NCBI RefSeq assembly: GCF_013391805.1
Contig: NZ_CP058364.1
Coordinates: forward strand, 3,601,501-3,665,500
Direction: 5' to 3'
DNA: 64,000 bases
Source: Galbibacter sp. BG1
Lineage (GTDB): Bacteria > Bacteroidota > Bacteroidia > Flavobacteriales > Flavobacteriaceae
Part shown: positions 1 to 64,000 of the stretch, one piece after another
How positions within the stretch are numbered: position 1 is the first letter of the stretch
Layout of the letters: every line of letters begins with the position of its first letter
Made by a program: the position numbers and the translations under genes
The notes under the pieces: model-generated
What the model was told of the DNA's origin: nothing
The model's input: the letters and a program-made list of their open reading frames with translations, nothing else
The model's database searches: none

Positions 1-818
1 AAACTTAAAGCTATTTTGGATCCAGAAACTATCCATGGGGTAATGGAACTAACTTGAGGCACGTAAGTATTCAATATAATAGCTAAAATGAACAAACCGA
101 TAAAATAAGGTATTTTGATTTTTTTAATGGAACCATGGGAAAGAAATGCAAACACCAAAGAAACGGGGAGTATCCACAGCGCTCTAGCTAATTTAACCGT
201 TGTTGCCATTGCCAAAGCTTCATTTCCGTAAGCATCTGCAGCGCCTACCACAGAACTGGTGTCGTGAATGGCAATGGCACTCCACAGCCCAAACTGATGT
301 TGCGTCATATGCAATAGATGACCAATGGGTGGAAACAGAAACAATGCTAAAGAGTTTAAAAGGAATACCACCCCTATTGAAATGGAAATTTGCTTGGTAT
401 TGGCTTTTACTATAGGTGCAATGGCTGCAATGGCGCTCCCACCGCAAATAGCAGTTCCAGACGAAATAAGTTGCGCTATTATTTTATCGATCCCTAAGAC
501 TTTGCCGAGAATTAAACCAAGTAATAATGTGGTAAAAATTGAACCTGCTGTAAACCAAAAACCTTCTTTTCCGGCAGATATGGCACTATTTACGGTCATC
601 CCGAAACCTAATCCTACAACAGCTATTTTAAGAAGCCACTGTATCGCTTTGTGATTTAAAACAGGAAAAGGATTTTCTATAAACTGCGCCAATACTATCC
701 CTACCCCTAGAGCTACAGGCGGTGAAACCAAAAAAGCAGTGCAACAGATGGCTACACCCATCCATATCCATTTGGTGATTTTATTCGATTTATTTGAAGT
801 TGTTTCTGAAAGCATCAT
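1..818 (-). CDS. YeiH/UPF0324 family putative sulfate exporter, partial
   Basis: An integral membrane protein of the YeiH (UPF0324) family, usually labelled putative sulfate exporter; the sequence does not prove the substrate. About 272 residues are visible and the C-terminus lies beyond the left edge. The minus strand opens with two adjacent ATG codons (818 and 815) giving MLSETTSNKSNK, then a run of hydrophobic helices. The family's glycine-rich stretches are readable: VVGLGFGM near residue 66, SSGTAICGGSAIAA near 118 and AIHDTSSVVGAA near 182. It begins 66 nt after the stop of a LysR regulator in the same direction, the same pairing as yeiE/yeiH-type loci, which suggests control by that regulator. 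Short plus-strand ORFs in this stretch are shadows of it. Confidence 0.85.
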   Translation of the reverse strand, partial: MMLSETTSNKSNKITKWIWMGVAICCTAFLVSPPVALGVGIVLAQFIENPFPVLNHKAIQWLLKIAVVGLGFGMTVNSAISAGKEGFWFTAGSIFTTLLLGLILGKVLGIDKIIAQLISSGTAICGGSAIAAIAPIVKANTKQISISIGVVFLLNSLALFLFPPIGHLLHMTQHQFGLWSAIAIHDTSSVVGAADAYGNEALAMATTVKLARALWILPVSLVFAFLSHGSIKKIKIPYFIGLFILAIILNTYVPQVSSITPWIVSGSKIALS

Positions 819-884
819 CCTCTAATTTTCTGATGCAAAGCTACCGCCTTCAGTAATGTCAATCAAATGCTAAAAACGAATACA

Positions 885-1781
885 CTATAACTTTATGTTA
901 TAATGATATTCCAAGAAGTTCATAAAAACTTGAGCTATGGAAGTGTGATCCCCTTGCAATTGTATGGTTTGAAAAATTCGTTCTATTGAGAAATCTTCGA
1001 TATCCACAATCCCCAAATCCCCAGAAGTCAATTCATCTAAAACGGAATAAACACTGAGAAACGCACACGCTTCGGAGCCTTTTAAATAAGATTTTATACT
1101 TTCTGAGCTCCCCAACTGCACTTCCATTTTAAAATTAGAAAGTTCCAAACCTGAATTTTTCAATTTGCTTGTGATCACTTCTAGCGTTCCAGAGCCTTCT
1201 TCCCGCAGCACCAAAGGTGTTCCCTTAAGCTTATCCAATGAGATTTGCTTAGCGTTGAAGAGCTTATGGTTTTTATAAAACACCAATACAATCTCATCCT
1301 TTAAAAACGTTTTATAAGAAAGCTCCCTGTTCCTGGAAACGCCTTCTATAAAGCCTATGTCGGCTGTTTTATCAAGAACATTTCTCTCTACTTGAGCAGT
1401 ATTGGCATTATTGAGCACCATCTTTATATCTGGATATCTTTTTTTAAAAAGTGCCAATGCTTCCGGTAAAATATATTGGGCGATGGTGGTACTGGCCGCA
1501 ATTTTCAGAACACCCTCTGTTTTATCGATCAATGCATTCATATCAAACTCCAAGCCCTTGTAAATACCGATAATTTCATTCCCTTTTTCAAACAGTAAAC
1601 TTCCTGCCCGGGTAAGCTCTATACTATTTCCCTTGCGTTCAAATAATTTCTGATTGTAGTAATCCTCGAGGGATTTAATATGACGCGTCACCGCTGGTTG
1701 AGAAATGTGAAGCTCTTGAGCGGCTTTTGAAAAACTAAGACGCTCGGCAACTTTTAAAAAAATTTGAAGTTTATAATCCAT
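885..1781 (-). CDS. LysR-family transcriptional regulator
   Basis: DNA-binding regulator, 298 residues from the chosen start. Residues 1-60 form the LysR winged helix (SFSKAAQELHISQPAVTRHIK), followed by a linker helix and a periplasmic-binding-protein-like effector domain (from about residue 85, GVLKIAASTTIAQYILPEAL). A TTG at 1793 would add four residues, but it lies inside a good -7 element (TACATTTG, 1791-1798 on this strand), so the ATG at 1781 giving MDYKLQIFLK is preferred and matches the usual LysR N-terminus. The transporter gene follows in the same direction and is the likely target. The effector ligand cannot be read from the sequence. Confidence 0.9.
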   Translation of the reverse strand: MDYKLQIFLKVAERLSFSKAAQELHISQPAVTRHIKSLEDYYNQKLFERKGNSIELTRAGSLLFEKGNEIIGIYKGLEFDMNALIDKTEGVLKIAASTTIAQYILPEALALFKKRYPDIKMVLNNANTAQVERNVLDKTADIGFIEGVSRNRELSYKTFLKDEIVLVFYKNHKLFNAKQISLDKLKGTPLVLREEGSGTLEVITSKLKNSGLELSNFKMEVQLGSSESIKSYLKGSEACAFLSVYSVLDELTSGDLGIVDIEDFSIERIFQTIQLQGDHTSIAQVFMNFLEYHYNIKL

Positions 1782-1790
1782 CGTTATAAA

Positions 1791-1798
1791 CAAATGTA
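1791..1798 (-). promoter_or_regulatory. -7 element of the LysR gene
   Basis: TACATTTG on the minus strand is a perfect match to the Bacteroidota -7 consensus TAnnTTTG. It lies 9 nt before the ATG at 1781, so the transcript would have almost no leader. No clear TTG -33 box is seen at the usual distance. The element decides the LysR start against the upstream TTG. Confidence 0.5.
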
Positions 1799-1907
1799 AT
1801 AATTAATTTAAGAATTGAGAATTCAGGTGTACATCAATATTTATTCATAAGAACCCGAAATAGACAAAAAGCCATACTTTAACACCTTCAACTTACATCA
1901 AAATATT

Positions 1908-3287
1908 TTAAGGTAACTTAAGGCATAAAAACAAATCTTCTTTTTCAGCTCCAAATCCAATGATGCTGTCTTTTAAGACAAATCCAAGTTTCTTTTCTTT
2001 TAAAACATAAACGGTTTGGAGGCTGTCTAGCTCATTCTTCGGAAGCGTAAAATCATCTGCCGCATAAATTATTCGATCCTGTTGGTAAAGCTTAATACTT
2101 CCCGCATAAGTTACATCTGGCAAAACCCAACTTTTATTTGAAAAATCCTTGTTAAGTTTTTCATTTAACCGCTCGAAAGAATGCTGCACTGATGAATTTA
2201 TACCCAAAAATCCTTCTGCAGGAGTTCTTATTATCTGGAAAAGGATAACAATATAAAACAACCTACTACTCCATTTATTCCAAATTCTAATATTTACAGG
2301 TTGTAATTTAGCAGTTAATAAAACCAAAAAAGGTAAAAATAACGGGAGTAACCAGCGGCCAGAAACTTTAGAAGAGTTGATCACAACAAAACATATCAAT
2401 GCAAAGATAAACTGGCACCAAAATGCTTGTTCAAACCATTCGGGAATAACCTTTTTTAGAGCTAATTTCTTTCGAAAAAATTGAAAAGTAAACAACAATA
2501 AAAGCGGTAAAAATAGATTTATAAAACTTTTACCAAATGCCAATGCAGGAGTTAGAACAGGAACCCCTCCATAATTATTTGATTTTGTTTTAAGTCGCAT
2601 GCTATGGGTTATCTCCGATAAAAATGCAGCATTATCGATCAACCAGTAAAGGTGTGGTGCTATAATTAAAAGACAAGCGAGAAAACTTAAAAGTATTTTA
2701 ATGTCTTGATATACTATTTTAGTTTTTTCATCTAAAAAAGGTAAAATCATAAAAACAGGCAGGAGCAAGACAAAATTGTATTTGGTAAGCAAGCCGAGAC
2801 CTATAATATATCCAAAAGCAATATAATTTAATAGACTCCTATCTTCCCTTAGTCTATAAAACCAATAATAAAGGGAAACACACATAAAACACATCATGGA
2901 TGTATGGGTAAGCCTTCGGAAATTAAAATCTATAAAAACAGGAATTAAACAAACCAGAAAGGTGGTTAATGCCGACAAATTAATATTCTTGTGGATTTTA
3001 TAAGAAAGCTTATAAAGCATCATTAGCGTTCCAGCAAACCAAAAAGCACGTAAGGCTGCCAAAGAAAGCCTATTTAATCCCAAAACTTTATTTACCAAAA
3101 TTTGTATCCACGTATAGAGAGGCGGCTGATCGTTGTATCCCAACCGAAACCATTGCGAGTAATAAGCCTGTTCAGCATCCTCCCATTCTGGTGCAGCCTT
3201 CAAAAAAGCAATGATGATAATTGCAACAAAACATAAAATTGCAACATTCAACACATTTTTCGGAATCGAGATAGAGGGTAGTTTCAA
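1908..3287 (-). CDS. GT39/PMT-type membrane glycosyltransferase
   Basis: Polytopic membrane protein of 459 residues resembling the ArnT/PMT_2 (GT39/GT83) glycosyltransferases, which transfer a sugar from a polyprenyl-phosphate donor to lipid or protein acceptors on the periplasmic side. After the first transmembrane helix (about residues 13-30) comes the first periplasmic loop WEDAEQAYYSQWFRLGYNDQ, the place of the acidic catalytic motif in this family, then QPPLYTWIQ, also typical. About ten further hydrophobic helices follow and a soluble tail of about 110 residues closes the protein. It stands alone with its own promoter (TTG-N20-TACATTTG, 3307-3337). Donor and acceptor are unknown; a role in envelope glycan or lipid A decoration is inference. 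Confidence 0.8.
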   Translation of the reverse strand: MKLPSISIPKNVLNVAILCFVAIIIIAFLKAAPEWEDAEQAYYSQWFRLGYNDQPPLYTWIQILVNKVLGLNRLSLAALRAFWFAGTLMMLYKLSYKIHKNINLSALTTFLVCLIPVFIDFNFRRLTHTSMMCFMCVSLYYWFYRLREDRSLLNYIAFGYIIGLGLLTKYNFVLLLPVFMILPFLDEKTKIVYQDIKILLSFLACLLIIAPHLYWLIDNAAFLSEITHSMRLKTKSNNYGGVPVLTPALAFGKSFINLFLPLLLLFTFQFFRKKLALKKVIPEWFEQAFWCQFIFALICFVVINSSKVSGRWLLPLFLPFLVLLTAKLQPVNIRIWNKWSSRLFYIVILFQIIRTPAEGFLGINSSVQHSFERLNEKLNKDFSNKSWVLPDVTYAGSIKLYQQDRIIYAADDFTLPKNELDSLQTVYVLKEKKLGFVLKDSIIGFGAEKEDLFLCLKLP

Positions 3288-3306
3288 TGGTTAATGACTT
3301 ATCTAA

Positions 3307-3337
3307 CAAATGTAAGTCTTTATAAATCAAACCGCAA
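3307..3337 (-). promoter_or_regulatory. Promoter of the GT39-type glycosyltransferase
   Basis: On the minus strand a TTG box (3335-3337) is followed after 20 nt by TACATTTG (3307-3314), fitting the Flavobacterium consensus TTG-N17-23-TAnnTTTG. Transcription would start near 3300, leaving a leader of about 13 nt before the ATG at 3287. Confidence 0.6.
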
Positions 3338-3568
3338 TGATTTATCTCTCAGCCAAAAACTAATCCAATCAGCTCCGGTTTTCTTCAGCGCACCCCTAGA
3401 TTAGAAGATTATTTAAAATACTAAAGTGATTGGAGAAAAAAGAAATTGCAAAGCCAGTGACAAGAAGCATAGCACAATAAAAAAATAAACTCACTCTCTG
3501 TGTATCCTTATCAGAATTCACTACTTACTACTTTGCAATTTCGTTTGAATAAAAGGTTTTTGAGAATT

Positions 3569-4939
3569 TTATTTCATGGAATCCAAAATGGCTATAATAT
3601 CGTCTTCTGTGGTATCTGGATTGATAAAGCACATACGGGAAACAGTTTCATAAGTATCTCCCGAACGCCATTTGGTGGGGGTCACCAAAGCAAACCCATC
3701 CCTATGGTTTTTATATGTCCAATTTCGATAATCATCAGGAGACCATCCTTTTCTTCTAAAGACCACACACGAAAGGCTTGGTTCGCGAACTAATTCCACG
3801 TGATCGGTAGCTGTTATCAACCTTCCCGCCAAATTCGCCAAATTAATTCCTTCTTCCACAGCCCATTTGTACTTATCCGTTCCGTGCATCGCCAAAGAAA
3901 ACCACAGTGGCAATCCCCTTACACGTCTTGTAAGTTGTATTTGATAATCGGACGGATTGAAACCTTCCGCCCCTTCATCTTTAAATATATCTAAATAAGA
4001 GCCCTCTTGTGCATGCGCTTCTTTGGCCAATTCCAGATTTTTATAGATTATGGCTCCGCAATCATACGGTGAGAACAACCATTTATGGGGATCTATGGTA
4101 ATACTATCTGCACGTTCTATCCCATTAAACAGGTGTCTTACCGAATCGGCAGCCAAGGCTCCACCGCCGTAGGCCGCATCCACATGAAACCAAAGGCTCT
4201 CCTGCTCGCATATTTCAGCAATTCCGTCCAAATCGTCAATAATTCCAGCATTAGTAGTACCTCCCGTGGCCACCACTGCAAATAATCTTTTTCTTTGATG
4301 CTCTGTTAAATCAGCAATCTTCGCTTGTAAATCGGCTTTTGTCATGGAATCCTCTGTTTCAATGAGCATTACATCGGCATCTATTACCTTTGCCATGGAT
4401 TTAACGGAAGAATGAGCCCCGATGGAAGTTATAATCAACCCCTTTTCCCCTATATTATTTTCATCTTTCCTCCAGTTTTCACGAGCTGTGACCATAGCGG
4501 ATAGATTTGCGGCAGTTCCGCCGCTTGTAAAAACACCAAATGCACCTTCCGGAAGCCCAGTTAGGGAAACCAGCCAGCGCATGGCCTCATTTTCGCAATA
4601 GATACCGCCGGCACCCTCCATCCAATAAGCCCCGTGAATACTCGAGGCAGAGGTTACCAAATCGAACATAATCGAGGCACGTGTGGGAGATGCAGGTACA
4701 AAAGCCAAATGTCGAGGATGATCTATGGGAACAGTCGCTTTAATCAATACATCTTTAAAAAGCTGAAATGCTTTTTCCCCTCCTATCCCCTTCTCGGTAA
4801 CGGTTTCGCCAACCAAAGCGCGTAGCTCTTCCTCCTTTTTAGGTTTCCCGAGCTCTGGGGAGATCATGGTTATTCTATTTAAAGCGTATTTCATGACATC
4901 TAGGGTCATTTCAACGGAATCCATATCTATGTTATGCAT
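3569..4939 (-). CDS. Group II pyridoxal-phosphate-dependent decarboxylase
   Basis: Member of the group II amino-acid decarboxylases (aromatic-L-amino-acid, glutamate and diaminobutyrate decarboxylases), 456 residues. The PLP lysine sits in DPHKW (Lys286) and the cofactor aspartate in HVDAAYGG (near 252). GAHSS (near 175) holds the histidine that stacks on the pyridine ring, and FTSGGTAANLSAM (137-149) binds the phosphate. Family fit is clear but the substrate is not: aromatic amino acids, diaminobutyrate and aspartate are all possible, and no biosynthetic neighbour helps. The gene diverges from the FMN split-barrel gene at 5018, with a 78-nt shared promoter region. Confidence 0.88.
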   Translation of the reverse strand: MHNIDMDSVEMTLDVMKYALNRITMISPELGKPKKEEELRALVGETVTEKGIGGEKAFQLFKDVLIKATVPIDHPRHLAFVPASPTRASIMFDLVTSASSIHGAYWMEGAGGIYCENEAMRWLVSLTGLPEGAFGVFTSGGTAANLSAMVTARENWRKDENNIGEKGLIITSIGAHSSVKSMAKVIDADVMLIETEDSMTKADLQAKIADLTEHQRKRLFAVVATGGTTNAGIIDDLDGIAEICEQESLWFHVDAAYGGGALAADSVRHLFNGIERADSITIDPHKWLFSPYDCGAIIYKNLELAKEAHAQEGSYLDIFKDEGAEGFNPSDYQIQLTRRVRGLPLWFSLAMHGTDKYKWAVEEGINLANLAGRLITATDHVELVREPSLSCVVFRRKGWSPDDYRNWTYKNHRDGFALVTPTKWRSGDTYETVSRMCFINPDTTEDDIIAILDSMK

Positions 4940-4956
4940 ACAATATCTCTTTTTTG

Positions 4957-4964
4957 CAAAGGTA
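4957..4964 (-). promoter_or_regulatory. -7 element of the decarboxylase gene
   Basis: TACCTTTG on the minus strand, a perfect TAnnTTTG, 18 nt before the ATG at 4939. It lies within the spacer of the divergent promoter at 4970-5002, so the two transcription units may interfere with each other. Confidence 0.5.
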
Positions 4965-4969
4965 ATCTT

Positions 4970-5002
4970 TTGTTCTGTTTTCCCTAGAAATTGCTATCTT
5001 TA
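4970..5002 (+). promoter_or_regulatory. Promoter of the FMN split-barrel protein gene
   Basis: TTG at 4970-4972, then 22 nt, then TATCTTTA (4995-5002). This is one base off the -7 consensus with spacing inside the 17-23 range. Transcription would start near 5008, downstream of the TTG at 4991 that opens the longest reading frame, so the GTG at 5018 is the better start codon. Confidence 0.5.
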
Positions 5003-5017
5003 TACAAAAGCTTAACA

Positions 5018-5563
5018 GTGACCAAAGAACTCTTCCAAACCGCCAAGTCGGCTTTAATAGAAGCCACTAAAGATGTAAAACACCCATTCAGGTATTTTAC
5101 CATGGCCACTATTGGCATTAACAATAGTCCGCGTTTAAGAACCGTTGTGCTAAGAAATGTGAAAGACGATCTTACCATTTCCCTTTTTACCGATAGAAGG
5201 TCTAAAAAAGTTACCCATTTAAAAGAAAACAATAACGTTTGCTTACTTTTCTTTAATCACAACGATATGCTTCAATTAAAAATTGATGGGAAGGCATTTT
5301 TAGAGCAGGATGAAAAAGTACTTAGCAAGGCTTGGAAAAAAATGAAAGAAGCTTCCAAAAATGACTATCGCACCACCCAAGAACCGGGAAGCAAGGTTAA
5401 AGATCCAGAAATGATTGAGTATTTGGATACCTCCAACCATTTTGCCATTGTGCACATTATTCCCTCTAAAATAGAGTATTTGGAATTAAAAAAAGATAAA
5501 CACGTGCGCGCTCTTTTCTCCAAAGAAGAAAGCCAATGGGAAGGCAGTTATATCGTTCCATAA
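5018..5563 (+). CDS. Pyridoxamine 5'-phosphate oxidase family FMN protein
   Basis: FMN-binding split-barrel protein, 181 residues from GTG 5018. The fold's landmarks are readable: RYFTMATIG followed by LRTVVLRNV (first strands, substrate/FMN arginines), then ISLFTDRRSKKVTHLKEN, the FMN phosphate-binding strand and helix, and LLFFNHNDMLQLKIDGKA. It is shorter than true PdxH and lacks an obvious PdxH C-terminal active-site signature, so the general family name is safer than pyridoxamine phosphate oxidase itself. The reading frame can be extended to a TTG at 4991, but the promoter at 4970-5002 argues for GTG. It is transcribed divergently from the PLP decarboxylase; a functional link through vitamin B6 is possible but unproven. 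Confidence 0.8.
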   Translation: MTKELFQTAKSALIEATKDVKHPFRYFTMATIGINNSPRLRTVVLRNVKDDLTISLFTDRRSKKVTHLKENNNVCLLFFNHNDMLQLKIDGKAFLEQDEKVLSKAWKKMKEASKNDYRTTQEPGSKVKDPEMIEYLDTSNHFAIVHIIPSKIEYLELKKDKHVRALFSKEESQWEGSYIVP

Positions 5564-5644
5564 ATTTCCCTTCCTCCTCCCAAACATTTGCTGTAATTAA
5601 CTTTATTTTAGAAAACAGCATTCTATTATTGCTTGATAACTTCC

Positions 5645-5652
5645 TATCTTTA
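5645..5652 (+). promoter_or_regulatory. -7 element of the pterin dehydratase gene
   Basis: TATCTTTA, 21 nt before the ATG at 5674. It matches the -7 element found in front of the preceding gene and differs from TAnnTTTG only at the last base. No convincing -33 box. Confidence 0.4.
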
Positions 5653-5673
5653 TAACTAATAAAAAACAATATC

Positions 5674-5958
5674 ATGAAGACATTTAACGAAAAAGAAATA
5701 AACGAACGCATTGAAAAACTGGAGTATTGGGATTATGAAGAAGGATTTTTGGTTACATCCCTAGATTTTAAGGATTTTGCAGATGCATTTGCCATGATGA
5801 CGCGTATTGCTTTTGAAGCGGAAGCTCTACAACACCACCCAGAATGGAGCAATGTGTACAACAATCTCACCATTCGACTGAATACACACGATGCCGACGG
5901 GATCACCGAAAAAGATTTTAAACTAGCCACCAAAATCGAAGAGATCATTAAAGGATAA
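5674..5958 (+). CDS. phhB: 4a-hydroxytetrahydrobiopterin dehydratase (PCD/DCoH family)
   Basis: Small enzyme of 94 residues that dehydrates 4a-hydroxytetrahydrobiopterin, the product of aromatic amino acid hydroxylases, to quinonoid dihydrobiopterin. The family signature is present: HHPEWSNVYNNLTIRLNTHD, with the two active-site histidines near residues 49-50 and the third in THDADGIT. Length is normal for PCD (about 95-110). It stands alone, between the FMN split-barrel gene and the yebC-type gene, both on the same strand; no phenylalanine hydroxylase gene is in the window. In bacteria without phenylalanine hydroxylase the protein may act with molybdopterin or other pterins. Confidence 0.92.
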   Translation: MKTFNEKEINERIEKLEYWDYEEGFLVTSLDFKDFADAFAMMTRIAFEAEALQHHPEWSNVYNNLTIRLNTHDADGITEKDFKLATKIEEIIKG

Positions 5959-6050
5959 GTATTCCATATGCATTCAAACAGGAATTTATATGATTAAAAT
6001 ATCCTTCAATTTTTGCAACTTTTAAACTTTCTAATTTTAATCTCTTTAAT

Positions 6051-6058
6051 TATTTTTG
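6051..6058 (+). promoter_or_regulatory. -7 element of the yebC-type gene
   Basis: TATTTTTG, a perfect TAnnTTTG, 26 nt before the ATG at 6085, in a very AT-rich intergenic stretch. No clear TTG box. Confidence 0.45.
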
Positions 6059-6084
6059 TTCAGAAATTATAATATAAAAATTTT

Positions 6085-6804
6085 ATGGGAAGAGCTTTCG
6101 AATTCAGAAAAGCAAGAAAAATGAAACGTTGGTCAGCTATGGCCAAAGCTTTTACGCGTATAGGCAAAGATATTGTTATGGCAGTAAAAGAAGGAGGTCC
6201 CGATCCCGATACCAATGCTAGGCTTCGTGCAGTTATACAAAATGCGAAGTCGGTAAACATGCCCAAAGACAATATTGAAAGAGCTATAAAGCGCGCTTCC
6301 GATAAAAATACCGAAGATTATAAAATAGTATTATTTGAAGGCTATGCGCCTCATGGAGTTGCTATTCTAGTGGAAACAGCTACCGATAATAATAATAGAA
6401 CCGTTGCCAACATACGGAGTTATTTTAATAAATGTAATGGAAGTTTAGGCACCAGCGGGTCGGTGGAATTTATGTTCGACCATACCTGTAATTTTAGAAT
6501 TCCTTCAGAAGGAATTGATCCTGAGGAACTAGAGCTGGAAATGATTGACTTTGGGGCTGAGGAGGTTTTTGCTGATGAAGATGGTATATTAATTTATGCT
6601 CCTTTTGAAAGTTTTGGAGCTATCCAAAAAGAACTGGAAGAAAGAAATATAGAAATACTTTCCTCTGGCTTTGAACGAATTCCGCAAGTAACTAAAAAAC
6701 TATCTGCAGAAGAAGCTGCCGATGTTGAAAAATTACTGGAAAAAATTGAGGAGGACGACGATGTACAGAATGTATATCACACCATGGAAGAATCTGAAGA
6801 TTAA
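6085..6804 (+). CDS. YebC/PmpR family regulatory protein
   Basis: Cytoplasmic protein of the YebC/PmpR/TACO1 family, 239 residues. Members are described either as DNA-binding transcriptional regulators or as ribosome-associated factors that relieve stalling at proline stretches; the sequence alone does not decide. Family landmarks are GPDPDTNARLRAVIQNAKSVNMPKDNIERAI (about 33-63, split here only for description) and the acidic C-terminal end. The N-terminus MGRAFEFRKARKMKRW replaces the more common MAGHSKWANIKHRK and fits the shorter-linker subgroup. Its stop codon shares the palindrome TTAA (6801-6804) with the stop of the convergent acyltransferase gene. Confidence 0.9.
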   Translation: MGRAFEFRKARKMKRWSAMAKAFTRIGKDIVMAVKEGGPDPDTNARLRAVIQNAKSVNMPKDNIERAIKRASDKNTEDYKIVLFEGYAPHGVAILVETATDNNNRTVANIRSYFNKCNGSLGTSGSVEFMFDHTCNFRIPSEGIDPEELELEMIDFGAEEVFADEDGILIYAPFESFGAIQKELEERNIEILSSGFERIPQVTKKLSAEEAADVEKLLEKIEEDDDVQNVYHTMEESED

Positions 6805-7349
6805 TCTTTTTTAAAGGAATATTCAGGTATTTTTCCTTCCACTCCGGAGAAGTAAGAATACATGAAATTAAAATCAGTTTCCATATTATCTGATGGATAA
6901 AAAGGAGGTTCCACACGAACATCTTTATTTCTATAATCAAAAGCGACCATCACAATTGGGACTTTGGCCGCTTTGGCAATAAAATAGAATCCGGTTTTCC
7001 ATGTTTTAACCTTTTTACGGGTTCCCTCTGGGGCCAGTGCCAATCGGAATTCGTCCCGCTGCTCGAACAATTTCACAACAGCGTCTACCGTATTGTTACT
7101 TTTAGACCTATCAATCGGGGCACCTCCCATCCATTTAAAGTACCAACCAAACGGAGTGTCAAACAGTTCTTTTTTACCTACAAAGTTCATTGGGATATTC
7201 ACCATGCTGCGCACCAATACCCCAATATAAAAATCGTGCCAGCTGGTATGTGGCACGACAATTATAATGTATTTGTTCAAAGATGGAAAACTCCCTTTAA
7301 GCTTCCATCCCAAAACCCTTTGAAAAATCCAACGAGAAATTTTACCCAT
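6801..7349 (-). CDS. PlsC-type acyltransferase (1-acylglycerol-3-phosphate acyltransferase family)
   Basis: Acyltransferase of the PlsC/LPLAT superfamily, 182 residues, expected at the inner face of the cytoplasmic membrane. It carries the HX4D catalytic motif in HTSWHD (near residue 34) and the phosphate-binding EGTR in LAPEGTRKK (near 112). The protein is short for PlsC and lacks a clear N-terminal transmembrane helix. It is the last gene of an operon with kdsB, a HAD phosphatase and kdnB (its ATG overlaps the kdnB stop as TAATG), so an acceptor in phospholipid or lipid A synthesis is plausible. The substrate is not shown by the sequence. Confidence 0.85.
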   Translation of the reverse strand: MGKISRWIFQRVLGWKLKGSFPSLNKYIIIVVPHTSWHDFYIGVLVRSMVNIPMNFVGKKELFDTPFGWYFKWMGGAPIDRSKSNNTVDAVVKLFEQRDEFRLALAPEGTRKKVKTWKTGFYFIAKAAKVPIVMVAFDYRNKDVRVEPPFYPSDNMETDFNFMYSYFSGVEGKIPEYSFKKD

Positions 7350-8431
7350 TACATTTTTTCATAAAGGCTTCTTAGTTTTTCAGGCGTAATTTTTTCTTTC
7401 CAATTCTCGCCACACGCATTTTCCCACAGCGGATCCATACCCATGGAAACATTGATCATAGTGTCGAATTCTTCATCGGTAAGGTTGGCACATATACCAG
7501 TTGGCAATTCTATTTGATACTTTTCCTTCATTTTTTTGAAGATAGCCACCCCTTCTGGGTAAAACTCTTCTAAATGATCGAAAACAATACAATTTCCAAT
7601 ACCATGCTTTGTTCCCAATACATAGGAAAGACCATAACTCATAGCGTGCGCCACCCCCACTTGGGAGTAAGCAATGCTCATGCCGCCGTGCCACGAAGCC
7701 ATCATAAGTTTATCTTGAGATTCTTCTTCGGAAAGGTTTCCGTTGTAAAAAACCTCTTTACAAAGTTCTTCAGCTTTCTCTCCGTAACTCTGACTAAAGG
7801 CGTTTAAATATGTACCATTAAGCGATTCTATACAATGTATAAAACAATCCATTCCAGTATAAAACCATTGGTCTTTTGGCACTCCAGCTGTAAGTTCAGG
7901 ATCCAACACCACTTGGTCGAACGGGGTAAAGTCTGAATTAATACCGAGTTTTCTTTCGGGTCCAGTTAAAACGGTAGTTCTGGATACTTCTGCCCCTGTA
8001 CCGCTAATAGTAGGAATACCAACGTGATAAACCGCTTCCCTTTTCACCAAATCCCATCCTTGATAATCTTCTGCCTTTCCTGGACTCGTAAGCATAATGG
8101 CAACCGCTTTGGCTAAATCCATTACCGTTCCCCCACCAATTCCAATAATACCAGAAGGGGTTTCACTATTTGAATCTTTAATTCTATCCACTAAAACGTC
8201 TACTTGATCTGTTTTCGGTTCCTCTTCAGTAGGAATAAAAACAATTTGATCATTAAACATCAACGGTATTCTCGATAGCATTTTCTTATCATCTTCAAAA
8301 ACGTCGTCTACCAAAAAAATAAAAGGAGCCTCCGCATTTCTTCGCTTTGGCATTAATATTTCTTTAAGTTGACTAAAGCTTCCTCGTCCAAAAACCACTC
8401 TTGGAACCATTGGAAAATTCTTGTACTTCAT
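7349..8431 (-). CDS. kdnB: KdnB-like 3-deoxy-alpha-D-manno-octulosonate 8-oxidase (iron-containing alcohol dehydrogenase)
   Basis: Iron-dependent alcohol dehydrogenase family, 360 residues. KdnB of Shewanella oxidises C8 of Kdo so that KdnA can aminate it, giving 8-amino-Kdo (Kdo8N). The dinucleotide loop IGIGGGTVMDLAKAV lies near 96-110 and GIPTISGTGAE near 138-148. Probable metal ligands are D195 and H199 (in GMDCFIHC), H262 and H276 (HGIGN). The text VFGRGSF, DYQGWDLVK, DQWFYTGMDCFIHC and FYPEGVA closely resembles my recollection of Shewanella KdnB, much more than general alcohol dehydrogenases. Co-transcription with kdsB two genes upstream supports the call. The partner transaminase kdnA is not in the window. 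Confidence 0.8.
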   Translation of the reverse strand: MKYKNFPMVPRVVFGRGSFSQLKEILMPKRRNAEAPFIFLVDDVFEDDKKMLSRIPLMFNDQIVFIPTEEEPKTDQVDVLVDRIKDSNSETPSGIIGIGGGTVMDLAKAVAIMLTSPGKAEDYQGWDLVKREAVYHVGIPTISGTGAEVSRTTVLTGPERKLGINSDFTPFDQVVLDPELTAGVPKDQWFYTGMDCFIHCIESLNGTYLNAFSQSYGEKAEELCKEVFYNGNLSEEESQDKLMMASWHGGMSIAYSQVGVAHAMSYGLSYVLGTKHGIGNCIVFDHLEEFYPEGVAIFKKMKEKYQIELPTGICANLTDEEFDTMINVSMGMDPLWENACGENWKEKITPEKLRSLYEKM

Positions 8432-8488
8432 GTATGCTTTTTGAATTTATATCTTTTGTTTACTCTCAATCTATTTCTTAAAACGGCA

Positions 8489-9187
8489 TTACAGCCAATT
8501 TAAAATCTCTTTTATGTGTTCGGCTGTTTTATAACTGCCATTAGTCTCTTCCTCTTTTACCATTTCGTGAGCCCAAGTGGTATGAAATGGCACATGAACG
8601 GCTTGCGCACCGATATTTACAATGGGCAGAACATCTGATTTTAAGGAATTACCAACCATTAAAAACTCCTTTACGTTAATCTCTAAATGTTCTAGTAAAT
8701 TCTTATAATTCTCTTCTTTCTTATCACTTAAAACTTCAATGTGATGAAAATATTTTGATAACCCAGATTTTTCCAGCTTTCTTTCCTGATCCAACAAGTC
8801 TCCTTTTGTTAATAAAATAATGCGGTACTTATCCACCAAAGATTTTAAAACCTCTTCTACTCCATCCAAAACTTCCACTGGTTTTAAAAGCATCTCTTTA
8901 CCTAGATGAAGAATTTTCGAAATGGTTGCATTATCCACCCGGCCATTTGATAAATCGATGGCACTTTCTATCATTGAGAGCATAAAACCCTTAATGCCGT
9001 ATCCATAAATTTCCAAATTCACCATCTCCATTTTAAAAAGCTCCTGGTCTATCTTATTTTCAGTTTCGTAATTAGAAAGGAGTTTAGCAAATTCTTGCTC
9101 TGCTTCGCGGAAATATGTTTCGTTAACCCACAGGGTATCATCGGCATCAAAACCAATTACCTTTATTGCTTCCTTGTTCATTTCCAC
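8489..9187 (-). CDS. HAD-family hydrolase
   Basis: Haloacid dehalogenase superfamily phosphatase, 232 residues. Motif I is GFDADDTLW with nucleophile D15 and acid/base D17; motif II is ILLTKGD; motif III/IV is the lysine in SDKKEENY and [10 protein letters not shown] helical C1 cap lies between motifs I and II (about residues 22-95), as in the YjjG-like phosphatases; this differs from KdsC, which has no cap. It overlaps the 3' end of kdsB by 10 nt, so translation is probably coupled. A role in the Kdo/Kdo8N pathway is possible from position only. Confidence 0.85.
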
Positions 9188-9906
9188 ACTTTTTTAGCAC
9201 GTTCCAAATCTTCAGGGGTATCTATTTCTATACCTTCGGAATCGGTTTCAACCATCTTTATTTTCTTTCCATATTCTAAATACCGAATGGCCTCAATTTT
9301 TTCAGTGGCTTCTAAAGAAAGCATCGGTAATTTTTGAAAATCAACAATGGCCTGCTTTCTAAAAGCGTAAACCCCTTTATGCTTAAAGTAGGTCACCGAA
9401 ACACTTTTATCCCTTGGATAAGGAATTGGGGAACGCGAAAAATAGAGCGCAAAATCCCGGTTATCGGTAATCACTTTAACGGTATTTGGATTATTTATCT
9501 CCTCCCAATCTTCAATCTTTGTCATTAATGAAGCAAGATCAATTTCGTTATCGACATCCTCTTTAAACACCTCTATTACCTTCGCTAAGCTTTCTCGGTC
9601 TGTAAAAGGCTCATCACCTTGCACATTCACAACAATATCGACATCCATCTTCTCGACAGCTTCTGCAATACGGTCGCTTCCGCAGTCGTGTTCCTTTATA
9701 CTCATTATCGCCTTACCGCCATTACTTTCAATTTCCTTAAAAATAATATCACTATCGGTAACTACAAAAACATCGTCGAAAAGACCTGTATTAACAGCTG
9801 CTTTGTAGGTTCGGAGAATTACAGTCTCGCCACCGAGATCTTGCATTAGTTTTCCCGGAAAACGAGAAGCGGCATATCTTGCCGGTATCATTGAAATAAT
9901 CTTCAT
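9178..9906 (-). CDS. kdsB: 3-deoxy-manno-octulosonate cytidylyltransferase (CMP-Kdo synthetase)
   Basis: Activates Kdo with CTP to CMP-Kdo for lipopolysaccharide core assembly; 242 residues, the usual KdsB length. The N-terminal signature [14 protein letters not shown] (7-20) binds the nucleotide. [10 protein letters not shown] (near 91-100) carries the metal-binding aspartate, [10 protein letters not shown] and [10 protein letters not shown] follow, and [16 protein letters not shown] closes the fold. It is the first gene of an operon with the HAD phosphatase, kdnB and an acyltransferase. In Shewanella the KdsB encoded beside kdnAB prefers Kdo8N, so this enzyme may do the same. A perfect -7 element lies at 9932-9939. 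Confidence 0.93.
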
Positions 9907-9931
9907 AGGTTCTCAACAATTCTTTAATAAA

Positions 9932-9939
9932 CAAAAATA
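9932..9939 (-). promoter_or_regulatory. -7 element of the kdsB-kdnB operon
   Basis: TATTTTTG on the minus strand, a perfect TAnnTTTG, 25 nt before the ATG of kdsB. No TTG box at standard spacing. Confidence 0.45.
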
Positions 9940-9957
9940 AGAGATAAAATTGAGAAT

Positions 9958-10524
9958 TTAGGTCTTGCGGGGTTTGAGTTTTCTATAAAACCAAAATATC
10001 ATCATTAATATTATGATTGTTAGCACAATAGCTATCACTGGAAAAAAAATAGAGACAACCGACATGAATATCGAACTTCCTGTTTCAACGGTAGAAACAA
10101 TCGGATTGCCTAAACCAGCCGTAGTGGCTGTAGAAGTCAATCTGGTTCCTGCTGAAGCTCCTTTTACCAAAGTTGCGGTACCTCCACCTGCTATAATTGC
10201 CATAGACCATGTTACTACTGGAGAAAGATCGGCAATTGTGGAAACCATAACCGCTGTTCCAGCGATGGCGGCAAGCGGAACTGCCAAAGCGTCTAAAGTG
10301 TTATCTACAAAAGGAATATAGTACGCAAAAATTTCTAACACCATGGCCACGCCAAGTGTAATTATGGCCGCGATAGAACCTATCCACTGCCAATCGGTAC
10401 TTAAATCAATTATATTAAAATGTGCTGCCAAACTTAACACAAACAAAGGAAGAAACACTCGAAATCCAGCCGATGCCGCCAAACCGATCCCCAAAAAAAT
10501 ACTAATAATTGTTTCTGCTGTCAT
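9958..10524 (-). CDS. DUF4126 domain membrane protein
   Basis: Small polytopic membrane protein of unknown function, 188 residues, recognised as DUF4126 from the N-terminal GIGLAASAGFRVFLPLF, the glycine-rich middle AIIAGGGTATLVKGASAGTRL and the overall arrangement. Four to five transmembrane segments can be seen (about residues 4-32, 46-70, 76-105, 108-125 and 150-182), and the protein ends in a basic tail (YRKLKPRKT). It sits between kdsB and a RecD-like helicase gene on the same strand with its own short upstream gaps; the neighbours give no functional clue. Confidence 0.85.
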   Translation of the reverse strand: MTAETIISIFLGIGLAASAGFRVFLPLFVLSLAAHFNIIDLSTDWQWIGSIAAIITLGVAMVLEIFAYYIPFVDNTLDALAVPLAAIAGTAVMVSTIADLSPVVTWSMAIIAGGGTATLVKGASAGTRLTSTATTAGLGNPIVSTVETGSSIFMSVVSIFFPVIAIVLTIIILMMIFWFYRKLKPRKT

Positions 10525-10567
10525 TCTCTAAACCTTTTATATAAAAGTAAGGATTTTTAGGTTAAAA

Positions 10568-12046
10568 TTAATGATCGAAAAAATCGTCTTTAAAACCAAT
10601 AAGGTATAATTTATTTTTTGCCCTAGTGACCGCGGTATACAACCAACGCAAATAATCTTGATCTACCCCTTTGGGTAAGTAAGGTTGTTCCACAAAAACA
10701 GTATTCCACTGCCCCCCTTGGGATTTATGACAGGTAACGGCATACGAAAACTTAACCTGCAAAGCATTGAAATACTTATTGTTCTTTACTTTTAGAAACT
10801 TCTTGTATTTAGAGGTCTCCTCTTCATAATCCTTCATCACTTCCTGATATAACTTATTCCCATCTTCATAAGAAAGTGAAGGGGAATTCACCTCCAAAGT
10901 ATCGAGCATTAAAACCGTTTCAAAAGGTTTCATATTGGGATAATCTACCATTTGCACCTTTACTTCTGCAAATTTAAAACCGTATAATTCTTTTATGGCA
11001 AATATCTCCAAAACTTCAATTATATCCCCATTGGCAATAAAACCAGCCTCGGAAGTGGCTTTCAACCAAAAATAGTTGTTTTTTACTACCATTAAATAAT
11101 CTCCAGTAGCCAATTCATTCTCTAAAAAAAGTATTCTACCCCGAATCTGTTGATTGTAAAGGTTGGCTCTTTTGTTTGACCTTACAATAATTGCGGTTTC
11201 CTCTTTTCCGTTCTCGCTGTAAGAATCGTTTATAGCGTCCTGAATTTCGTAACCATCCACCAACCTTACAATATCTTTAAATCCACCCAATTGAAACTTG
11301 AACTCATCTGCATAGTCGTTCTGAATTTGCTCCCTTATATTGGTCGCATTCAATAATATTCCAGAATCTAGTTGTTGCCTTACCACTTCATCCAATTCTA
11401 TTTTTCTAACTTCTTTATTGTAATGCAGAGAAAGGGTGTTTTCGTTAAGTGCCGGACTCAAGGGTGTATTTACCGGTGGCAACTGCGCCGTATCTCCAAT
11501 AAGGATCAACTTGCATTTATGTCCAGAATACACATACATAAGAAGGTCGTCGAGCAATGAGCCGTTATCGAATATTTTAGAATCGGAAGAAGCATCAGAG
11601 ATCATCGAAGCTTCATCTACAATAAAAAGGGTGTTTTTATTCTTGTTGGGAGAAAGCACAAACTTAACGCCCCCTCCCCTTTCTTTTCTGGGAAAGTAAA
11701 TGTGTTTATGTATGGTATGTGCCGTAGTGCCCGAGTAGTTGGTAATAACTTTTGCCGCCCTTCCGGTAGGTGCCAATAAAACCGATTTTTTTAAAGTTTT
11801 CCATAAATTGGTTACCAAAGAGCCAATAATGGTTGTTTTTCCGGTTCCTGCAAATCCTTTTAACAAGAAGAGTTCGTTTTTTTCTTCTGAAAAAATAAAA
11901 TCTGAAAGCTGCTGAAGCACAACATCTTGCTTTAACGTTGGCTCGTGAGGGAACTTTTCTTTTAGTAATTTGTAAAATGATACCGCGTCCATAAAATCTA
12001 ATTCTGAACCAAAATTACTGATGTTTTTTTGAGCGATACCTTTCAT
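10568..12046 (-). CDS. RecD-like ATP-dependent DNA helicase
   Basis: Superfamily 1B helicase of the RecD/AAA_30 type, 492 residues, without RecBCD partners in the window. Walker A is GFAGTGKTT (64-72), Walker B FIVDEASM, and the arginine/motif VI region near the C-terminus reads YTAVTRAKNKLYLIG. The UvrD_C_2 segment YAVTCHKSQGGQW precedes it. Such stand-alone proteins are common in Bacteroidota and are thought to act as 5'-3' DNA helicases in repair. It is divergent from the operon starting at 12102, with only 55 nt between them. Confidence 0.88.
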   Translation of the reverse strand: MKGIAQKNISNFGSELDFMDAVSFYKLLKEKFPHEPTLKQDVVLQQLSDFIFSEEKNELFLLKGFAGTGKTTIIGSLVTNLWKTLKKSVLLAPTGRAAKVITNYSGTTAHTIHKHIYFPRKERGGGVKFVLSPNKNKNTLFIVDEASMISDASSDSKIFDNGSLLDDLLMYVYSGHKCKLILIGDTAQLPPVNTPLSPALNENTLSLHYNKEVRKIELDEVVRQQLDSGILLNATNIREQIQNDYADEFKFQLGGFKDIVRLVDGYEIQDAINDSYSENGKEETAIIVRSNKRANLYNQQIRGRILFLENELATGDYLMVVKNNYFWLKATSEAGFIANGDIIEVLEIFAIKELYGFKFAEVKVQMVDYPNMKPFETVLMLDTLEVNSPSLSYEDGNKLYQEVMKDYEEETSKYKKFLKVKNNKYFNALQVKFSYAVTCHKSQGGQWNTVFVEQPYLPKGVDQDYLRWLYTAVTRAKNKLYLIGFKDDFFDH

Positions 12047-12062
12047 GAATGAAAAAAAATTG

Positions 12063-12070
12063 TAGATTTG
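12063..12070 (+). promoter_or_regulatory. -7 element of the 12102 operon
   Basis: TAGATTTG, a perfect TAnnTTTG, 31 nt before the ATG at 12102. It lies in the 55-nt divergent region shared with the RecD-like helicase gene. Confidence 0.45.
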
Positions 12071-12101
12071 CGTAAAACCTCTTTAATTCAAAAATTAAAA
12101 A

Positions 12102-12752
12102 ATGAAGACAGTAATACAAATTGCTCTTTGGCTTTTAAGTATCTTTTTCGGATATCAAATTTATCAATCGGTAATGGGACCTATTAAATTTGATAAGATC
12201 AAAAAAGAAAGATACTCGGCCGCTATTGATAAGTTAAAAGATATTAGAGATGCTCAAGAAGCTTACAGAACGGTAACAGGAAAGTTCGCCAAGGACTTCC
12301 CAACATTAATTAGATTTATTGATACCGCTCAATTTACACTTACGCAGCAGAGAGACTCTTCTTTTATGGAGTACGATAAAACGTATAAAATTGATATGGA
12401 GAGAGAGGTTAAGATTATCGATACCTTAGGTTTTGTTTCTATTAAAGATTCTTTATTTAATGGAACCGATTCTTATAAAAACCTAGCTTCTATCCCGTAT
12501 GCTCAAAACAACGAGAAATTTGAGATGAACGCAAAGACAATCAATGCGAACGGATTTACAGCACCTGTGTTTGAAGTAAGCGTTGATAAATCTGTTCTAC
12601 TTTACGATCAGCCTAAAGATCTTGTAGCTCAAGAAAAAGCAGCTATTTCGGTAGAAGAAGTAAACGGACCTGAAATTAAAGTAGGTAGCCTTACTAAAGT
12701 AAGTACAAGTGCAAACTGGCCACCGTATTATGACACAAAAGAAAACAAGTAA
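12102..12752 (+). CDS. Conserved hypothetical protein with N-terminal membrane anchor
   Basis: I do not recognise a named family. The 216-residue protein starts with one hydrophobic helix (IQIALWLLSIFFGYQIYQSV, about 5-24), followed by a charged helix (KIKKERYSAAIDKLKDIRDA) and a mixed domain. The layout of one N-terminal helix running into an amphipathic helix with an AQEAYRTVTGKF stretch recalls pseudopilin-like proteins, but there is no prepilin cleavage motif, so this is only a resemblance. It is the first gene of an operon with a DUF3822 gene and rsmD. Its 3' end overlaps the next gene by 23 nt. Confidence 0.75.
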   Translation: MKTVIQIALWLLSIFFGYQIYQSVMGPIKFDKIKKERYSAAIDKLKDIRDAQEAYRTVTGKFAKDFPTLIRFIDTAQFTLTQQRDSSFMEYDKTYKIDMEREVKIIDTLGFVSIKDSLFNGTDSYKNLASIPYAQNNEKFEMNAKTINANGFTAPVFEVSVDKSVLLYDQPKDLVAQEKAAISVEEVNGPEIKVGSLTKVSTSANWPPYYDTKENK

Positions 12753-13563
12753 TACACTTAATAAAACTTTTAAAGAACTGTCCATTCAAGTTAGCTTGAG
12801 TGGACTTTCTTTTTGTATCCTAGATTCTGCACAAAATGAAATAGAAAAACTGGATACCATTACTTTCGATAAAAAAGCGACTCCCAAAGAGCTCGAGGAT
12901 CATTTAAACTCTTGGTTCGAAAAAGATAGCCTTAAAGATCTTACGTTTCAGAAAGTAAATGTTATCCACGAAAATGAACTTTCAACATTTGTCCCCAAGT
13001 CATTGTTTAACGAAAGTGACCTCTCCAATTACCTAAAATACAACGTTAAGATATTAGAAAACGATTATATTAATTATGATGAATTATCTACATACGACAT
13101 CTATAACGTCTATGTCCCATTCATCAATATAAACAATTACCTGTTTGATAAGTTTGGGGATTTTGAATACAAACACTTCTCCACCATTTTACTGGAAGCC
13201 TTGTTTAAAGCAGCAAAAAAAAGTGATGTAGAAACCGTTTATGTGTATGTATCTAATGGGCACTTCGAGATAGTGGTTTTGCACCAAAAAAAACTTATTC
13301 TTTACAATACTTTTCAATACCAGGAAAAAGAAGATTTTCTTTATTACCTGCTCTTTACAATTGAACAATTGGATTTAAACCCAGAAGAAACCCCTACTTA
13401 TTTATTTGGAAGTATTACAGAGGAAGACCCACGTTTTGAGCTTGCATACAAATATATACGACATCTGGAAATAGCACATTTACAGCCCCTAAATAAAGCT
13501 TCCCAAAGCATTAAAAGCATAGCACCCAACACTAATACGTTTATTCTTCTAAATAGTCTATAA
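12730..13563 (+). CDS. DUF3822 family protein
   Basis: Soluble protein of 277 residues from ATG 12730, matching the Bacteroidota family DUF3822, which shows an actin/hexokinase-like pattern of alternating strands (for example LSFCILDSAQNEIEKLDT near the N-terminus and VYVYVSNGHFEIVVLHQKKL in the second half). No catalytic motif stands out. The frame can be extended to a GTG at 12709 inside the preceding gene, but the ATG giving MTQKKTSNTL is more likely. The stop codon TAA overlaps the rsmD start (TAATG at 13561-13565), so the two are translationally coupled. Confidence 0.8.
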   Translation: MTQKKTSNTLNKTFKELSIQVSLSGLSFCILDSAQNEIEKLDTITFDKKATPKELEDHLNSWFEKDSLKDLTFQKVNVIHENELSTFVPKSLFNESDLSNYLKYNVKILENDYINYDELSTYDIYNVYVPFININNYLFDKFGDFEYKHFSTILLEALFKAAKKSDVETVYVYVSNGHFEIVVLHQKKLILYNTFQYQEKEDFLYYLLFTIEQLDLNPEETPTYLFGSITEEDPRFELAYKYIRHLEIAHLQPLNKASQSIKSIAPNTNTFILLNSL

Positions 13564-14102
13564 TGCGCATCATATCTGGAAAATATAAAGGAAAAAGACT
13601 TATCGCCCCGGCTAAACTCCCAGTAAGGCCTACGACAGATTTTGCCAAGGAAGCACTTTTTAATATTCTTAATAATCAGTTTTATTTTGATGAAATAACC
13701 GTTCTAGATCTCTTTTCTGGAACAGGGAATATCAGTTTTGAGTTTGCTAGCCGCGGGGTTAACGATATTACTGCTGTAGACGGTAATGCGGGATGCATAA
13801 AATACATCAGCAAAATAAAAGATGAACTAGACTTCCCGATCAAACCTGTAAAAAGCGATGTTTTTGCCTATTTGGAAAAAACAAATCAAACAGCAGATAT
13901 AATTTTTGCAGATCCGCCATATGATTTTACTGACGAACAATTTATGCGAATTGTAACCCTGGTAGACGAGAACAATCTACTAAACGAAGAGGGAACACTA
14001 ATTATTGAACACTCCAAACACACAGATTTAAGTAAATGTAATGGGTTTATAGAGCAACGTAAGTACGGGGGAAGTGCCTTCAGTTTTTTTGAGTTTGAAT
14101 AA
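13563..14102 (+). CDS. rsmD: 16S rRNA (guanine(966)-N(2))-methyltransferase
   Basis: RsmD methylates G966 of 16S rRNA using S-adenosylmethionine; 179 residues, the usual length. The N-terminus MRIISGKYKGKRL and the segment RPTTDFAKEALFNIL are diagnostic. Motif I of the SAM site is LDLFSGTGNISFEFASRG (near 57-74) and the catalytic motif IV is FADPPYDF (near 117-124). It is the last gene of a three-gene operon and is followed by the convergent rnpB gene. Confidence 0.93.
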   Translation: MRIISGKYKGKRLIAPAKLPVRPTTDFAKEALFNILNNQFYFDEITVLDLFSGTGNISFEFASRGVNDITAVDGNAGCIKYISKIKDELDFPIKPVKSDVFAYLEKTNQTADIIFADPPYDFTDEQFMRIVTLVDENNLLNEEGTLIIEHSKHTDLSKCNGFIEQRKYGGSAFSFFEFE

Positions 14103-14227
14103 ATAAACTGAAGTTTTAATTTTAAAAAATACTCTAACAAAGAAGTAACATTAATATCTCGCCTCTACACCTAGAAATCAAAACGAATATTTAATTACCG
14201 TTCTTTAGGGTATGTAGTCTAAGTAAA

Positions 14228-14530
14228 AAAGCAGGTCATAAGCCGGATTCTGTTCTTAATATAAGCCCTTATCATTTATCTGGATGTTACATTACTGCAA
14301 CATTCTAGCCGCCTACCCTCCAACATCGGGCGCGTAACCCTCAAACATTGGTTTACATGACGTTGCACCGCATAGAGTTTACCTGATTTCACTACAGCAT
14401 TACCTGTACATCCTTTCTTTTGCACTTGTCCTAACCTTTCGGCCGACGGCTGTTAGCCGCTATGCTACGCTATGGTGTCCGGACTTTCCTCCCCCAATAA
14501 AACTACTGGGAGCGATAAGGTGACCTGCCC
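14228..14530 (-). ncRNA. rnpB: RNase P RNA
   Basis: Catalytic RNA of RNase P, transcribed on the minus strand. The conserved core is readable: GAGGAAAGTCCGGAC (complement of 14477-14491), CGGCCGAAAGG further on, and at the 3' side ACAGAATCCGGCTTATGACC. The outer helix P1 forms between 14521-14528 and 14231-14238 (GCAGGTCA with TGACCTGC). The 3' end runs into a T-rich stretch (TTTTTTACTT), a natural terminator. About 303 nt, plausible for a bacterial type A RNA. Ends are estimated from the P1 helix. Confidence 0.95.
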
Positions 14531-14532
14531 GG

Positions 14533-14540
14533 CAAAATTA
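14533..14540 (-). promoter_or_regulatory. -7 element of rnpB
   Basis: TAATTTTG on the minus strand, a perfect TAnnTTTG. The expected transcription start, about 5 nt downstream, coincides with the first bases of the P1 helix near 14530, as expected for an RNA whose 5' end is close to its transcription start. Confidence 0.5.
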
Positions 14541-14616
14541 AGATATTTAAAATCTATTTTGTTAATAATTAAGTACAAAATGACATTTAAAACAAAGAAT
14601 ATAAAATTTCAATTTT

Positions 14617-14624
14617 TATCTTTG
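14617..14624 (+). promoter_or_regulatory. -7 element of dnaX, apparently leaderless
   Basis: TATCTTTG, a perfect TAnnTTTG, ends only 5 nt before the ATG at 14630. With transcription starting about 5-7 nt after the element, the dnaX mRNA would begin at or next to its start codon. No TTG box at 17-23 nt. Confidence 0.45.
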
Positions 14625-14629
14625 TTACG

Positions 14630-15715
14630 ATGGAACACTTTGTAGTATCTGCACGTAAATACAGACCTGAAACATTTAAAGACGTGGTTGGGCAACAGGC
14701 CATAACCAATACTTTGCTGAATGCCATTGAACACAATCATTTAGCACAGGCATTATTGTTTTGTGGTCCTCGAGGAGTTGGTAAAACAACTTGCGCCCGT
14801 ATTTTGGCAAAGAAGATTAATCAAGACGGTACACAAAGTGATGATGAAGATTTTGCATTTAATATTTTTGAATTGGATGCAGCTTCCAATAACTCTGTAG
14901 ACGACATTCGGAGTCTTATCGATCAAGTACGTATCCCTCCCCAGGTTGGAAAATATAAGGTGTATATCATCGATGAGGTGCATATGCTTTCCCAAGCGGC
15001 TTTCAACGCTTTTCTAAAAACGCTGGAAGAACCACCAAAGCATGCTATTTTTATTCTAGCAACTACAGAGAAACATAAAATAATCCCGACTATTCTATCG
15101 CGTTGCCAGATTTTCGATTTTAAGAGAATTACCGTTAAAGACGCCAAGGAATATTTAAAGTATATAGCAGAACAACAAGGCATTAATGCAGAAGACGATG
15201 CCTTGCATATTATTGCCCAAAAAGCAGATGGCGCGATGCGCGATGCGCTTTCCATTTTCGATCGGGTGGTAAGTTTTACCGGGGAAAATTTAACCCGCCA
15301 AGCAGTAACAGAGAACTTAAATGTACTCGATTACCAAACCTATTTTGAAGCTACCGATCTTATTTTGGAAGGTGACATCCCTAACTTATTAATTGATTTC
15401 AATAAGATTTTATCCCTAGGATTCGACGGGCATCATTTTATAGCTGGTTTAGCCTCTCATTTTAGGGACTTGCTAGTTTGCCAAAACGAAGCAACCATTC
15501 CGCTTTTAGAAGTAGGGGATGAAGCCAAACAAAAGTACCTGGAACAAAGTAAAAAAGCCAGTAGAGCCTTTTTATTGGAAGGTATTGAAGTAGCCAATAA
15601 TTGTGATTTGAATTATCGAAGTAGTAGAAATCAACGTTTATTGGTGGAACTCTGCCTGATGAAATTAGCCTCCATTAACCACAATGGAGAAAAAAAAAAG
15701 GCCTTAACTACATAA
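14630..15715 (+). CDS. dnaX: DNA polymerase III subunit gamma (zero-frame product of dnaX)
   Basis: Clamp-loader ATPase, 361 residues when read in a single frame. Walker A is GPRGVGKTT (near 45-53), Walker B IIDEVHML, sensor 1 ILATTEKHKI and SRCQ holds the arginine finger. The four cysteines of the zinc module found in E. coli DnaX are absent (the stretch is INQDGTQSDDEDF), which I recall as normal in Flavobacteriia. The frame stops nine codons after entering a run of ten A bases (15690-15699), right at the end of collar domain III. This makes the short product equivalent to E. coli gamma. The rest of the gene continues in the -1 frame to 16356 (next entry). Confidence 0.9.
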   Translation: MEHFVVSARKYRPETFKDVVGQQAITNTLLNAIEHNHLAQALLFCGPRGVGKTTCARILAKKINQDGTQSDDEDFAFNIFELDAASNNSVDDIRSLIDQVRIPPQVGKYKVYIIDEVHMLSQAAFNAFLKTLEEPPKHAIFILATTEKHKIIPTILSRCQIFDFKRITVKDAKEYLKYIAEQQGINAEDDALHIIAQKADGAMRDALSIFDRVVSFTGENLTRQAVTENLNVLDYQTYFEATDLILEGDIPNLLIDFNKILSLGFDGHHFIAGLASHFRDLLVCQNEATIPLLEVGDEAKQKYLEQSKKASRAFLLEGIEVANNCDLNYRSSRNQRLLVELCLMKLASINHNGEKKKALTT

Positions 15716-16356
15716 TTCCACCTTCTTTTTTTAAAGAAACACAGACAAAGGAAACATCCAAGGCTTCTTCCGAAGTAACAAAAACAACCGATACATCTCC
15801 CGGAAATACAACTGAAGTTAACGAAAAACAAGAACCGGTTTCCGAGGAAAAGAAAACGATCGTTCCCGAAGTAAAAATCAATTTACAGAATAAAAAGAGT
15901 GTTTCCGGTCTATCCCTATCGAGCATAAAGAAGAAGAAAGCACACGAACTTGCTAAAAAAAATCAAGTTATTGATGAAGACAATCTTCCTGAAGACTCGT
16001 TTGAAGAGGCTACCATGCAGGAATATTGGCATAAGTATGTAAAAAAAATCGATGAAGAAGGAAAGAAAATTTTAGGGTCTGCCCTCGGTTCTGACACCCC
16101 AAAATTAAAGGGAAAAAATAAAATCTGGATTGAATTGGCCAACGACACCCTAAAAAAAGAAGTGGAGCGCGATCAGTATCCGTTAATGGAATACCTTAAA
16201 AAGAATCTTAACAATTATCATATTGAGCTTTATATTAGTATAAACGAAGAAGCTGAAAAGCAATATGCGTTTACACCTTACGAGAAATATGAAAAATTAC
16301 GGGAAAAGAATCCGCTTATAGACAAACTAAGGCGTGATTTCGATCTCGATGTTTAA
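15694..16356 (+). CDS. dnaX: tau-specific part of dnaX, reached by -1 shift at A10
   Basis: This frame is open without stop from the A-tract to 16356 and has no good start of its own near its beginning; the first ATG is only at 16015. Joined at the A-tract to the upstream frame it gives one protein of 575 residues. The shift-product continues GLNYIIPPSFFKETQ, a low-complexity Thr/Glu/Lys-rich linker, then a conserved domain from MQEYWHKYVKKIDEEG to the end LRRDFDLDV, typical of Bacteroidota DnaX C-termini, which bind the polymerase. The slippery heptamer A AAA AAG (15694-15700) is in the same phase as in E. coli dnaX. The alternative is an assembly or sequencing error in the homopolymer. The stop shares TTAA (16353-16356) with the convergent gene. 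Confidence 0.8.
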   Translation, partial: KKGLNYIIPPSFFKETQTKETSKASSEVTKTTDTSPGNTTEVNEKQEPVSEEKKTIVPEVKINLQNKKSVSGLSLSSIKKKKAHELAKKNQVIDEDNLPEDSFEEATMQEYWHKYVKKIDEEGKKILGSALGSDTPKLKGKNKIWIELANDTLKKEVERDQYPLMEYLKKNLNNYHIELYISINEEAEKQYAFTPYEKYEKLREKNPLIDKLRRDFDLDV

Positions 16357-17567
16357 TCTGGGGTTGAATTTTCTTCCATTTTGTACCTTACCCATATAAG
16401 CTCTTCAGCAAGGGAAGAAATTAGATTGGTTTTAAGCTCTTCCGGTAATAGTTCCCAAGTGTAGGTCTCCACCTCAATTTGATCGCATACATTGTTCACT
16501 TTTAAATACCTAATAACATCTACTATTTGATCTTGATTCGAGCCTAAAGCATAAAACTTATCAATATAAACAGGAATTTTAAATTGGGCCCTTAACTCCT
16601 CGATTTCAGAATGTCTTTGAACTACATCCATTAAATCTGGATAGGTAATTACAGTCTCCCCTATTTTTTCTGAAACATGATGTAAAAACCGATCCTGATT
16701 GAATTTTGAAAACAAATTTAAAATTTGTTCTTTATTGTTTTCGTGCATCATTAAGCGCAATATGGAACTCAACTGAATCTTACCCACCTTGATCTTGGTG
16801 TGCTTAAAACGTTTAAATGTGAAAGAAGGCTCTTCAAAAGCCATAAAAAAGTCACTTACATTGTAGCAAATATTTATATATCGCAAAACGATGTCTTCGA
16901 CATCTTGAGAAATCCTGTCGATCAATTGAGGTAAAACTTCAACTCCAGTAGGCAAAAGGTAAGCCCTAAAGAAATCGATTACTTGAGTGCTGTTCGATAA
17001 CAAACTATTGGATTCAGGTTTTAAATCCAAGTGAATGTACTTTCCTGTATCACATTCCAAATTATAGAGTTCTGCCACCAGTTTGATCAAGTTTTTAGCA
17101 GATTTTATGTAGCACTTATTAACCTCTTCCTCATTACTGTACCAATATCGGTATCCAATAGGAGATGTTGTTATGCTTCCAGTAACATTTTCGGGCATTA
17201 TAGCACACAATTGCTTTATCAGTCGGCGCGTATACCTTAAACGGTCTTTAGAACTCCAATCGGGTGCGTACACTAAATCTTTTATATTATTTTCATGCAT
17301 TTTACCAAACACTACGCCATTGATGCTGAATACATACAGGTTATGAATAAGCAACCAATCCTTAAATATGTCCAGATTATTATCTTCGGAAAGTTCCTGA
17401 CTCGCTTTTTGGGACAAACGCAGGCTGATGCCAAAAGGATTCTCTTTGGAAATTTTATCTTTTATGGTAGGAATATGGTCATTCAAAACAGAAAAGAGCT
17501 CTGTCCAAGTTTCTGCCCTATGGACATTTGTACAATATGATAAATGAAATGCCCCGTTGATATACAT
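16353..17567 (-). CDS. EboE-like metabolite traffic protein (TIM-barrel)
   Basis: A 404-residue protein that I assign to the EboE family, a xylose-isomerase-like TIM barrel of the ebo clusters, linked to moving a precursor metabolite to the periplasm in cyanobacteria. The evidence is the N-terminal HLSYCTNVHRAETW, the central HLDLKPESNSLL and YINICYNVSDF, which resemble EboE as I recall it, and the overall length. None of the other ebo genes (UbiA-type prenyltransferase, TatD-type hydrolase, dehydroquinate-synthase-like) is beside it: neighbours are dnaX and miaE. It ends tail-to-tail with dnaX on a shared TTAA. Other sugar-isomerase-like families remain possible. Confidence 0.6.
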   Translation of the reverse strand: MYINGAFHLSYCTNVHRAETWTELFSVLNDHIPTIKDKISKENPFGISLRLSQKASQELSEDNNLDIFKDWLLIHNLYVFSINGVVFGKMHENNIKDLVYAPDWSSKDRLRYTRRLIKQLCAIMPENVTGSITTSPIGYRYWYSNEEEVNKCYIKSAKNLIKLVAELYNLECDTGKYIHLDLKPESNSLLSNSTQVIDFFRAYLLPTGVEVLPQLIDRISQDVEDIVLRYINICYNVSDFFMAFEEPSFTFKRFKHTKIKVGKIQLSSILRLMMHENNKEQILNLFSKFNQDRFLHHVSEKIGETVITYPDLMDVVQRHSEIEELRAQFKIPVYIDKFYALGSNQDQIVDVIRYLKVNNVCDQIEVETYTWELLPEELKTNLISSLAEELIWVRYKMEENSTPD

Positions 17568-17736
17568 GTTGAGTAGTACTATTAAAATCTTATTATTCAG
17601 AACAATAAACAGAATTGAGGATAGAAAATTTAAGAAAATAATTTATTTAAACACCATAAATTCTTTCAACGCTTGGTTTTAACGATAAACATTCACTGGA
17701 TATTCATCAAATAAACTACTTCCTATTAAAACGCCT

Positions 17737-17744
17737 TATATTTG
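17737..17744 (+). promoter_or_regulatory. -7 element of miaE
   Basis: TATATTTG, a perfect TAnnTTTG, 28 nt before the ATG at 17773. No clear TTG box. Confidence 0.45.
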
Positions 17745-17772
17745 CAGATAGAAAACAAATAAGCAAAGGTTT

Positions 17773-18354
17773 ATGTTAGGGCTAAAATTACCAACAGACC
17801 CAAGATGGGTGAATATTGTAGAAAAAAACATAGAAGAAATACTTACAGATCATGCTTTTTGCGAACAAAAGGCAACCAGCACCGCTATTTCTTTTATAGT
17901 ACTCTTCCCTGAGTATTCGGAACTGGTACAAGAGATGACCGCTTTGGTAAAGGAAGAAATTAGTCATTTTAAAATGGTCCATGACAAAATCTTAGAGCGC
18001 GGTTGGACTTTGGGAAGGGATCGAAAAGACGAGTATGTAAATAAATTAATGACGTTTTTTCCAAAAGGAGGCAGTAGAACCGACTTTCTAGTTCACAAAC
18101 TACTCTATGCCGCCTTAATTGAAGCGCGAAGCTGTGAACGGTTTAGACTTTTATCTGAAAACTTAGAGGATAAGGAACTGGCCACTTTCTACAGAAATTT
18201 AATGGTAAGCGAAGCCAACCACTACACAATGTTTTTGCAATTTGCCCGCAAGTATGGGGAAACAGAAAAGGTAAATGAAAAATGGCAAGCTTTACTGGAA
18301 TTTGAAGCTAAAATAATGAAAGATCTAAGCAAAAAGGAAACCATTCACGGTTAA
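17773..18354 (+). CDS. miaE: tRNA-(ms2io6A37)-hydroxylase, MiaE family
   Basis: Non-haem diiron monooxygenase that hydroxylates the isopentenyl group of the modified A37 of tRNAs. At 193 residues it has the normal length. The diiron ligands are readable as two ExxH motifs, EISH (E62, H65) and EANH (E147, H150), with further carboxylates at E31 (in CEQKA) and E117 (in IEARSCERF). The start LGLKLPTDPRWVNIV is typical of the bacterial MiaE-like family. It is a single-gene unit; a bidirectional terminator at 18420-18458 separates it from the convergent yidC. Confidence 0.9.
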   Translation: MLGLKLPTDPRWVNIVEKNIEEILTDHAFCEQKATSTAISFIVLFPEYSELVQEMTALVKEEISHFKMVHDKILERGWTLGRDRKDEYVNKLMTFFPKGGSRTDFLVHKLLYAALIEARSCERFRLLSENLEDKELATFYRNLMVSEANHYTMFLQFARKYGETEKVNEKWQALLEFEAKIMKDLSKKETIHG

Positions 18355-18419
18355 GAAGGCTTTATTTTGGCGATAAGCGGTAAAATTAAGATTTAAATTT
18401 TAGTACCGTACCAAAATAC

Positions 18420-18458
18420 AAAACAGCCCTTCCAATTTAACTTGTAAAGGCTGTTTTT
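18420..18458. terminator. Bidirectional terminator between miaE and yidC
   Basis: AAACAGCC (18421-18428) pairs with GGCTGTTT (18449-18456), extended by two pairs after one mismatch, and is flanked by A-rich sequence on the left and TTTTT on the right. It can serve both convergent genes. Confidence 0.75.
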
Positions 18459-18476
18459 ATATAATTTCTGTAATGA

Positions 18477-20360
18477 TTATCGTTTTTTCTGCTGTTGTTC
18501 TGCCTGTTCCATCATTTCCCTCATTTTCTTCTGGAAACGATTTTCTTTTTTAGGCTTCTTCTTATTCTCTTGAATCTTAGCATGGATTTTATCATCATTT
18601 ATAATGTAGTTCTTAATAACCAACATAATTACAATAGTAATAAGGTTGGAAACAAAGTAATACAAACTCAATCCACTTGCATAGTTGTTAAAGAAGAACA
18701 ACATCATAATAGGTGATATATAGATCATCACCTTCATAATACTCCCCATATCGGGCATTCCTTCTTGTTGTGGTTGTTGCATCGCTTGTTGCTGACCGGT
18801 CGTCATTTTCATATAAAAGAAAATTGCCACCGAAGCCAAAATAGGGAACAAACTTACGTGATCCCCATAAAACGGAATACTAAATCCTTCTGGAAACTTA
18901 TAAACTATATCATAAGAAGAAAGGTCATCTGCCCACAAAAATGATTTTTGGCGTAGCATAATAGCCGTCGGGAAGAACATAAACAAAGCGTAGAAAACAG
19001 GTATTTGTAGCAAACCTGGTACACAACCACTCATTGGGCTTACTCCTGCTTTACGGTACAACTTCATGGTTTCCTGCTGACGCTTCATTGGATTATCCTT
19101 GAATTTTTGGGATATCTCGGTAACCTCTGGCTTAATAACTTTCATTTTCGCTTGGGAAACATACGATTTGTATGTTACCGGCGACAAGGCTATCCTTACA
19201 ATAATCGTCATTACTATAATAGCAATTCCGTAAGGGAATACAGAACTTAGAAAATCGTATAGAGGCGTAAATACATGTTTGTTTATAAACCCAAAAATCC
19301 CCCAACCAAATGGAATTGAATCGGCTAAGTTTAAATCTTTATAATTTTTAAACACCCGAGCATCAGTTGGACCGTAATACCACTTTAAATTTTCATTCAA
19401 CTCCCCTCCCTTAACCTCTAAAGAGGTAGATGTGGTATACATTTTCACGAACTGCTCTTCTGGACCTTCGTCTTCAAAAAGTTGTTTTGAGGTAAGTGCT
19501 GCTTCAGAAAAATTATTAGGATTTACCAATATAGAGCTAAAGAAATGCTGTCTATAGGATATCCATTTAATATCATTTTCAGTTTCTTCATCATCGCCAC
19601 CCTGAGAAAGTTTACTGGTGCTTCCATCGTTTTGGTATGTTAAACGGGTATATCGGTTTTCGTAGTTTATACTTCTACTGTGGCGAATTCCTTTTAGTTT
19701 CCAATCTAATGTAACGGGTTGTGAACTATTAATAACGCCGTTAAGCCCTTGAGACCTTATGGTAAAATCCACTAAATAATCGTTAGGCTTTAATTCGTAC
19801 CGATATTCCAAATACGTATCTGAAGAAGTTTTTAACTTCATGGAAAGCACTTGATTCTCTCCATTTTTACTCAAATTAGGCTCAAAAAATAAATCTTGGG
19901 TATTGAGCGTACGGTTATCTGTTGTTCCAAATGATAAATTAAAACTAGCATTTCCGTCTTTCACCAAATAAACGGGAATGGAATCGAAGGTTTTGAAATT
20001 CTTTAAAACTGCTTCTACAATCTGTCCTCCTTTATTGCTAATCTCGAAACGAACCAAATCGTTTTCAAAAACGGTGGTATTGCCATTAGCAGATGGCAAA
20101 GTAGCGGAATAGGCGAAAGCACCCAAAGTCCCTTTGTATTGTGCTAAAGCCGTTGAATCTTTAAGATCTACTGATGGAATTTTATCGACAACAGCTGCAT
20201 TTTCTTCTTGATCCTTTGCTTTCTCAACCTGTTCCTGCTTGGCCTTTTCAGCTTGAATTTCCTCTTCCGTAGGTTGATTGTTGTACATAACCCAAATCAA
20301 TATTGCACCAATAAGCACAAAACCGAGTATTGAGTTTATGTCAAATTTCTTTTCTTCCAT
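18477..20360 (-). CDS. yidC: Membrane protein insertase YidC
   Basis: Inserts and folds inner-membrane proteins, alone or with SecYEG; 627 residues, typical for Bacteroidota. One N-terminal helix (about 10-26, SILGFVLIGAILIWVMY) is followed by a charged linker, then the periplasmic beta-sandwich (about 60-360). The conserved core is the 60KD_IMP region with PYGIAIIVMTIIVRIAL (first core helix, with the conserved groove arginine), the coiled-coil loop KPEVTEISQKFKDNPMKRQQE and GCVPGLLQIPVFYALF. A long basic tail (KENRFQKKMREMM) can bind the ribosome. It lies downstream of pyrG but has its own promoter at 20482-20514 and a leader of about 115 nt containing a small hairpin. Confidence 0.97.
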   Translation of the reverse strand: MEEKKFDINSILGFVLIGAILIWVMYNNQPTEEEIQAEKAKQEQVEKAKDQEENAAVVDKIPSVDLKDSTALAQYKGTLGAFAYSATLPSANGNTTVFENDLVRFEISNKGGQIVEAVLKNFKTFDSIPVYLVKDGNASFNLSFGTTDNRTLNTQDLFFEPNLSKNGENQVLSMKLKTSSDTYLEYRYELKPNDYLVDFTIRSQGLNGVINSSQPVTLDWKLKGIRHSRSINYENRYTRLTYQNDGSTSKLSQGGDDEETENDIKWISYRQHFFSSILVNPNNFSEAALTSKQLFEDEGPEEQFVKMYTTSTSLEVKGGELNENLKWYYGPTDARVFKNYKDLNLADSIPFGWGIFGFINKHVFTPLYDFLSSVFPYGIAIIVMTIIVRIALSPVTYKSYVSQAKMKVIKPEVTEISQKFKDNPMKRQQETMKLYRKAGVSPMSGCVPGLLQIPVFYALFMFFPTAIMLRQKSFLWADDLSSYDIVYKFPEGFSIPFYGDHVSLFPILASVAIFFYMKMTTGQQQAMQQPQQEGMPDMGSIMKVMIYISPIMMLFFFNNYASGLSLYYFVSNLITIVIMLVIKNYIINDDKIHAKIQENKKKPKKENRFQKKMREMMEQAEQQQKKR

Positions 20361-20392
20361 TTAATTATTATTAATAAGATTGCTTCGTTTAA

Positions 20393-20409
20393 AACCCTTA
20401 CCGAGGGTT
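20393..20409 (-). promoter_or_regulatory. Small hairpin in the yidC leader
   Basis: AACCCT (20393-20398) pairs with AGGGTT (20404-20409) across a 5-nt loop, within the predicted 5' untranslated region of yidC. There is no T-run after it, so it is not an obvious terminator; its role is unknown. Confidence 0.3.
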
Positions 20410-20481
20410 AAATTACCCGATCTTTTATACCGAATATGATTTTTTTATTCAAAATGGGCAATAAATTAAGAATTTAGCGAG

Positions 20482-20514
20482 CAAAGATATGCCCAAACCC
20501 TTTATTTATGCCAA
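20482..20514 (-). promoter_or_regulatory. Promoter of yidC
   Basis: On the minus strand TTG (20512-20514), 22 nt spacer, TATCTTTG (20482-20489): both boxes match the flavobacterial consensus TTG-N17-23-TAnnTTTG. The promoter sits directly after the pyrG stop and gives a leader of about 115 nt. Confidence 0.65.
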
Positions 20515-20521
20515 AGTGGCA

Positions 20522-22138
<1,617 letters not shown>

Positions 22139-22196
22139 TTATCTATTCTTAGTTGTCTTAAATTCCGCTAAAAAAAGCTTATTGAAAATATCGCGG

Positions 22197-22204
22197 CAAA
22201 AATA
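22197..22204 (-). promoter_or_regulatory. -7 element of pyrG
   Basis: TATTTTTG on the minus strand, a perfect TAnnTTTG, about 58 nt before the pyrG ATG. No clear TTG box. Confidence 0.45.
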
Positions 22205-22278
22205 CAAATAAGAATTAAAAAAACGGTGGTCTACGAGACCGATTTTAGGAATGTTTAAATATGATGAAAGCAATTTGT

Positions 22279-22506
22279 TCAGCTTCTCTTTTTAATGCCG
22301 TAAATAAGACCTTCCAGACCGTTGACTTTTATTTCGTACATCGCCTCCAATTGCATACCCAACGCCCCTTTAGGAAAACCTTTTTGCCTAAACCAAACGT
22401 AATACGGTTCTGGTATATCCACCAAATAGCGGTCTTTATATTTCCCAAAAGGCATTTTGGCATACGCTAGTTTTAGCAAAAACTCTTTGTTTTCAAAATT
22501 ATCCAT
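22279..22506 (-). CDS. DUF3820 family protein
   Basis: Small protein of 75 residues matching DUF3820: the pattern MPFGKYKDRYLVDIPEPYYVWF, with FPKGALGMQLEAMYEIK after it, is characteristic. The family shows a short exonuclease-associated fold (members occur as C-terminal parts of DnaQ-like exonucleases), but the function of stand-alone copies is unknown. It is monocistronic with a perfect -7 element (TATTTTTG, 22530-22537 on the minus strand). Confidence 0.85.
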   Translation of the reverse strand: MDNFENKEFLLKLAYAKMPFGKYKDRYLVDIPEPYYVWFRQKGFPKGALGMQLEAMYEIKVNGLEGLIYGIKKRS

Positions 22507-22529
22507 TATTTCCCAACTTCTAGTGCAAA

Positions 22530-22537
22530 CAAAAATA
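22530..22537 (-). promoter_or_regulatory. -7 element of the DUF3820 gene
   Basis: TATTTTTG on the minus strand, a perfect TAnnTTTG, 23 nt before the ATG at 22506. Confidence 0.45.
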
Positions 22538-22851
22538 GTGGATTAAATGACTTCTATGGAATATCCCCTGTTTTAAATATTAATTATCGATTGAACATCC
22601 TAAATGATTGTCCTAATTATCCCTTCTATTTAATAGACAGCTCCATTAATGATCACCTGGACATATATTGAAAAAAGGTCGTAAGTTTAGTCTTATTCTG
22701 TCTGAAATAGGTTGCATTAACATTTTACGGTTACTTGTTATTGTCGGCCAATGGGATATATACAACGGACCTAGTCTTCCAGTAAGAGTATGCCCCTAAT
22801 CAATACGAAATATTGGTATTGAAGAAAAATCAAAACATCTTGTATAAAAAA
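22538..22851. other. Gene-free stretch
   Basis: AT-rich sequence of about 310 nt upstream of the DUF3820 gene. I find no ORF with family features, no tRNA-like fold and no long repeat. The only structure is a small inverted repeat, CAATAC and GTATTG, at 22801-22821. Confidence 0.6.
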
Positions 22852-22880
22852 AAAGCATCGGGACAATTCCCGATGCTTTC
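22851..22880 (-). terminator. Strong terminator of the coiled-coil membrane protein gene
   Basis: A perfect 12-bp stem, AAAGCATCGGGA (22852-22863) with TCCCGATGCTTT (22868-22879), and a CAAT loop. On the minus strand it is followed by a run of T (complement of the A-run at 22846-22854). It lies 28 nt after the stop of the gene at 22908. Confidence 0.9.
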
Positions 22881-22907
22881 CTAGATCAATTGGTTAGTTG
22901 AGTTTCT

Positions 22908-23810
22908 TTATTTCAATTCGAACTCTGTTGATCCTAGTTCCTTTAAATTTTGGTCGTATACTACCACGCTATACTTACCTTCAGCAAACTCATCCCCTTC
23001 TTTGTTTAAGAAATCACATACATCTAAAACAGTGTTTTCGTAATAAAAACTAGAAGCTTTACTGTAGGTTATACTTACAGACTTTGTATTGTCGTCCCCT
23101 TCTTTAGCAGCAACAGCACGCTCACCCATAATTACCCCAGCAGGATTGGTTACCTGAATATAAAATTGCTTTGCTCCTGGCTTTGTAATTTTATTGGCAC
23201 CTACGGTATAGCATATTTTTAATTTATCTGCTCTTCTATTATTGTTTACTGAAACTATTTTACCACTGTTACGCTCTTTAACGGCTTCCGCAGAAAACTT
23301 AGAAAGACCCAAAGCTGCACCAGTTTCTACAACTTTAGAAAGTTGGGTGTTTTGCATAATTAAAGAATCTGTAAACATAGACTGCTCTTGCAAAGCTGTT
23401 TTTGTACTATCTCTTTGCATAGCCAACAAGGTGTTGGAAGTACGTAGCGAATCGTTTTGCTTTAACAAAAATTCACGCTCTTTGGTAAGTTGCTGTACTT
23501 GTCTTCTATAACGGGAAAGCGAACTGATGTCTGCCTTCATTTGTTGCACTGAATCTATGTAGGTTGCAATTTTATTTCTTGCTTCTACCAATTCTGCATT
23601 GGCCGACTCACTTTCTGAAATTGCTCTGTCGTAATCTGACTTTAAATTGTTTAAATCTTCAATTACCAAGTTTTTCTCCTTGTTTAATTTTTCGGTAGTG
23701 TCCTTTTTACTGTTATAAAGACTTGCAGTGTAGATAAGGGTACCGATTAAGGCTGCAGCCAATAACCCTGCAATCACCTTCAATCCATTATTAGATTTTG
23801 TTTCTGTCAT
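22908..23810 (-). CDS. Membrane-anchored coiled-coil protein, function unknown
   Basis: A 300-residue protein with one N-terminal helix (about 10-27, LKVIAGLLAAALIGTLIYT), a long coiled coil (about 35-150, rich in Lys/Glu/Asp with heptad leucines) and a C-terminal beta domain (about 170-300) with two cysteines (KICYTVGA, VLDVCDF). Homologues in Flavobacteriaceae are, as I recall, often mislabelled as chromosome partitioning proteins, but no ParA features exist here. The topology suggests an inner-membrane anchor with a periplasmic coiled-coil arm ending in a small globular domain. Single gene with a strong terminator. Confidence 0.8.
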   Translation of the reverse strand: MTETKSNNGLKVIAGLLAAALIGTLIYTASLYNSKKDTTEKLNKEKNLVIEDLNNLKSDYDRAISESESANAELVEARNKIATYIDSVQQMKADISSLSRYRRQVQQLTKEREFLLKQNDSLRTSNTLLAMQRDSTKTALQEQSMFTDSLIMQNTQLSKVVETGAALGLSKFSAEAVKERNSGKIVSVNNNRRADKLKICYTVGANKITKPGAKQFYIQVTNPAGVIMGERAVAAKEGDDNTKSVSITYSKASSFYYENTVLDVCDFLNKEGDEFAEGKYSVVVYDQNLKELGSTEFELK

Positions 23811-23993
23811 AAGTTTGTTTTTTTAAAATTTGGTTCAGCAATTTAACCAATCTTTTTTTAAATTGCCTTACGAATGTATATACGATTGAAAAACGAATTT
23901 AGATTATTTACCATTTATTTAAGAGTAAATCTAAAACTTTTTTGAGCTTCATATCTTCAAACTTATTATTTTCATTGTAACAATATATATTTT

Positions 23994-25010
23994 ATGACCT
24001 CAAATTTGGTTATTTACGATCTAAAAACAATCACTCCGCTTATTTCTTCTAGAAAAGGAGAGCAAAAGCTAGGAGAACATATTCAACTATTACATACCGA
24101 TGAACCGCTTGAAGCTCAATTAAATGCTTCAGACGCTAAATACGTACTGCTCGGGATCCCAGAAGATATCGGGATTATTGGAAATTTAGGTAAAGTGGGA
24201 GCCAGAAATGCGTGGGATACCGCACTTCCTTTTATACTTAACATACAAAACAACAAACAAACAAAAGGATCTAAAATACTGTTGTTGGGACATCTCGATT
24301 TTCAAAAAGAGTTAAAAAAAATAGCGTCGCTAGAAGGTGAAGAAAAAGTAGATGAAGCCCGAAAAATAACTTCTGTAATAGATAAGGAAATAACAAATCT
24401 TATTCGCATTCTTGTTTCCAGCGGTAAAAAACCCATTGTAATTGGTGGGGGACACAATAATTCCTACGGAATGATAAAAGGTACTTCGCTGGCAACTGGT
24501 AACGCTATAAACTGTCTTAATGTAGATGCCCATTCCGATTTTAGAAAACGTGAAGGTAGGCATAGTGGTAACGGATTTTCTTATGCCTACCATGAAGGGT
24601 TCCTGGACAACTATTTTATTTTTGGCTTGCATGAAAATTACACTTCTAAAAAGGTGTTTAAAACCCTTCTGAAAAAAGAAAATATACATTTTAATACCTT
24701 TGAAGAGCTTTTTATAAGAAAAGAGAAAGGGTTTGATTTTGAATTGAAAGAAGCCATCGATTTTGTAAAGACCAAAAAGTTTGGTCTAGAAATAGATATG
24801 GATGCCATTGAAGGAATGCCAAGTAGCGCCATGAGCAGCTCTGGTCTACACTTAAATACAGTACGCGAAATTGTGTTCAAGGCTAAAAAGTCTAAAAACA
24901 TATCTTATTTACATATCGCAGAAGCCGCCCCAGAGGTAGGCAACGAACGAGAGGAAATGATGGTAGGAAAAGCTATAGCTTATTTAGTATCAGATTTTAT
25001 ACGGAAATAA
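23994..25010 (+). CDS. Arginase/agmatinase/formimidoylglutamase family hydrolase
   Basis: Ureohydrolase-fold enzyme, 338 residues. The binuclear manganese ligands are all present: His in GGGHNNSYG (near 159), the Asp/His/Asp set in NVDAHSDFR (near 179-183) and DxD in EIDMDAIEG. The DxD segment differs from canonical arginase (DIDxxDP), resembling the formimidoylglutamase-like proteins of Flavobacteriia. No histidine-utilisation gene is near, so the substrate is open. It is followed directly by a GNAT gene whose ATG comes right after the stop (25008-25013), so the two form an operon. Confidence 0.82.
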   Translation: MTSNLVIYDLKTITPLISSRKGEQKLGEHIQLLHTDEPLEAQLNASDAKYVLLGIPEDIGIIGNLGKVGARNAWDTALPFILNIQNNKQTKGSKILLLGHLDFQKELKKIASLEGEEKVDEARKITSVIDKEITNLIRILVSSGKKPIVIGGGHNNSYGMIKGTSLATGNAINCLNVDAHSDFRKREGRHSGNGFSYAYHEGFLDNYFIFGLHENYTSKKVFKTLLKKENIHFNTFEELFIRKEKGFDFELKEAIDFVKTKKFGLEIDMDAIEGMPSSAMSSSGLHLNTVREIVFKAKKSKNISYLHIAEAAPEVGNEREEMMVGKAIAYLVSDFIRK

Positions 25011-25475
25011 ATGAACATAGAAATTGTACCTTTTCAACCGCAGAATGCAAAGATCTTCAAAGATTTGAACGTAGCCTGGCTGGAAAAGTTTTTTGTGGTA
25101 GAACCGCATGATGAGGAAGTACTTACAAATTGTAAGAAAAACATCATAGACGCCGGTGGATACATTTATTTTGCCAAAGTGGAAAATACTTTGGTGGGCT
25201 GTTTTGCCTATTTAAAAATTGAAGATGGAGTCTACGAACTTACCAAAATGGCTGTAGATCCCAAATTTCAAGGAAAAGGCATAGGCCAGGAACTTTTAAA
25301 ATTTGCTATTGACCTTGCGCTAAAAAATAAATTCAAACAAGTATTGTTATATTCCAATAGAAAGCTGGAAAACGCTATTTACCTCTATCGAAAATTTGGT
25401 TTTGTTGAAATTCCACTCGAAAAAGACAATCCTTACCAACGGGCAGACATCAAAATGTTATTGGGCGGACTCTAA
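25011..25475 (+). CDS. GNAT family N-acetyltransferase
   Basis: Acetyl-CoA-dependent acetyltransferase, 154 residues. Motif A is readable as YELTKMAVDPKFQGKGIGQEL (split at GKGIG, the pyrophosphate-binding loop Q/RxxGxG/A near 89-95), followed by VLLYSNRKLENAIYLYRKFGF, the typical beta5-alpha4 end. The acceptor substrate cannot be predicted. Co-transcribed with the arginase-family gene (no gap), which hints at a guanidino- or amino-acid-derived substrate, as inference only. Confidence 0.88.
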   Translation: MNIEIVPFQPQNAKIFKDLNVAWLEKFFVVEPHDEEVLTNCKKNIIDAGGYIYFAKVENTLVGCFAYLKIEDGVYELTKMAVDPKFQGKGIGQELLKFAIDLALKNKFKQVLLYSNRKLENAIYLYRKFGFVEIPLEKDNPYQRADIKMLLGGL

Positions 25476-25485
25476 ATTGAATCTT

Positions 25486-25541
25486 CCAACAGGTTTTTCA
25501 AAAGTTTTTAGTTATTAAAATTAATCTGAAAAACCTGTTGG
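25486..25541. terminator. Long inverted repeat between convergent genes
   Basis: CCAACAGGTTTTTCA (25486-25500) is repeated as its perfect reverse complement at 25527-25541, 15 bp with a 26-nt AT-rich loop. It lies between the GNAT gene and glmM, which converge, and may act as a bidirectional terminator although a T-run is only weakly developed. Confidence 0.5.
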
Positions 25542-25568
25542 TTTGATCCTTATTTAGTTTTTTGAATA

Positions 25569-26957
25569 TTATAGTCCTGCTACTTCCGTGATTTCTGAAA
25601 CAAATTTATCGGCGAGTGCATCGGCCTCTTTTTGGGATTTTGCTTCTGTATAAATTCTAATAATCGGTTCGGTATTAGATTTTCGTAAATGCACCCAATT
25701 TTCAGGAAAATCGATTTTAACCCCATCAATGGTGGTGATGTTTTCTTTTTTGTAACGTTCTTCCATCGTATCCAAAATAGAATCTACATCCAACTCAGGA
25801 GTAAGAGCAATTTTCTTTTTGCTCATAAAATAAGACGGATAACTATCCCTCAATTCTTTTACGGAAATTCCTTTTTCCGCCAAATGGGTTAAAAATAAAG
25901 CTACCCCAACCAGGGAATCCCTACCATAGTGGCTTTCAGGATAGATAATTCCGCCATTGCCCTCTCCACCGATAATGGCGTTGTTCTTCTTCATTAAAGT
26001 CACCACATTTACCTCGCCTACAGCAGAAGCTTCATAAGTGCCTCCGTGTTTTTCCGTAATATCGCGTAGCGCCCGGGAAGAAGACATATTAGAAACAGTG
26101 TTCCCTTTTGTTTTGCCCAATACAAAATCTGCACAGGCAACCAGCGTATATTCTTCACCAAACATTTCCCCATCGTTACTTATAAAGGCCAATCGGTCTA
26201 CATCGGGATCTACTACAATTCCAAAATCAGCTTTTTGCTTTACCACCAATTCGCAAATATCTGTAAGGTGTTCTTTTAAAGGCTCTGGATTGTGAGGAAA
26301 ATGTCCGGTTGGTTTGCAGTACAATTCTACAACCTCTACCCCCATTTCTTTTAATAATTTTGGAATAACAATACCTCCGGAAGAATTTACACCGTCTACC
26401 ACCACCTTAAATTTAGCAGCTTTTACCTTTTCAGCATCAACAAGGGGTAAATCCAAAACTTCATCAATATGAATATCCATATACGAATCGTTTACCGTAA
26501 CGGTACCAAGATCGTCTACTTCAGCAAAAGAAAAGTCATCGCTTTCTGCAATTTCCAAAATTTGCTTTCCATCTTCTCCACTTAAAAATTCCCCTTTATT
26601 ATTAAGAAGTTTTAATGCGTTCCATTGCTTAGGGTTGTGACTGGCAGTAAGAATAATCCCTCCATCTGCCTTTTCCAAGGGAACCGCAATTTCTACAGTA
26701 GGCGTGGTAGAAAGCCCTAGATCTATAACATCGATGCCAAGACCCACCAGGGTTGCCGAAACCAGGTTTTGTATCATTTCTCCAGAAATACGGGCATCCC
26801 GCCCAATAACTACAGTAAGTTTATTGCTTTTAACCTGCTTTTTTAGCCAGCTACCATAAGCTGCAGCAAATTTAACGGCGTCTAACGGGGTAAGATTATC
26901 ACCGGTATTTCCACCGATGGTACCTCGAATTCCAGATATTGATTTTATTAGTGTCAT
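25569..26957 (-). CDS. glmM: Phosphoglucosamine mutase
   Basis: Alpha-D-phosphohexomutase family enzyme, 462 residues, interconverting glucosamine-6-phosphate and glucosamine-1-phosphate for UDP-GlcNAc and peptidoglycan synthesis. The phosphoserine loop is TASHNPKQWNALK (Ser106), the metal loop DPDVDRLAF, the sugar-binding loop GGEGNGGII and the phosphate-binding loop RKSNTEPIIRIYTEA. In Bacteroidota this form is annotated as GlmM; a phosphomannomutase activity cannot be excluded from motifs alone. A -7 element lies at 27043-27050. Confidence 0.88.
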   Translation of the reverse strand: MTLIKSISGIRGTIGGNTGDNLTPLDAVKFAAAYGSWLKKQVKSNKLTVVIGRDARISGEMIQNLVSATLVGLGIDVIDLGLSTTPTVEIAVPLEKADGGIILTASHNPKQWNALKLLNNKGEFLSGEDGKQILEIAESDDFSFAEVDDLGTVTVNDSYMDIHIDEVLDLPLVDAEKVKAAKFKVVVDGVNSSGGIVIPKLLKEMGVEVVELYCKPTGHFPHNPEPLKEHLTDICELVVKQKADFGIVVDPDVDRLAFISNDGEMFGEEYTLVACADFVLGKTKGNTVSNMSSSRALRDITEKHGGTYEASAVGEVNVVTLMKKNNAIIGGEGNGGIIYPESHYGRDSLVGVALFLTHLAEKGISVKELRDSYPSYFMSKKKIALTPELDVDSILDTMEERYKKENITTIDGVKIDFPENWVHLRKSNTEPIIRIYTEAKSQKEADALADKFVSEITEVAGL

Positions 26958-27042
26958 TGAATTAATTTTAACGTGAATCTAACCGAATTGCCATGTGCAA
27001 CATGAATATTCCTGTAAACGACATGAAAACTCCTATTTATGG

Positions 27043-27050
27043 CAAAGATA
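27043..27050 (-). promoter_or_regulatory. -7 element of glmM
   Basis: TATCTTTG on the minus strand, a perfect TAnnTTTG. A TTG occurs 24 nt upstream (27075-27077), one base longer than the usual spacing. The glmM leader would be about 80 nt. Confidence 0.5.
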
Positions 27051-27145
27051 AAAGTTTGATGCGTTTAAACTTCTCAATGAATAAGTTTTGTACAAGATTT
27101 TTTTACAGTCTGCCACTATTTCATTAATAATTGTAATTTTAGGAA

Positions 27146-27733
27146 ATGAATTTTCTCGCGCATATTTTTCTATCCGGTGACAATCCAAAAATTAAAGTAG
27201 GCAATTTTATGGCCGACAGCATCCGTGGGAAGCGTTATCTGGAATATCCCAAAGATTTTAAAAGAGGTATTATACTGCATCGTGCCATAGATACTTTTAC
27301 CGATGCGCACCCTACGGTAAGGCTCAGCACTAAAAGGCTCCACAAAAATTACAGTCACTATAGCGGGGTTATCGTGGATATATTTTACGATCATTTTTTG
27401 GCTAAAAACTGGAATCAGTACAGTGATAAACCCTTAGGCCTTTTTGTAGATGATTTTTATGATCTTTTAGGAATCTATTATGACGTATTGCCGATAAATA
27501 TCAAAAAAATGATGCCTTATATGATTGCCGACAACTGGCTACTTAATTACGCCAAACTAGATGGCATTACAAGGGTTTTGGACGGTATGAACCGACGCAC
27601 CAAAAACAGATCTAAAATGAATTATGCCATTAAGGACCTTGAAGATAACTATGACAGTTTTGAAGCGGAATTCACTTCTTTTTTTGAAGAACTTCAAGCC
27701 TTTTGTACACACAAACTAAATTCCTTTACTTAA
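27146..27733 (+). CDS. acpH: Acyl carrier protein phosphodiesterase
   Basis: AcpH-type hydrolase that removes the phosphopantetheine arm from ACP; 195 residues, family-typical. The HD-like metal site is built from HAIDTFTDAHP type motifs: NFLAHIFLSG at the N-terminus, GNFMADSIRG, LHRAIDTFTDAHPTVR and IVDIFYDHFLAKNW. A near-consensus -7 element (TAATTTTA, 27134-27141) ends only a few bases before the ATG, so the mRNA may be leaderless. The gamma-glutamyltransferase gene follows after 2 nt. Confidence 0.9.
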   Translation: MNFLAHIFLSGDNPKIKVGNFMADSIRGKRYLEYPKDFKRGIILHRAIDTFTDAHPTVRLSTKRLHKNYSHYSGVIVDIFYDHFLAKNWNQYSDKPLGLFVDDFYDLLGIYYDVLPINIKKMMPYMIADNWLLNYAKLDGITRVLDGMNRRTKNRSKMNYAIKDLEDNYDSFEAEFTSFFEELQAFCTHKLNSFT

Positions 27734-27735
27734 TT

Positions 27736-29418
27736 ATGCTGAAACGATTATTTCTCCTTTCCCTACTTTTAATTGGTAGCTGTAAGTCTACTGAAAAGGT
27801 TAAAAAAGGACTGGTTACCAATGAAGCCATGGTAGTATCTGCCCGTGCTGAAGCTTCAAAAATTGGTAGTGTAATTTTAAAACAGGGCGGCAACGCTTTT
27901 GATGCCATGATCGCCACCAAATTTGCCCTTGCCGTAGCATTTCCCTTTGCTGGAAATCTTGGGGGCGGTGGTTTTATGGTATACCGATTGGAAAATGGAG
28001 AAACGGGAACATTGGATTTTCGGGAAAAAGCTCCCATGGCCGCCTCTAAAACCATGTATTTGGATTCCTTAGGAAACGTAATCCCTAATTTGAGTACTAC
28101 CGGGGCTTTGGCAGTGGGTGTCCCCGGGAGTGTTGCTGGTATGTTTGAAGCCCATAAAAAATTTGGAAGCATACCTATGGAAAAGCTTATTCAACCGGCA
28201 ATAGACTTGGCATTGAAAGGTGTTTTGGTAACTAAAAAACAGGCTAACCGATTGAATTACCATCGGAAGAAAATTGTGGAAGTTAGTGGCGATACTATTT
28301 TATTTGCAAAACCATTCGAGGAAGGCGACCATATACATTACCAACAGTTGGCAAAAACATTGGAAACTATTAAAACCAAAGGAAAAGACGGTTTTTATAC
28401 TGGGGGAATTGCAGAAAAAATTGTAGAGGTTATTCAAAAACATGGCGGACTCATAACACTTAAAGACCTCGCTCAATACAATGCCGTTTGGCGCAACCCA
28501 ACAGTATTTAATTACAAAGATTTAAAGGTTATTTCCATGGCTCCGCCTAGCAGTGGCGGAATCACCCTAGCACAAATCATGAAAATGATTGCGCCTTATA
28601 ACCTTAAGAAATTGGGCCATAATACAACCAAAGCTATTCAAGTAATTACAGAAGCAGAACGCCGTGCTTATGCCGACAGGGCCTACTTCTTGGGAGATCC
28701 AGATTTTTATGAAATTCCGCAGAAAGAATTAATCAGTGATGCATATGTGTCCAAAAGAATGGAATCTTTTTCTTTTGATAAAGCAACCGCTTCGACATCG
28801 GTTTCCCATGGAAATATAGAAATTGTGGAAAGCGATCAAACTACCCATTTTTCCATCGTAGATAGTTTTGGAAATGCGGTAGCGGTAACTACCACCTTAA
28901 ACGGCGCCTACGGTTCTAAGCTTTATTCAGAAGAGCTAGGCTTCTTTTTTAATAATGAAATGGACGATTTTAGCGCCAAACCTGGAGTCCCAAATATGTT
29001 CGGACTCATAGGAGCGGAAGCCAATAGCATTGCCCCAGAAAAACGAATGTTGAGCAGTATGACGCCTACTATTGTGGAACAGAATGGAAAACTATTAATG
29101 GTCTTGGGAACCCCTGGGGGCTCTACCATTATCACTTCTGTATTACAAACAATATTAAATATAAAAGAATACGGTATGGGGATGCAAGAAGCTGTGGATG
29201 CGGCTAGATTTCACCATCAGTGGTTACCAGACGAAATTCTTATGGAACCCAATAGCTTTAATAAGAAAACTATTTTAGACCTTAAAAAACTTGGTTATAA
29301 AATTAATGAGTCTAATTCCCGCATTATTGGAAGCGTAGATGCCATACTTGTGCTGCCCGATGGTAAATTGGAAGCAGGGGCCGATAGTCGTGGGGACGAT
29401 GCAGCAAACGGATTTTAA
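27736..29418 (+). CDS. ggt: Gamma-glutamyltransferase, lipoprotein
   Basis: Cleaves gamma-glutamyl bonds of glutathione and related peptides; 560 residues from ATG 27736. The N-terminus MLKRLFLLSLLLIGSC is a lipoprotein signal with lipobox LIGSC, so the enzyme is probably anchored in the periplasm. The precursor self-cleaves before the nucleophile threonine in ESDQTTHFSIVD. The small subunit carries NGAYGSKL and the oxyanion-type MLSSMTPTIV plus GTPGGSTII. An earlier TTG at 27703 inside acpH extends the frame but destroys the signal peptide, so ATG 27736 is chosen. Transcribed with acpH. Confidence 0.95.
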   Translation: MLKRLFLLSLLLIGSCKSTEKVKKGLVTNEAMVVSARAEASKIGSVILKQGGNAFDAMIATKFALAVAFPFAGNLGGGGFMVYRLENGETGTLDFREKAPMAASKTMYLDSLGNVIPNLSTTGALAVGVPGSVAGMFEAHKKFGSIPMEKLIQPAIDLALKGVLVTKKQANRLNYHRKKIVEVSGDTILFAKPFEEGDHIHYQQLAKTLETIKTKGKDGFYTGGIAEKIVEVIQKHGGLITLKDLAQYNAVWRNPTVFNYKDLKVISMAPPSSGGITLAQIMKMIAPYNLKKLGHNTTKAIQVITEAERRAYADRAYFLGDPDFYEIPQKELISDAYVSKRMESFSFDKATASTSVSHGNIEIVESDQTTHFSIVDSFGNAVAVTTTLNGAYGSKLYSEELGFFFNNEMDDFSAKPGVPNMFGLIGAEANSIAPEKRMLSSMTPTIVEQNGKLLMVLGTPGGSTIITSVLQTILNIKEYGMGMQEAVDAARFHHQWLPDEILMEPNSFNKKTILDLKKLGYKINESNSRIIGSVDAILVLPDGKLEAGADSRGDDAANGF

Positions 29419-29477
29419 TGCGCACTTAAACCACCATTAGTGAAAACATTTTGTAAATTCACCTTAAAAAGCACTCG

Positions 29478-30185
29478 ATGAAAATTATTAAGAATATCCT
29501 TAAATTCCTTTTTGTACTCGCTGCTGTACTGGCTGTAATTAGCGCTGTGGTATATTTTGTCTATAACGAACCACTTCCTGTAGGTAAAGAGGGAAAGGAA
29601 GCCGAAGCCTTGGCCCAAAAGATGTTAAAAGCCATCAACTATACAAATTATACAAAAACGAGATTTATAGAATGGTCTGTTAACAATAAACACTTTTATA
29701 AATGGGATAAAGAAAAGCATAGGGCCGATGTTAAATGGGATGAGAATTTAGTAAAGTTAAACCTTAAAAACTACAGTAAAAGTGAAGTTTTTATTGATGG
29801 TGTTAAAATGCATACAGAACCTCGGGAAGAGCTTATAGAAAAAGCTGTCAACTATTTTAACAACGATTCTTTTTGGCTTGTTGCACCTTTTAAAATTATG
29901 GATAAAGGAACCGTAAGAAAATTAGTCAAACTAGATAATGGTGAGGAGGCCTTATTAGTAACTTACACCCAAGGAGGCAATACTCCCGGAGATTCCTATT
30001 TATGGAAATTAAAGTCAAACGGTTTTCCAGAGAGCTATAAAATGTGGGCACAAATTATTCCTATTGGCGGTATGGAAGCCTCTTGGGACGATTGGAAGGT
30101 GACTGAAACGACTACTTACCTTCCCTCCAAACATAAATTTCTATTTTTCACCTTAGATATGGGAGATGTAAAAGGGTATAATTAG
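29478..30185 (+). CDS. Conserved hypothetical protein with signal anchor
   Basis: Unrecognised protein of 235 residues. The N-terminus MKIIKNILKFLFVLAAVLAVISAVVYF is one hydrophobic helix, either a membrane anchor or an uncleaved signal; the rest is a mixed alpha/beta domain rich in Lys, Trp and Tyr (for example KWDKEKHRADVKWDENLVK and GGMEASWDDWKV), presumably periplasmic. No catalytic motif is seen. It lies 59 nt after the gamma-glutamyltransferase gene in the same direction and might be co-transcribed. Confidence 0.8.
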   Translation: MKIIKNILKFLFVLAAVLAVISAVVYFVYNEPLPVGKEGKEAEALAQKMLKAINYTNYTKTRFIEWSVNNKHFYKWDKEKHRADVKWDENLVKLNLKNYSKSEVFIDGVKMHTEPREELIEKAVNYFNNDSFWLVAPFKIMDKGTVRKLVKLDNGEEALLVTYTQGGNTPGDSYLWKLKSNGFPESYKMWAQIIPIGGMEASWDDWKVTETTTYLPSKHKFLFFTLDMGDVKGYN

Positions 30186-30427
30186 CTTTGTGAGCATCCC
30201 ATTAATTTTTAATATTTCCAGTTTTAAAAAATAATTCTGCCTTTTCTAAAAATTGAGCAAAAACATAAAATCTCGTTGTGATTTTTCATTGAGTTGGCAA
30301 ATGATAATCAACCTCTTATAAATTCCATTGCCTGAATTCGGTATTCCATTAATACGTTTAAAATTCAACATAAACGCTCCTTCACTTTTACCACTTAAAA
30401 TCGTAACTTTACGGTTTTGTATTTTGT

Positions 30428-33259
30428 ATGACGAATTTTGAAGAAAATATAGAGGTAAAGGGTGCTAGAGTCCATAACCTAAAAAATATAGATGTTACCA
30501 TTCCGAGAGAAAAGTTGGTGGTCATTACCGGGCTCTCGGGAAGTGGAAAATCATCCTTGGCTTTCGATACCATTTATGCGGAAGGGCAACGCCGTTATAT
30601 AGAAACCTTCTCGGCCTATGCGAGACAGTTTTTGGGCGGACTGGAACGTCCTGATGTCGATAAAATAGACGGACTTTCTCCGGTTATCGCCATTGAACAG
30701 AAAACAACTTCCAAATCACCACGGTCTACGGTGGGAACGATTACGGAAATTTACGACTTTTTACGGCTTTTGTTTGCCCGCGCTGGAGATGCCTATAGCT
30801 ACAATACTGGGGAGAAAATGGTTAGCTACAGCGACGAACAGATTAAAGAGCTTATTTTAGCTGATTTTAACGGAAAACGCATCAATGTATTAGCTCCTGT
30901 AGTAAGAAGTAGAAAAGGACATTACAGGGAATTATTTGAGCAAATCGCAAAGCAAGGATTTGTAAAAGTACGCGTGGATGGTGAAGTGGTTGACCTCACG
31001 AAAGGAATGAAAGTAGATCGTTACAAAAATCATGATATTGAAATTGTAATAGATCGATTGCAGGTAGACGATAGCGATAACACCTCCAAAAGATTAAGTG
31101 AAACTATTAACACTGCCATGTACCACGGTGATGATGTTTTGATGATTTTAGATCACGAAACTGGGGATACCCGCTTTTTTAGTCGGAATTTAATGTGTCC
31201 AACCACAGGAATTTCGTATCCCAATCCTGAACCCAATACTTTTTCCTTCAACTCGCCGAAAGGTATGTGCCCAACGTGTAGTGGGTTGGGTAAAATTCAT
31301 GAAGTAAACTTAGAAAAAATTATCCCTAATGCTAGTTCAAGCATAAAATCTGGAGGAATATCACCTTTAGGGGAATACAAACAATCTTGGATTTTTAAGC
31401 AGCTGGAAGTTATTGCACAGCGTTTCGACTTTAAATTAACGGATCCGATAAAAAGTATCTCTTCCGAAGCAATGGATATGATTCTAAATGGCGGAAATGA
31501 AAAATTCTCCATTGAATCGAAAACCCTAGGGATTACAAGGGATTATAAAATTGACTTCGAAGGGATTATTAGTTTTATCAAGAATCAATTTGAAGAAAGT
31601 CAGTCAACCTCCATTCGCCGATGGGCCAAAGGTTATATGGACAAAGTTAATTGTCCGACCTGCGATGGCAGCCGTCTTCGGGTGGAATCGTTGTATTTTA
31701 AAATAAACGAAAAAAACATCGCAGAACTGTCATCCTTAGATATGGTAGAATTGGCTAAGTTTTTTAAGGAACTTCCCCAGTCACTTTCAGAAAAGCAACT
31801 TCAAATTGGAGAAGAGATATTAAAGGAAATAAATGCCCGTATTAGTTTCTTGCTGGATGTGGGGTTAGATTACCTTTCTTTGAACAGAAGTTCTAAATCA
31901 CTTTCTGGTGGAGAGGCCCAACGCATTCGGTTGGCAACACAAATAGGTTCTCAACTTGTGGGTGTGCTTTATATTCTGGATGAACCTAGTATAGGGCTGC
32001 ATCAAAGGGACAACGACCGACTCATAAAGTCGCTGGAGTCTTTAAGGGATATTGGCAACTCTGTAATTGTGGTGGAACACGACAAGGATATGATTGAACG
32101 TGCCGACCACGTCATCGATATTGGGCCAAAGGCCGGTAAAATGGGTGGTGAAATAATTTCTGAAGGCAAGCCAACAGATTTAAAAAATTATCACACGCTT
32201 ACCGCAGATTATATAACAGGCAAAAAAGAAATTCCTGTTCCTAAGGAGCGACGAAAAGGCAATGGAAAATCCATCACCTTGAAAGGATGCACGGGTAACA
32301 ATCTAAAAAAGGTGAATGTAGAATTCCCTTTGGGAAAAATGATTGGGGTAACGGGTGTATCGGGCAGCGGAAAATCCACACTTATAAACGAGACCCTCTA
32401 CCCTATTTTAAATGCCCACTTTTTCAATGCGGTAAAAATCCCCATGCCCTACAAGAGCATTAAAGGTTTGGAGCATATCGATAAAGTTATAGATATTAAC
32501 CAATCTCCCATTGGGCGAACCCCAAGATCCAATCCCGCTACGTATACAGGTGTATTTAGTGAGATTAGAAGCCTATTTACACAAACTCCCGAAGCGATGA
32601 TTCGTGGTTACAAACCGGGAAGATTTAGTTTTAACGTAAAAGGTGGTCGTTGTGAAACTTGCCAAGGCGCTGGAGTACGGGTTATAGAAATGAACTTTTT
32701 ACCAGACGTTACCGTGGCTTGTGAAACTTGTAATGGAAAGCGTTTTAATAGGGAAACCTTAGAGATTCGATACAAAGGAAAATCAATATCCGATGTGTTG
32801 GATATGACAATCAATGAGGCTGTGGATTTTTTTGAAAACATCCCCAAAATACACCGAAAACTGGCCACTTTACAAGATGTAGGCTTGGGCTATATTACAC
32901 TTGGGCAGCAATCTACCACCCTCTCGGGTGGCGAAGCACAACGGGTTAAGCTCGCTACGGAACTTTCCAAAAAAGATACTGGAAATACTTTCTATATTTT
33001 AGATGAGCCTACTACAGGGCTTCACTTTGAAGATATTAATGTATTAATGGGAGTTTTAAACACCCTTACCGACAAAGGAAATACGGTATTGATAATTGAA
33101 CATAACCTGGATGTTATTAAAATGGTAGACCACATTATAGATATTGGTCCCGAGGGCGGAAAAGGCGGTGGAAAGTTAATTGCCACTGGTACTCCTGAGG
33201 AGATTATAAAAAACACAAAAAGCTATACCGCAAAATATTTAAAGAACGAGTTAAAATAA
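30428..33259 (+). CDS. uvrA: UvrABC system protein A
   Basis: Damage-recognition ATPase of nucleotide excision repair, 943 residues, normal length. Two ABC modules are visible: Walker [10 protein letters not shown] near 35 and GVSGSGKST in the second half; signature motifs [12 protein letters not shown] and [12 protein letters not shown]; Walker [11 protein letters not shown] and [10 protein letters not shown]. The zinc modules have CPTCSGLG with a CPTCDGSR partner, and CETCQGAG with CETCNGKRF. No disruption is seen. The TIGR00730 gene follows 37 nt later on the same strand. Confidence 0.98.
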
Positions 33260-33296
33260 TTATAGAAGCACTGACTTCCGAAGAAAAATAACAATA

Positions 33297-33986
33297 ATGA
33301 GAAAAGAACAACACAGTAAAGGCTGGAACGAAATTAAAACCAACGATTCTTGGGCTATTTTTAAAATAATGAGTGAGTTTGTAAGCGGTTACGAGCGTTT
33401 AAGTAGAATTGGACCTTGCGTTTCTATTTTTGGCTCTGCAAGAACAAAACCAGACCACAAATACTATAAGTTGGCTGAAGAAATCGCAACGAAAATAGTG
33501 GAGGCTGGTTACGGGGTTATAACTGGTGGAGGCCCAGGAATTATGGAGGCTGGTAACAAAGGTGCTCATCTTGCGGGTGGTACTTCTGTGGGCTTAAATA
33601 TAGAATTGCCTTTCGAACAACACGACAATCCATATATAGATAGCGACAAAAACCTGGACTTCGATTATTTCTTTGTAAGGAAGGTAATGTTTGTAAAGTA
33701 CTCTCAAGGGTTTGTAGTCATGCCAGGTGGATTTGGTACATTAGACGAGCTTTTTGAAGCTATAACACTTATACAGACGAATAAAATCGCAAAATTCCCC
33801 ATAATTTTGGTAGATAGTAGTTTTTGGGGCGGACTAATGGATTGGGTACGTAATACCTTGTTGGAAGCCAATAATAACGTAAGTCCGGGAGATTTGGAAT
33901 TAATAAAACTAGTGGATACCGCAGACGAGGTTATAGATGTTCTCGATACCTTCTATAATAAATACGACTTGAGTCCGAATTTTTAA
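33297..33986 (+). CDS. LOG family protein (TIGR00730)
   Basis: Rossmann-fold protein of the LOG family, 229 residues. Members such as plant LOG and many bacterial homologues are cytokinin riboside 5'-monophosphate phosphoribohydrolases acting on nucleoside monophosphates. The two diagnostic motifs are GGGPGIMEAGNKGA (near 78-91) and PGGFGTLDELFE (near 141-152), which contain the catalytic arginine/glutamate region. The bacterial physiological substrate is uncertain (AMP or modified AMP). It may share the uvrA transcript. Confidence 0.9.
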   Translation: MRKEQHSKGWNEIKTNDSWAIFKIMSEFVSGYERLSRIGPCVSIFGSARTKPDHKYYKLAEEIATKIVEAGYGVITGGGPGIMEAGNKGAHLAGGTSVGLNIELPFEQHDNPYIDSDKNLDFDYFFVRKVMFVKYSQGFVVMPGGFGTLDELFEAITLIQTNKIAKFPIILVDSSFWGGLMDWVRNTLLEANNNVSPGDLELIKLVDTADEVIDVLDTFYNKYDLSPNF

Positions 33987-34219
33987 GGGAAACTTTTATT
34001 TAAATAATTACCAAAGAATTGGAAGGTTCGACGTGTTGATTTTATTTTCCATAAACTTGAATTCTAAACCTTTTCGGGGTATTTGTATATAAACCCCAGC
34101 CAACGACCAACCAAAAAGATTGAAAAACCCTTTGTTCCGTTTCTTGAATTACGAATTACAATAGGTTCAAGGTTATAATTTTTATGTTCACAGCTTAGCA
34201 GTAAATGATATACAAAAGT

Positions 34220-34864
34220 TTACATTTCGATCATTTTGTTTTTTATTCCATATAAAACCAACCCTATTCTACTGCGAACGTCCAATTTATCAAAGAGGCT
34301 TTCGCGGTAGCCATCAATGGTTTTTGGCGATAAAAACATTTCTGCAGCTATTTCCTTATACGTCATTTCGGTGCACGCCAATTTTAAAAACTCTATTTCC
34401 CGATCTTTTAATTTGATTTCATGGGGATCGTTGTCTTTTTTATCAATAGTATCTAAAAGCTTATTGGTAATCCTATCAGAATAGTAAAATCCTTTTTCAA
34501 TAACGTCATCCAGGGCATTCTGAAAAATTTCCGGGTGGATATCTTTTAAAAGATACCCTTTAGCTCCCAACCGCAACATTTTTATAATAGTTTCTTCACT
34601 ATCGTCCATAGATAATGCTATAACCTTTTGTTCTGGATGATTCTCTTTTAGCCATTCCATGGTTTCAATACCATTCATCTGTGGCATGTTAATATCCATC
34701 AGAACAATATCTGGTAGCGCATTTTTCTCCAACTCCTCAATAAAGTTTTTACCGTTCGAGGCATTGAAGGTTACTTTATAGTTATCAAAAGAGTCTACTA
34801 AAGAAATTAGGGACTTGGCAAATAGGGAATGGTCGTCTACAATGGCTATGGAATACTTTTTCAT
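34220..34864 (-). CDS. NarL/FixJ-type response regulator
   Basis: Two-component response regulator, 214 residues. The receiver domain (1-120) has the acidic pair D10/D11 (IVDDHSLF), the phosphoacceptor D57 (VLMDINMP), the switch threonine/serine in ALSMDDSEE and Lys in GYLLKD. The C-terminal LuxR-type helix-turn-helix (about 150-210) reads LKDREIEFLKLACTEMTYKEIA and SPKTIDGYRESLFDKL. Its ATG overlaps the stop of the adjacent histidine kinase by 4 nt, so the two form one regulatory pair. Target genes are not visible; the membrane-protein array just upstream is the natural candidate. Confidence 0.92.
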   Translation of the reverse strand: MKKYSIAIVDDHSLFAKSLISLVDSFDNYKVTFNASNGKNFIEELEKNALPDIVLMDINMPQMNGIETMEWLKENHPEQKVIALSMDDSEETIIKMLRLGAKGYLLKDIHPEIFQNALDDVIEKGFYYSDRITNKLLDTIDKKDNDPHEIKLKDREIEFLKLACTEMTYKEIAAEMFLSPKTIDGYRESLFDKLDVRSRIGLVLYGIKNKMIEM

Positions 34865-35649
34865 TTTACAAGCTGCTTGGTTGGATACCTCAAAGTTAAA
34901 GAAACTCCTTCATTTTTTGCTGTTTTAATGGATAAATCTGCGCCAATAAGTTCGGCTCTTTTTCGCATATTCATCAATCCAGTCCCTTCACTTTCAGAGT
35001 CTTGATTAAAACCCACGCCATTGTCGGTAGCGTTTACATAGAGTTCTGAAGGTAAATATCTAACCGTAATGTTCAATACTGAAGCTTTTGAATATTTTAC
35101 TACATTGGAAAAACACTCTTGAAAAATCCTGAAAATGATAATTTCATCCTTTTTATCGATGTTATAGGATTCCCCTTCTACATCGTATTGAATGCTTAAA
35201 AAATTGAGCCTTTTAAATCGGTTTATTTCATTTTCAATAGATTCCTGAAGTCCGATTTTCGAAACAAAATCGGTATTCAACATATGCGAGAGCTGACGGA
35301 GTTCTTTGAGGCCCTGCCCTAGCACGTTGGATGCTTCCTCAAAGCCTTTTTGTTTTTCTTCGGGCAGATCGTGCTGAAGCATGTTAAGCTGCATTTTTGC
35401 CACGGAGAGCAACTGGCCAATGTTATCGTGCAATTCCCAACTTATATTTTTAAAGGTTTGTTCCTGAATTTCTGTTTGTGCTTTTGAAAGTTCGAGCTCG
35501 AATTTTTGAAGCTGATCTGCTTTTTCAATCAAAAGTTCGGTCTTTCTTCTTTGGTATGCCAAAAAAAAGGTTACCACAAAGACTATTAGTATAACAATAA
35601 GGATACTTACGTATATAATAAGACTAATAACTTCTTTTTCGTTCTCCAT
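34861..35649 (-). CDS. Sensor histidine kinase without sensor domain
   Basis: HisKA_3-type kinase of the NarX/DesK kind, 262 residues from the ATG at 35649 (an ATG at 35667 is also possible; a near-consensus -7 element TAAATTTC at 35670-35677 favours the shorter form). One N-terminal transmembrane helix (VISLIIYVSILIVILIVFVV) is followed by a coiled coil, the dimerisation helix with phosphoacceptor His in SWELHDNIGQLL, and an HATPase domain with DNGVGFNQD and GTGLMNMRKRAE. There is no periplasmic or PAS sensor, so it must receive its signal from another protein. Overlaps the response regulator gene by 4 nt. Confidence 0.9.
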   Translation of the reverse strand: MENEKEVISLIIYVSILIVILIVFVVTFFLAYQRRKTELLIEKADQLQKFELELSKAQTEIQEQTFKNISWELHDNIGQLLSVAKMQLNMLQHDLPEEKQKGFEEASNVLGQGLKELRQLSHMLNTDFVSKIGLQESIENEINRFKRLNFLSIQYDVEGESYNIDKKDEIIIFRIFQECFSNVVKYSKASVLNITVRYLPSELYVNATDNGVGFNQDSESEGTGLMNMRKRAELIGADLSIKTAKNEGVSLTLRYPTKQLVK

Positions 35650-35806
35650 GAAATAGGAATATATCATCCGAAATTTACTGTAAAATTTTTTAATGCCATT
35701 TAAAAAACATGGCAGGTTAAAAGGCTAACTAATATTTACTACAAATTAGACGGAACTGGGAACATTTAAAAGGGTATTTTTCCCTTTTATAAAGAATTTT
35801 AAGAAT

Positions 35807-36469
35807 TTAGGAAGTTGATTTTTCATTAAATCTAGCATTTATAATAAAACCAGTGATAAAACTTCCGTAAAGAATTATATTAGATAAGAATAGAATAGAC
35901 ACATAAACATTTTCATGATTATCAAATTTTTTGCCAAACAACATTATCGGAATAGTTAATAGATAGTAAAATGCTGAACCTACAATTAACCAAAATGAGA
36001 GCTCCTTATGGATTTTTAAAATTACGTCTGAATTGAAAACTTCCGTTAAATAAAATATAGCACTTAACAATAAGCAAAAAGTACCAAGAACCCTAACAAT
36101 CATTTAATTTCCAGTAAACAGACTATTTTCATTTAGGAAGAACTCGATTCCTATGCCCATTGAATAAACAAGGAACATATAATAAATAGTAGTTTTAAAT
36201 TTGCTGATTTTAAATTGCTCAAGAAAGTACAAAAGATATATAAAAAGTAAGTATTCTAAAAATATTGTAAATCCAGTAATTCCTCGATAAAAAATATTCG
36301 GGTAAGATTTTTACTAAAGTCTGGGTTATATTAGAGTTTTCATTAAAATAAAAATATTCCGGGATGTAGGTAATGCATTCTGCTAGTAGGGTTAAAATTA
36401 ATAAATATAAATTGCAATTAGCGTTGTAACTACAACCAAAAAATGAATTAAATAACGGAAATAAGACAT
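35807..36469 (-). pseudogene. Broken copy of the seven-helix membrane protein family
   Basis: The last 98 codons (35807-36103) are intact and end in YGSFITGFIINARFNEKSTS, the family's C-terminal signature. Upstream, reading from an ATG at 36469, the frame gives HFLVVVTTLIAIYIY and then a stop. In the next frame LLILTLLAECITYIPEYFYF and YFLSRNYWIYNIFRILTFY continue, and a third frame gives YFLEQFKISKFK to NENSLFTGN followed by TAA in place of the CAA found in the intact paralog at 37631-38338. So there is an internal deletion with frameshift, a second frameshift and a nonsense mutation. It is most similar to the 37631 copy and is clearly a decayed duplicate. Confidence 0.85.
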
Positions 36470-36634
36470 TAATGCTTAACGGTATTTTGTGCTCCCTGTG
36501 TCGATAAACGAAAATAGAAAACTAAAACTACTACAGCATACTTAAGTTTATTTTTTCATCTCCTTTTTATATTAAATGTTCATAAAATGTTTAGTAAAGA
36601 AATACAGCTAGAATAGAACCTTACTTTTACCCTT

Positions 36635-37366
36635 TTACTTTTCTAAGCTATGCTGATTTCTCGAATTTATGATAAAACCAGTGATAAAAAGCCCATAATG
36701 GATATAATTTAAAGCAATAAGTAATATAACATAAGTAGAATGAGTAAAATTTAATTTGTGGGCAAATAAAAATAAGGGAATTACAGAAATATAAAAGACA
36801 CTAATACTTAAAACAATCCAGAAATCTAAAGATGATGTAATTTTTTGAGTTTGATTACCGAGTAAAATTTTTTTGAAATAAAGGGTTGAGGCTAAAAATA
36901 AACTTAAAGAACCGTATATAAGAATTCCTCTCATTAAAGATCTATTCAGCGTTTCAATATTAAAATAGAAGTCTAAAAACACAACAAAGGGAAAAATTAC
37001 TGCAAGTACCCGGATTATAATTCTATCATATTTTTGCTGAATCAACGAATCGTAATACATAAAGTACAAAGCGAAAACAAAGATATAATTGATGTTGAAA
37101 ATCCAAATATTCATTCTTAAAAGATCTTCTGGAAAAAACATCAACAAATATTGTATAAACATAGAATTCTCATAATACTTAAAGCTAAAAGATATAGTCC
37201 CCCCTAAAATTTCAACTAAAACCGTTAGAACCAAGATAACTGCTATGTACTTTGCACTGGATTTTTTTAATAGCGGATAAGTGGCTAAGGCAAGTGCCAT
37301 AGCAAAGAACTCTAAAAATACTGATGAAAGTCTCAAGTAATCTAAAAATTCTAAGTCAGTTTTCAT
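36635..37366 (-). CDS. Seven-helix membrane protein of the array (copy C)
   Basis: Unrecognised family; 243 residues, almost entirely hydrophobic with about seven transmembrane helices. It shares with its neighbours the middle motif RMNIWIFN, the segment LDFWIVLSISVFYISVIPLFLFA and the end YGLFITGFIINSRNQ. The most divergent of the four copies. No charged catalytic residues are conserved, so a structural, transport or signal-sensing role is more likely than an enzyme. It lies between copy B and the pseudogene copy, all on the minus strand upstream of the histidine kinase. Very AT-rich. Confidence 0.8.
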   Translation of the reverse strand: MKTDLEFLDYLRLSSVFLEFFAMALALATYPLLKKSSAKYIAVILVLTVLVEILGGTISFSFKYYENSMFIQYLLMFFPEDLLRMNIWIFNINYIFVFALYFMYYDSLIQQKYDRIIIRVLAVIFPFVVFLDFYFNIETLNRSLMRGILIYGSLSLFLASTLYFKKILLGNQTQKITSSLDFWIVLSISVFYISVIPLFLFAHKLNFTHSTYVILLIALNYIHYGLFITGFIINSRNQHSLEK

Positions 37367-37630
37367 AGGAAGGCTTCACTCCAGTGGAGATTTTAAATAT
37401 TTATATCGTGGATATTGGTGTTGTTAGAATTATTTGTAATTAAAACTTTATTTGGATGGCTATTAAATATTATCGTTCGATTCCTTTCTATAATATCAAT
37501 TTTTTTACCGAGCATCCAACAAAAAAATAATCTGTTATGATACTTGATTTTTTTGAATACTGATTTGGCTTTAATTTCTAAATATGAAATTAAATTTATT
37601 TTCTTAAGGAGGCAAGAATAAGTAAAAAAC

Positions 37631-38338
37631 TTATTTTCTGGTAAATGATCGAGCATTTATGATAAAACCAGTTATAAAGCAACCGTATAAAACAATATTT
37701 GAGATAAATAAAATTGAAATATATATTTCTTGATTATTTGTGATTAATTTGCTGAAAATTTTTATAGGAATTGTTAAGAGGTAATAAAAGATTGATCCAG
37801 TGATTAACCAAAATGAAAGATCCTTATGTATTTTTAATATTCTTTCTGAATTAAAAACCTCCAGATAATAAAGTGTTCCCCCTATGAATAGTAAAAAAGT
37901 TCCGAAAATTCTAATAATCATTTGGTCACCAGAAAATAAGCTATTTTCGGTTAAGCTAAATTGAATTATTATGGATACGGTATAAATTATAAGAGAACCA
38001 TATGTAATTTTTTTATGAGCTTTAGATTTCAAAATTTTAAGAAAGTAAATTAAATAAATATAAAATGTTAAAATTCTAAATGAATTATAAATCCAATAGT
38101 TTCTGGAAACCAAATAATCTGGTAAATATCTATAAAGAAACAGTTTAAAAGGTGAATCTTTATTAAAGTAGCAATAAACAGGTATATAGGCAATACATTC
38201 CGTAAGCAATGTTAATAGAAGTAAATATAGAAAATACCTATTGGGTGTAAATTGGTATTTCTTATAGGTAATTATAGCTATTAGTGTTGTAATTGCTACA
38301 AGAAAATGTATAATGAACCCTACTGATACTGAGGACAT
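37631..38338 (-). CDS. Seven-helix membrane protein of the array (copy B)
   Basis: Unrecognised family, 235 residues, about seven transmembrane helices. Shared motifs are SRNYWIYNSFRILTF, then LSFWLITGSIFYYLLTIPIKIF and the end YGCFITGFIINARSF. It follows the small protein gene at 38344-38730 with only a 5-nt gap, so the two are co-transcribed and probably work together. It is the intact sister of the pseudogene at 35807-36469. The family pattern of a soluble partner plus membrane partner is repeated at 38884-40257. Confidence 0.82.
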   Translation of the reverse strand: MSSVSVGFIIHFLVAITTLIAIITYKKYQFTPNRYFLYLLLLTLLTECIAYIPVYCYFNKDSPFKLFLYRYLPDYLVSRNYWIYNSFRILTFYIYLIYFLKILKSKAHKKITYGSLIIYTVSIIIQFSLTENSLFSGDQMIIRIFGTFLLFIGGTLYYLEVFNSERILKIHKDLSFWLITGSIFYYLLTIPIKIFSKLITNNQEIYISILFISNIVLYGCFITGFIINARSFTRK

Positions 38339-38343
38339 AAAAT

Positions 38344-38730
38344 TTAATTTCCTACTGGAGGCCAGGTAGAATGACCATCATTATAAGCATCCACATCTTC
38401 AATCATTATTTGAGAACTGGCGGTTTTTGTAAGTACTCTGGATTCTTGCATCCCTGTAGGCCTAATAAAAGCAGAAATGTTACCTTCTTTTTCATCGTCC
38501 TCATATTTCCCCAAAGAAAAACGAAGTCCAAGTTCTTTGTATCCTTTTTTCTTGGCTTCTTCCTTAAAGTAGGCTATGTACTCCTCCAATTCTGATACAC
38601 TCCACCAAAACTCGTGTGAAAAATCTTTTCCGAACTCTTTTTTTAATGCTTTTTCTATAGTATTTACATATTTGCTTTGCAGTTTACTCGCTTTCTCCGG
38701 CGAAATACATTTTGCTGGTTTGTTTGCCAT
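38344..38730 (-). CDS. Small protein of the array, without export signal
   Basis: 128 residues, unrecognised family. It aligns with the mature part of the lipoprotein at 39619: FWWSVSELEEYIAYFKE against SSWYSTDELLTYLNESI, GLRFSLGKY against GFRIYIGVF, and ISAFIRPTG against LTTFINPTG. Its start MANKPAKCISPEKASKL corresponds to the middle of the lipoprotein after the signal sequence, so this copy lacks export information and should be cytoplasmic unless another start exists. It precedes membrane protein copy B by 5 nt. Confidence 0.78.
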   Translation of the reverse strand: MANKPAKCISPEKASKLQSKYVNTIEKALKKEFGKDFSHEFWWSVSELEEYIAYFKEEAKKKGYKELGLRFSLGKYEDDEKEGNISAFIRPTGMQESRVLTKTASSQIMIEDVDAYNDGHSTWPPVGN

Positions 38731-38883
38731 TTTGTGGTAGTATTAGTTTGTAATTTAGGTTGACAGCTAAAATAGATAATTTTAACAATTAAAACCTCCC
38801 TAAATAAGACTTTTTGCTCGAATTCAGTTTAAAAAAATTACAATATTCCAACTAACTACATCATAGTGCCGAAATTAAACTTC

Positions 38884-39597
38884 TTACTTTATTGCTTTTT
38901 GATTTTTTGCATTCACGATAAAACCAGTAATGAAACAGCCGTACATTACGTAATTGGATATTACCAAAATATAGACATACACCGAAGCTGTAAAGTTTAA
39001 TTGTTCGGCAAAAATAAAAATGGGCATAGTGACCAAATTAAAGAACAGGATGCCAACGGTTATCCAAAAAGGTAAGGTTTTATAGAACCTAAGGATCTCA
39101 TCGCTCTTTAAAATGGTGCCCAGGTATAAAAATATGGCTCCTAACGTAAGTAGAACCCCTGCATACATATGGGGCCCTAACCATGATTTTAAAAGATTTG
39201 GATAGTTTATCAAGGAAAGAAATACAAAAATTGAATATATAACAATAAAAAAATTCATGATTTTGCGAAATGCTCCAATTTTAAATAACATTCTGTAGTA
39301 AGAAAGATATATGTAAAAAGAAACAATAGAGTAAATACTAGCCAGCCAAATATTACTTTTTAGAAAAAAAATAGAAAAAGTATTATTTATGAACATTCCA
39401 ATACTAGAATTATTATACTTCCATCCAATTATAGGTATTAATTGCAAAAGTTCAATGGCTATAATTATCAGAAGGTATAAAACAAGTATTACATTACTTG
39501 AAGTCTTTTCTTTTTTATAATTAGAAATACTTAGAGCGAATGCTATAATTTCTAGCAACAATGTTGACCGCTTTAAATAGAATTCAAAATCAGTCAT
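38884..39597 (-). CDS. Seven-helix membrane protein of the array (copy A)
   Basis: Unrecognised family, 237 residues, about seven transmembrane helices. Shared motifs are LKSNIWLASIYSIVSFYIYLSYY in the middle (split for length: SNIWLASIY), LPFWITVGILFFNLVTMPIFIF and the end YGCFITGFIVNAKNQ. It follows the lipoprotein gene at 39619 by 21 nt, making the first of two lipoprotein/membrane gene pairs in the array. Confidence 0.8.
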   Translation of the reverse strand: MTDFEFYLKRSTLLLEIIAFALSISNYKKEKTSSNVILVLYLLIIIAIELLQLIPIIGWKYNNSSIGMFINNTFSIFFLKSNIWLASIYSIVSFYIYLSYYRMLFKIGAFRKIMNFFIVIYSIFVFLSLINYPNLLKSWLGPHMYAGVLLTLGAIFLYLGTILKSDEILRFYKTLPFWITVGILFFNLVTMPIFIFAEQLNFTASVYVYILVISNYVMYGCFITGFIVNAKNQKAIK

Positions 39598-39618
39598 TTA
39601 TTTTAATAACTTAGTTGG

Positions 39619-40257
39619 TTACTGCGGATAACTTGAAGATGGTGGTTCACCTGAACCTCCATACTCTAATGGCGGAACATCCAATAAATCGTGGCCACCT
39701 GCTTGAAAAAACAATGGTTTTATAAGGTTTGGCACTACACTCCCTTCTTGCTTATCTGCCCCCATTCTTCCAGTTGGGTTTATAAAAGTAGTAAGGGTAT
39801 TGCTCTTCTTCCCTTCTTCATTAGGGAAAACACCAATATAAATTCTAAAACCATCTACTTCGCCACCTTTTTCTTTTACGTGTTTAATCGATTCGTTAAG
39901 GTACGTAAGTAATTCATCAGTAGAATACCAACTGGAAACGGATAAATTGAATTTTGGTTTTTTCTTTTGAAAAGTAACCGGTTCTATTTTTACACTACGC
40001 TGTGCTCCTGCTTGGTTGGCTTGATTTTGAATTTGCTCCAGTAAATTTTTATAGTATTCAAGGGAATCTGCCTTTGCAAACAAGTCTTCGATATCTTTTA
40101 CAAACCTTTTGCTAAGCTTTTCTGCTAATTCTGGAGTCAATTTTTTCTTGGAAATATCTACTGTTTCGTGTGCCAAATGATTTTCAGATTGTGCACATCC
40201 GAGGATCAAAACAGATAAAAGAATAAAAGGAATCCCTTTCAAAAAATTGGTTTTCAT
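39619..40257 (-). CDS. Lipoprotein of the array
   Basis: 212 residues, unrecognised family. The N-terminus MKTNFLKGIPFILLSVLILGC is a lipoprotein signal with lipobox LILGC. The mature part has a helical stretch (about 35-75), then the WYSTDELLTYL and GFRIYIGVF motifs and TFINPTG shared with the small protein at 38344. It ends in a Pro/Gly/Ser-rich tail (PPLEYGGSGEPPSSSYPQ). It is the first gene of the minus-strand array, upstream of membrane protein copy A, and probably sits in the periplasm next to it. Confidence 0.82.
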   Translation of the reverse strand: MKTNFLKGIPFILLSVLILGCAQSENHLAHETVDISKKKLTPELAEKLSKRFVKDIEDLFAKADSLEYYKNLLEQIQNQANQAGAQRSVKIEPVTFQKKKPKFNLSVSSWYSTDELLTYLNESIKHVKEKGGEVDGFRIYIGVFPNEEGKKSNTLTTFINPTGRMGADKQEGSVVPNLIKPLFFQAGGHDLLDVPPLEYGGSGEPPSSSYPQ

Positions 40258-40468
40258 GTTTTAAGTTTTAGTTGGTTATAAAATTATATGTTGTTAGTCA
40301 GCTCTAATATAAAACATTTTTCTTCGTTAATAACACTAATAATCAGTAACTTAAAAAATAAAAATTGTTTAATTCCTTGAAAAACAGAATTTTATTGTTT
40401 TTCAACTTCTTAGAAAGGGGAAAAAACCCGTATTTTAAACGTAATTATCACACAATTAAACTTATACA

Positions 40469-41299
40469 ATGAAAGTCCTTAAATATAAATCTTACGATCC
40501 CTCTGTTTATCTTCTGGAACAAATTTTGGTAAAACTGGGTTACAGCGTGGTTATTTCCAATTACTTCGGAAAAGATACTGCGCAAGCGGTCAGGGATTTT
40601 CAGCTAAAGAACGATTTGGTGGTCGATGGTATTGTGGGTGTTAAAACATGGAGTAAACTATTGGCGCTGGAAAAAGGGCTCTTTGAAAATACCGATAAGC
40701 TGCTCTCTGAAAAAGATTTAAATGACTTTTCCCAAGAATATAATCTGGAGCTCGCTTTGGTAAAAGCGATTAATGAAATAGAAAGTCAAGGAAAAGGATT
40801 TTTAATTTCCGGAAGAGCAAAAATACTCTTTGAAGGCCATGTTTTTTGGAGGGAACTGGAAAAAAGAAATGTAGATCCCGAGAAATATGCCTCCGAAGAT
40901 ACCAAGCATATTTTATATAAAAAATGGACAAAAAAATACTATGTAGGAGGCGAAGGGGAATATCTTCGTTTAAAATTGGCATCCAATTTAGATGCAAACC
41001 CAGATTTTTTTGATGCCGCGCACGCCGCCTCCTCTTGGGGATCGTTTCAAATAATGGGTTACCACTATAAATCTTTGGGCTACGAAAGCATACAGATGTT
41101 CGTAGACGCCATGCAAACCCACGAACGAGAACACCTAAGAGCGTTCGGTAAATTTCTCAAGGTCAATAACCTCATGGTGCCCCTAAGGAATAAAGATTGG
41201 GATGCTTTTTCACGTGGTTACAATGGCCCGTCTTACAAACGCAATCAATACGACACAAAGTTAAAGCTTACCTATTTTAAATACAGGAATACCGCTTAG
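40469..41299 (+). CDS. N-acetylmuramidase family protein with peptidoglycan-binding domain
   Basis: 276 residues. An N-terminal PG_binding_1 domain (about 8-66, GKDTAQAVRDFQLKNDLVVDG) is followed by an N-acetylmuramidase (DUF3380) domain from about 90: AINEIESQGKGFL with the probable catalytic glutamate, RAKILFEGHVFWREL, SSWGSFQIMGYHY and WDAFSRGYNGPSY. Such proteins hydrolyse or bind peptidoglycan and occur both in phages and as chromosomal genes. There is no signal peptide, so export would need another route, or it acts like a phage endolysin. No other phage gene is nearby. Divergent from the lipoprotein array. Confidence 0.85.
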   Translation: MKVLKYKSYDPSVYLLEQILVKLGYSVVISNYFGKDTAQAVRDFQLKNDLVVDGIVGVKTWSKLLALEKGLFENTDKLLSEKDLNDFSQEYNLELALVKAINEIESQGKGFLISGRAKILFEGHVFWRELEKRNVDPEKYASEDTKHILYKKWTKKYYVGGEGEYLRLKLASNLDANPDFFDAAHAASSWGSFQIMGYHYKSLGYESIQMFVDAMQTHEREHLRAFGKFLKVNNLMVPLRNKDWDAFSRGYNGPSYKRNQYDTKLKLTYFKYRNTA

Positions 41300-41370
41300 A
41301 TGATAATTCAGGATTTTTCCCCTTTTCTATATGTATTATTTACTCCATATTGGAGGAAATTAAAAATTAC

Positions 41371-41961
41371 ATGAAAAACACGCCGCCATTTTTACAAATC
41401 TTAACCAGAATACACACCACTACAAGCGTTACTATAGAAAAAATTAAGCTGTTAATAGAGAATGAAGATTTAAGTGCTTCCGACGACCTATATAAGTTTT
41501 TAAATGAAATTGAAGATACTTTAAGAAGGAATAACATTGCTGCTTACAACGAAATTGCCCTTTATAGAACTAAATTATTGGCTTCCAGAACAGCTTTGGA
41601 TCGAAGGGTTCCTCAAAAAAAGTTTCAACTGGAAAGTGTCTCCTTGCTCTTGCCAAATATAACACAAACGCTCGATGAAGCCCTAAAACCCATAAAAGAC
41701 AACATAGCCAAGGCACGGGGAAATATTAAAAATTTGGTTGCTAGCGCATATCCTTTAAATTTGGTTTCAGAACATGAAAGCAGGGGACTTAATGACTTGG
41801 TGATCCAATTTTGGTCGAAAGTTCGAATCCATGAGGAATTTAAAATGCAAGCAAAAGAAATTTCCAATGCCCTAAACCAACGGGATGTTTTAATTCTTCT
41901 TACGGAAGAACTCATTAAAATAAGAAAAGTCCATAAAACTAATCTTGAAGGGAAAAAATAA
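41371..41961 (+). CDS. Hypothetical helical protein
   Basis: I recognise no family. 196 residues from the ATG at 41371 (a TTG at 41350 would add seven residues; a GGAGG lies between them). Predicted from composition to be almost entirely alpha-helical and charged, with no signal or membrane segment. Features seen are LYKFLNEIEDTLRR, YRTKLLASRTALDRRVPQKK and a C-terminal LILLTEELIKIRKVHKT. It follows the muramidase gene by 71 nt on the same strand. Its last 23 nt overlap the end of pxpC on the opposite strand. Confidence 0.65.
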   Translation: MKNTPPFLQILTRIHTTTSVTIEKIKLLIENEDLSASDDLYKFLNEIEDTLRRNNIAAYNEIALYRTKLLASRTALDRRVPQKKFQLESVSLLLPNITQTLDEALKPIKDNIAKARGNIKNLVASAYPLNLVSEHESRGLNDLVIQFWSKVRIHEEFKMQAKEISNALNQRDVLILLTEELIKIRKVHKTNLEGKK

Positions 41962-42781
41962 TTTCATCATCCGTGCGTTTCTGCGCCAATAACGACAATG
42001 CATTTTCCGATAACTGTAAAATTCTGGGATATCCCCCGGTAGTTTGCGCATCCTTCATTAGAATAATCAACTTGCCAGATGGGGTTAACTGCACTGTTCC
42101 TGGCTGGGTCGAAGAGGTTAAAATCGAAAATTTATGGGGATATAGATGTTGTTTCAACTGGTATGCCATCCGGTTATTTTCCTTAGCAATATTAAATAAC
42201 CCGCTCAAAACATGGTGTTGTAATTCTTCAGAAAACCAATCGAATTCCGGACCTTTAAAAACTTCTATTTTCTTTTCATTAAAATTATGATCGATCCCAG
42301 GAAGGTTCTTTTTGATATCTTGATTCGTACTTTTCGTAATTTCCAAGGTTTTGCCAACTGCCAAATGGGAAAATTCGGTTAAAGACACATACCACGATCT
42401 ACTTCCCAGTATTTCTTCGGTTTTAAACCCGCCCTTTACAGCAAAATAACACCGAATACCACTTTTAAGCTTGCCAAAATTTAAAATATCGCCAGGTTTA
42501 ATCGCATAAACTTCATCATTGTTAATCTCATTTCCATTAAGGGATGGAGAAATATCGGCCCCCGAAATGGCAATCAGGGTTTCTTCTTGAAATTCCAGCT
42601 CTGGTCCCGTCATGGTAATTTCCAAAACTGCGGCATTCTTTTTATTACCCAAGAGCTTGTTGGCAAACGTTGCAGAGATACTGTCCATAACTCCACTTAC
42701 GGGAACACCTTTGTCACGATAGTTAAACCGACCTAAATCTTGAATGGTAGAGTAAAAACCTGGTTTATTTATTTGTATCAT
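41939..42781 (-). CDS. pxpC: 5-oxoprolinase subunit C
   Basis: Subunit of the ATP-dependent 5-oxoprolinase PxpABC, which hydrolyses pyroglutamate to glutamate; 280 residues, the biotin-dependent-carboxylase-like (AHS2/KipA) fold. Family landmarks are the start INKPGFYSTIQDLGRFNYRD, then GVPVSGVMDSISATFAN, ISGADISPSLNG and near the end STQPGTVQLTPSGKLIILMKDAQTTGGYPRI (only short parts quoted as key: QTTGGYPRI). Its start overlaps pxpB by 17 nt. The stop region overlaps the unknown gene on the other strand by 23 nt. Confidence 0.93.
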   Translation of the reverse strand: MIQINKPGFYSTIQDLGRFNYRDKGVPVSGVMDSISATFANKLLGNKKNAAVLEITMTGPELEFQEETLIAISGADISPSLNGNEINNDEVYAIKPGDILNFGKLKSGIRCYFAVKGGFKTEEILGSRSWYVSLTEFSHLAVGKTLEITKSTNQDIKKNLPGIDHNFNEKKIEVFKGPEFDWFSEELQHHVLSGLFNIAKENNRMAYQLKQHLYPHKFSILTSSTQPGTVQLTPSGKLIILMKDAQTTGGYPRILQLSENALSLLAQKRTDDEIIFSLQD

Positions 42782-43499
42782 CGAGTTCGTAGGTTTTTAA
42801 ATGAAAAATATTGGCATCCACCTGAATGGTAATTAGTTTGTGTTCATCTTTTTCTATAGGATAAAATTTAATTTTATCCCCTACACTAACCCCACAGGGC
42901 TCTTGGCGCTCTGCATTGAAAACTTTAACCGGAGAATTTCCTATAATGTTCCATCCACCGGGAGATTCTTGGGGATAGACCCCTGTTTGCTCCCCTCCTA
43001 TTCCCACCGAACCCTGTGGAATATTTAGGCGTGGTTGGTTACGGCGCGGATGGTGCAAGGTTTTATTTAGTCCGCCCAAATACATAAATCCTGGTAAAAA
43101 ACCTATGCAATAAATAGTGTAAAGCTGTTCGATATGCAATTCTATAATCCTGTCGATACTAAGTTTTTTGGCCACGGAGAATGCCTCCAAATCAATCCCA
43201 AAATCCTCATCATAACAAACGGGAATATGCCACAATTTTCGTTGTATTTTGGCAGAAGTATAGTTTTCACGATAGATTTCCTTTATTTTTTTTATCAAAT
43301 TATCGTGATCTATGGCTGTTTGCGAAATTACCGTCAAAGAATTGTAGGCCGGCACCAACTCATATCCCTGAATATTATCCAAAATGAGTTTTTTAAACTT
43401 AATAATATCATTAAGGATTTCTTCATCAACCGTGCGCGGCCATTCGATGAGCAAAGCCTTGGGACCAAATTTTTTATATTCCAGTTTAAATCTATTCAA
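42765..43499 (-). CDS. pxpB: 5-oxoprolinase subunit B
   Basis: 244 residues, AHS1/KipI fold, partner of PxpC. Signature segments are the N-terminal YKKFGPKALLIEWP, IPVCYDEDFGIDLEAF, IGFLPGFMYLGGLN and the conserved RLNIPQGSVGIGGEQTGVYP followed by SPGGWNIIGNSP. It overlaps pxpA by 8 nt and pxpC by 17 nt, which points to tight translational coupling within a three-gene operon. Confidence 0.94.
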   Translation of the reverse strand: MNRFKLEYKKFGPKALLIEWPRTVDEEILNDIIKFKKLILDNIQGYELVPAYNSLTVISQTAIDHDNLIKKIKEIYRENYTSAKIQRKLWHIPVCYDEDFGIDLEAFSVAKKLSIDRIIELHIEQLYTIYCIGFLPGFMYLGGLNKTLHHPRRNQPRLNIPQGSVGIGGEQTGVYPQESPGGWNIIGNSPVKVFNAERQEPCGVSVGDKIKFYPIEKDEHKLITIQVDANIFHLKTYELDDTNK

Positions 43500-44223
43500 T
43501 GTTAACGGCTTGTAAGTTGCTATATAAGAATTTTACGATATCTTCGGAGTTTTCCGTGTCCGAATGTACACAAAAAGTAGTAGCTTTTATGGGAACTCTA
43601 TTGCGTTGAACACTCCATACAAATCCTTCTTCTGCAATATTGGCAACTTGGTTTAAAATTTCATTTTTATTGGTTAGAACCGAATTGGGAAGCTTTCTAC
43701 TCACTAAAGACCGATCGTCGTTGTAAGCCCTGTCTGCAAAAGCCTCATATAAAATTTTAAAACCTTGCTTTTTAGCCTCCTCAGCAATTATGCTTCCATA
43801 AGGAACATATAAATTCATGTTTTGCTTATACTTTTCGATAGCTTTTAAAAAGGTGTTTGTAAGTTTTTCATCTTTGGCAAGATCGTTATAAAGAGCTCCA
43901 TGAGGTTTAATGTGTTGCCATTCAATATTTTCCTTAAAGGCAATTTCTTCGAATACTTGTAGTTGACTTTGAATGGTTTCTATTAATTCTTCTTCGGAAA
44001 TATTTAAAGACAATCGCCCAAAATTTTCTGTATCTGGATAAGAAGGGTGTGCTCCTATCTTCACCTCATGTTTCTTTGCCAATTGCATAACCGATCTCAT
44101 CGATACTTCGTCACCAGTATGACCACCACAAGCGATATTACACGCTTGGATGTAAGGCATAAGAGCTTCCTCATTATTTGTTCCTTCTCCTAAATCGCAA
44201 TTTATTATGATTTTCGACTTCAT
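43492..44223 (-). CDS. pxpA: 5-oxoprolinase subunit A
   Basis: LamB/YcsF family, 243 residues, the first gene of pxpABC. The N-terminus INCDLGEGTNNEEALMPYI is diagnostic; IACGGHTGD, IGAHPSYPD and HIKPHGALYNDLAKD carry the conserved histidines and aspartates of the family, and FADRAYNDDRSLVSR follows. The operon recycles pyroglutamate formed from glutathione breakdown or spontaneous cyclisation of glutamate or glutamine. Confidence 0.95.
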   Translation of the reverse strand: MKSKIIINCDLGEGTNNEEALMPYIQACNIACGGHTGDEVSMRSVMQLAKKHEVKIGAHPSYPDTENFGRLSLNISEEELIETIQSQLQVFEEIAFKENIEWQHIKPHGALYNDLAKDEKLTNTFLKAIEKYKQNMNLYVPYGSIIAEEAKKQGFKILYEAFADRAYNDDRSLVSRKLPNSVLTNKNEILNQVANIAEEGFVWSVQRNRVPIKATTFCVHSDTENSEDIVKFLYSNLQAVNIE

Positions 44224-44325
44224 TTTTGCTTGAACAAGTCAATTTTTAACAAAATACCATTTACTCATCAATATTACTGAAATAAAATGTGTCTTTTTAC
44301 TTTTATCTTCTTCCTAAAATAAAAC

Positions 44326-44341
44326 CGTAGCTTCGGCTATG
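44326..44341 (-). terminator. Terminator of the yifB/comM gene
   Basis: A 6-bp hairpin (CGTAGC, 44326-44331, with GCTATG, 44336-44341, one G-U pair) and a four-base loop. On the minus strand it is followed by GTTTTATTTT. It lies about 150 nt after the yifB stop and before pxpA on the same strand. The distance makes it a moderate prediction. Confidence 0.4.
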
Positions 44342-44490
44342 CTTTAATTTTCTTCCTTGTTAAAAGCAAAAATCTTCCATTTTCTTTTACCATAATATCA
44401 ATTAGCAAATAGTATAAAGATAGGATAACTTTATCGATTGTCTAAATATTAACACTTAAAAGTGTACTGAACAAACTTTTAACTTCAGAA

Positions 44491-46026
44491 TCACCCCAAC
44501 CAACCATCTCTGTCTAAACTTCGGTATTGTATGGCTTCTGCGATATGGTTCCCAGATATTTTTTCTTCATGATCCAAATCGGCTATGGTTCGGGCCACTT
44601 TTAAAATCCTATCGTATGCCCTAGCGGAAAGATTTAATCGCTCCATGGCATTTCTGAGCAAATCTAAGGAAGCCGCATCCAGTTGGCAAAATTCCCTTAT
44701 TTGTTTGGTATTCATTTGCGCATTGTAATGAATCGTGGGTAAGTTTTGAAACCTTTCGGTCTGTAGTTCCCTTGCTGCAGTTACCCGTTTTCTAATCTCC
44801 ACACTGCTTTCGCCTTTTCTATTATCGGAAAGCTTTTCGAAAGGAACTGGAGTAACTTCTATATGGATGTCGATTCGGTCTAAAAGCGGACCCGAAATTT
44901 TGCTTAAATACCGCTGCATTTCCGCGGGAGAAGAGGTCACAGGAGCATCCGGATCATTAAAATATCCACCTGGACTCGGATTCATACTCGCAACCAACAT
45001 AAAACTGGACGGATAAGTAACCGTAAACTTTGCTCGGGAAATGGTAACCTCCCTATCCTCCAAAGGTTGCCGCATAACTTCCAACACACTTCGTTTAAAT
45101 TCTGGCAATTCGTCTAAAAACAATACTCCATTATGCGCCATCGAAATTTCCCCAGGCTGAGGATAAGCTCCACCTCCTACTAGGGCAACATCTGAAATGG
45201 TATGATGCGGACTCCGAAAAGGTCGCTGATTCATGATACCTGTATTGATGGTTCTACCCGTGACTGAATGTATTTTGGTTGTTTCCAAGGCTTCGTTCAT
45301 AGTCATTGGCGGTAAGATGGAGGGTAGCCGCTTTGCAAGCATGGTTTTTCCAGCTCCCGGCGGACCGATAAGTATGATATTATGTCCACCTGCCGCGGCG
45401 ATTTCCATACTTCTTTTTATACTTTCTTGTCCTTTTACATCGGCAAAATCGAATTCAGGAAAGTCTAAAGCCTTATAAAATTCTTCTTCAATATTCACAA
45501 TGGTTTGTTGCAACGGAACATCTTTATCAAAAAAATCAATTACTTCTCTAATATCTTTTACTCCATAAACTTCAAGTCCGCTTACAATAGCAGCTTCTTT
45601 TGCATTTTCAGCGGGTAAAATAAATCCTTTAAAACCTTCTTCTTTTGCGTTGATGGCGATAGGCAATGCGCCACGAATGGGTTGCAACGTTCCATCGAGC
45701 GACAATTCCCCCAGGATTAAATAATCTTCGAGTCCGTCTGCTTTTATTTGTTCAGAAGCCGTTAAAATACCAATGGCCAAAGTGAGGTCGTAGGCAGAAC
45801 CTTCTTTGCGCATATCTGCGGGTGCCATATTAATCGTTATTTTTTTTCCGGGAATCTTGAAACTGTTATGTTGCAGTGCCGCCGCAATTCTATAATTACT
45901 TTCTTTAATAGCGTTGTCTGGCAATCCCACCAGATGATAGCCAATACCTTGACCTATATTTACTTCCACAGTAATAGTGGTGGCTTCTATTCCAAAAACA
46001 GAACTTCCAAAAACTTTTTTTAACAT
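44491..46026 (-). CDS. YifB/ComM family Mg-chelatase-like AAA ATPase
   Basis: 511 residues. ComM is a hexameric helicase that drives branch migration during natural transformation and recombination. The N-terminal Lon-like domain starts FGIEATTITVEVNIGQG; Walker A is IGPPGAGKTM (near 217), Walker B LFLDELPEF, and the sensor/Mg-chelatase motif NPSPGGYFNDPD with the C-terminal LSARAYDRILKVARTIADL are typical. No competence genes are visible nearby. Confidence 0.92.
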   Translation of the reverse strand: MLKKVFGSSVFGIEATTITVEVNIGQGIGYHLVGLPDNAIKESNYRIAAALQHNSFKIPGKKITINMAPADMRKEGSAYDLTLAIGILTASEQIKADGLEDYLILGELSLDGTLQPIRGALPIAINAKEEGFKGFILPAENAKEAAIVSGLEVYGVKDIREVIDFFDKDVPLQQTIVNIEEEFYKALDFPEFDFADVKGQESIKRSMEIAAAGGHNIILIGPPGAGKTMLAKRLPSILPPMTMNEALETTKIHSVTGRTINTGIMNQRPFRSPHHTISDVALVGGGAYPQPGEISMAHNGVLFLDELPEFKRSVLEVMRQPLEDREVTISRAKFTVTYPSSFMLVASMNPSPGGYFNDPDAPVTSSPAEMQRYLSKISGPLLDRIDIHIEVTPVPFEKLSDNRKGESSVEIRKRVTAARELQTERFQNLPTIHYNAQMNTKQIREFCQLDAASLDLLRNAMERLNLSARAYDRILKVARTIADLDHEEKISGNHIAEAIQYRSLDRDGWLG

Positions 46027-46060
46027 AGACTATTTATTGCAAACAAGTTAAATATACTAT

Positions 46061-46092
46061 AAAAAAATAAGCCCCGGTCATCCCGAGGCTAA
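46061..46092 (-). terminator. Terminator of the sodium:solute symporter gene
   Basis: AGCCCCGG (46070-46077) pairs with the CCGAGGCT stretch (46083-46090) with one mismatch. On the minus strand a run of T (complement of the A-run at 46061-46067) follows. It lies 28 nt after the stop of the gene at 46119. Confidence 0.8.
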
Positions 46093-46118
46093 ATAAGTTT
46101 TAGAAAGTTGTTTTATTT

Positions 46119-47771
46119 TTAGTTCCAGAAAAGACTGTAAAGTACCACTAGAACAATCATAACCGCAAAAGCACCAACATTAAAAACAGGTCCGGTTTTA
46201 AATAGCTTTTTGCTAAGCTGAATTCCATGTGGGTCTTCCGCCCCTTTATTTTGCATAAGACTTATAACTACCATAACAAGAGCTGTTAATAGGAAGGTAT
46301 ACCCCATCTGGTTCATAAATGGAATGTCTATAAATATCGGACTGTCTGACCATCCCTTCGGGGCCACTTTAAAATACATTGCAATAGGAATGGATACCAA
46401 GGCTCCAATGATGGCGGCCTTGTTGGTTGTTTTTTTCCAGAAAAGACCCAATATAAATACAGCCAAGATACCCGGACTCACAACACCGGTGTATTCTTGT
46501 ATAAATTGAAAAGCTTGATCGATACCCCCTAATAATGGCGCCATTACACAAGCAATAAGAAGCGCTACCCCAGCAGATATTCTACCAACATTTACCAAAG
46601 TGGAAGATTTGGCTGTTTTATTGATGTATTGTTTATAAATATCCATGGTAAAAATGGTAGATGTAGAATTTAACATGGAAGCCAACGAAGAAACAATAGC
46701 CGCAGCTAGGGCTGCAAAAGCCACGCCCTTAAGTCCAACAGGTAAAAATTGCAATAACCATGGGTAGGCCTTATCGGCTTGATCTAACGAAGGTAAGTTG
46801 TTATTTGCCATACTTCCCAAATTGGCCATAATTTCAGGATCGTTTATAATTACGTAAGCCGCAATACCAGGAATTACTACAATTAGTGGAATAACCAATT
46901 TTAAACAGGCTGCCAATAAAATACCTTTTTGTGCCTCTTTTAAAGATTTAGCCGCCAACGTACGCTGGATAATATATTGATTGAAACCCCAGTAATACAA
47001 ATTCGCAACCCACATTCCACCAACAAGAACGCTGATACCCGGTAGGTTTGTATATTCTGGATTCGATTTATTTAAAATCATGGCAAAACGCTCTGGAACC
47101 CTTTCGTAAACAGTTTCCAAACCAGCAATAACGCCATTCCCACCAGATACTGTGTCCAGTGCCAAATAGGTAGTTACCAATCCACCTAAAACTAAGAATA
47201 CTACTTGAATTACATCCGTCCATGCCACTGCGGAAAGTCCGCCATATAAAGAGTAGGCCGCAGCAAAAAGAGACAACCCTAAAACTCCGTAGATCATGGG
47301 GATTCCCATTATGGTTTCCAAGGCCAAGGAACCTAAATACAATACCGAAGCCAGGTTTACAAAAACATAAAGTGCTATCCAAAAAACGGCTAAAATGGTT
47401 TTAAGGTTTGTAGAATATCTTTTTTCAACAAACTCGGGAATGGTGTACAGCCCTTTTTCAATAAAAATAGGTAGAAAATACTTACCTACTATAAGTAAGG
47501 TCAATGCTGCCATCCACTCATAAGAAGCGATGGCCAAACCAGAGGCAAAACCCGAACCAGACATCCCAATAAACTGTTCTGCAGAAATATTTGCCGCAAT
47601 TAGCGAGGCTCCAATAGCCCACCATGGGAGTGATTTACTTGCCAGAAAATAATCTTCTTCATTTCTTTCGTGTCCTTCTTTAGATCTGGACATCCATAGC
47701 CCTACCCCTAAAATTAAAATTGCATAGCATATGAATACCGCATAATCCCAGAAACTAAAAGTTGATGTCAT
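46119..47771 (-). CDS. Sodium:solute symporter (SSS/SGLT family)
   Basis: 550 residues with about 13-14 transmembrane helices, a Na+-coupled secondary transporter. Family signatures are FLASKSLPWWAIGASLIAANISAEQFIGMSGSGF (the WWxxGxSxxAxxxS region at about 42-75, quoted in part: WWAIGASLIAANIS), GVLGLSLFAAAYSLYGGLSAVAWTDVIQ and AALAAAIVSSLASMLNS. The likely sodium-site serines and threonines are in those segments. It resembles the sugar-type SGLT branch, but the solute (sugar, sialic acid, inositol) is not defined. Single gene with its own terminator. Confidence 0.9.
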   Translation of the reverse strand: MTSTFSFWDYAVFICYAILILGVGLWMSRSKEGHERNEEDYFLASKSLPWWAIGASLIAANISAEQFIGMSGSGFASGLAIASYEWMAALTLLIVGKYFLPIFIEKGLYTIPEFVEKRYSTNLKTILAVFWIALYVFVNLASVLYLGSLALETIMGIPMIYGVLGLSLFAAAYSLYGGLSAVAWTDVIQVVFLVLGGLVTTYLALDTVSGGNGVIAGLETVYERVPERFAMILNKSNPEYTNLPGISVLVGGMWVANLYYWGFNQYIIQRTLAAKSLKEAQKGILLAACLKLVIPLIVVIPGIAAYVIINDPEIMANLGSMANNNLPSLDQADKAYPWLLQFLPVGLKGVAFAALAAAIVSSLASMLNSTSTIFTMDIYKQYINKTAKSSTLVNVGRISAGVALLIACVMAPLLGGIDQAFQFIQEYTGVVSPGILAVFILGLFWKKTTNKAAIIGALVSIPIAMYFKVAPKGWSDSPIFIDIPFMNQMGYTFLLTALVMVVISLMQNKGAEDPHGIQLSKKLFKTGPVFNVGAFAVMIVLVVLYSLFWN

Positions 47772-48001
47772 AGGTTTTTAAGTTAAAATTTAATACTGAA
47801 ATGCGAATATATAATTTTTATGCAAGAATTTTTGTGAATTAACACGATAAAAAAAGTAAATTATACTTTTAAAATCATAATTCACTGTTTTTGTTACATT
47901 TCATAGAGTGTTAATAGAACTTAAATATAATTGTAAGTTCACTGTTGAATCATTTGATATTTCAGAAAGAGTAAAGCCGCACAGATCGAAAAGCAATTTT
48001 G

Positions 48002-48009
48002 TAAATTTG
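48002..48009 (+). promoter_or_regulatory. -7 element of the cupin gene
   Basis: TAAATTTG, a perfect TAnnTTTG, 17 nt before the ATG at 48027. Confidence 0.45.
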
Positions 48010-48026
48010 TTTTATAAAAGTGTGTT

Positions 48027-48323
48027 ATGGTACTAAAAGAAATAAAAGAAAGCGTAAGTAATTCAAGTAACCCCGTAGCAAAAGTAATTCATCAAGGGGC
48101 AAACTTTAAGGTTTTAGCAATCGGCTTCAAAAAGAGTATGCTACTAAAAGAACATACCGCAAATATTTCTTCTAAATTAACCGTTTTGGAAGGTAAGGTT
48201 CAGTATAAAGAAGGAAACAAAACGAAATTACTAAATCAATATGATGAAATTGATATTCCTATTGGAGCTCCTCATTCCGTAGAAGCTTTGGAAGATAGTC
48301 TTTGCTTGCTTACCCAAGGTTAA
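48027..48323 (+). CDS. Small cupin-domain protein
   Basis: 98 residues folding as a single cupin barrel: IGFKKSMLLKEHTANISSKL holds motif 1 (histidine in KEHTA), and DEIDIPIGAPHSVEALED motif 2 (histidine in APHSV). Only two of the usual metal-binding histidines are conserved, so metal binding is uncertain. It precedes the AlkB-like gene by 4 nt and shares its promoter; an operon with the oxygenase and possibly the SDR follows. Confidence 0.85.
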   Translation: MVLKEIKESVSNSSNPVAKVIHQGANFKVLAIGFKKSMLLKEHTANISSKLTVLEGKVQYKEGNKTKLLNQYDEIDIPIGAPHSVEALEDSLCLLTQG

Positions 48324-48327
48324 TTTT

Positions 48328-48936
48328 ATGGATCTATTCAATACACTCCCACCAAATGAAATAAATATCCTTCCCAGAGATGGTGAAGTTTACTATTACG
48401 GTCATATTTTTAATTTGAAAACTACCGATGACTATTTACAAAAACTATTACAATCTATCGAATGGAAAAATGATGAAGCTATTATCTTTGGGAAACGCAT
48501 TGTAACCAAACGGAAAGTAGCCTGGTATGGAGATAAACCTTTTAAATATACCTATTCCAAGACTACAAAATCTGCGCTGTTATGGACGCCAGGATTACTT
48601 CAACTAAAAAAATCGGTTGAAAAAATCACCAATGAAACCTATAATTCCTGTTTGCTTAACCTTTATCACGACGGTAGCGAAGGAATGGCCTGGCATAGCG
48701 ATGCAGAAAAGGATTTAAAGCAAAATGGAGCTATTGCATCCCTGAGTTTTGGTGCTACCAGAAAATTTTCTTTTAAACATAAAAACACCAAAGAAAAGGT
48801 AAATATTATCCTTGAAAATGGAAGTCTTTTAGTAATGAAAGGGGAAACCCAAAAAAACTGGTTACACCGGTTACCGCCCACAAAAAAGGTACTTACTCCT
48901 CGCGTAAACCTTACGTTTAGAACTATCGTAGAATGA
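48328..48936 (+). CDS. AlkB-like 2-oxoglutarate/Fe(II) dioxygenase
   Basis: 202 residues, AlkB/ALKBH2-type demethylase fold, acting on alkylated DNA bases. The iron triad is H123-D125 (AWHSDAE) with H180 (NWLHRLP); 2-oxoglutarate is held by the arginines of PRVNLTFR (R192, R198). CLLNLYHDGSEGM and IASLSFGATRKFSFKHK surround the site. Co-transcribed with the preceding cupin gene (4-nt gap). Confidence 0.92.
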   Translation: MDLFNTLPPNEINILPRDGEVYYYGHIFNLKTTDDYLQKLLQSIEWKNDEAIIFGKRIVTKRKVAWYGDKPFKYTYSKTTKSALLWTPGLLQLKKSVEKITNETYNSCLLNLYHDGSEGMAWHSDAEKDLKQNGAIASLSFGATRKFSFKHKNTKEKVNIILENGSLLVMKGETQKNWLHRLPPTKKVLTPRVNLTFRTIVE

Positions 48937-48968
48937 TTGTTCTATTTCTTCTTGATTTCTTATCTTTA
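48937..48968 (+). promoter_or_regulatory. Promoter of the SDR gene
   Basis: TTG (48937-48939), 21 nt, TATCTTTA (48961-48968): fits TTG-N17-23-TAnnTTTG except for the last base. It begins right after the stop of the AlkB gene. Transcription would start near 48975, 14 nt before the ATG at 48989. Confidence 0.5.
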
Positions 48969-48988
48969 TATGAAAAAGAAAAAATTGT

Positions 48989-49684
48989 ATGGAAAACTAT
49001 TTAGTTATCGGAGGTTCCTCCGGAATTGGAAAAGAAATCGTAAATCTTCTATCCAGCCAAGGGCATAAGGTTTTCGCTACCTACAACGCCAATGAAATGG
49101 AGGACACAGACCATGTAACTTATAAGAAATTGGACGTTATGGCGGAAGAATTGGATTTAAGTTTTCTTCCCGACGAAGTAAATGGGATTGCCTATTGCCC
49201 AGGAAGCATTAATTTAAAACCTTTTAATAGATTTAAGGAAAAAGATTTTTTAGAAGATTACAAACTACAAGTTTTGGGTGCCACAAAAATTATTCAAGAA
49301 ATTTTACCAAAATTAAAGGCGGTAGAAAAAAGCTCCATTGTATTTTTCTCTACCGTGGCTGTGCAGCAAGGTTTTAATTTTCATTCACAAGTAGCGATGT
49401 CTAAAGGAGCTTTGGAAGGTCTTACCAAGGCATTATCTGCAGAATTCGCACCAAATATTCGGGTAAATGCCATTGCTCCCGCTCTTACACAAACCCCTTT
49501 GGCGAGTAGGCTGTTAAATTCCGATCAAAAAATAAAAGCGAATGCCGAAATGAGTCCGCTTAAAGAACTTGGGCAACCAGAAGATATTGCCGAGGCAGCG
49601 GTGTATTTGCTTACACCAAAATCGAAATGGGTAACCGGACAAATTTTTAAGATTGATGGTGGTATGTCTACGGTAAAACTTTAA
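48989..49684 (+). CDS. Short-chain dehydrogenase/reductase lacking the catalytic tyrosine
   Basis: 231 residues, SDR Rossmann fold. The dinucleotide site is IGGSSGIGKEI and the N-terminal half looks ordinary, with YCPGSIN (cofactor strand 4) and IVFFSTVAVQQGF (catalytic Ser). The usual YxxxK is replaced by VAMSK in HSQVAMSKGALEGLTKA: Lys is kept but Tyr is Val. The rest, IRVNAIAPALTQTPLASRL and the end DGGMS, is canonical. A distinct subfamily with this HSQVxxSK pattern is known to me from other bacteria, so it is probably not a random defect. Substrate unknown. Confidence 0.85.
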   Translation: MENYLVIGGSSGIGKEIVNLLSSQGHKVFATYNANEMEDTDHVTYKKLDVMAEELDLSFLPDEVNGIAYCPGSINLKPFNRFKEKDFLEDYKLQVLGATKIIQEILPKLKAVEKSSIVFFSTVAVQQGFNFHSQVAMSKGALEGLTKALSAEFAPNIRVNAIAPALTQTPLASRLLNSDQKIKANAEMSPLKELGQPEDIAEAAVYLLTPKSKWVTGQIFKIDGGMSTVKL

Positions 49685-49712
49685 TTATCCGTCATTAAAT
49701 AAACATAGAACT

Positions 49713-49740
49713 AAGGCCCTTGATTCACTCGGGCCTTTTT
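49713..49740 (+). terminator. Terminator of the SDR gene
   Basis: AAGGCCC (49713-49719) and GGGCCTT (49731-49737) form a 7-bp stem with an 11-nt loop, followed by a T-run. It lies 29 nt after the stop. Confidence 0.85.
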
Positions 49741-49817
49741 CTTTGATACATTCTTGGACTTAAAATAAAAGAAACATAACTTTTACATTACTTTATTACT
49801 ACTTACGCAACAAAATG

Positions 49818-49825
49818 TATATTTG
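49818..49825 (+). promoter_or_regulatory. -7 element of sdaA
   Basis: TATATTTG, a perfect TAnnTTTG, 22 nt before the ATG at 49848. Confidence 0.5.
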
Positions 49826-49847
49826 CGGCCACTAGAACGTTTGAAAT

Positions 49848-51272
49848 ATGGAGTGTATTAGTGTTTTCGATATGTTAAAAATTGGTGTTGGGCCATCAAG
49901 TTCTCACACCTTAGGTCCATGGAGGGCTGCAGAAAGATGGATTTCTGAATTAAAAGAAGACGATCTTTTTGAAAAAGTTACCCAAATAAAAGTACATGTA
50001 TATGGTTCCCTTTCTTTAACCGGAAAAGGACATGCAACGGATATTGCCATTGTACTCGGACTATCGGGAGCAGATCCCGAATATTTCCCTCTTGAAGAAA
50101 TGGACGGTATCGTTAAAAAGATAAAGGAAGATGCTATTTTAAACTTCAATAATGAAAAACCAATTCCGTTTAATTTTAAGGAAAGTATCGTTTTTCATAG
50201 GGATTTTCTCCCTTTTCATGCTAACGGAATGACATTTGAAGCTACTTTGGCTTCCGGAGAAAAAAGAGAGGAAACCTACTATTCCATTGGTGGCGGATTT
50301 GTTGTAAAAGAAGAACTTATTCATGCCAAAGAAAATCTTAAAACTTTAAAAACCTTTCCGTTCCCTACCAGAAATGGATCGGAATTGCTTTCATACTGCG
50401 AACAAGAAAATAAGTCCATTTCTGAAATTGTGCTGGAAAATGAACGTTCGCTTCGTACAGATGAAGAAATTGATAAAGAATTACAGCGCATATGGGAAAC
50501 TATGCTGGAATGCATGTTTATTGGTTGCCATACAGAAGGGAATCTCCCTGGCGGACTCAATGTGCGGCGCCGTGCCTTCGATACGCATAAAAAATTAATT
50601 GGCGACCTACCTTACGATACTCCCCAAGAGTGGTTGGAAACCATTAGAAAAACAGAGGTTAAATTTCGACAAATATTAAAATGGGTAGGCTGTTTTGCCA
50701 TTGCCGTAAACGAGGTTAATGCCTCTTTAGGCCGTGTAGTTACAGCCCCTACCAATGGAAGCGCTGGAGTAATCCCGGCGGTGCTTATGTACTACTTGGT
50801 TATCGACAACCACCAGGCAAGTTTTAAAGAAATAAAACAATTTTTACTCGTTGCCGGGGAAATAGGAAGTATCTTTAAAAAAGGAGCTACTATTTCTGCC
50901 GCTATGGGCGGCTGCCAAGCCGAAATTGGTGTTTCTTCTGCCATGGCGGCCGGTGCGCTAACCGAGCTTATGGGAGGAACTCCAGAACAGGTATTAATGG
51001 CGGCAGAAATTGCTATGGAACATCACCTAGGGCTCACCTGCGACCCCATCGGTGGCTTGGTACAAGTGCCTTGCATCGAGCGTAACTCCATGGGTGCAAT
51101 AAAAGCCATTAATGCTGCAGAACTCGCAATTGATTCCGACCCGAAAAATGCCAAAGTCCCCTTGGATAAAGTAGTAAACACCATGTGGGAAACCGCAAAG
51201 GACATGAATTCCAAATACAAGGAAACCTCCGAAGGCGGATTGGCCGTGGGTGTTCATTTAAGTGATTGCTAA
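49848..51272 (+). CDS. sdaA: L-serine ammonia-lyase (single-chain, iron-sulfur type)
   Basis: Converts L-serine to pyruvate and ammonia with a 4Fe-4S cluster; 474 residues with beta and alpha parts fused, as in the E. coli-type single-chain enzyme. The N-terminal motif IGVGPSSSHTLGPWRAA binds the substrate carboxylate and KGHATDIAIVLGLSGADPEYFP follows. The alpha part has APTNGSAGVIPAVLMYY and GSIFKKGATISAAMGGCQAEIG, whose cysteine, with those in LGLTCDPIGGLVQVPCIERN, fits the cluster ligands. The terminator downstream serves both this gene and the convergent chitinase. Confidence 0.95.
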   Translation: MECISVFDMLKIGVGPSSSHTLGPWRAAERWISELKEDDLFEKVTQIKVHVYGSLSLTGKGHATDIAIVLGLSGADPEYFPLEEMDGIVKKIKEDAILNFNNEKPIPFNFKESIVFHRDFLPFHANGMTFEATLASGEKREETYYSIGGGFVVKEELIHAKENLKTLKTFPFPTRNGSELLSYCEQENKSISEIVLENERSLRTDEEIDKELQRIWETMLECMFIGCHTEGNLPGGLNVRRRAFDTHKKLIGDLPYDTPQEWLETIRKTEVKFRQILKWVGCFAIAVNEVNASLGRVVTAPTNGSAGVIPAVLMYYLVIDNHQASFKEIKQFLLVAGEIGSIFKKGATISAAMGGCQAEIGVSSAMAAGALTELMGGTPEQVLMAAEIAMEHHLGLTCDPIGGLVQVPCIERNSMGAIKAINAAELAIDSDPKNAKVPLDKVVNTMWETAKDMNSKYKETSEGGLAVGVHLSDC

Positions 51273-51280
51273 AACGAAAA

Positions 51281-51313
51281 AAGGCCATCGTTTTAATTTG
51301 ATAGCCTTTTTTA
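51281..51313. terminator. Bidirectional terminator between sdaA and the chitinase-like gene
   Basis: An A-rich AAAAAAGGC-ATC arm pairs with GAT-GCCTTTTTT, with one mismatch and a 10-nt AT loop. A-run on the left and T-run on the right allow termination from both sides. Confidence 0.75.
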
Positions 51314-51320
51314 CGCTGGT

Positions 51321-53153
51321 TTATTCGCAAGTACCTATTGTTTTCCACCAATGTTCACCACTACCTGGCTCTACCCATATGGGTCCGGTTTGGGCTTCAT
51401 AAATAACTCCGTTGTACTCAACACGATCTCCCGTGTTGTAAACTTGTGGATAAGGTTTCCATGCAGCTAAGCCGTTACAATCCCCTCCAGGATTGCCTCC
51501 ATCCCCCGTAACAAAAACGTTAACAAGGTTTGAAGTGGCCGTGTTTCCATCATTATCAGTAGCAACTGCCTTAAATTGATAGCTGTTTTCCGTACTATTT
51601 AAATAAATATATTCGTAGGGCGCAGAGGTATCTTCGCCGAGCAGGGAGTTCCCTGAATAAAATGAAACTTTGGTTACCGTGCCATCGTTATCGCTCGCAT
51701 CAGCAGTAATGGTAATGTTTTCACCTTCCGTAAAGGAATCGTTATTTCCAGGAGCGGTTATGGTTACTTGTGGGTTTTCCCCAGTTGATCCACCATTCCC
51801 GTCACAATTGGAAATTAATTCCCACGGACCTCCAGAGGACGGATTGTCCCCTTGTGTCCACCATTTTGCACGGTAAAGACTTCCTTGATAGATTACTTCT
51901 AGTCCTTGGGTGTATACATTGCCACTAGCCCATTGTGGAGCGTTGTCACAACCGCCACCTGAACCAGGGTTGCCGTCTCCCCCACCTTCGTAAGGAGATG
52001 TAGGATAGTTCTCTGCATTTTGGATGGCTGCTGCTGGCGATACGCCATTTAAAACTTGACTGGCTACATAGGTATAGCCGTAAGCAGATGAAGTTCCATT
52101 CCCTAATAGCAATTGCCAAATCATTATACCATCCAAATTGTTTTTTGCTGAAATATGAGCACTTATATCGGCCATCGTTTCGTAGGAATAGGTAAAATAA
52201 GGTCCCCATGGCTCATTGGGGTAATGAGTTCCAGCTGCAATGGCAAATCCGTATTGGTCGGCATAATAGCGATAAGAATCGTAAAGAATGGTTCTATTTC
52301 TTGCGGCACCGATGTTGTAGTTCTGTATGGCAATCAAGTCAATTTTATCACCCACTGCTTTCATTACTGGAATCATATGTCCTGTAGCCCCAAAACCGAA
52401 TAGACTGATGGCTTCATTTGGGGATGTAGCATTGTAGAGGTTATCGTCTGACTCTCCAGACAAACTATTTCTATTGGCATACGCAAAAGGAGAATCGGGA
52501 TCATCGTTATTTAATCCACCCAAAGCGCCAACTCCAGAAGGGGCGCATGCAATTAAATATTCGCCCTCGGGCATAATAGCTCTCGAATTATTGAAAAAAT
52601 CAATAAAATGTTGAATGTTCTCCGGATCGCCAATGGTTTGAAAACCACCATTTGGCTCGTAATCCCAATCAATCCCTTCAAATCCCATATCGTCTACAAG
52701 ATCTTTAATCTGTTGATAATCTATGTCGTAAGCAGCGCTTGTTCCCCAATAGGTTTCCCCTCCGATAGACAAAATTACCTTAATACCTTTTTCTTTTAAA
52801 ATGGAAACCGTTTCTTTAAGGGTTTGTCCATCGTAAGGTGTTTGTATCCCTGTTCCTTGAAGACTGTAAGAACCCTTTTGGTACCTTAAATTGGGTTTGG
52901 CAAAGGCCAAGAATATATGCGTAATATGTTCGGGGACGTCCCTTAATTTAGAACCTTTACCAGGAGCCGCCCAACTTTCTGACCAAGAAGGGAAATATCC
53001 TAATACAATAGGTTCTGTAATACTAGCAGTAGCATACGCTGTCTTTAAACTGGTTTCTTCAATATTCTCTTTGGAAGAAAAATCTTCTTTGGAACACGAT
53101 TGAAAAAAAAGCAAACTAAACAGTATTAAACTGATGTTTTTTAAATGTTTCAT
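51321..53153 (-). CDS. GH18 chitinase-like surface lipoprotein with two CBM5/12 modules
   Basis: 610 residues. The lipoprotein signal ends at C20 (LLFFQSC), followed by SKEDF, which resembles the Bacteroidota lipoprotein export signal, so the protein is probably on the cell surface. A GH18 barrel covers about 47-385: SIGG at 129-132, and the catalytic stretch GFEGIDWDYEP at 157-167 with catalytic E166; the first Asp of DxxDxDxE is Glu. Next are a CBM5/12 module (about 404-450, WASGNVYTQGLEVIYQGSLY), an Ig-like domain (about 461-548) and a second CBM5/12 (about 559-610, WKPYPQVYNTGDRVEYNG). The modules imply attachment to chitin; a T9SS sorting domain is absent. Confidence 0.9.
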   Translation of the reverse strand: MKHLKNISLILFSLLFFQSCSKEDFSSKENIEETSLKTAYATASITEPIVLGYFPSWSESWAAPGKGSKLRDVPEHITHIFLAFAKPNLRYQKGSYSLQGTGIQTPYDGQTLKETVSILKEKGIKVILSIGGETYWGTSAAYDIDYQQIKDLVDDMGFEGIDWDYEPNGGFQTIGDPENIQHFIDFFNNSRAIMPEGEYLIACAPSGVGALGGLNNDDPDSPFAYANRNSLSGESDDNLYNATSPNEAISLFGFGATGHMIPVMKAVGDKIDLIAIQNYNIGAARNRTILYDSYRYYADQYGFAIAAGTHYPNEPWGPYFTYSYETMADISAHISAKNNLDGIMIWQLLLGNGTSSAYGYTYVASQVLNGVSPAAAIQNAENYPTSPYEGGGDGNPGSGGGCDNAPQWASGNVYTQGLEVIYQGSLYRAKWWTQGDNPSSGGPWELISNCDGNGGSTGENPQVTITAPGNNDSFTEGENITITADASDNDGTVTKVSFYSGNSLLGEDTSAPYEYIYLNSTENSYQFKAVATDNDGNTATSNLVNVFVTGDGGNPGGDCNGLAAWKPYPQVYNTGDRVEYNGVIYEAQTGPIWVEPGSGEHWWKTIGTCE

Positions 53154-53159
53154 AAAATG

Positions 53160-53507
53160 TAAAATTTGGTTTATACCATCAATTTAATGATTATCAGTAT
53201 GTTAAATAAACATTTTATATATACAACAGTGTTTGACAAACCAACAACCTAAAATTACCTATAAACGGTAAAATATGTATTTCATCGATATTTAAACAAC
53301 TGAACTAATCGTTTTCGGAAGTGAAGACAGAAAAAATGTATCTCTTTTCAAAAGAGTTCCCTAAGATTTTTTTTGCTAAAAAGTTTTAAAGATTGTTTGC
53401 GTTGTCATGGGCGCTACTAACCAACAAAGCAGCTCCTGAAAATTAGATTGATCGAACTACTATCTCCCGAATCTATAACACAGTTGGATTGAAATGAAGT
53501 TTAAACT
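53160..53507. other. Gene-free stretch
   Basis: About 350 nt between the chitinase-like gene and the DEAD-box helicase gene, both on the minus strand. The sequence is AT-rich and holds no ORF with family features, no tRNA-like fold and no perfect -7 element. It serves as upstream region of the chitinase gene on its left side. Confidence 0.6.
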
Positions 53508-54869
53508 TTACCTCTTTTTCCTTTTATTCCTTTTATTGTAATTTTTATCACCCCGCGTTTTGGGCTTTTTATATTTTTTAGCAATTTCCCTGCGATAAGA
53601 TCCTCCTTGATTTGTTTTTTTATTTTTCTCTTTCTTTTCATGAAAGCTGGGACCGGGTGCATCGGCATCAATACGCTTATGCGGATTGTCTGGCTCTAAA
53701 ATGCGAGGTTGCTCTTCGGCTGTGAGTTTAGTCGCTATTTCTACAGTCTCAGGGAATTCTTGCTGAGGGATTTCCATATTCATCAATTGTTCAATAGCTT
53801 CCTTAGCTGCTGCTTCTTTTTCCGTATAGAAAAGTATGGAGCTCCCTTTTTCCTCAGCCCTTCCTGTTCTTCCTATGCGGTGCATATAGTTTTCAGGAAA
53901 CGATGGTGTATCAAAATTAAACACATGGGAAATCTTTGTAAGATCCAACCCACGGGACATTACATCTGTAGTGACCAAAATACGATGAACACCTTCTTCA
54001 AATTGTTCAATGGAACGCAAACGGTAATTTTGGGTTTTATTGGAGTGGATTACACATACCTCATCTTCAAAATTCTCCGAAAGTTGAGAAAACAATAAAT
54101 CTGCACTTTTTTTGTTGGATACAAATACCAGTACCTTTTTATAATTTTCCTTGTCTTTTAAAATATGCTCCAAAAGGTTGATTTTTGTGTAAAAGTTAGG
54201 GACTTCATAACAAACCTGCTCTATATTTTCCAGTGGAGTTCCACTTACTGCTACCGAAACCTTTTCAGTGCCCCTAAAAAAATCGAGGATCAGCATTTCA
54301 ATATCCTCGGTCATCGTTGCCGAAAACATAATATTTTGCCGGCGTTCTGGTAGAAGCTCGAAAATATTGTTCAATTGAAACCGGAAACCAAGATCGAGCA
54401 TTACGTCTACCTCATCTATAACAAGCTTTTTAACAGATTTTAGGGAGACAGCCCGACTGATTACCAAATCGTAAAGCCTCCCTGGCGTGGCCACTACAAT
54501 ATCGGTTCCTTGCGCCAAAGCCTCTTTTTGACGATTTATATTAGTACCCCCAAAAACACCTTCTACCCTAACATTTAGGTATTTGCTGAATTTTTGAATT
54601 TCCTCTACCACTTGCACCACCAACTCTCGTGTGGGAACCATTACCAGGACCCTTGGGTTTACCTGCTTAGAGAATTTTAATTGTTGAAGAATAGGAAGCA
54701 TATAAGCAAACGTCTTACCAGTTCCCGTTTGGGCAATCCCAATTACATCTTTACCAGACATTACTACCGGAAAAGCTTTTTCCTGGATGGGTGTTGGCTT
54801 TTCAAAGCCTAAATCTTCAATGGCGTACCCTAATTGCTTGGAAATTTTAAAATCTTCAAAAGATGACAT
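53508..54869 (-). CDS. DEAD-box RNA helicase
   Basis: 453 residues. Motifs in order: Q motif FEKPTPIQEKAFP, motif I AQTGTGKT, Ia PTRELVVQ, Ib TPGRL, motif II VIDEVDVML (DEVD in place of DEAD), motif III FSATM, V TTDVMSRGLDL and VI HRIGRTGRAEEKG. A highly basic C-terminal tail (KKNKKTNQGGSYRREIAKKY and on) is typical of RhlE-type helicases and binds RNA non-specifically. The protein assists RNA unwinding in ribosome assembly or decay. A perfect -7 element is at 54898-54905. Confidence 0.93.
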   Translation of the reverse strand: MSSFEDFKISKQLGYAIEDLGFEKPTPIQEKAFPVVMSGKDVIGIAQTGTGKTFAYMLPILQQLKFSKQVNPRVLVMVPTRELVVQVVEEIQKFSKYLNVRVEGVFGGTNINRQKEALAQGTDIVVATPGRLYDLVISRAVSLKSVKKLVIDEVDVMLDLGFRFQLNNIFELLPERRQNIMFSATMTEDIEMLILDFFRGTEKVSVAVSGTPLENIEQVCYEVPNFYTKINLLEHILKDKENYKKVLVFVSNKKSADLLFSQLSENFEDEVCVIHSNKTQNYRLRSIEQFEEGVHRILVTTDVMSRGLDLTKISHVFNFDTPSFPENYMHRIGRTGRAEEKGSSILFYTEKEAAAKEAIEQLMNMEIPQQEFPETVEIATKLTAEEQPRILEPDNPHKRIDADAPGPSFHEKKEKNKKTNQGGSYRREIAKKYKKPKTRGDKNYNKRNKRKKR

Positions 54870-54897
54870 CTGCTCTTATTTGCTTGTTTAAAAGCTA

Positions 54898-54905
54898 CAA
54901 AGGTA
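54898..54905 (-). promoter_or_regulatory. -7 element of the DEAD-box helicase gene
   Basis: TACCTTTG on the minus strand, a perfect TAnnTTTG, 28 nt before the ATG at 54869. Confidence 0.45.
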
Positions 54906-54934
54906 CATCTAAAATGATTTTAGTCTTTAAAAAA

Positions 54935-57900
54935 TCAAGTATATCTAGCAATTACGTCCGTTTCACTTATAATAAGTCTTTCGTAAGTTCCAGCTCCATC
55001 TATCAATCCCGAAAGGCCACTTATAGAATAATAACCCGCGCTACCATCTCCAATTACGCTAATATTATCTCTAATATTCTGATTTATAATATCCAAGGAT
55101 ATATTATTTAGATCTGATTCTTGAATTAATTTCCCATCGCTATCAAGGGGTCTCAATTTATAAGCCACTTTATTCGATGCATTGGTTGTATTTCCTCCAA
55201 CTAATCGAGCAAAGTTATCGCCATCTATTTCCACAATTTCAACTACAATATCTACATGGCTTGAACCACTTGAGGGTGATATTCTTCCTTGAGCATCTAT
55301 TGTATAAGAGGATCCTGATCTGCCATTTACAATTAAATCACCAAGCTGTACAGCTTCGTTAGAAGGATCATGTAGAACCATTGTATTGCCAGATAATTGC
55401 ATACTTTGCGAGATATATCTTATATGGTTTCCGCTAGGCTCAAATATTCCAAGGGTTTCCAAACAAGTCTTTGCACGTCTAAGAAGTATTCTCTTGTTAG
55501 TATTATTTAATGAATCGTAATTTTCAATTGAATGACCGTTATAAGAAGCGTTATCAGGAAAATGACTTACTACAGCATGCAAATATGCCCTCATGAATAA
55601 ATATGATATGAAAGCTGCACTCCATGCAACCTGATCAGGAACAGTTTGTCTAGCAGTAGATTCTGCTCCAGAAACCGTTCTAAACGGCAACCAATATTCA
55701 GTAACTTTTGCTATTCCATCGTTATTATTATCTAATAATCCACCGGTCCACCATGTATTAAATTCATCATGTGCCACCTGTGTTGCGTAATCAACAACTG
55801 TATCAGCCGGAATATCCCAAGGAGTAGAACTAGTGTTTCCTTGCCCTTCAGATTGTTGTATCAATCGATCGCTAAAGCGTACTATTTGTAAAAACAGATT
55901 TCCGGAATTATCGGTGACCATTTGTTCAAACATTTCTATAAATGCATCGAAATATTCGAATTGCTCCTGTCCATTTTGCGGGTTCACAAATTTAAAAGTT
56001 ACGTCATTGGGATTATTTAAATCGCCTTCCATCCCAAAAAGTAACAAAGCGTGAGGGGAAAAACCGCTAGAGCTATCGGCATCTATGGTTACCCAAAGTG
56101 GACCATAGGTACTCAACCAATCGTAATATTGTCGTAAAGTATAGCTTGCAGGCGGCATAGCTTCCAATCCTAAAGCATGTATAAATTGATTTTTCTCAGA
56201 GGCAAACAAACCTGTTTCGTTATTAAACATATCAACATAGTAGTTCTCATTTGCTGGGTTTAAGTTATTACCAGCAATCGCCAGTATTTCTGGTATCGTA
56301 TTACTGCTACGCAGTTTCCAGTTCATAAGCATGGTTGCCACAGTTGCCCAGCAGCCCATTGTAGGCTGTGTCATGCCTTCAACTTGATAATTTACATTGA
56401 TGGGCTGCGACCCCTCTGAAGGTCTTACGTTTATAGACTCATGAGTACCATCGGCATCGGTGCGCTGTGCTTGTACCGTTTGCCCACGGTTAATTGCTTC
56501 TGAAGCTGTTTGGGCTAACGATGGTCTGTTTCGTTCTCTTTCAAACTGTGCCGTTTCCCTAACACTCTCTCCCCCGTCTATTTGTTGTTGTAGGTGTTGA
56601 CGTGTAAGGTTTTGGGCGTCTTCTTCAGTAATATTCCCCGCCTGTCTAGCCTGAGAAATTCCTTCGGCAATGTTTTGTGAGTTCTGCGTGTTGTGCTGTT
56701 GGGTAGCTAAACTCTTGGACATTTCGGCAAACGCTTTCGCATTTTCTTGATTGGATAAGTACGTTCTTATTGCATTATCTTGATTTTTAGCCAAACCTGT
56801 AATGTCGTTAAATGCACCTGGCTTTCCTAGCAATTCTGATAACTGAGATAGTCCAGCTCCTGGTGCTGGCGCATCGGGTGCATTTTGGATGTTTACCATA
56901 GGACTTGCAAAATCTTTATATTCTGGCCTGTATTCTGTAATACTGGGCGTAGGCGTTACAATTGGCGCAATAGAGGTTGGCTCTTCGGTTCTAAACTTAT
57001 CCCAATCTTGTGAAGAGTTTTCCTTTACCATTTCGCAAGCATCACAAGAACCTTGAATAGCTTCCATAAATACGCCTCGGGTTGGTACACTTAATCTATA
57101 TGGAGGAACTGGTGTAAGGGGTTTGTAATAATCGAATAAGCTTGTTTCTAAGAAAACATTATCTCCAATTTCTTCCAACATATTGTCCCTACCTACCCGA
57201 TAACCATCTGCTACTGGAAAAACAAGTGAATTCCCCGTAATGGTAATTAATTCGTTCTTTACCACAGAGGCCAAGCTTCGCATCACCGATTTCTGTCCTG
57301 TCGAAGTATAGGTTTGAATATTGAAACCATCCAATAACATATAGCGTCGGTCAGCATCTAAATTTTTCCATAAAACTTTATTATAGTGCTCTAGATGGCT
57401 ATTTAAATGCTCTATAAGTTCATTTACAATATATCTGTCTTCTTTTCTAGGATCCGTTTCATCCCTTGCTGTTAGCGGAATATATAGCTCTACCCCATTA
57501 GAATCCAATAAATCATCGGTGGGATTTCCTCTAAACAACCGCCCTTCAAAATGTTCCGTTGTGTAATTCAAACGAACTCTTTCTACTATAAGCAGGGTAT
57601 TTCCACCATCCAATTTTTTCACAGCATTATTGTTACACTTCATTTTTATATATAACGGCAGCTGTCGTCTGGTTTTGGTGGAATGTCCATTAACTTTAAT
57701 GGTCATTCTGCGGTTTCCTCCGGTGTATCTAGTCGTACGGGTAAGATCTGCTCCCAACTCGTCGATGTATATACTGTTAACTATTTTATCGTATACTTCG
57801 GGCAAAATGTCGTTATTGAAAATGCTATCCCATTCGGCAATCAACCTTCCGGCAAAATAATAATCAAGAAAATCGTAAACACTTGTATATCCCAAAATTT

Positions 57901-60900
57901 CCGAGTAGGCTGTCCACTGCTCTTTATCTACATGGCCGTCTTCGAAAAACTCTTCTCCATTGTAACCACCACTTACGGTAATATCAAATATAGGAAGGCT
58001 TATGGGTCTCGGCTGGAAAGATTTTATTCGTATACATCTAGAAGGGGGTACCGTTTGATAGTTTGCATCCAATACCATAAACTGATCAAAGATGGCAGCC
58101 TTCACCAAGATTTCTTCCTCTCGTGTCTTATATTTTACATTTGTTCCTGGAACTCCAGTTGCAAGAAGAGAAAGTCCGCCAGTGACGGCTCCTAAAAACG
58201 AATCAAAGATTCCTTTTTTAGCGGTTTCAAAATAATCTACATCCTTATGTGTTATAGTTTTTGTAATTATGGGTAGCGATTTTATCCTATCATATTTGCT
58301 TTTTGGTCTTCTTAATTCAATTCTAAGTGTAAAATCACCTTTAATATCGGTAATTCTCCCATCTGCATAAGTTGTCCCTTCTGCAGGGTAATCTACCCTG
58401 GTATAATCTGTTTTAATCCGTTTGTTGGCATCAAAAGCTTTAAGAAGTGGATGACTTTGTCTTCTTCGTAAAAACGAAAGCCAAGACCGCCTTAAATATG
58501 TATTGGAAGGAATAGGCAATAAATTAGTTGCTAATATGTCTTTCCATTTATGAATGTTTTCCGTGGAAAAATTTGTCATCAACAAAGGTACAAACACACA
58601 TTCTTCTACGTGTGACAGCTCTTGGTAAATGGCATAATGACGCAGTACCTCAAAATACATCATGGTAAGGGAATGGCAATGGTTATGGTTGGCAATAGTT
58701 TCTGCAGTAACTCCATAATCTTGGTCCTGTGTAACAGTGGTTACTACAGAGGCGTTTAATTCGCGATAACTTTCTGCATTTTGCATTAGCGATTGGCGTA
58801 ATTTCTCCCCAAAAAACTGGGTGATATTTCTCGAACTGTTTTGCGAAGCTGATGAATTGGAATTGGAGAAACCTCCTGCTACTCCCAAGGAGGCACCAAA
58901 GCCACCGTAAGAGCCACTTGCGCCTAGTCCAGCAGACATTCCAGAAGTATGCGCCTTGCTTCTACCACTCATGTTTTCATCAAGTCCGCCACTCAACTGG
59001 TCGGTAATAAAACGGTCACTTATCAATTGAGAGGAAAGTTCCTCTCCTTGGGAGATATCTTGAGCTTCTGCCCCTGCAAAAGAATGGGAGGATTCGAAAA
59101 CTACAATTTGCTTTTTCTGTCCGGGTGCTAAAGGCAGGGAGTATACCAAATCCCCGAGAGAATACCCATCTGCTTTAAAAACCGATTTGTAATGAAGAAT
59201 ATGACCAGTGGCAACGGTTACCGCTTGATACATCGATATGTTTTCTTTTGCGTCGGGAGCATCTTCCCAACGAATGGGATTGTTAAGGTCTACTTCCTTG
59301 CGTTGTATTTTTTTATTCCCTCCAACCAAATTATATTCAACTCTCAAACCTTTTCCATCCCTTACATTCTTCTTTTCTAGAACATAATTAGAAACATCTG
59401 GGTCTGATATTCTAACAATCGCATTGTAACGGTATTCGCGTAAGGTTCTATTGGGTGTGGATAAGTTAAGGCAAGCTCCACCTATATCCTGAGTATATTC
59501 ATCAGATTCTATTAAATCTGCTTGGTCGGGAAGTCGCTTGGCTTTTGTTTTGGAGTGGCATTCACAATCATCGTGTTGGTCACCCTCTTCTGGAATGGAA
59601 ACTTCTTCTTCTACTAACAGAAGGTAAATAAAATCGTCTGAAACAGTTTCGTTCTTGTCATCTGCATTAATTACGAGGTCTACCGGACTATTCGGCATAA
59701 TGGAAACCATTGCTTGGGCCTCAACATAATCGCCATATGGGTAATCCATTGAAAAATTACCAGATTTATCGGTAGTTCCCGAAGTTACAATTCTATAAAT
59801 TTCATCCCCTTCTTTTTTTGCTTGTACGATAACAGTGAGTTCGTTGAGATTATATTTTTTACCCTTTTGCAAAACTTTCCCGCGGAGTCTTTTTGTGCTC
59901 TTTGGTTTTCCGGTCTGTGGGTCTACCTCAAGACCATCGGTTGGATATTTTCGTAGACTTATGGATAGATCCTGTAAGGTTTCATCATCCCTATCATAAT
60001 TTTCTTCCCATAAAACAGCTCCATCAAAACCTTTTACCCTTACGGTTACATCTCCGGAAATATTATTAACTAATATGGGTTTATTCTTGGTGAAGTCAAA
60101 ATCAATTGAATTATCGGCAATGGTTTCCTCTTCTTTAGACCAATTGTATTTTAAAATTTTGGAGTCACCGTTGGATTGTTGATACTCTACTGACAAATCG
60201 TAAGCATCCAAATCGGCTTGAGAAAGTTCGTCTTCGCTTTCAATTTCCAAATTCCCGGCAATACCTATCGCTTCAATAGGCGGGATTTCTAAGGGAAAAT
60301 CAAACAGTTTATTAAAATTATCTTTTAAATAGTCAAAGAATTCTTCGTTCACGGTGTATTCCGTCCTCTTTAAAAAATCCATTAACTGTGTATAACTCAC
60401 GGTAAAATCTGCAGTAGAAAGTTTTGGATGTTCACCGTTTAAATCGACTAAAATTTGAATAAAATTAAGTACTAACTCATCAGAAATACTTCTATCAGGA
60501 TAAATCACATCAAATATATATTTGAAAAGCTCGTAAACTTCTTTGTTGATTAGAAATACTCTTTTATTGTATTGTTCAGCTAAATTCTTCAATCCTTTTT
60601 CGTTTAAAGGATCTTTAGCGTCTGAAAGAATGTCGCCATAAGTGCCTATAAACTTGGCATATTCTTGCTGGTAGTACTTCCTGTCATAGTCGGATGATAT
60701 GGGAGATTTTAAATAATAAATCCCTTCAAACTCCTTTGTATTTATAATTTGGTTGTATTCATCTCTTGTGGTAACTGTAAACTTGAATGAATAATCGTTT
60801 ATATCTACACCTTCCCTATTCAGAATTTCTATAAAATGAAATAAAAAGAATCCATAAATATCATTTACGTCATCTCCAACAAGCGCATCCAAAGGTAAAT

Positions 60901-61087
60901 TTAGTTTATAGGTATTATCATCTAAATCTTGACTGGTATTAAACTGCTCGTAACCATTGACATATCTAAAAACTTGATTTCTTTCTATTTTAAAAGAAAA
61001 TTTTGGCATTTTTGCCGAAATAGACACACTATCTATTTCATGTTGACGATCGTCCCCTGCGGAAAAACTAAACTGAATGGAAGCCAT
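54935..61087 (-). CDS. Giant protein with papain-like protease and DUF2272 domains
   Basis: 2050 residues, no signal peptide or transmembrane helix, no single named family for the whole. Visible parts: an N-terminal mixed domain (1-280); a carboxypeptidase-regulatory-like beta domain near 395-475 (TTDKSGNFSMDYPYGDYVEA); CECH at 508-511; a Gly/Ser-rich stretch 713-752; the motif NHNHCHSLTMMYFEVLRHYA at 800-819; a Pro-rich then Gln/Asn-rich linker about 1365-1565. A papain-like protease of AvrRpt2/C39 type spans about 1568-1740, with Q1574, C1579 in QPTMGCWAT, H1679 and N1702. DUF2272, a peptidoglycan-hydrolase-like fold, spans about 1760-1990 (AWSAAFISYLFMRAY; SSHVDIVVEIVE). The gene is solitary. 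A toxin, effector or envelope-processing role is inference. Confidence 0.8.
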   Translation of the reverse strand: MASIQFSFSAGDDRQHEIDSVSISAKMPKFSFKIERNQVFRYVNGYEQFNTSQDLDDNTYKLNLPLDALVGDDVNDIYGFFLFHFIEILNREGVDINDYSFKFTVTTRDEYNQIINTKEFEGIYYLKSPISSDYDRKYYQQEYAKFIGTYGDILSDAKDPLNEKGLKNLAEQYNKRVFLINKEVYELFKYIFDVIYPDRSISDELVLNFIQILVDLNGEHPKLSTADFTVSYTQLMDFLKRTEYTVNEEFFDYLKDNFNKLFDFPLEIPPIEAIGIAGNLEIESEDELSQADLDAYDLSVEYQQSNGDSKILKYNWSKEEETIADNSIDFDFTKNKPILVNNISGDVTVRVKGFDGAVLWEENYDRDDETLQDLSISLRKYPTDGLEVDPQTGKPKSTKRLRGKVLQKGKKYNLNELTVIVQAKKEGDEIYRIVTSGTTDKSGNFSMDYPYGDYVEAQAMVSIMPNSPVDLVINADDKNETVSDDFIYLLLVEEEVSIPEEGDQHDDCECHSKTKAKRLPDQADLIESDEYTQDIGGACLNLSTPNRTLREYRYNAIVRISDPDVSNYVLEKKNVRDGKGLRVEYNLVGGNKKIQRKEVDLNNPIRWEDAPDAKENISMYQAVTVATGHILHYKSVFKADGYSLGDLVYSLPLAPGQKKQIVVFESSHSFAGAEAQDISQGEELSSQLISDRFITDQLSGGLDENMSGRSKAHTSGMSAGLGASGSYGGFGASLGVAGGFSNSNSSASQNSSRNITQFFGEKLRQSLMQNAESYRELNASVVTTVTQDQDYGVTAETIANHNHCHSLTMMYFEVLRHYAIYQELSHVEECVFVPLLMTNFSTENIHKWKDILATNLLPIPSNTYLRRSWLSFLRRRQSHPLLKAFDANKRIKTDYTRVDYPAEGTTYADGRITDIKGDFTLRIELRRPKSKYDRIKSLPIITKTITHKDVDYFETAKKGIFDSFLGAVTGGLSLLATGVPGTNVKYKTREEEILVKAAIFDQFMVLDANYQTVPPSRCIRIKSFQPRPISLPIFDITVSGGYNGEEFFEDGHVDKEQWTAYSEILGYTSVYDFLDYYFAGRLIAEWDSIFNNDILPEVYDKIVNSIYIDELGADLTRTTRYTGGNRRMTIKVNGHSTKTRRQLPLYIKMKCNNNAVKKLDGGNTLLIVERVRLNYTTEHFEGRLFRGNPTDDLLDSNGVELYIPLTARDETDPRKEDRYIVNELIEHLNSHLEHYNKVLWKNLDADRRYMLLDGFNIQTYTSTGQKSVMRSLASVVKNELITITGNSLVFPVADGYRVGRDNMLEEIGDNVFLETSLFDYYKPLTPVPPYRLSVPTRGVFMEAIQGSCDACEMVKENSSQDWDKFRTEEPTSIAPIVTPTPSITEYRPEYKDFASPMVNIQNAPDAPAPGAGLSQLSELLGKPGAFNDITGLAKNQDNAIRTYLSNQENAKAFAEMSKSLATQQHNTQNSQNIAEGISQARQAGNITEEDAQNLTRQHLQQQIDGGESVRETAQFERERNRPSLAQTASEAINRGQTVQAQRTDADGTHESINVRPSEGSQPINVNYQVEGMTQPTMGCWATVATMLMNWKLRSSNTIPEILAIAGNNLNPANENYYVDMFNNETGLFASEKNQFIHALGLEAMPPASYTLRQYYDWLSTYGPLWVTIDADSSSGFSPHALLLFGMEGDLNNPNDVTFKFVNPQNGQEQFEYFDAFIEMFEQMVTDNSGNLFLQIVRFSDRLIQQSEGQGNTSSTPWDIPADTVVDYATQVAHDEFNTWWTGGLLDNNNDGIAKVTEYWLPFRTVSGAESTARQTVPDQVAWSAAFISYLFMRAYLHAVVSHFPDNASYNGHSIENYDSLNNTNKRILLRRAKTCLETLGIFEPSGNHIRYISQSMQLSGNTMVLHDPSNEAVQLGDLIVNGRSGSSYTIDAQGRISPSSGSSHVDIVVEIVEIDGDNFARLVGGNTTNASNKVAYKLRPLDSDGKLIQESDLNNISLDIINQNIRDNISVIGDGSAGYYSISGLSGLIDGAGTYERLIISETDVIARYT

Positions 61088-61239
61088 GGTTGATGTATTT
61101 AATTAAAAGCAAAACGCTTAAAAGTTAATTGTGATAAAAGTTATAAAACCTTTAACCTTACCAAATATAAATAACTGAAAAACATAATATTAGATGGTTA
61201 TACCGTATAAAAAAGCGGATTTTACCTCTAGGAAAAACA

Positions 61240-61254
61240 CCCCTAACCAAGGGG
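61240..61254. repeat. Small hairpin upstream of rluE
   Basis: CCCCT (61240-61244) pairs with AGGGG (61250-61254) around a 5-nt loop, in the 220-nt divergent region between the giant gene and the pseudouridine synthase gene. A second weak hairpin (CTACT with AGTAG) lies near 61269-61287. Function unknown. Confidence 0.3.
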
Positions 61255-61308
61255 CATTTACTTTAAGTCTACTTAATTTTTAGTAGTATACATATCTATT
61301 TACGCCAT

Positions 61309-61875
61309 ATGCCACATCAACATTTTAAAATCTACAAGCCTTACGGAATTATAAGTCAGACACACAGTAATGACCCAAAACAGAAACGTAAAAAAAGGTT
61401 TTTGAGAGAACTATACGATTTCCCGGAGGATATTATGCCCATTGGCCGCTTGGATGAAAAATCGGAAGGTTTATTGCTCATGACTACCGATGGCAAATTA
61501 AGCGACACCATAAACCGCAGCGGAATTGAAAAAGAATATTTTGCCCAAGTTGATGGAACTATTACAGAAGAAGCTATAGAAGATTTGCAAACCGGACTTA
61601 ATATAGGCCTCCATGGCGACACCTATAAAACACAACCTTGTATAGCAAAAAAAATAGAAACGCCAACGCTTCCTGAACGTGAAAAGAAGATCCGTGACGC
61701 GCGCCACGGACCTACGAGTTGGATTAGTATCACCCTAACGGAAGGCAAGTTTCATCAAGTACGCAAAATGACATCTGCTGTTGGTTTTCCTACACTTCGA
61801 TTGGTTCGAGTAAGAATTGGGGATATTTATCTCGGTTCCATGCTTCCCGGCGATGTATTAAAAATTTCTATTTAG
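61309..61875 (+). CDS. 23S rRNA pseudouridine synthase, RluE type
   Basis: 188 residues, RsuA/RluB/E/F family without the S4 domain, like RluE, which makes pseudouridine 2457. The catalytic aspartate is in MPIGRLDEKSEGLLLMT and the family motifs KIYKPYGIISQT (N-terminal) and ISITLTEGKFHQVRKM (C-terminal) are clear. The start MPHQHFKIYKPYG fits the family. It ends tail-to-tail with the serine-hydrolase gene, overlapping it by 8 nt, and is transcribed divergently from the giant gene. Confidence 0.9.
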   Translation: MPHQHFKIYKPYGIISQTHSNDPKQKRKKRFLRELYDFPEDIMPIGRLDEKSEGLLLMTTDGKLSDTINRSGIEKEYFAQVDGTITEEAIEDLQTGLNIGLHGDTYKTQPCIAKKIETPTLPEREKKIRDARHGPTSWISITLTEGKFHQVRKMTSAVGFPTLRLVRVRIGDIYLGSMLPGDVLKISI

Positions 61876-63631
61876 AGGGTGTTTCATTATATGGAACCCA
61901 AAGTTCCCAAGAGGCTGGCGTAAAGCTATCTTTTAAAGCTACATCGAGCAAGGCCTCAAATATGCTTTCGCCATTATCGGAATTTACCATCATTAAAATT
62001 CCCTTTTTAGCGTTTGGGAAAAGAATGGAGTAATGCTGGAATCCGTTTCCATGGCCTTCTTTAAAAGCTCCCGTTCCATAAGGGGTCTGTATCACTCCCC
62101 AACCCAAACCGTAGCTTAACTTAATAGCATCGTACCTATCTGTGGTTTTCTTGGAGAGCGGACCAAATTGTTTTAAGGATCGGATTCTAATTTGCGGACT
62201 AAAGATTTGGTTCCAGGAAGCCTCAGATATAATTTTTTCGTTTAACGCAGCTAAAAGAAATTTACTGTAATCGTTCCCAGTAGTTTCCAACGTGCTTCCG
62301 CCACGGGGTTCATTATCGGTGTCCTTTTTGTAAATTTCCCCTTCCGAATCATGTCCATAAGCGAAATCACGATTAAATCTAGATTGCCATTGATAGCTGG
62401 AATTATTCATTCCCAGTGGTTTAAAAATATAGGTTTGTGCCAATTCCTCTAAGCCTTTACCAGTAATTTTTTCCAAAACCACCTGTAAGTACACAAATCC
62501 TTCCCCAGAATAGCTATAGCGAGTTCCAGGTTCAAAATGCACCCTCAATTTATGGTCGGGTTCATTCCACCGCCAATTTGGTAGCCCGGTAGTATGCGCC
62601 AAACACATGCGGGCCGTTATTTTGGTGTACAGACTATCTTCCTCTAAAGAAGAAAAATCATCATGCCAGCGTGTTTGTGGCGTGTATTCATAAATTTTCC
62701 TAGGTAAATAAGATTCCAATGGGGTATCTAAGTCGATTACTTCCTCTTCGACTAGTTTCATTACCAAAACACTAAATACAGCTTTGCTCAAAGAAGCTCC
62801 ATAGATATTGGTATTTCCTTGTAAACGCTCATTATTTGGTTTGTTTTTAAAACCAAAAGTCTCTTTATAAGCTATTTTATCATCGTTAAAAACAGTTATT
62901 GCCATTCCATGAACCTCGGCATCGGTCATCAATTGGGTGATTTTATGGTTCAACGAGTCGTTGGTAATAATGCTTCCATCGAGTCTTTCTATAGTCTGCG
63001 CCTGTACTGAAATACTTCCCGCCAGAAAAATTATCGACACCAGACCTTTCACCACATTACTTACACTCTTTTTTTCGCGGATAAAAGGTATTGCGAGGGG
63101 ATAAAAACATTTATGGGAGTTTACAGCACTTACAATATTTATCAAGGTGACGATAATGGCATAAGGAATCACTAAAATAAAGAAGAAGAAACCAATGCCT
63201 TCTATGGTAACCAAGCCAATAAAGGACAGGAAAAACAAAATGGTCATGGTAATTTGAAAATTAATTACTCTCCTGCCATGAGTGTTGTAAATGGGGTTAT
63301 CTTCACGTTTGTGGATCCATAAAAACAACGGCAATAAGATATTGCACAACGGAAGTATCAACCCTAAAATTGGGGTTCCATGAATAAGCAACAACCACTT
63401 GGTTTTAATGTTTTCTTCTTTTGGGTTCTCTATGGAAAGTAAGTCGTCTACCTCAACTTCTAGCGCAGTGGCCAATAACTTAACTGTTTTGAGATGCGGA
63501 GTAACTTCCCCTTTTTCTATCCGTTGAATGGTACGAACGGTTACGGTAGTGATTTCTGAAAGTTCTTCCTGTGAGTAGCCTTTTAATTTTCTTTGATATT
63601 TTAAATTTTCTGAAATTGATTGGTTTTCCAT
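61868..63631 (-). CDS. Fusion of XRE helix-turn-helix, DUF4870 membrane region and class C beta-lactamase domain
   Basis: 587 residues in three parts. Residues 7-63 are an XRE-type DNA-binding domain (YSQEELSEITTVTVRTIQRIEKG). Residues 77-185 form a DUF4870-like region (LFLWIHKREDNPIYNTHGRRVINFQI) with hydrophobic segments. A last helix (193-209, VVKGLVSIIFLAGSISV) leads into a serine beta-lactamase/esterase domain (about 215-585) with S280-x-x-K283 in GASLSKAV, YSYSGEG near 372 and HGNG at 527. The positive-inside rule places the HTH in the cytoplasm and the hydrolase in the periplasm. The separate parts are common in Flavobacteriaceae; this fusion is unusual. Promoter at 63654-63661. Confidence 0.85.
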   Translation of the reverse strand: MENQSISENLKYQRKLKGYSQEELSEITTVTVRTIQRIEKGEVTPHLKTVKLLATALEVEVDDLLSIENPKEENIKTKWLLLIHGTPILGLILPLCNILLPLFLWIHKREDNPIYNTHGRRVINFQITMTILFFLSFIGLVTIEGIGFFFFILVIPYAIIVTLINIVSAVNSHKCFYPLAIPFIREKKSVSNVVKGLVSIIFLAGSISVQAQTIERLDGSIITNDSLNHKITQLMTDAEVHGMAITVFNDDKIAYKETFGFKNKPNNERLQGNTNIYGASLSKAVFSVLVMKLVEEEVIDLDTPLESYLPRKIYEYTPQTRWHDDFSSLEEDSLYTKITARMCLAHTTGLPNWRWNEPDHKLRVHFEPGTRYSYSGEGFVYLQVVLEKITGKGLEELAQTYIFKPLGMNNSSYQWQSRFNRDFAYGHDSEGEIYKKDTDNEPRGGSTLETTGNDYSKFLLAALNEKIISEASWNQIFSPQIRIRSLKQFGPLSKKTTDRYDAIKLSYGLGWGVIQTPYGTGAFKEGHGNGFQHYSILFPNAKKGILMMVNSDNGESIFEALLDVALKDSFTPASWELWVPYNETPSK

Positions 63632-63653
63632 TTTTCTATGTTTTTGTTGAAAG

Positions 63654-63661
63654 CAAATCTA
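63654..63661 (-). promoter_or_regulatory. -7 element of the HTH-beta-lactamase fusion gene
   Basis: TAGATTTG on the minus strand, a perfect TAnnTTTG, 22 nt before the ATG at 63631. Confidence 0.45.
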
Positions 63662-63783
63662 CTTTGAATAGCTCGTCTTTGTTACGACATTTAGGTGTCA
63701 CCTAGCTGTCATATCCCATAAAATGGGAGCTTCTAGGCGTTTGTAAAGCTTTCCTTGATAAAATATATCCTTTCAACAAAATT

Positions 63784-64000
63784 TTAATCTTCTAATTTAT
63801 ACCAATCCTCCACTTCCAAATTTGCCCTTCTTCCTTGAGCTTTAGGGGCGTAATTGGTAGCCAAGTAGTCTAAAATATCGTTTTCTTGATCGCCCAGATC
63901 CCAAAGGTTTTGTGTTTCCTGCATCCACCTAATGGTGGTTAACCAACCTTCCCTGCTCATCCTGTTCTGGGTTACCAGTTTTGCAGAATGGCAATTGGTG
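63784..64000 (-). CDS. c-type cytochrome, C-terminal part
   Basis: The window's right edge cuts a minus-strand gene; 72 codons are visible and end at the TAA at 63784-63786. The start of the visible part reads TNCHSAKLVTQNRMSREGW, and the partial codon before it ends in C, as a cysteine codon could, so a CTNCH haem-binding site is likely. LTTIRWMQETQNLWDLGDQEND and ILDYLATNYAPKAQ follow, with a methionine available as axial haem ligand. The pattern resembles small mono-haem cytochromes that accompany sulfite or molybdopterin dehydrogenases, which is only a suggestion without the rest of the gene. Confidence 0.75.
   Translation of the reverse strand, partial: TNCHSAKLVTQNRMSREGWLTTIRWMQETQNLWDLGDQENDILDYLATNYAPKAQGRRANLEVEDWYKLED

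What the first reader, a model, noticed from the sequence alone, without database searches (positions are those of the whole stretch)
54935..61087. Solitary 2050-residue protein with papain-like protease and DUF2272 modules but no export signal
The C-terminal 480 residues combine a full Gln-Cys-His-Asn papain-type site (Q1574, C1579, H1679, N1702) with a DUF2272 peptidoglycan-hydrolase-like domain. The N-terminal 1350 residues carry a peptidase-regulatory-like beta domain, a Gly/Ser-rich hinge and a NHNHCHSL motif that I remember from other large uncharacterised bacterial proteins. No signal peptide exists, and no secretion genes flank it. The combination suggests a self-processing effector or cell-lysis-released factor, possibly loaded by a contractile injection apparatus encoded elsewhere.
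Basis: partly seen in the sequence, partly recalled or inferred. Interest (0 to 1): 0.75.

Follow-up and report, generated by a model that had tools for sequence, protein, structure and literature searches.

The report
Modular toxin-like protein with swappable parts
This very large bacterial protein belongs to an apparently unnamed, widely scattered family that keeps one conserved core, which may insert into membranes, while its middle domain and its cell-wall- or protein-cutting tail enzymes are swapped, as happens in toxins used in fights between organisms.

Summary
The 2050-residue ORF, its Q1574/C1579/H1679/N1702 papain-like site (Peptidase_C70, E 9.5e-21) and DUF2272 (E 1.9e-11) are real; no signal peptide, no conserved neighbour found. 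It is one member of a seemingly undescribed family: 102 ORFs (97 distinct proteins) in 95 loci share a core (about 640-890 and 1215-1480) without a convincing known match. Two parts are exchanged. (1) C-terminal tail: of 92 tails, 29 match C70, 8 DUF2272, 7 Amidase_2, others M23, GH25, M15, OmpA. On a core tree of 86 rows, 29 payload states need at least 43 changes. In Segetibacter, tandem copies (99.9% DNA identity over 4.8 kb) end in C70 and DUF2272. (2) A central, PLAT-like cassette (901-1210): 33% identical to a congener while both flanks are 89%. The 'Gly/Ser hinge' (703-755) is a candidate amphipathic beta-hairpin; the signal recurs in a distant short family, one member of which sits at the same locus in a congener. 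Fold hits for the core are mainly beta-pore-forming toxins, but weak, and the hairpin model has low confidence. Best reading: a polymorphic toxin-like protein with its own putative membrane-insertion module. Cargo of an injection machine is not supported.

The parts
54935..61087 (-). Whole ORF, 2050 aa
59918..61087 (-). N-terminal beta and alpha/beta domains, residues 1-390
   Evidence: model of residues 1-660, mean pLDDT 81; Ig-like matches at about 272-370
59600..59893 (-). Transthyretin/carboxypeptidase-regulatory-like domain, residues 399-496
58418..59212 (-). Conserved module A, residues 626-890: long predicted strands around a hairpin
   Evidence: remote homology to a short family
58823..58981 (-). 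Gly/Ser/Ala-rich candidate membrane hairpin, residues 703-755
   Evidence: composition; beta periodicity; low model confidence
58667..58690 (-). NHNHCHSL motif, residues 800-807; N800, N802 and H805 invariant in the 76-row alignment
57458..58387 (-). Exchanged central cassette, residues about 901-1210, PLAT-like
56648..57445 (-). Conserved module B, residues 1215-1480
56402..56647 (-). Linker before the payload, residues 1481-1562, with QQIDGGE
   Evidence: a like linker stands before different payloads, for example in both tandem copies of L043
55934..56401 (-). Payload 1: Peptidase_C70 papain-like domain, residues 1563-1718
55112..55645 (-). Payload 2: DUF2272 domain, residues about 1815-1992 (Pfam best stretch 1882-1992)
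   Evidence: WSAAF at 1822 and SSHVD at 1942

Best explanation
It is a polymorphic, toxin-like lysin. The conserved core (modules A and B) carries a hairpin that inserts into a target membrane. The central PLAT-like cassette binds a target surface and is exchanged to change or escape recognition. The C-terminal payload (here a C70 cysteine peptidase plus a DUF2272 papain-like hydrolase) attacks protein or peptidoglycan of the target. With no export signal the protein would stay harmless in the producer and be released by lysis or an unknown route. Shown here by computation: the domains, the exchange of payloads and cassette, no signal peptide, no sheath and no VipB match in the genome, no conserved neighbour found. 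Inferred: membrane insertion, surface binding, target, release.
For: Payload diversity in 92 of 102 tails scanned. Core tree of 86 of 102 ORFs with 29 payload states and at least 43 changes, where 28 would do without re-use. Tandem Segetibacter copies identical to about residue 1585 with different tails, C70 versus DUF2272. Sharp tail junction: the window protein is 81% identical to L027 in 1401-1500 and 18% in 1601-1700. Cassette 33% against flanks of 89% to a congener, while four relatives share a cassette at 83-90%. Tectonin domain at the cassette position in Streptomyces clavuligerus. Lipoxygenase and lipase chains at their PLAT domains (placement recalled) fill the best 31 VIA rows. 48 of the 50 core Foldseek rows shown are pore-forming toxins or translocases by title. 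Hairpin beta periodicity in two related families: z 3.6 at 160 degrees (48 rows) and z 3.3 at 180 degrees (7 rows).
Confidence: 0.42

Rival explanations
1. A multidomain lysin released when cells lyse: the core is only an extracellular scaffold and adhesin, residues 703-755 are a flexible linker, and the swapped tails digest cell walls or proteins of neighbours or prey without any pore.
For: Apart from C70, most named tail families are of peptidoglycan-related kinds (kinds recalled); N-terminal Ig-like and transthyretin-like domains; no export signal in the window protein; low model confidence of the hairpin.
Against: A mere linker should not show beta periodicity in two distant families, nor lie between such conserved flanks.
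Confidence: 0.25
2. Cargo of a contractile injection machine (eCIS or T6SS).
For: Large unexported protein with effector-like enzymes; a C70 protein is a type III effector (passage of PMC10318531).
Against: No Phage_sheath_1 and no VipB match in the complete genome; no conserved neighbours found.
Confidence: 0.07
3. An intracellular self-killing (phage-defence) protein: on infection the core damages the producer's own membrane and the payload its cytosol or wall.
For: No signal peptide, patchy distribution (3 of 60 relatives with the own genome), a different but related gene at the same locus in a congener.
Against: No PADLOC match up to E 0.1; surface-binding-type cassettes (PLAT-like, tectonin) and wall hydrolases fit an outside target better.
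Confidence: 0.12
4. The hairpin is an alpha-helical glycine-zipper membrane hairpin rather than a beta-hairpin; otherwise as in the best explanation.
For: Gly-rich hydrophobic tip in many members; flanking segments lack a beta period.
Against: Periodicity in 703-755 peaks at 160-170 degrees and is not raised at 100 degrees; likewise 170-180 degrees in the short family.
Confidence: 0.14

Closest known systems
Polymorphic toxin systems (Zhang et al. 2012, PMC3482391; only the search listing with the start of the abstract was seen)
   Same: Conserved body with exchanged C-terminal domains; tandem copies with different tails; patchy distribution
   Different: No secretion signal, no immunity gene at this locus, a second exchanged cassette inside the core; the 15 Pfam families found in tails include peptidases and wall-type enzymes and no nuclease
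TANFOR polymorphic toxins of Bacteroidetes (PMC7073777; passages seen)
   Same: Large Bacteroidota proteins with variable C-terminal toxins
   Different: Most TANFOR proteins have a signal peptide, their genes neighbour T9SS substrates and immunity genes; the window protein has no relevant NCBIfam match and the family reaches beyond Bacteroidota
Beta-pore-forming toxins and translocases (aerolysin, lysenin, PA-type)
   Same: Long predicted strands around a Gly/Ser-rich amphipathic hairpin; they dominate the Foldseek rows
   Different: No sequence match; weak structural scores; payload fused on the same chain
Peptidase_C70 (AvrRpt2) and DUF2272
   Same: The two payload domains match these Pfam families over the cut-offs
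   Different: They are only the replaceable tail of this protein

Membership tests
Peptidase_C70 | Profile match over the curated cut-off | tested here: met
   74.6 bits against a cut-off of 19
Peptidase_C70 | Cys-His-Asp/Asn catalytic residues | tested here: met
   C1579, H1679, N1702; in 29 C70-type tails C in 29, H in 28, D or N in 28; the Gln column is filled in only 7 of 29 rows of that alignment, at its edge. Proteolysis not tested
DUF2272 | Profile match over the curated cut-off | tested here: met
   44.6 bits against 27
DUF2272 | Serine in place of the papain cysteine | tested here: inconclusive
   WSAAF at 1822 is a candidate but was not aligned to the active site; the rule comes from passages of PMC10318531
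Polymorphic toxin | Exchange of C-terminal domains on a conserved body | tested here: met
Polymorphic toxin | Adjacent immunity gene | tested here: not met
   In the window the next gene on the strand is a DEAD-box helicase 65 bases on, and the other side is a divergent pseudouridine synthase (named by eye). In the family the test is weaker: 1066 neighbour ORFs of 100 aa or more in 89 loci were clustered, so short or very diverse immunity genes would be missed
Polymorphic toxin | Secretion signal or trafficking domain | tested here: not met
   window protein, by hydropathy and start check. 5 of 97 uncut ORFs have a hydrophobic called N-terminus, at least two of them (L026, L036) ahead of an internal MAS[IV]Q start
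TANFOR polymorphic toxin | TANFOR domain (model TIGR02542, recalled) | tested here: inconclusive
   The NCBIfam scan lists only two irrelevant weak rows for the window protein; whether that release holds the TANFOR model was not checked
Beta-pore-forming toxin | Pore-former fold | tested here: inconclusive
   weak Foldseek hits, low-confidence hairpin
Beta-pore-forming toxin | Oligomeric membrane pore | not testable with these tools
   needs protein
PLAT domain (central cassette) | PLAT fold | tested here: inconclusive
eCIS/T6SS cargo | Injection apparatus in the same genome | tested here: not met
   no Phage_sheath_1, no VipB; Pvc16_N and TssD controls void

The most novel reading that the evidence does not exclude
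A superfamily of self-delivering, pore-former-like polymorphic toxins, present in at least six bacterial phyla by isolate records (twelve by label, metagenome bins included), in which a beta-hairpin membrane module is combined on one chain with both an exchangeable surface-binding cassette and an exchangeable enzymatic payload, without secretion machine, signal peptide or immunity gene.
Probability: 0.35. Interest if true: 0.87.

Novelty: new variant of a known kind. Interest (0 to 1): 0.72.

Why it matters
About 97 distinct, mostly giant proteins, which family libraries recognise only in their tails and a few side domains as far as tested, fall into one family with a common, testable architecture. 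If the core inserts into membranes, it would be a secretion-independent way to deliver interchangeable lytic enzymes, with two independently exchanged parts. If it does not, it is still a class of polymorphic lysins that I did not find described.

Tried and rejected
Contractile apparatus: no sheath, no VipB; Pvc16_N and TssD searches void because no control rang. Phage origin: 0 of 25 pattern stretches in viral contigs encode a relative; 1 phage record, an unverified faecal scaffold, matches; PHROGs nothing useful; viral fold library no hit at E 0.001 or below. Defence: no PADLOC match. Conserved operon partner: none found; of the recurring neighbour groups I read the second fully and three members each of the first, third and fourth (SDR-type, kinase/regulator, sigma-factor-type, ABC-type; named by eye); smaller groups were not read. 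Sequence search of the PDB: core profile no hit up to E 1; short-family profile only four weak, unrelated rows. A weak DUF4255 hit of the N-terminus (E 0.033) was judged chance. A first periodicity test with a whole-region shuffle gave negative z at all angles in the hairpin and a positive beta z of about 10 for 626-655; that shuffle spreads the hydrophobic block, so I replaced it by a local shuffle, in which 640-660 shows no beta period. No aerolysin or other pore-former Pfam family matched. Literature: searches brought no description of the core to my eye; I saw listings and abstract starts, and passages of two papers only (PMC10318531, PMC7073777). Subscription papers and preprints are not held.

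Full report
OBSERVATION. The ORF at 54935-61087 (minus strand, 2050 aa, no internal stop) is real. Pfam finds Peptidase_C70 at 1563-1718 (E 9.5e-21) and DUF2272 with its best stretch at 1882-1992 (E 1.9e-11); two further rows up to E 1 are weak. NCBIfam and PHROGs add only weak rows. The start is sound: the frame opens only five codons upstream, the start reads ATGGCTTCC, and close relatives carry MAS[IVL]Q at or just behind the called start. The N-terminus of the window protein is not signal-peptide-like by hydropathy; no dedicated predictor was at hand.

ORIGIN. The same-genus genome G004 has a contig of 871,523 bases with the relative at 424 kb. I infer that the window is from Galbibacter.

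A FAMILY. Relatives are rare near the host: 3 of 60 relatives match, own genome included. In the class sample 10 of 395 match, own genome included; two of those ten, G143 and G380, match only in the C70 part. But the core reaches far. A profile scan of genome contigs found 133 relatives among 170 pattern stretches; 79 loci were kept. With the other loci this gives 102 ORFs in 95 loci, 97 of them distinct proteins, since four loci were fetched twice and L095 and L096 share one protein. By record title the loci are 30 Bacteroidota, 25 Pseudomonadota, 7 Actinomycetota, 5 Myxococcota and one or two each of eight other phyla; 18 are unassigned. Several of the rare phyla rest on metagenome bins only, and bins are unsafe: L095 (a Nitrospira bin) and L096 (a Mesorhizobium bin) are 99.4% identical over 21 kb. 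The core is about 640-890 (module A) plus 1215-1480 (module B). Its profile has no PDB sequence match up to E 1. Thirteen cores scanned against Pfam gave one Tectonin match and one weak DUF match, and against NCBIfam one weak match; the other cores were not scanned (one search failed).

EXCHANGED TAILS. Of 92 tails scanned (102 ORFs less duplicates, cut rows and three short tails), 29 match C70, 8 DUF2272, 7 Amidase_2, 5 Peptidase_C39_2, 3 Beta-lactamase2, 2 M23, 2 OmpA, 2 PG_binding_1, and one each HH_signal, GH25, M15_4, Muramidase, Amidase_6, M15_3 and Big_1; a tail may match several, and others match none. Eleven of 95 tails hold an HExxH-type motif. In the 29 C70-type tails the cysteine is kept in 29, the histidine in 28 and Asp/Asn in 28, so this payload is probably active. 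On a tree of the core with the cassette left out (86 of 102 ORFs), 29 payload states, 'none or short' being one, need at least 43 changes, where 28 would suffice without re-use. Limits: quick tree, 20 of 80 inner branches open, long-branch warnings, payload groups made by phmmer so that distant homologues may be split, and no shuffle control. Similar payloads hang on distant cores: group P02 occurs in Aquimarina, Corallococcus, Paenibacillus, Paractinoplanes and a Saprospiraceae bin. Junctions are sharp: against L027 the window protein is 81% identical in 1401-1500 and 18% in 1601-1700; against L026 80% in 1601-1700 and 20% in 1801-1900. The clearest case is Segetibacter (L043): two tandem genes identical at protein level to about residue 1585, with DNA 99.9% identical over 4812 bases. 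One ends in C70, the other in DUF2272. An assembly fault cannot be excluded.

THE CORE. The model of 540-1560 (76 rows, mean pLDDT 70.9) has long strands at about 626-680 and 777-834; they are confident only near 620-660 and 800-839. Most of what lies between, with the strand pair at 703-754, is low (blocks of 36-50 over about 670-790). Foldseek against the PDB shows 50 rows of which 48 are pore-forming toxins or translocases by title (PA-type, CDTb, Ib, aerolysin, lysenin, epsilon toxin, NetF and others). Only one of the 160 matches is under 0.001 (5.3e-4), and TM-scores are low, so this is a lead. A test by sequence: in 703-755, hydrophobicity alternates with a beta period (z 3.6 at 160, 3.2 at 170, 2.3 at 180 degrees; 0.6 at 100 degrees; 48 of 76 rows after an 80% filter, local shuffles), while the four neighbouring segments tested show none. 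A cruder shuffle had given negative z at every angle for the hairpin.

A SHORT RELATIVE. In the congener G006 the same locus (pseudouridine synthase on one side, DEAD-box helicase on the other) holds a 568-aa ORF instead. In G005 the interval holds other genes. This ORF has its own family: 7 of 247 class genomes match, one of them, G300, through its long-family protein. The profile of seven short proteins aligns with module A over 222 columns, including the hairpin and the N-x-N motif (hhalign probability 95.5, E 1.6e-8 for the pair; with the single sequence 87.7, 3.4e-6). Its hairpins show the same beta signal (z 3.3 at 180, 3.0 at 170, 1.8 at 160 degrees; 7 rows), absent from the three other segments tested. 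All these z-scores are raised by common descent and show direction, not probability.

SURROUNDINGS. Among 1066 neighbour ORFs of 100 aa or more in 89 loci, the widest recurring groups (in 9, 8, 6 and 6 loci) are common gene types by eye. No conserved immunity gene or export partner was found; short or diverse ones would be missed. The genome has no match to the contractile sheath or VipB models.

READING. Firm: a modular family with two exchanged parts on a conserved body, here in a solitary gene without signal peptide. Likely: conflict with other cells, since named payloads are mostly peptidases and wall-type enzymes. Open: whether the core inserts into membranes (my estimate about 0.55 when the alpha-helical variant is counted, 0.35 for the full novel case), what it targets, and how it leaves the cell. 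DUF2272 as a serine-type papain-like domain with a possible link to peptidoglycan amidases comes from passages of PMC10318531. The TANFOR comparison comes from passages of PMC7073777.

Noticed in passing
L115:1192-2895 (+), congener G006: A 568-aa ORF occupies the syntenic place of the giant gene and is a remote relative of its module A; it belongs to a family of such short proteins with conserved PGEKTTI, NxNxSR and ALLGQGEALDC motifs.
   Followed up: partly
L043:4342-16528: Tandem, almost identical giant genes with different tails (C70 and DUF2272) in Segetibacter; worth checking by long reads.
   Followed up: partly
L095, L096: Contigs labelled Nitrospira and Mesorhizobium bins are 99.4% identical over 21 kb, which points to mis-binning; L094 (a Bryobacterales bin) holds related tandem members.
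   Followed up: partly
N-terminal regions of relatives (alignment A4): 10 of 67 match the helix-hairpin-helix family HHH_3; why such a motif heads these proteins is unexplained.
   Followed up: no
tails alignment A2: One of 92 tails matches the Hedgehog amino-terminal signalling domain at E 2.7e-40.
   Followed up: no
window protein residues 508-510 and 1348-1351: CxC and CxxC motifs; C508, C510 and C1348 are nearly invariant in the alignments and may bind metal or form disulfides.
   Followed up: no
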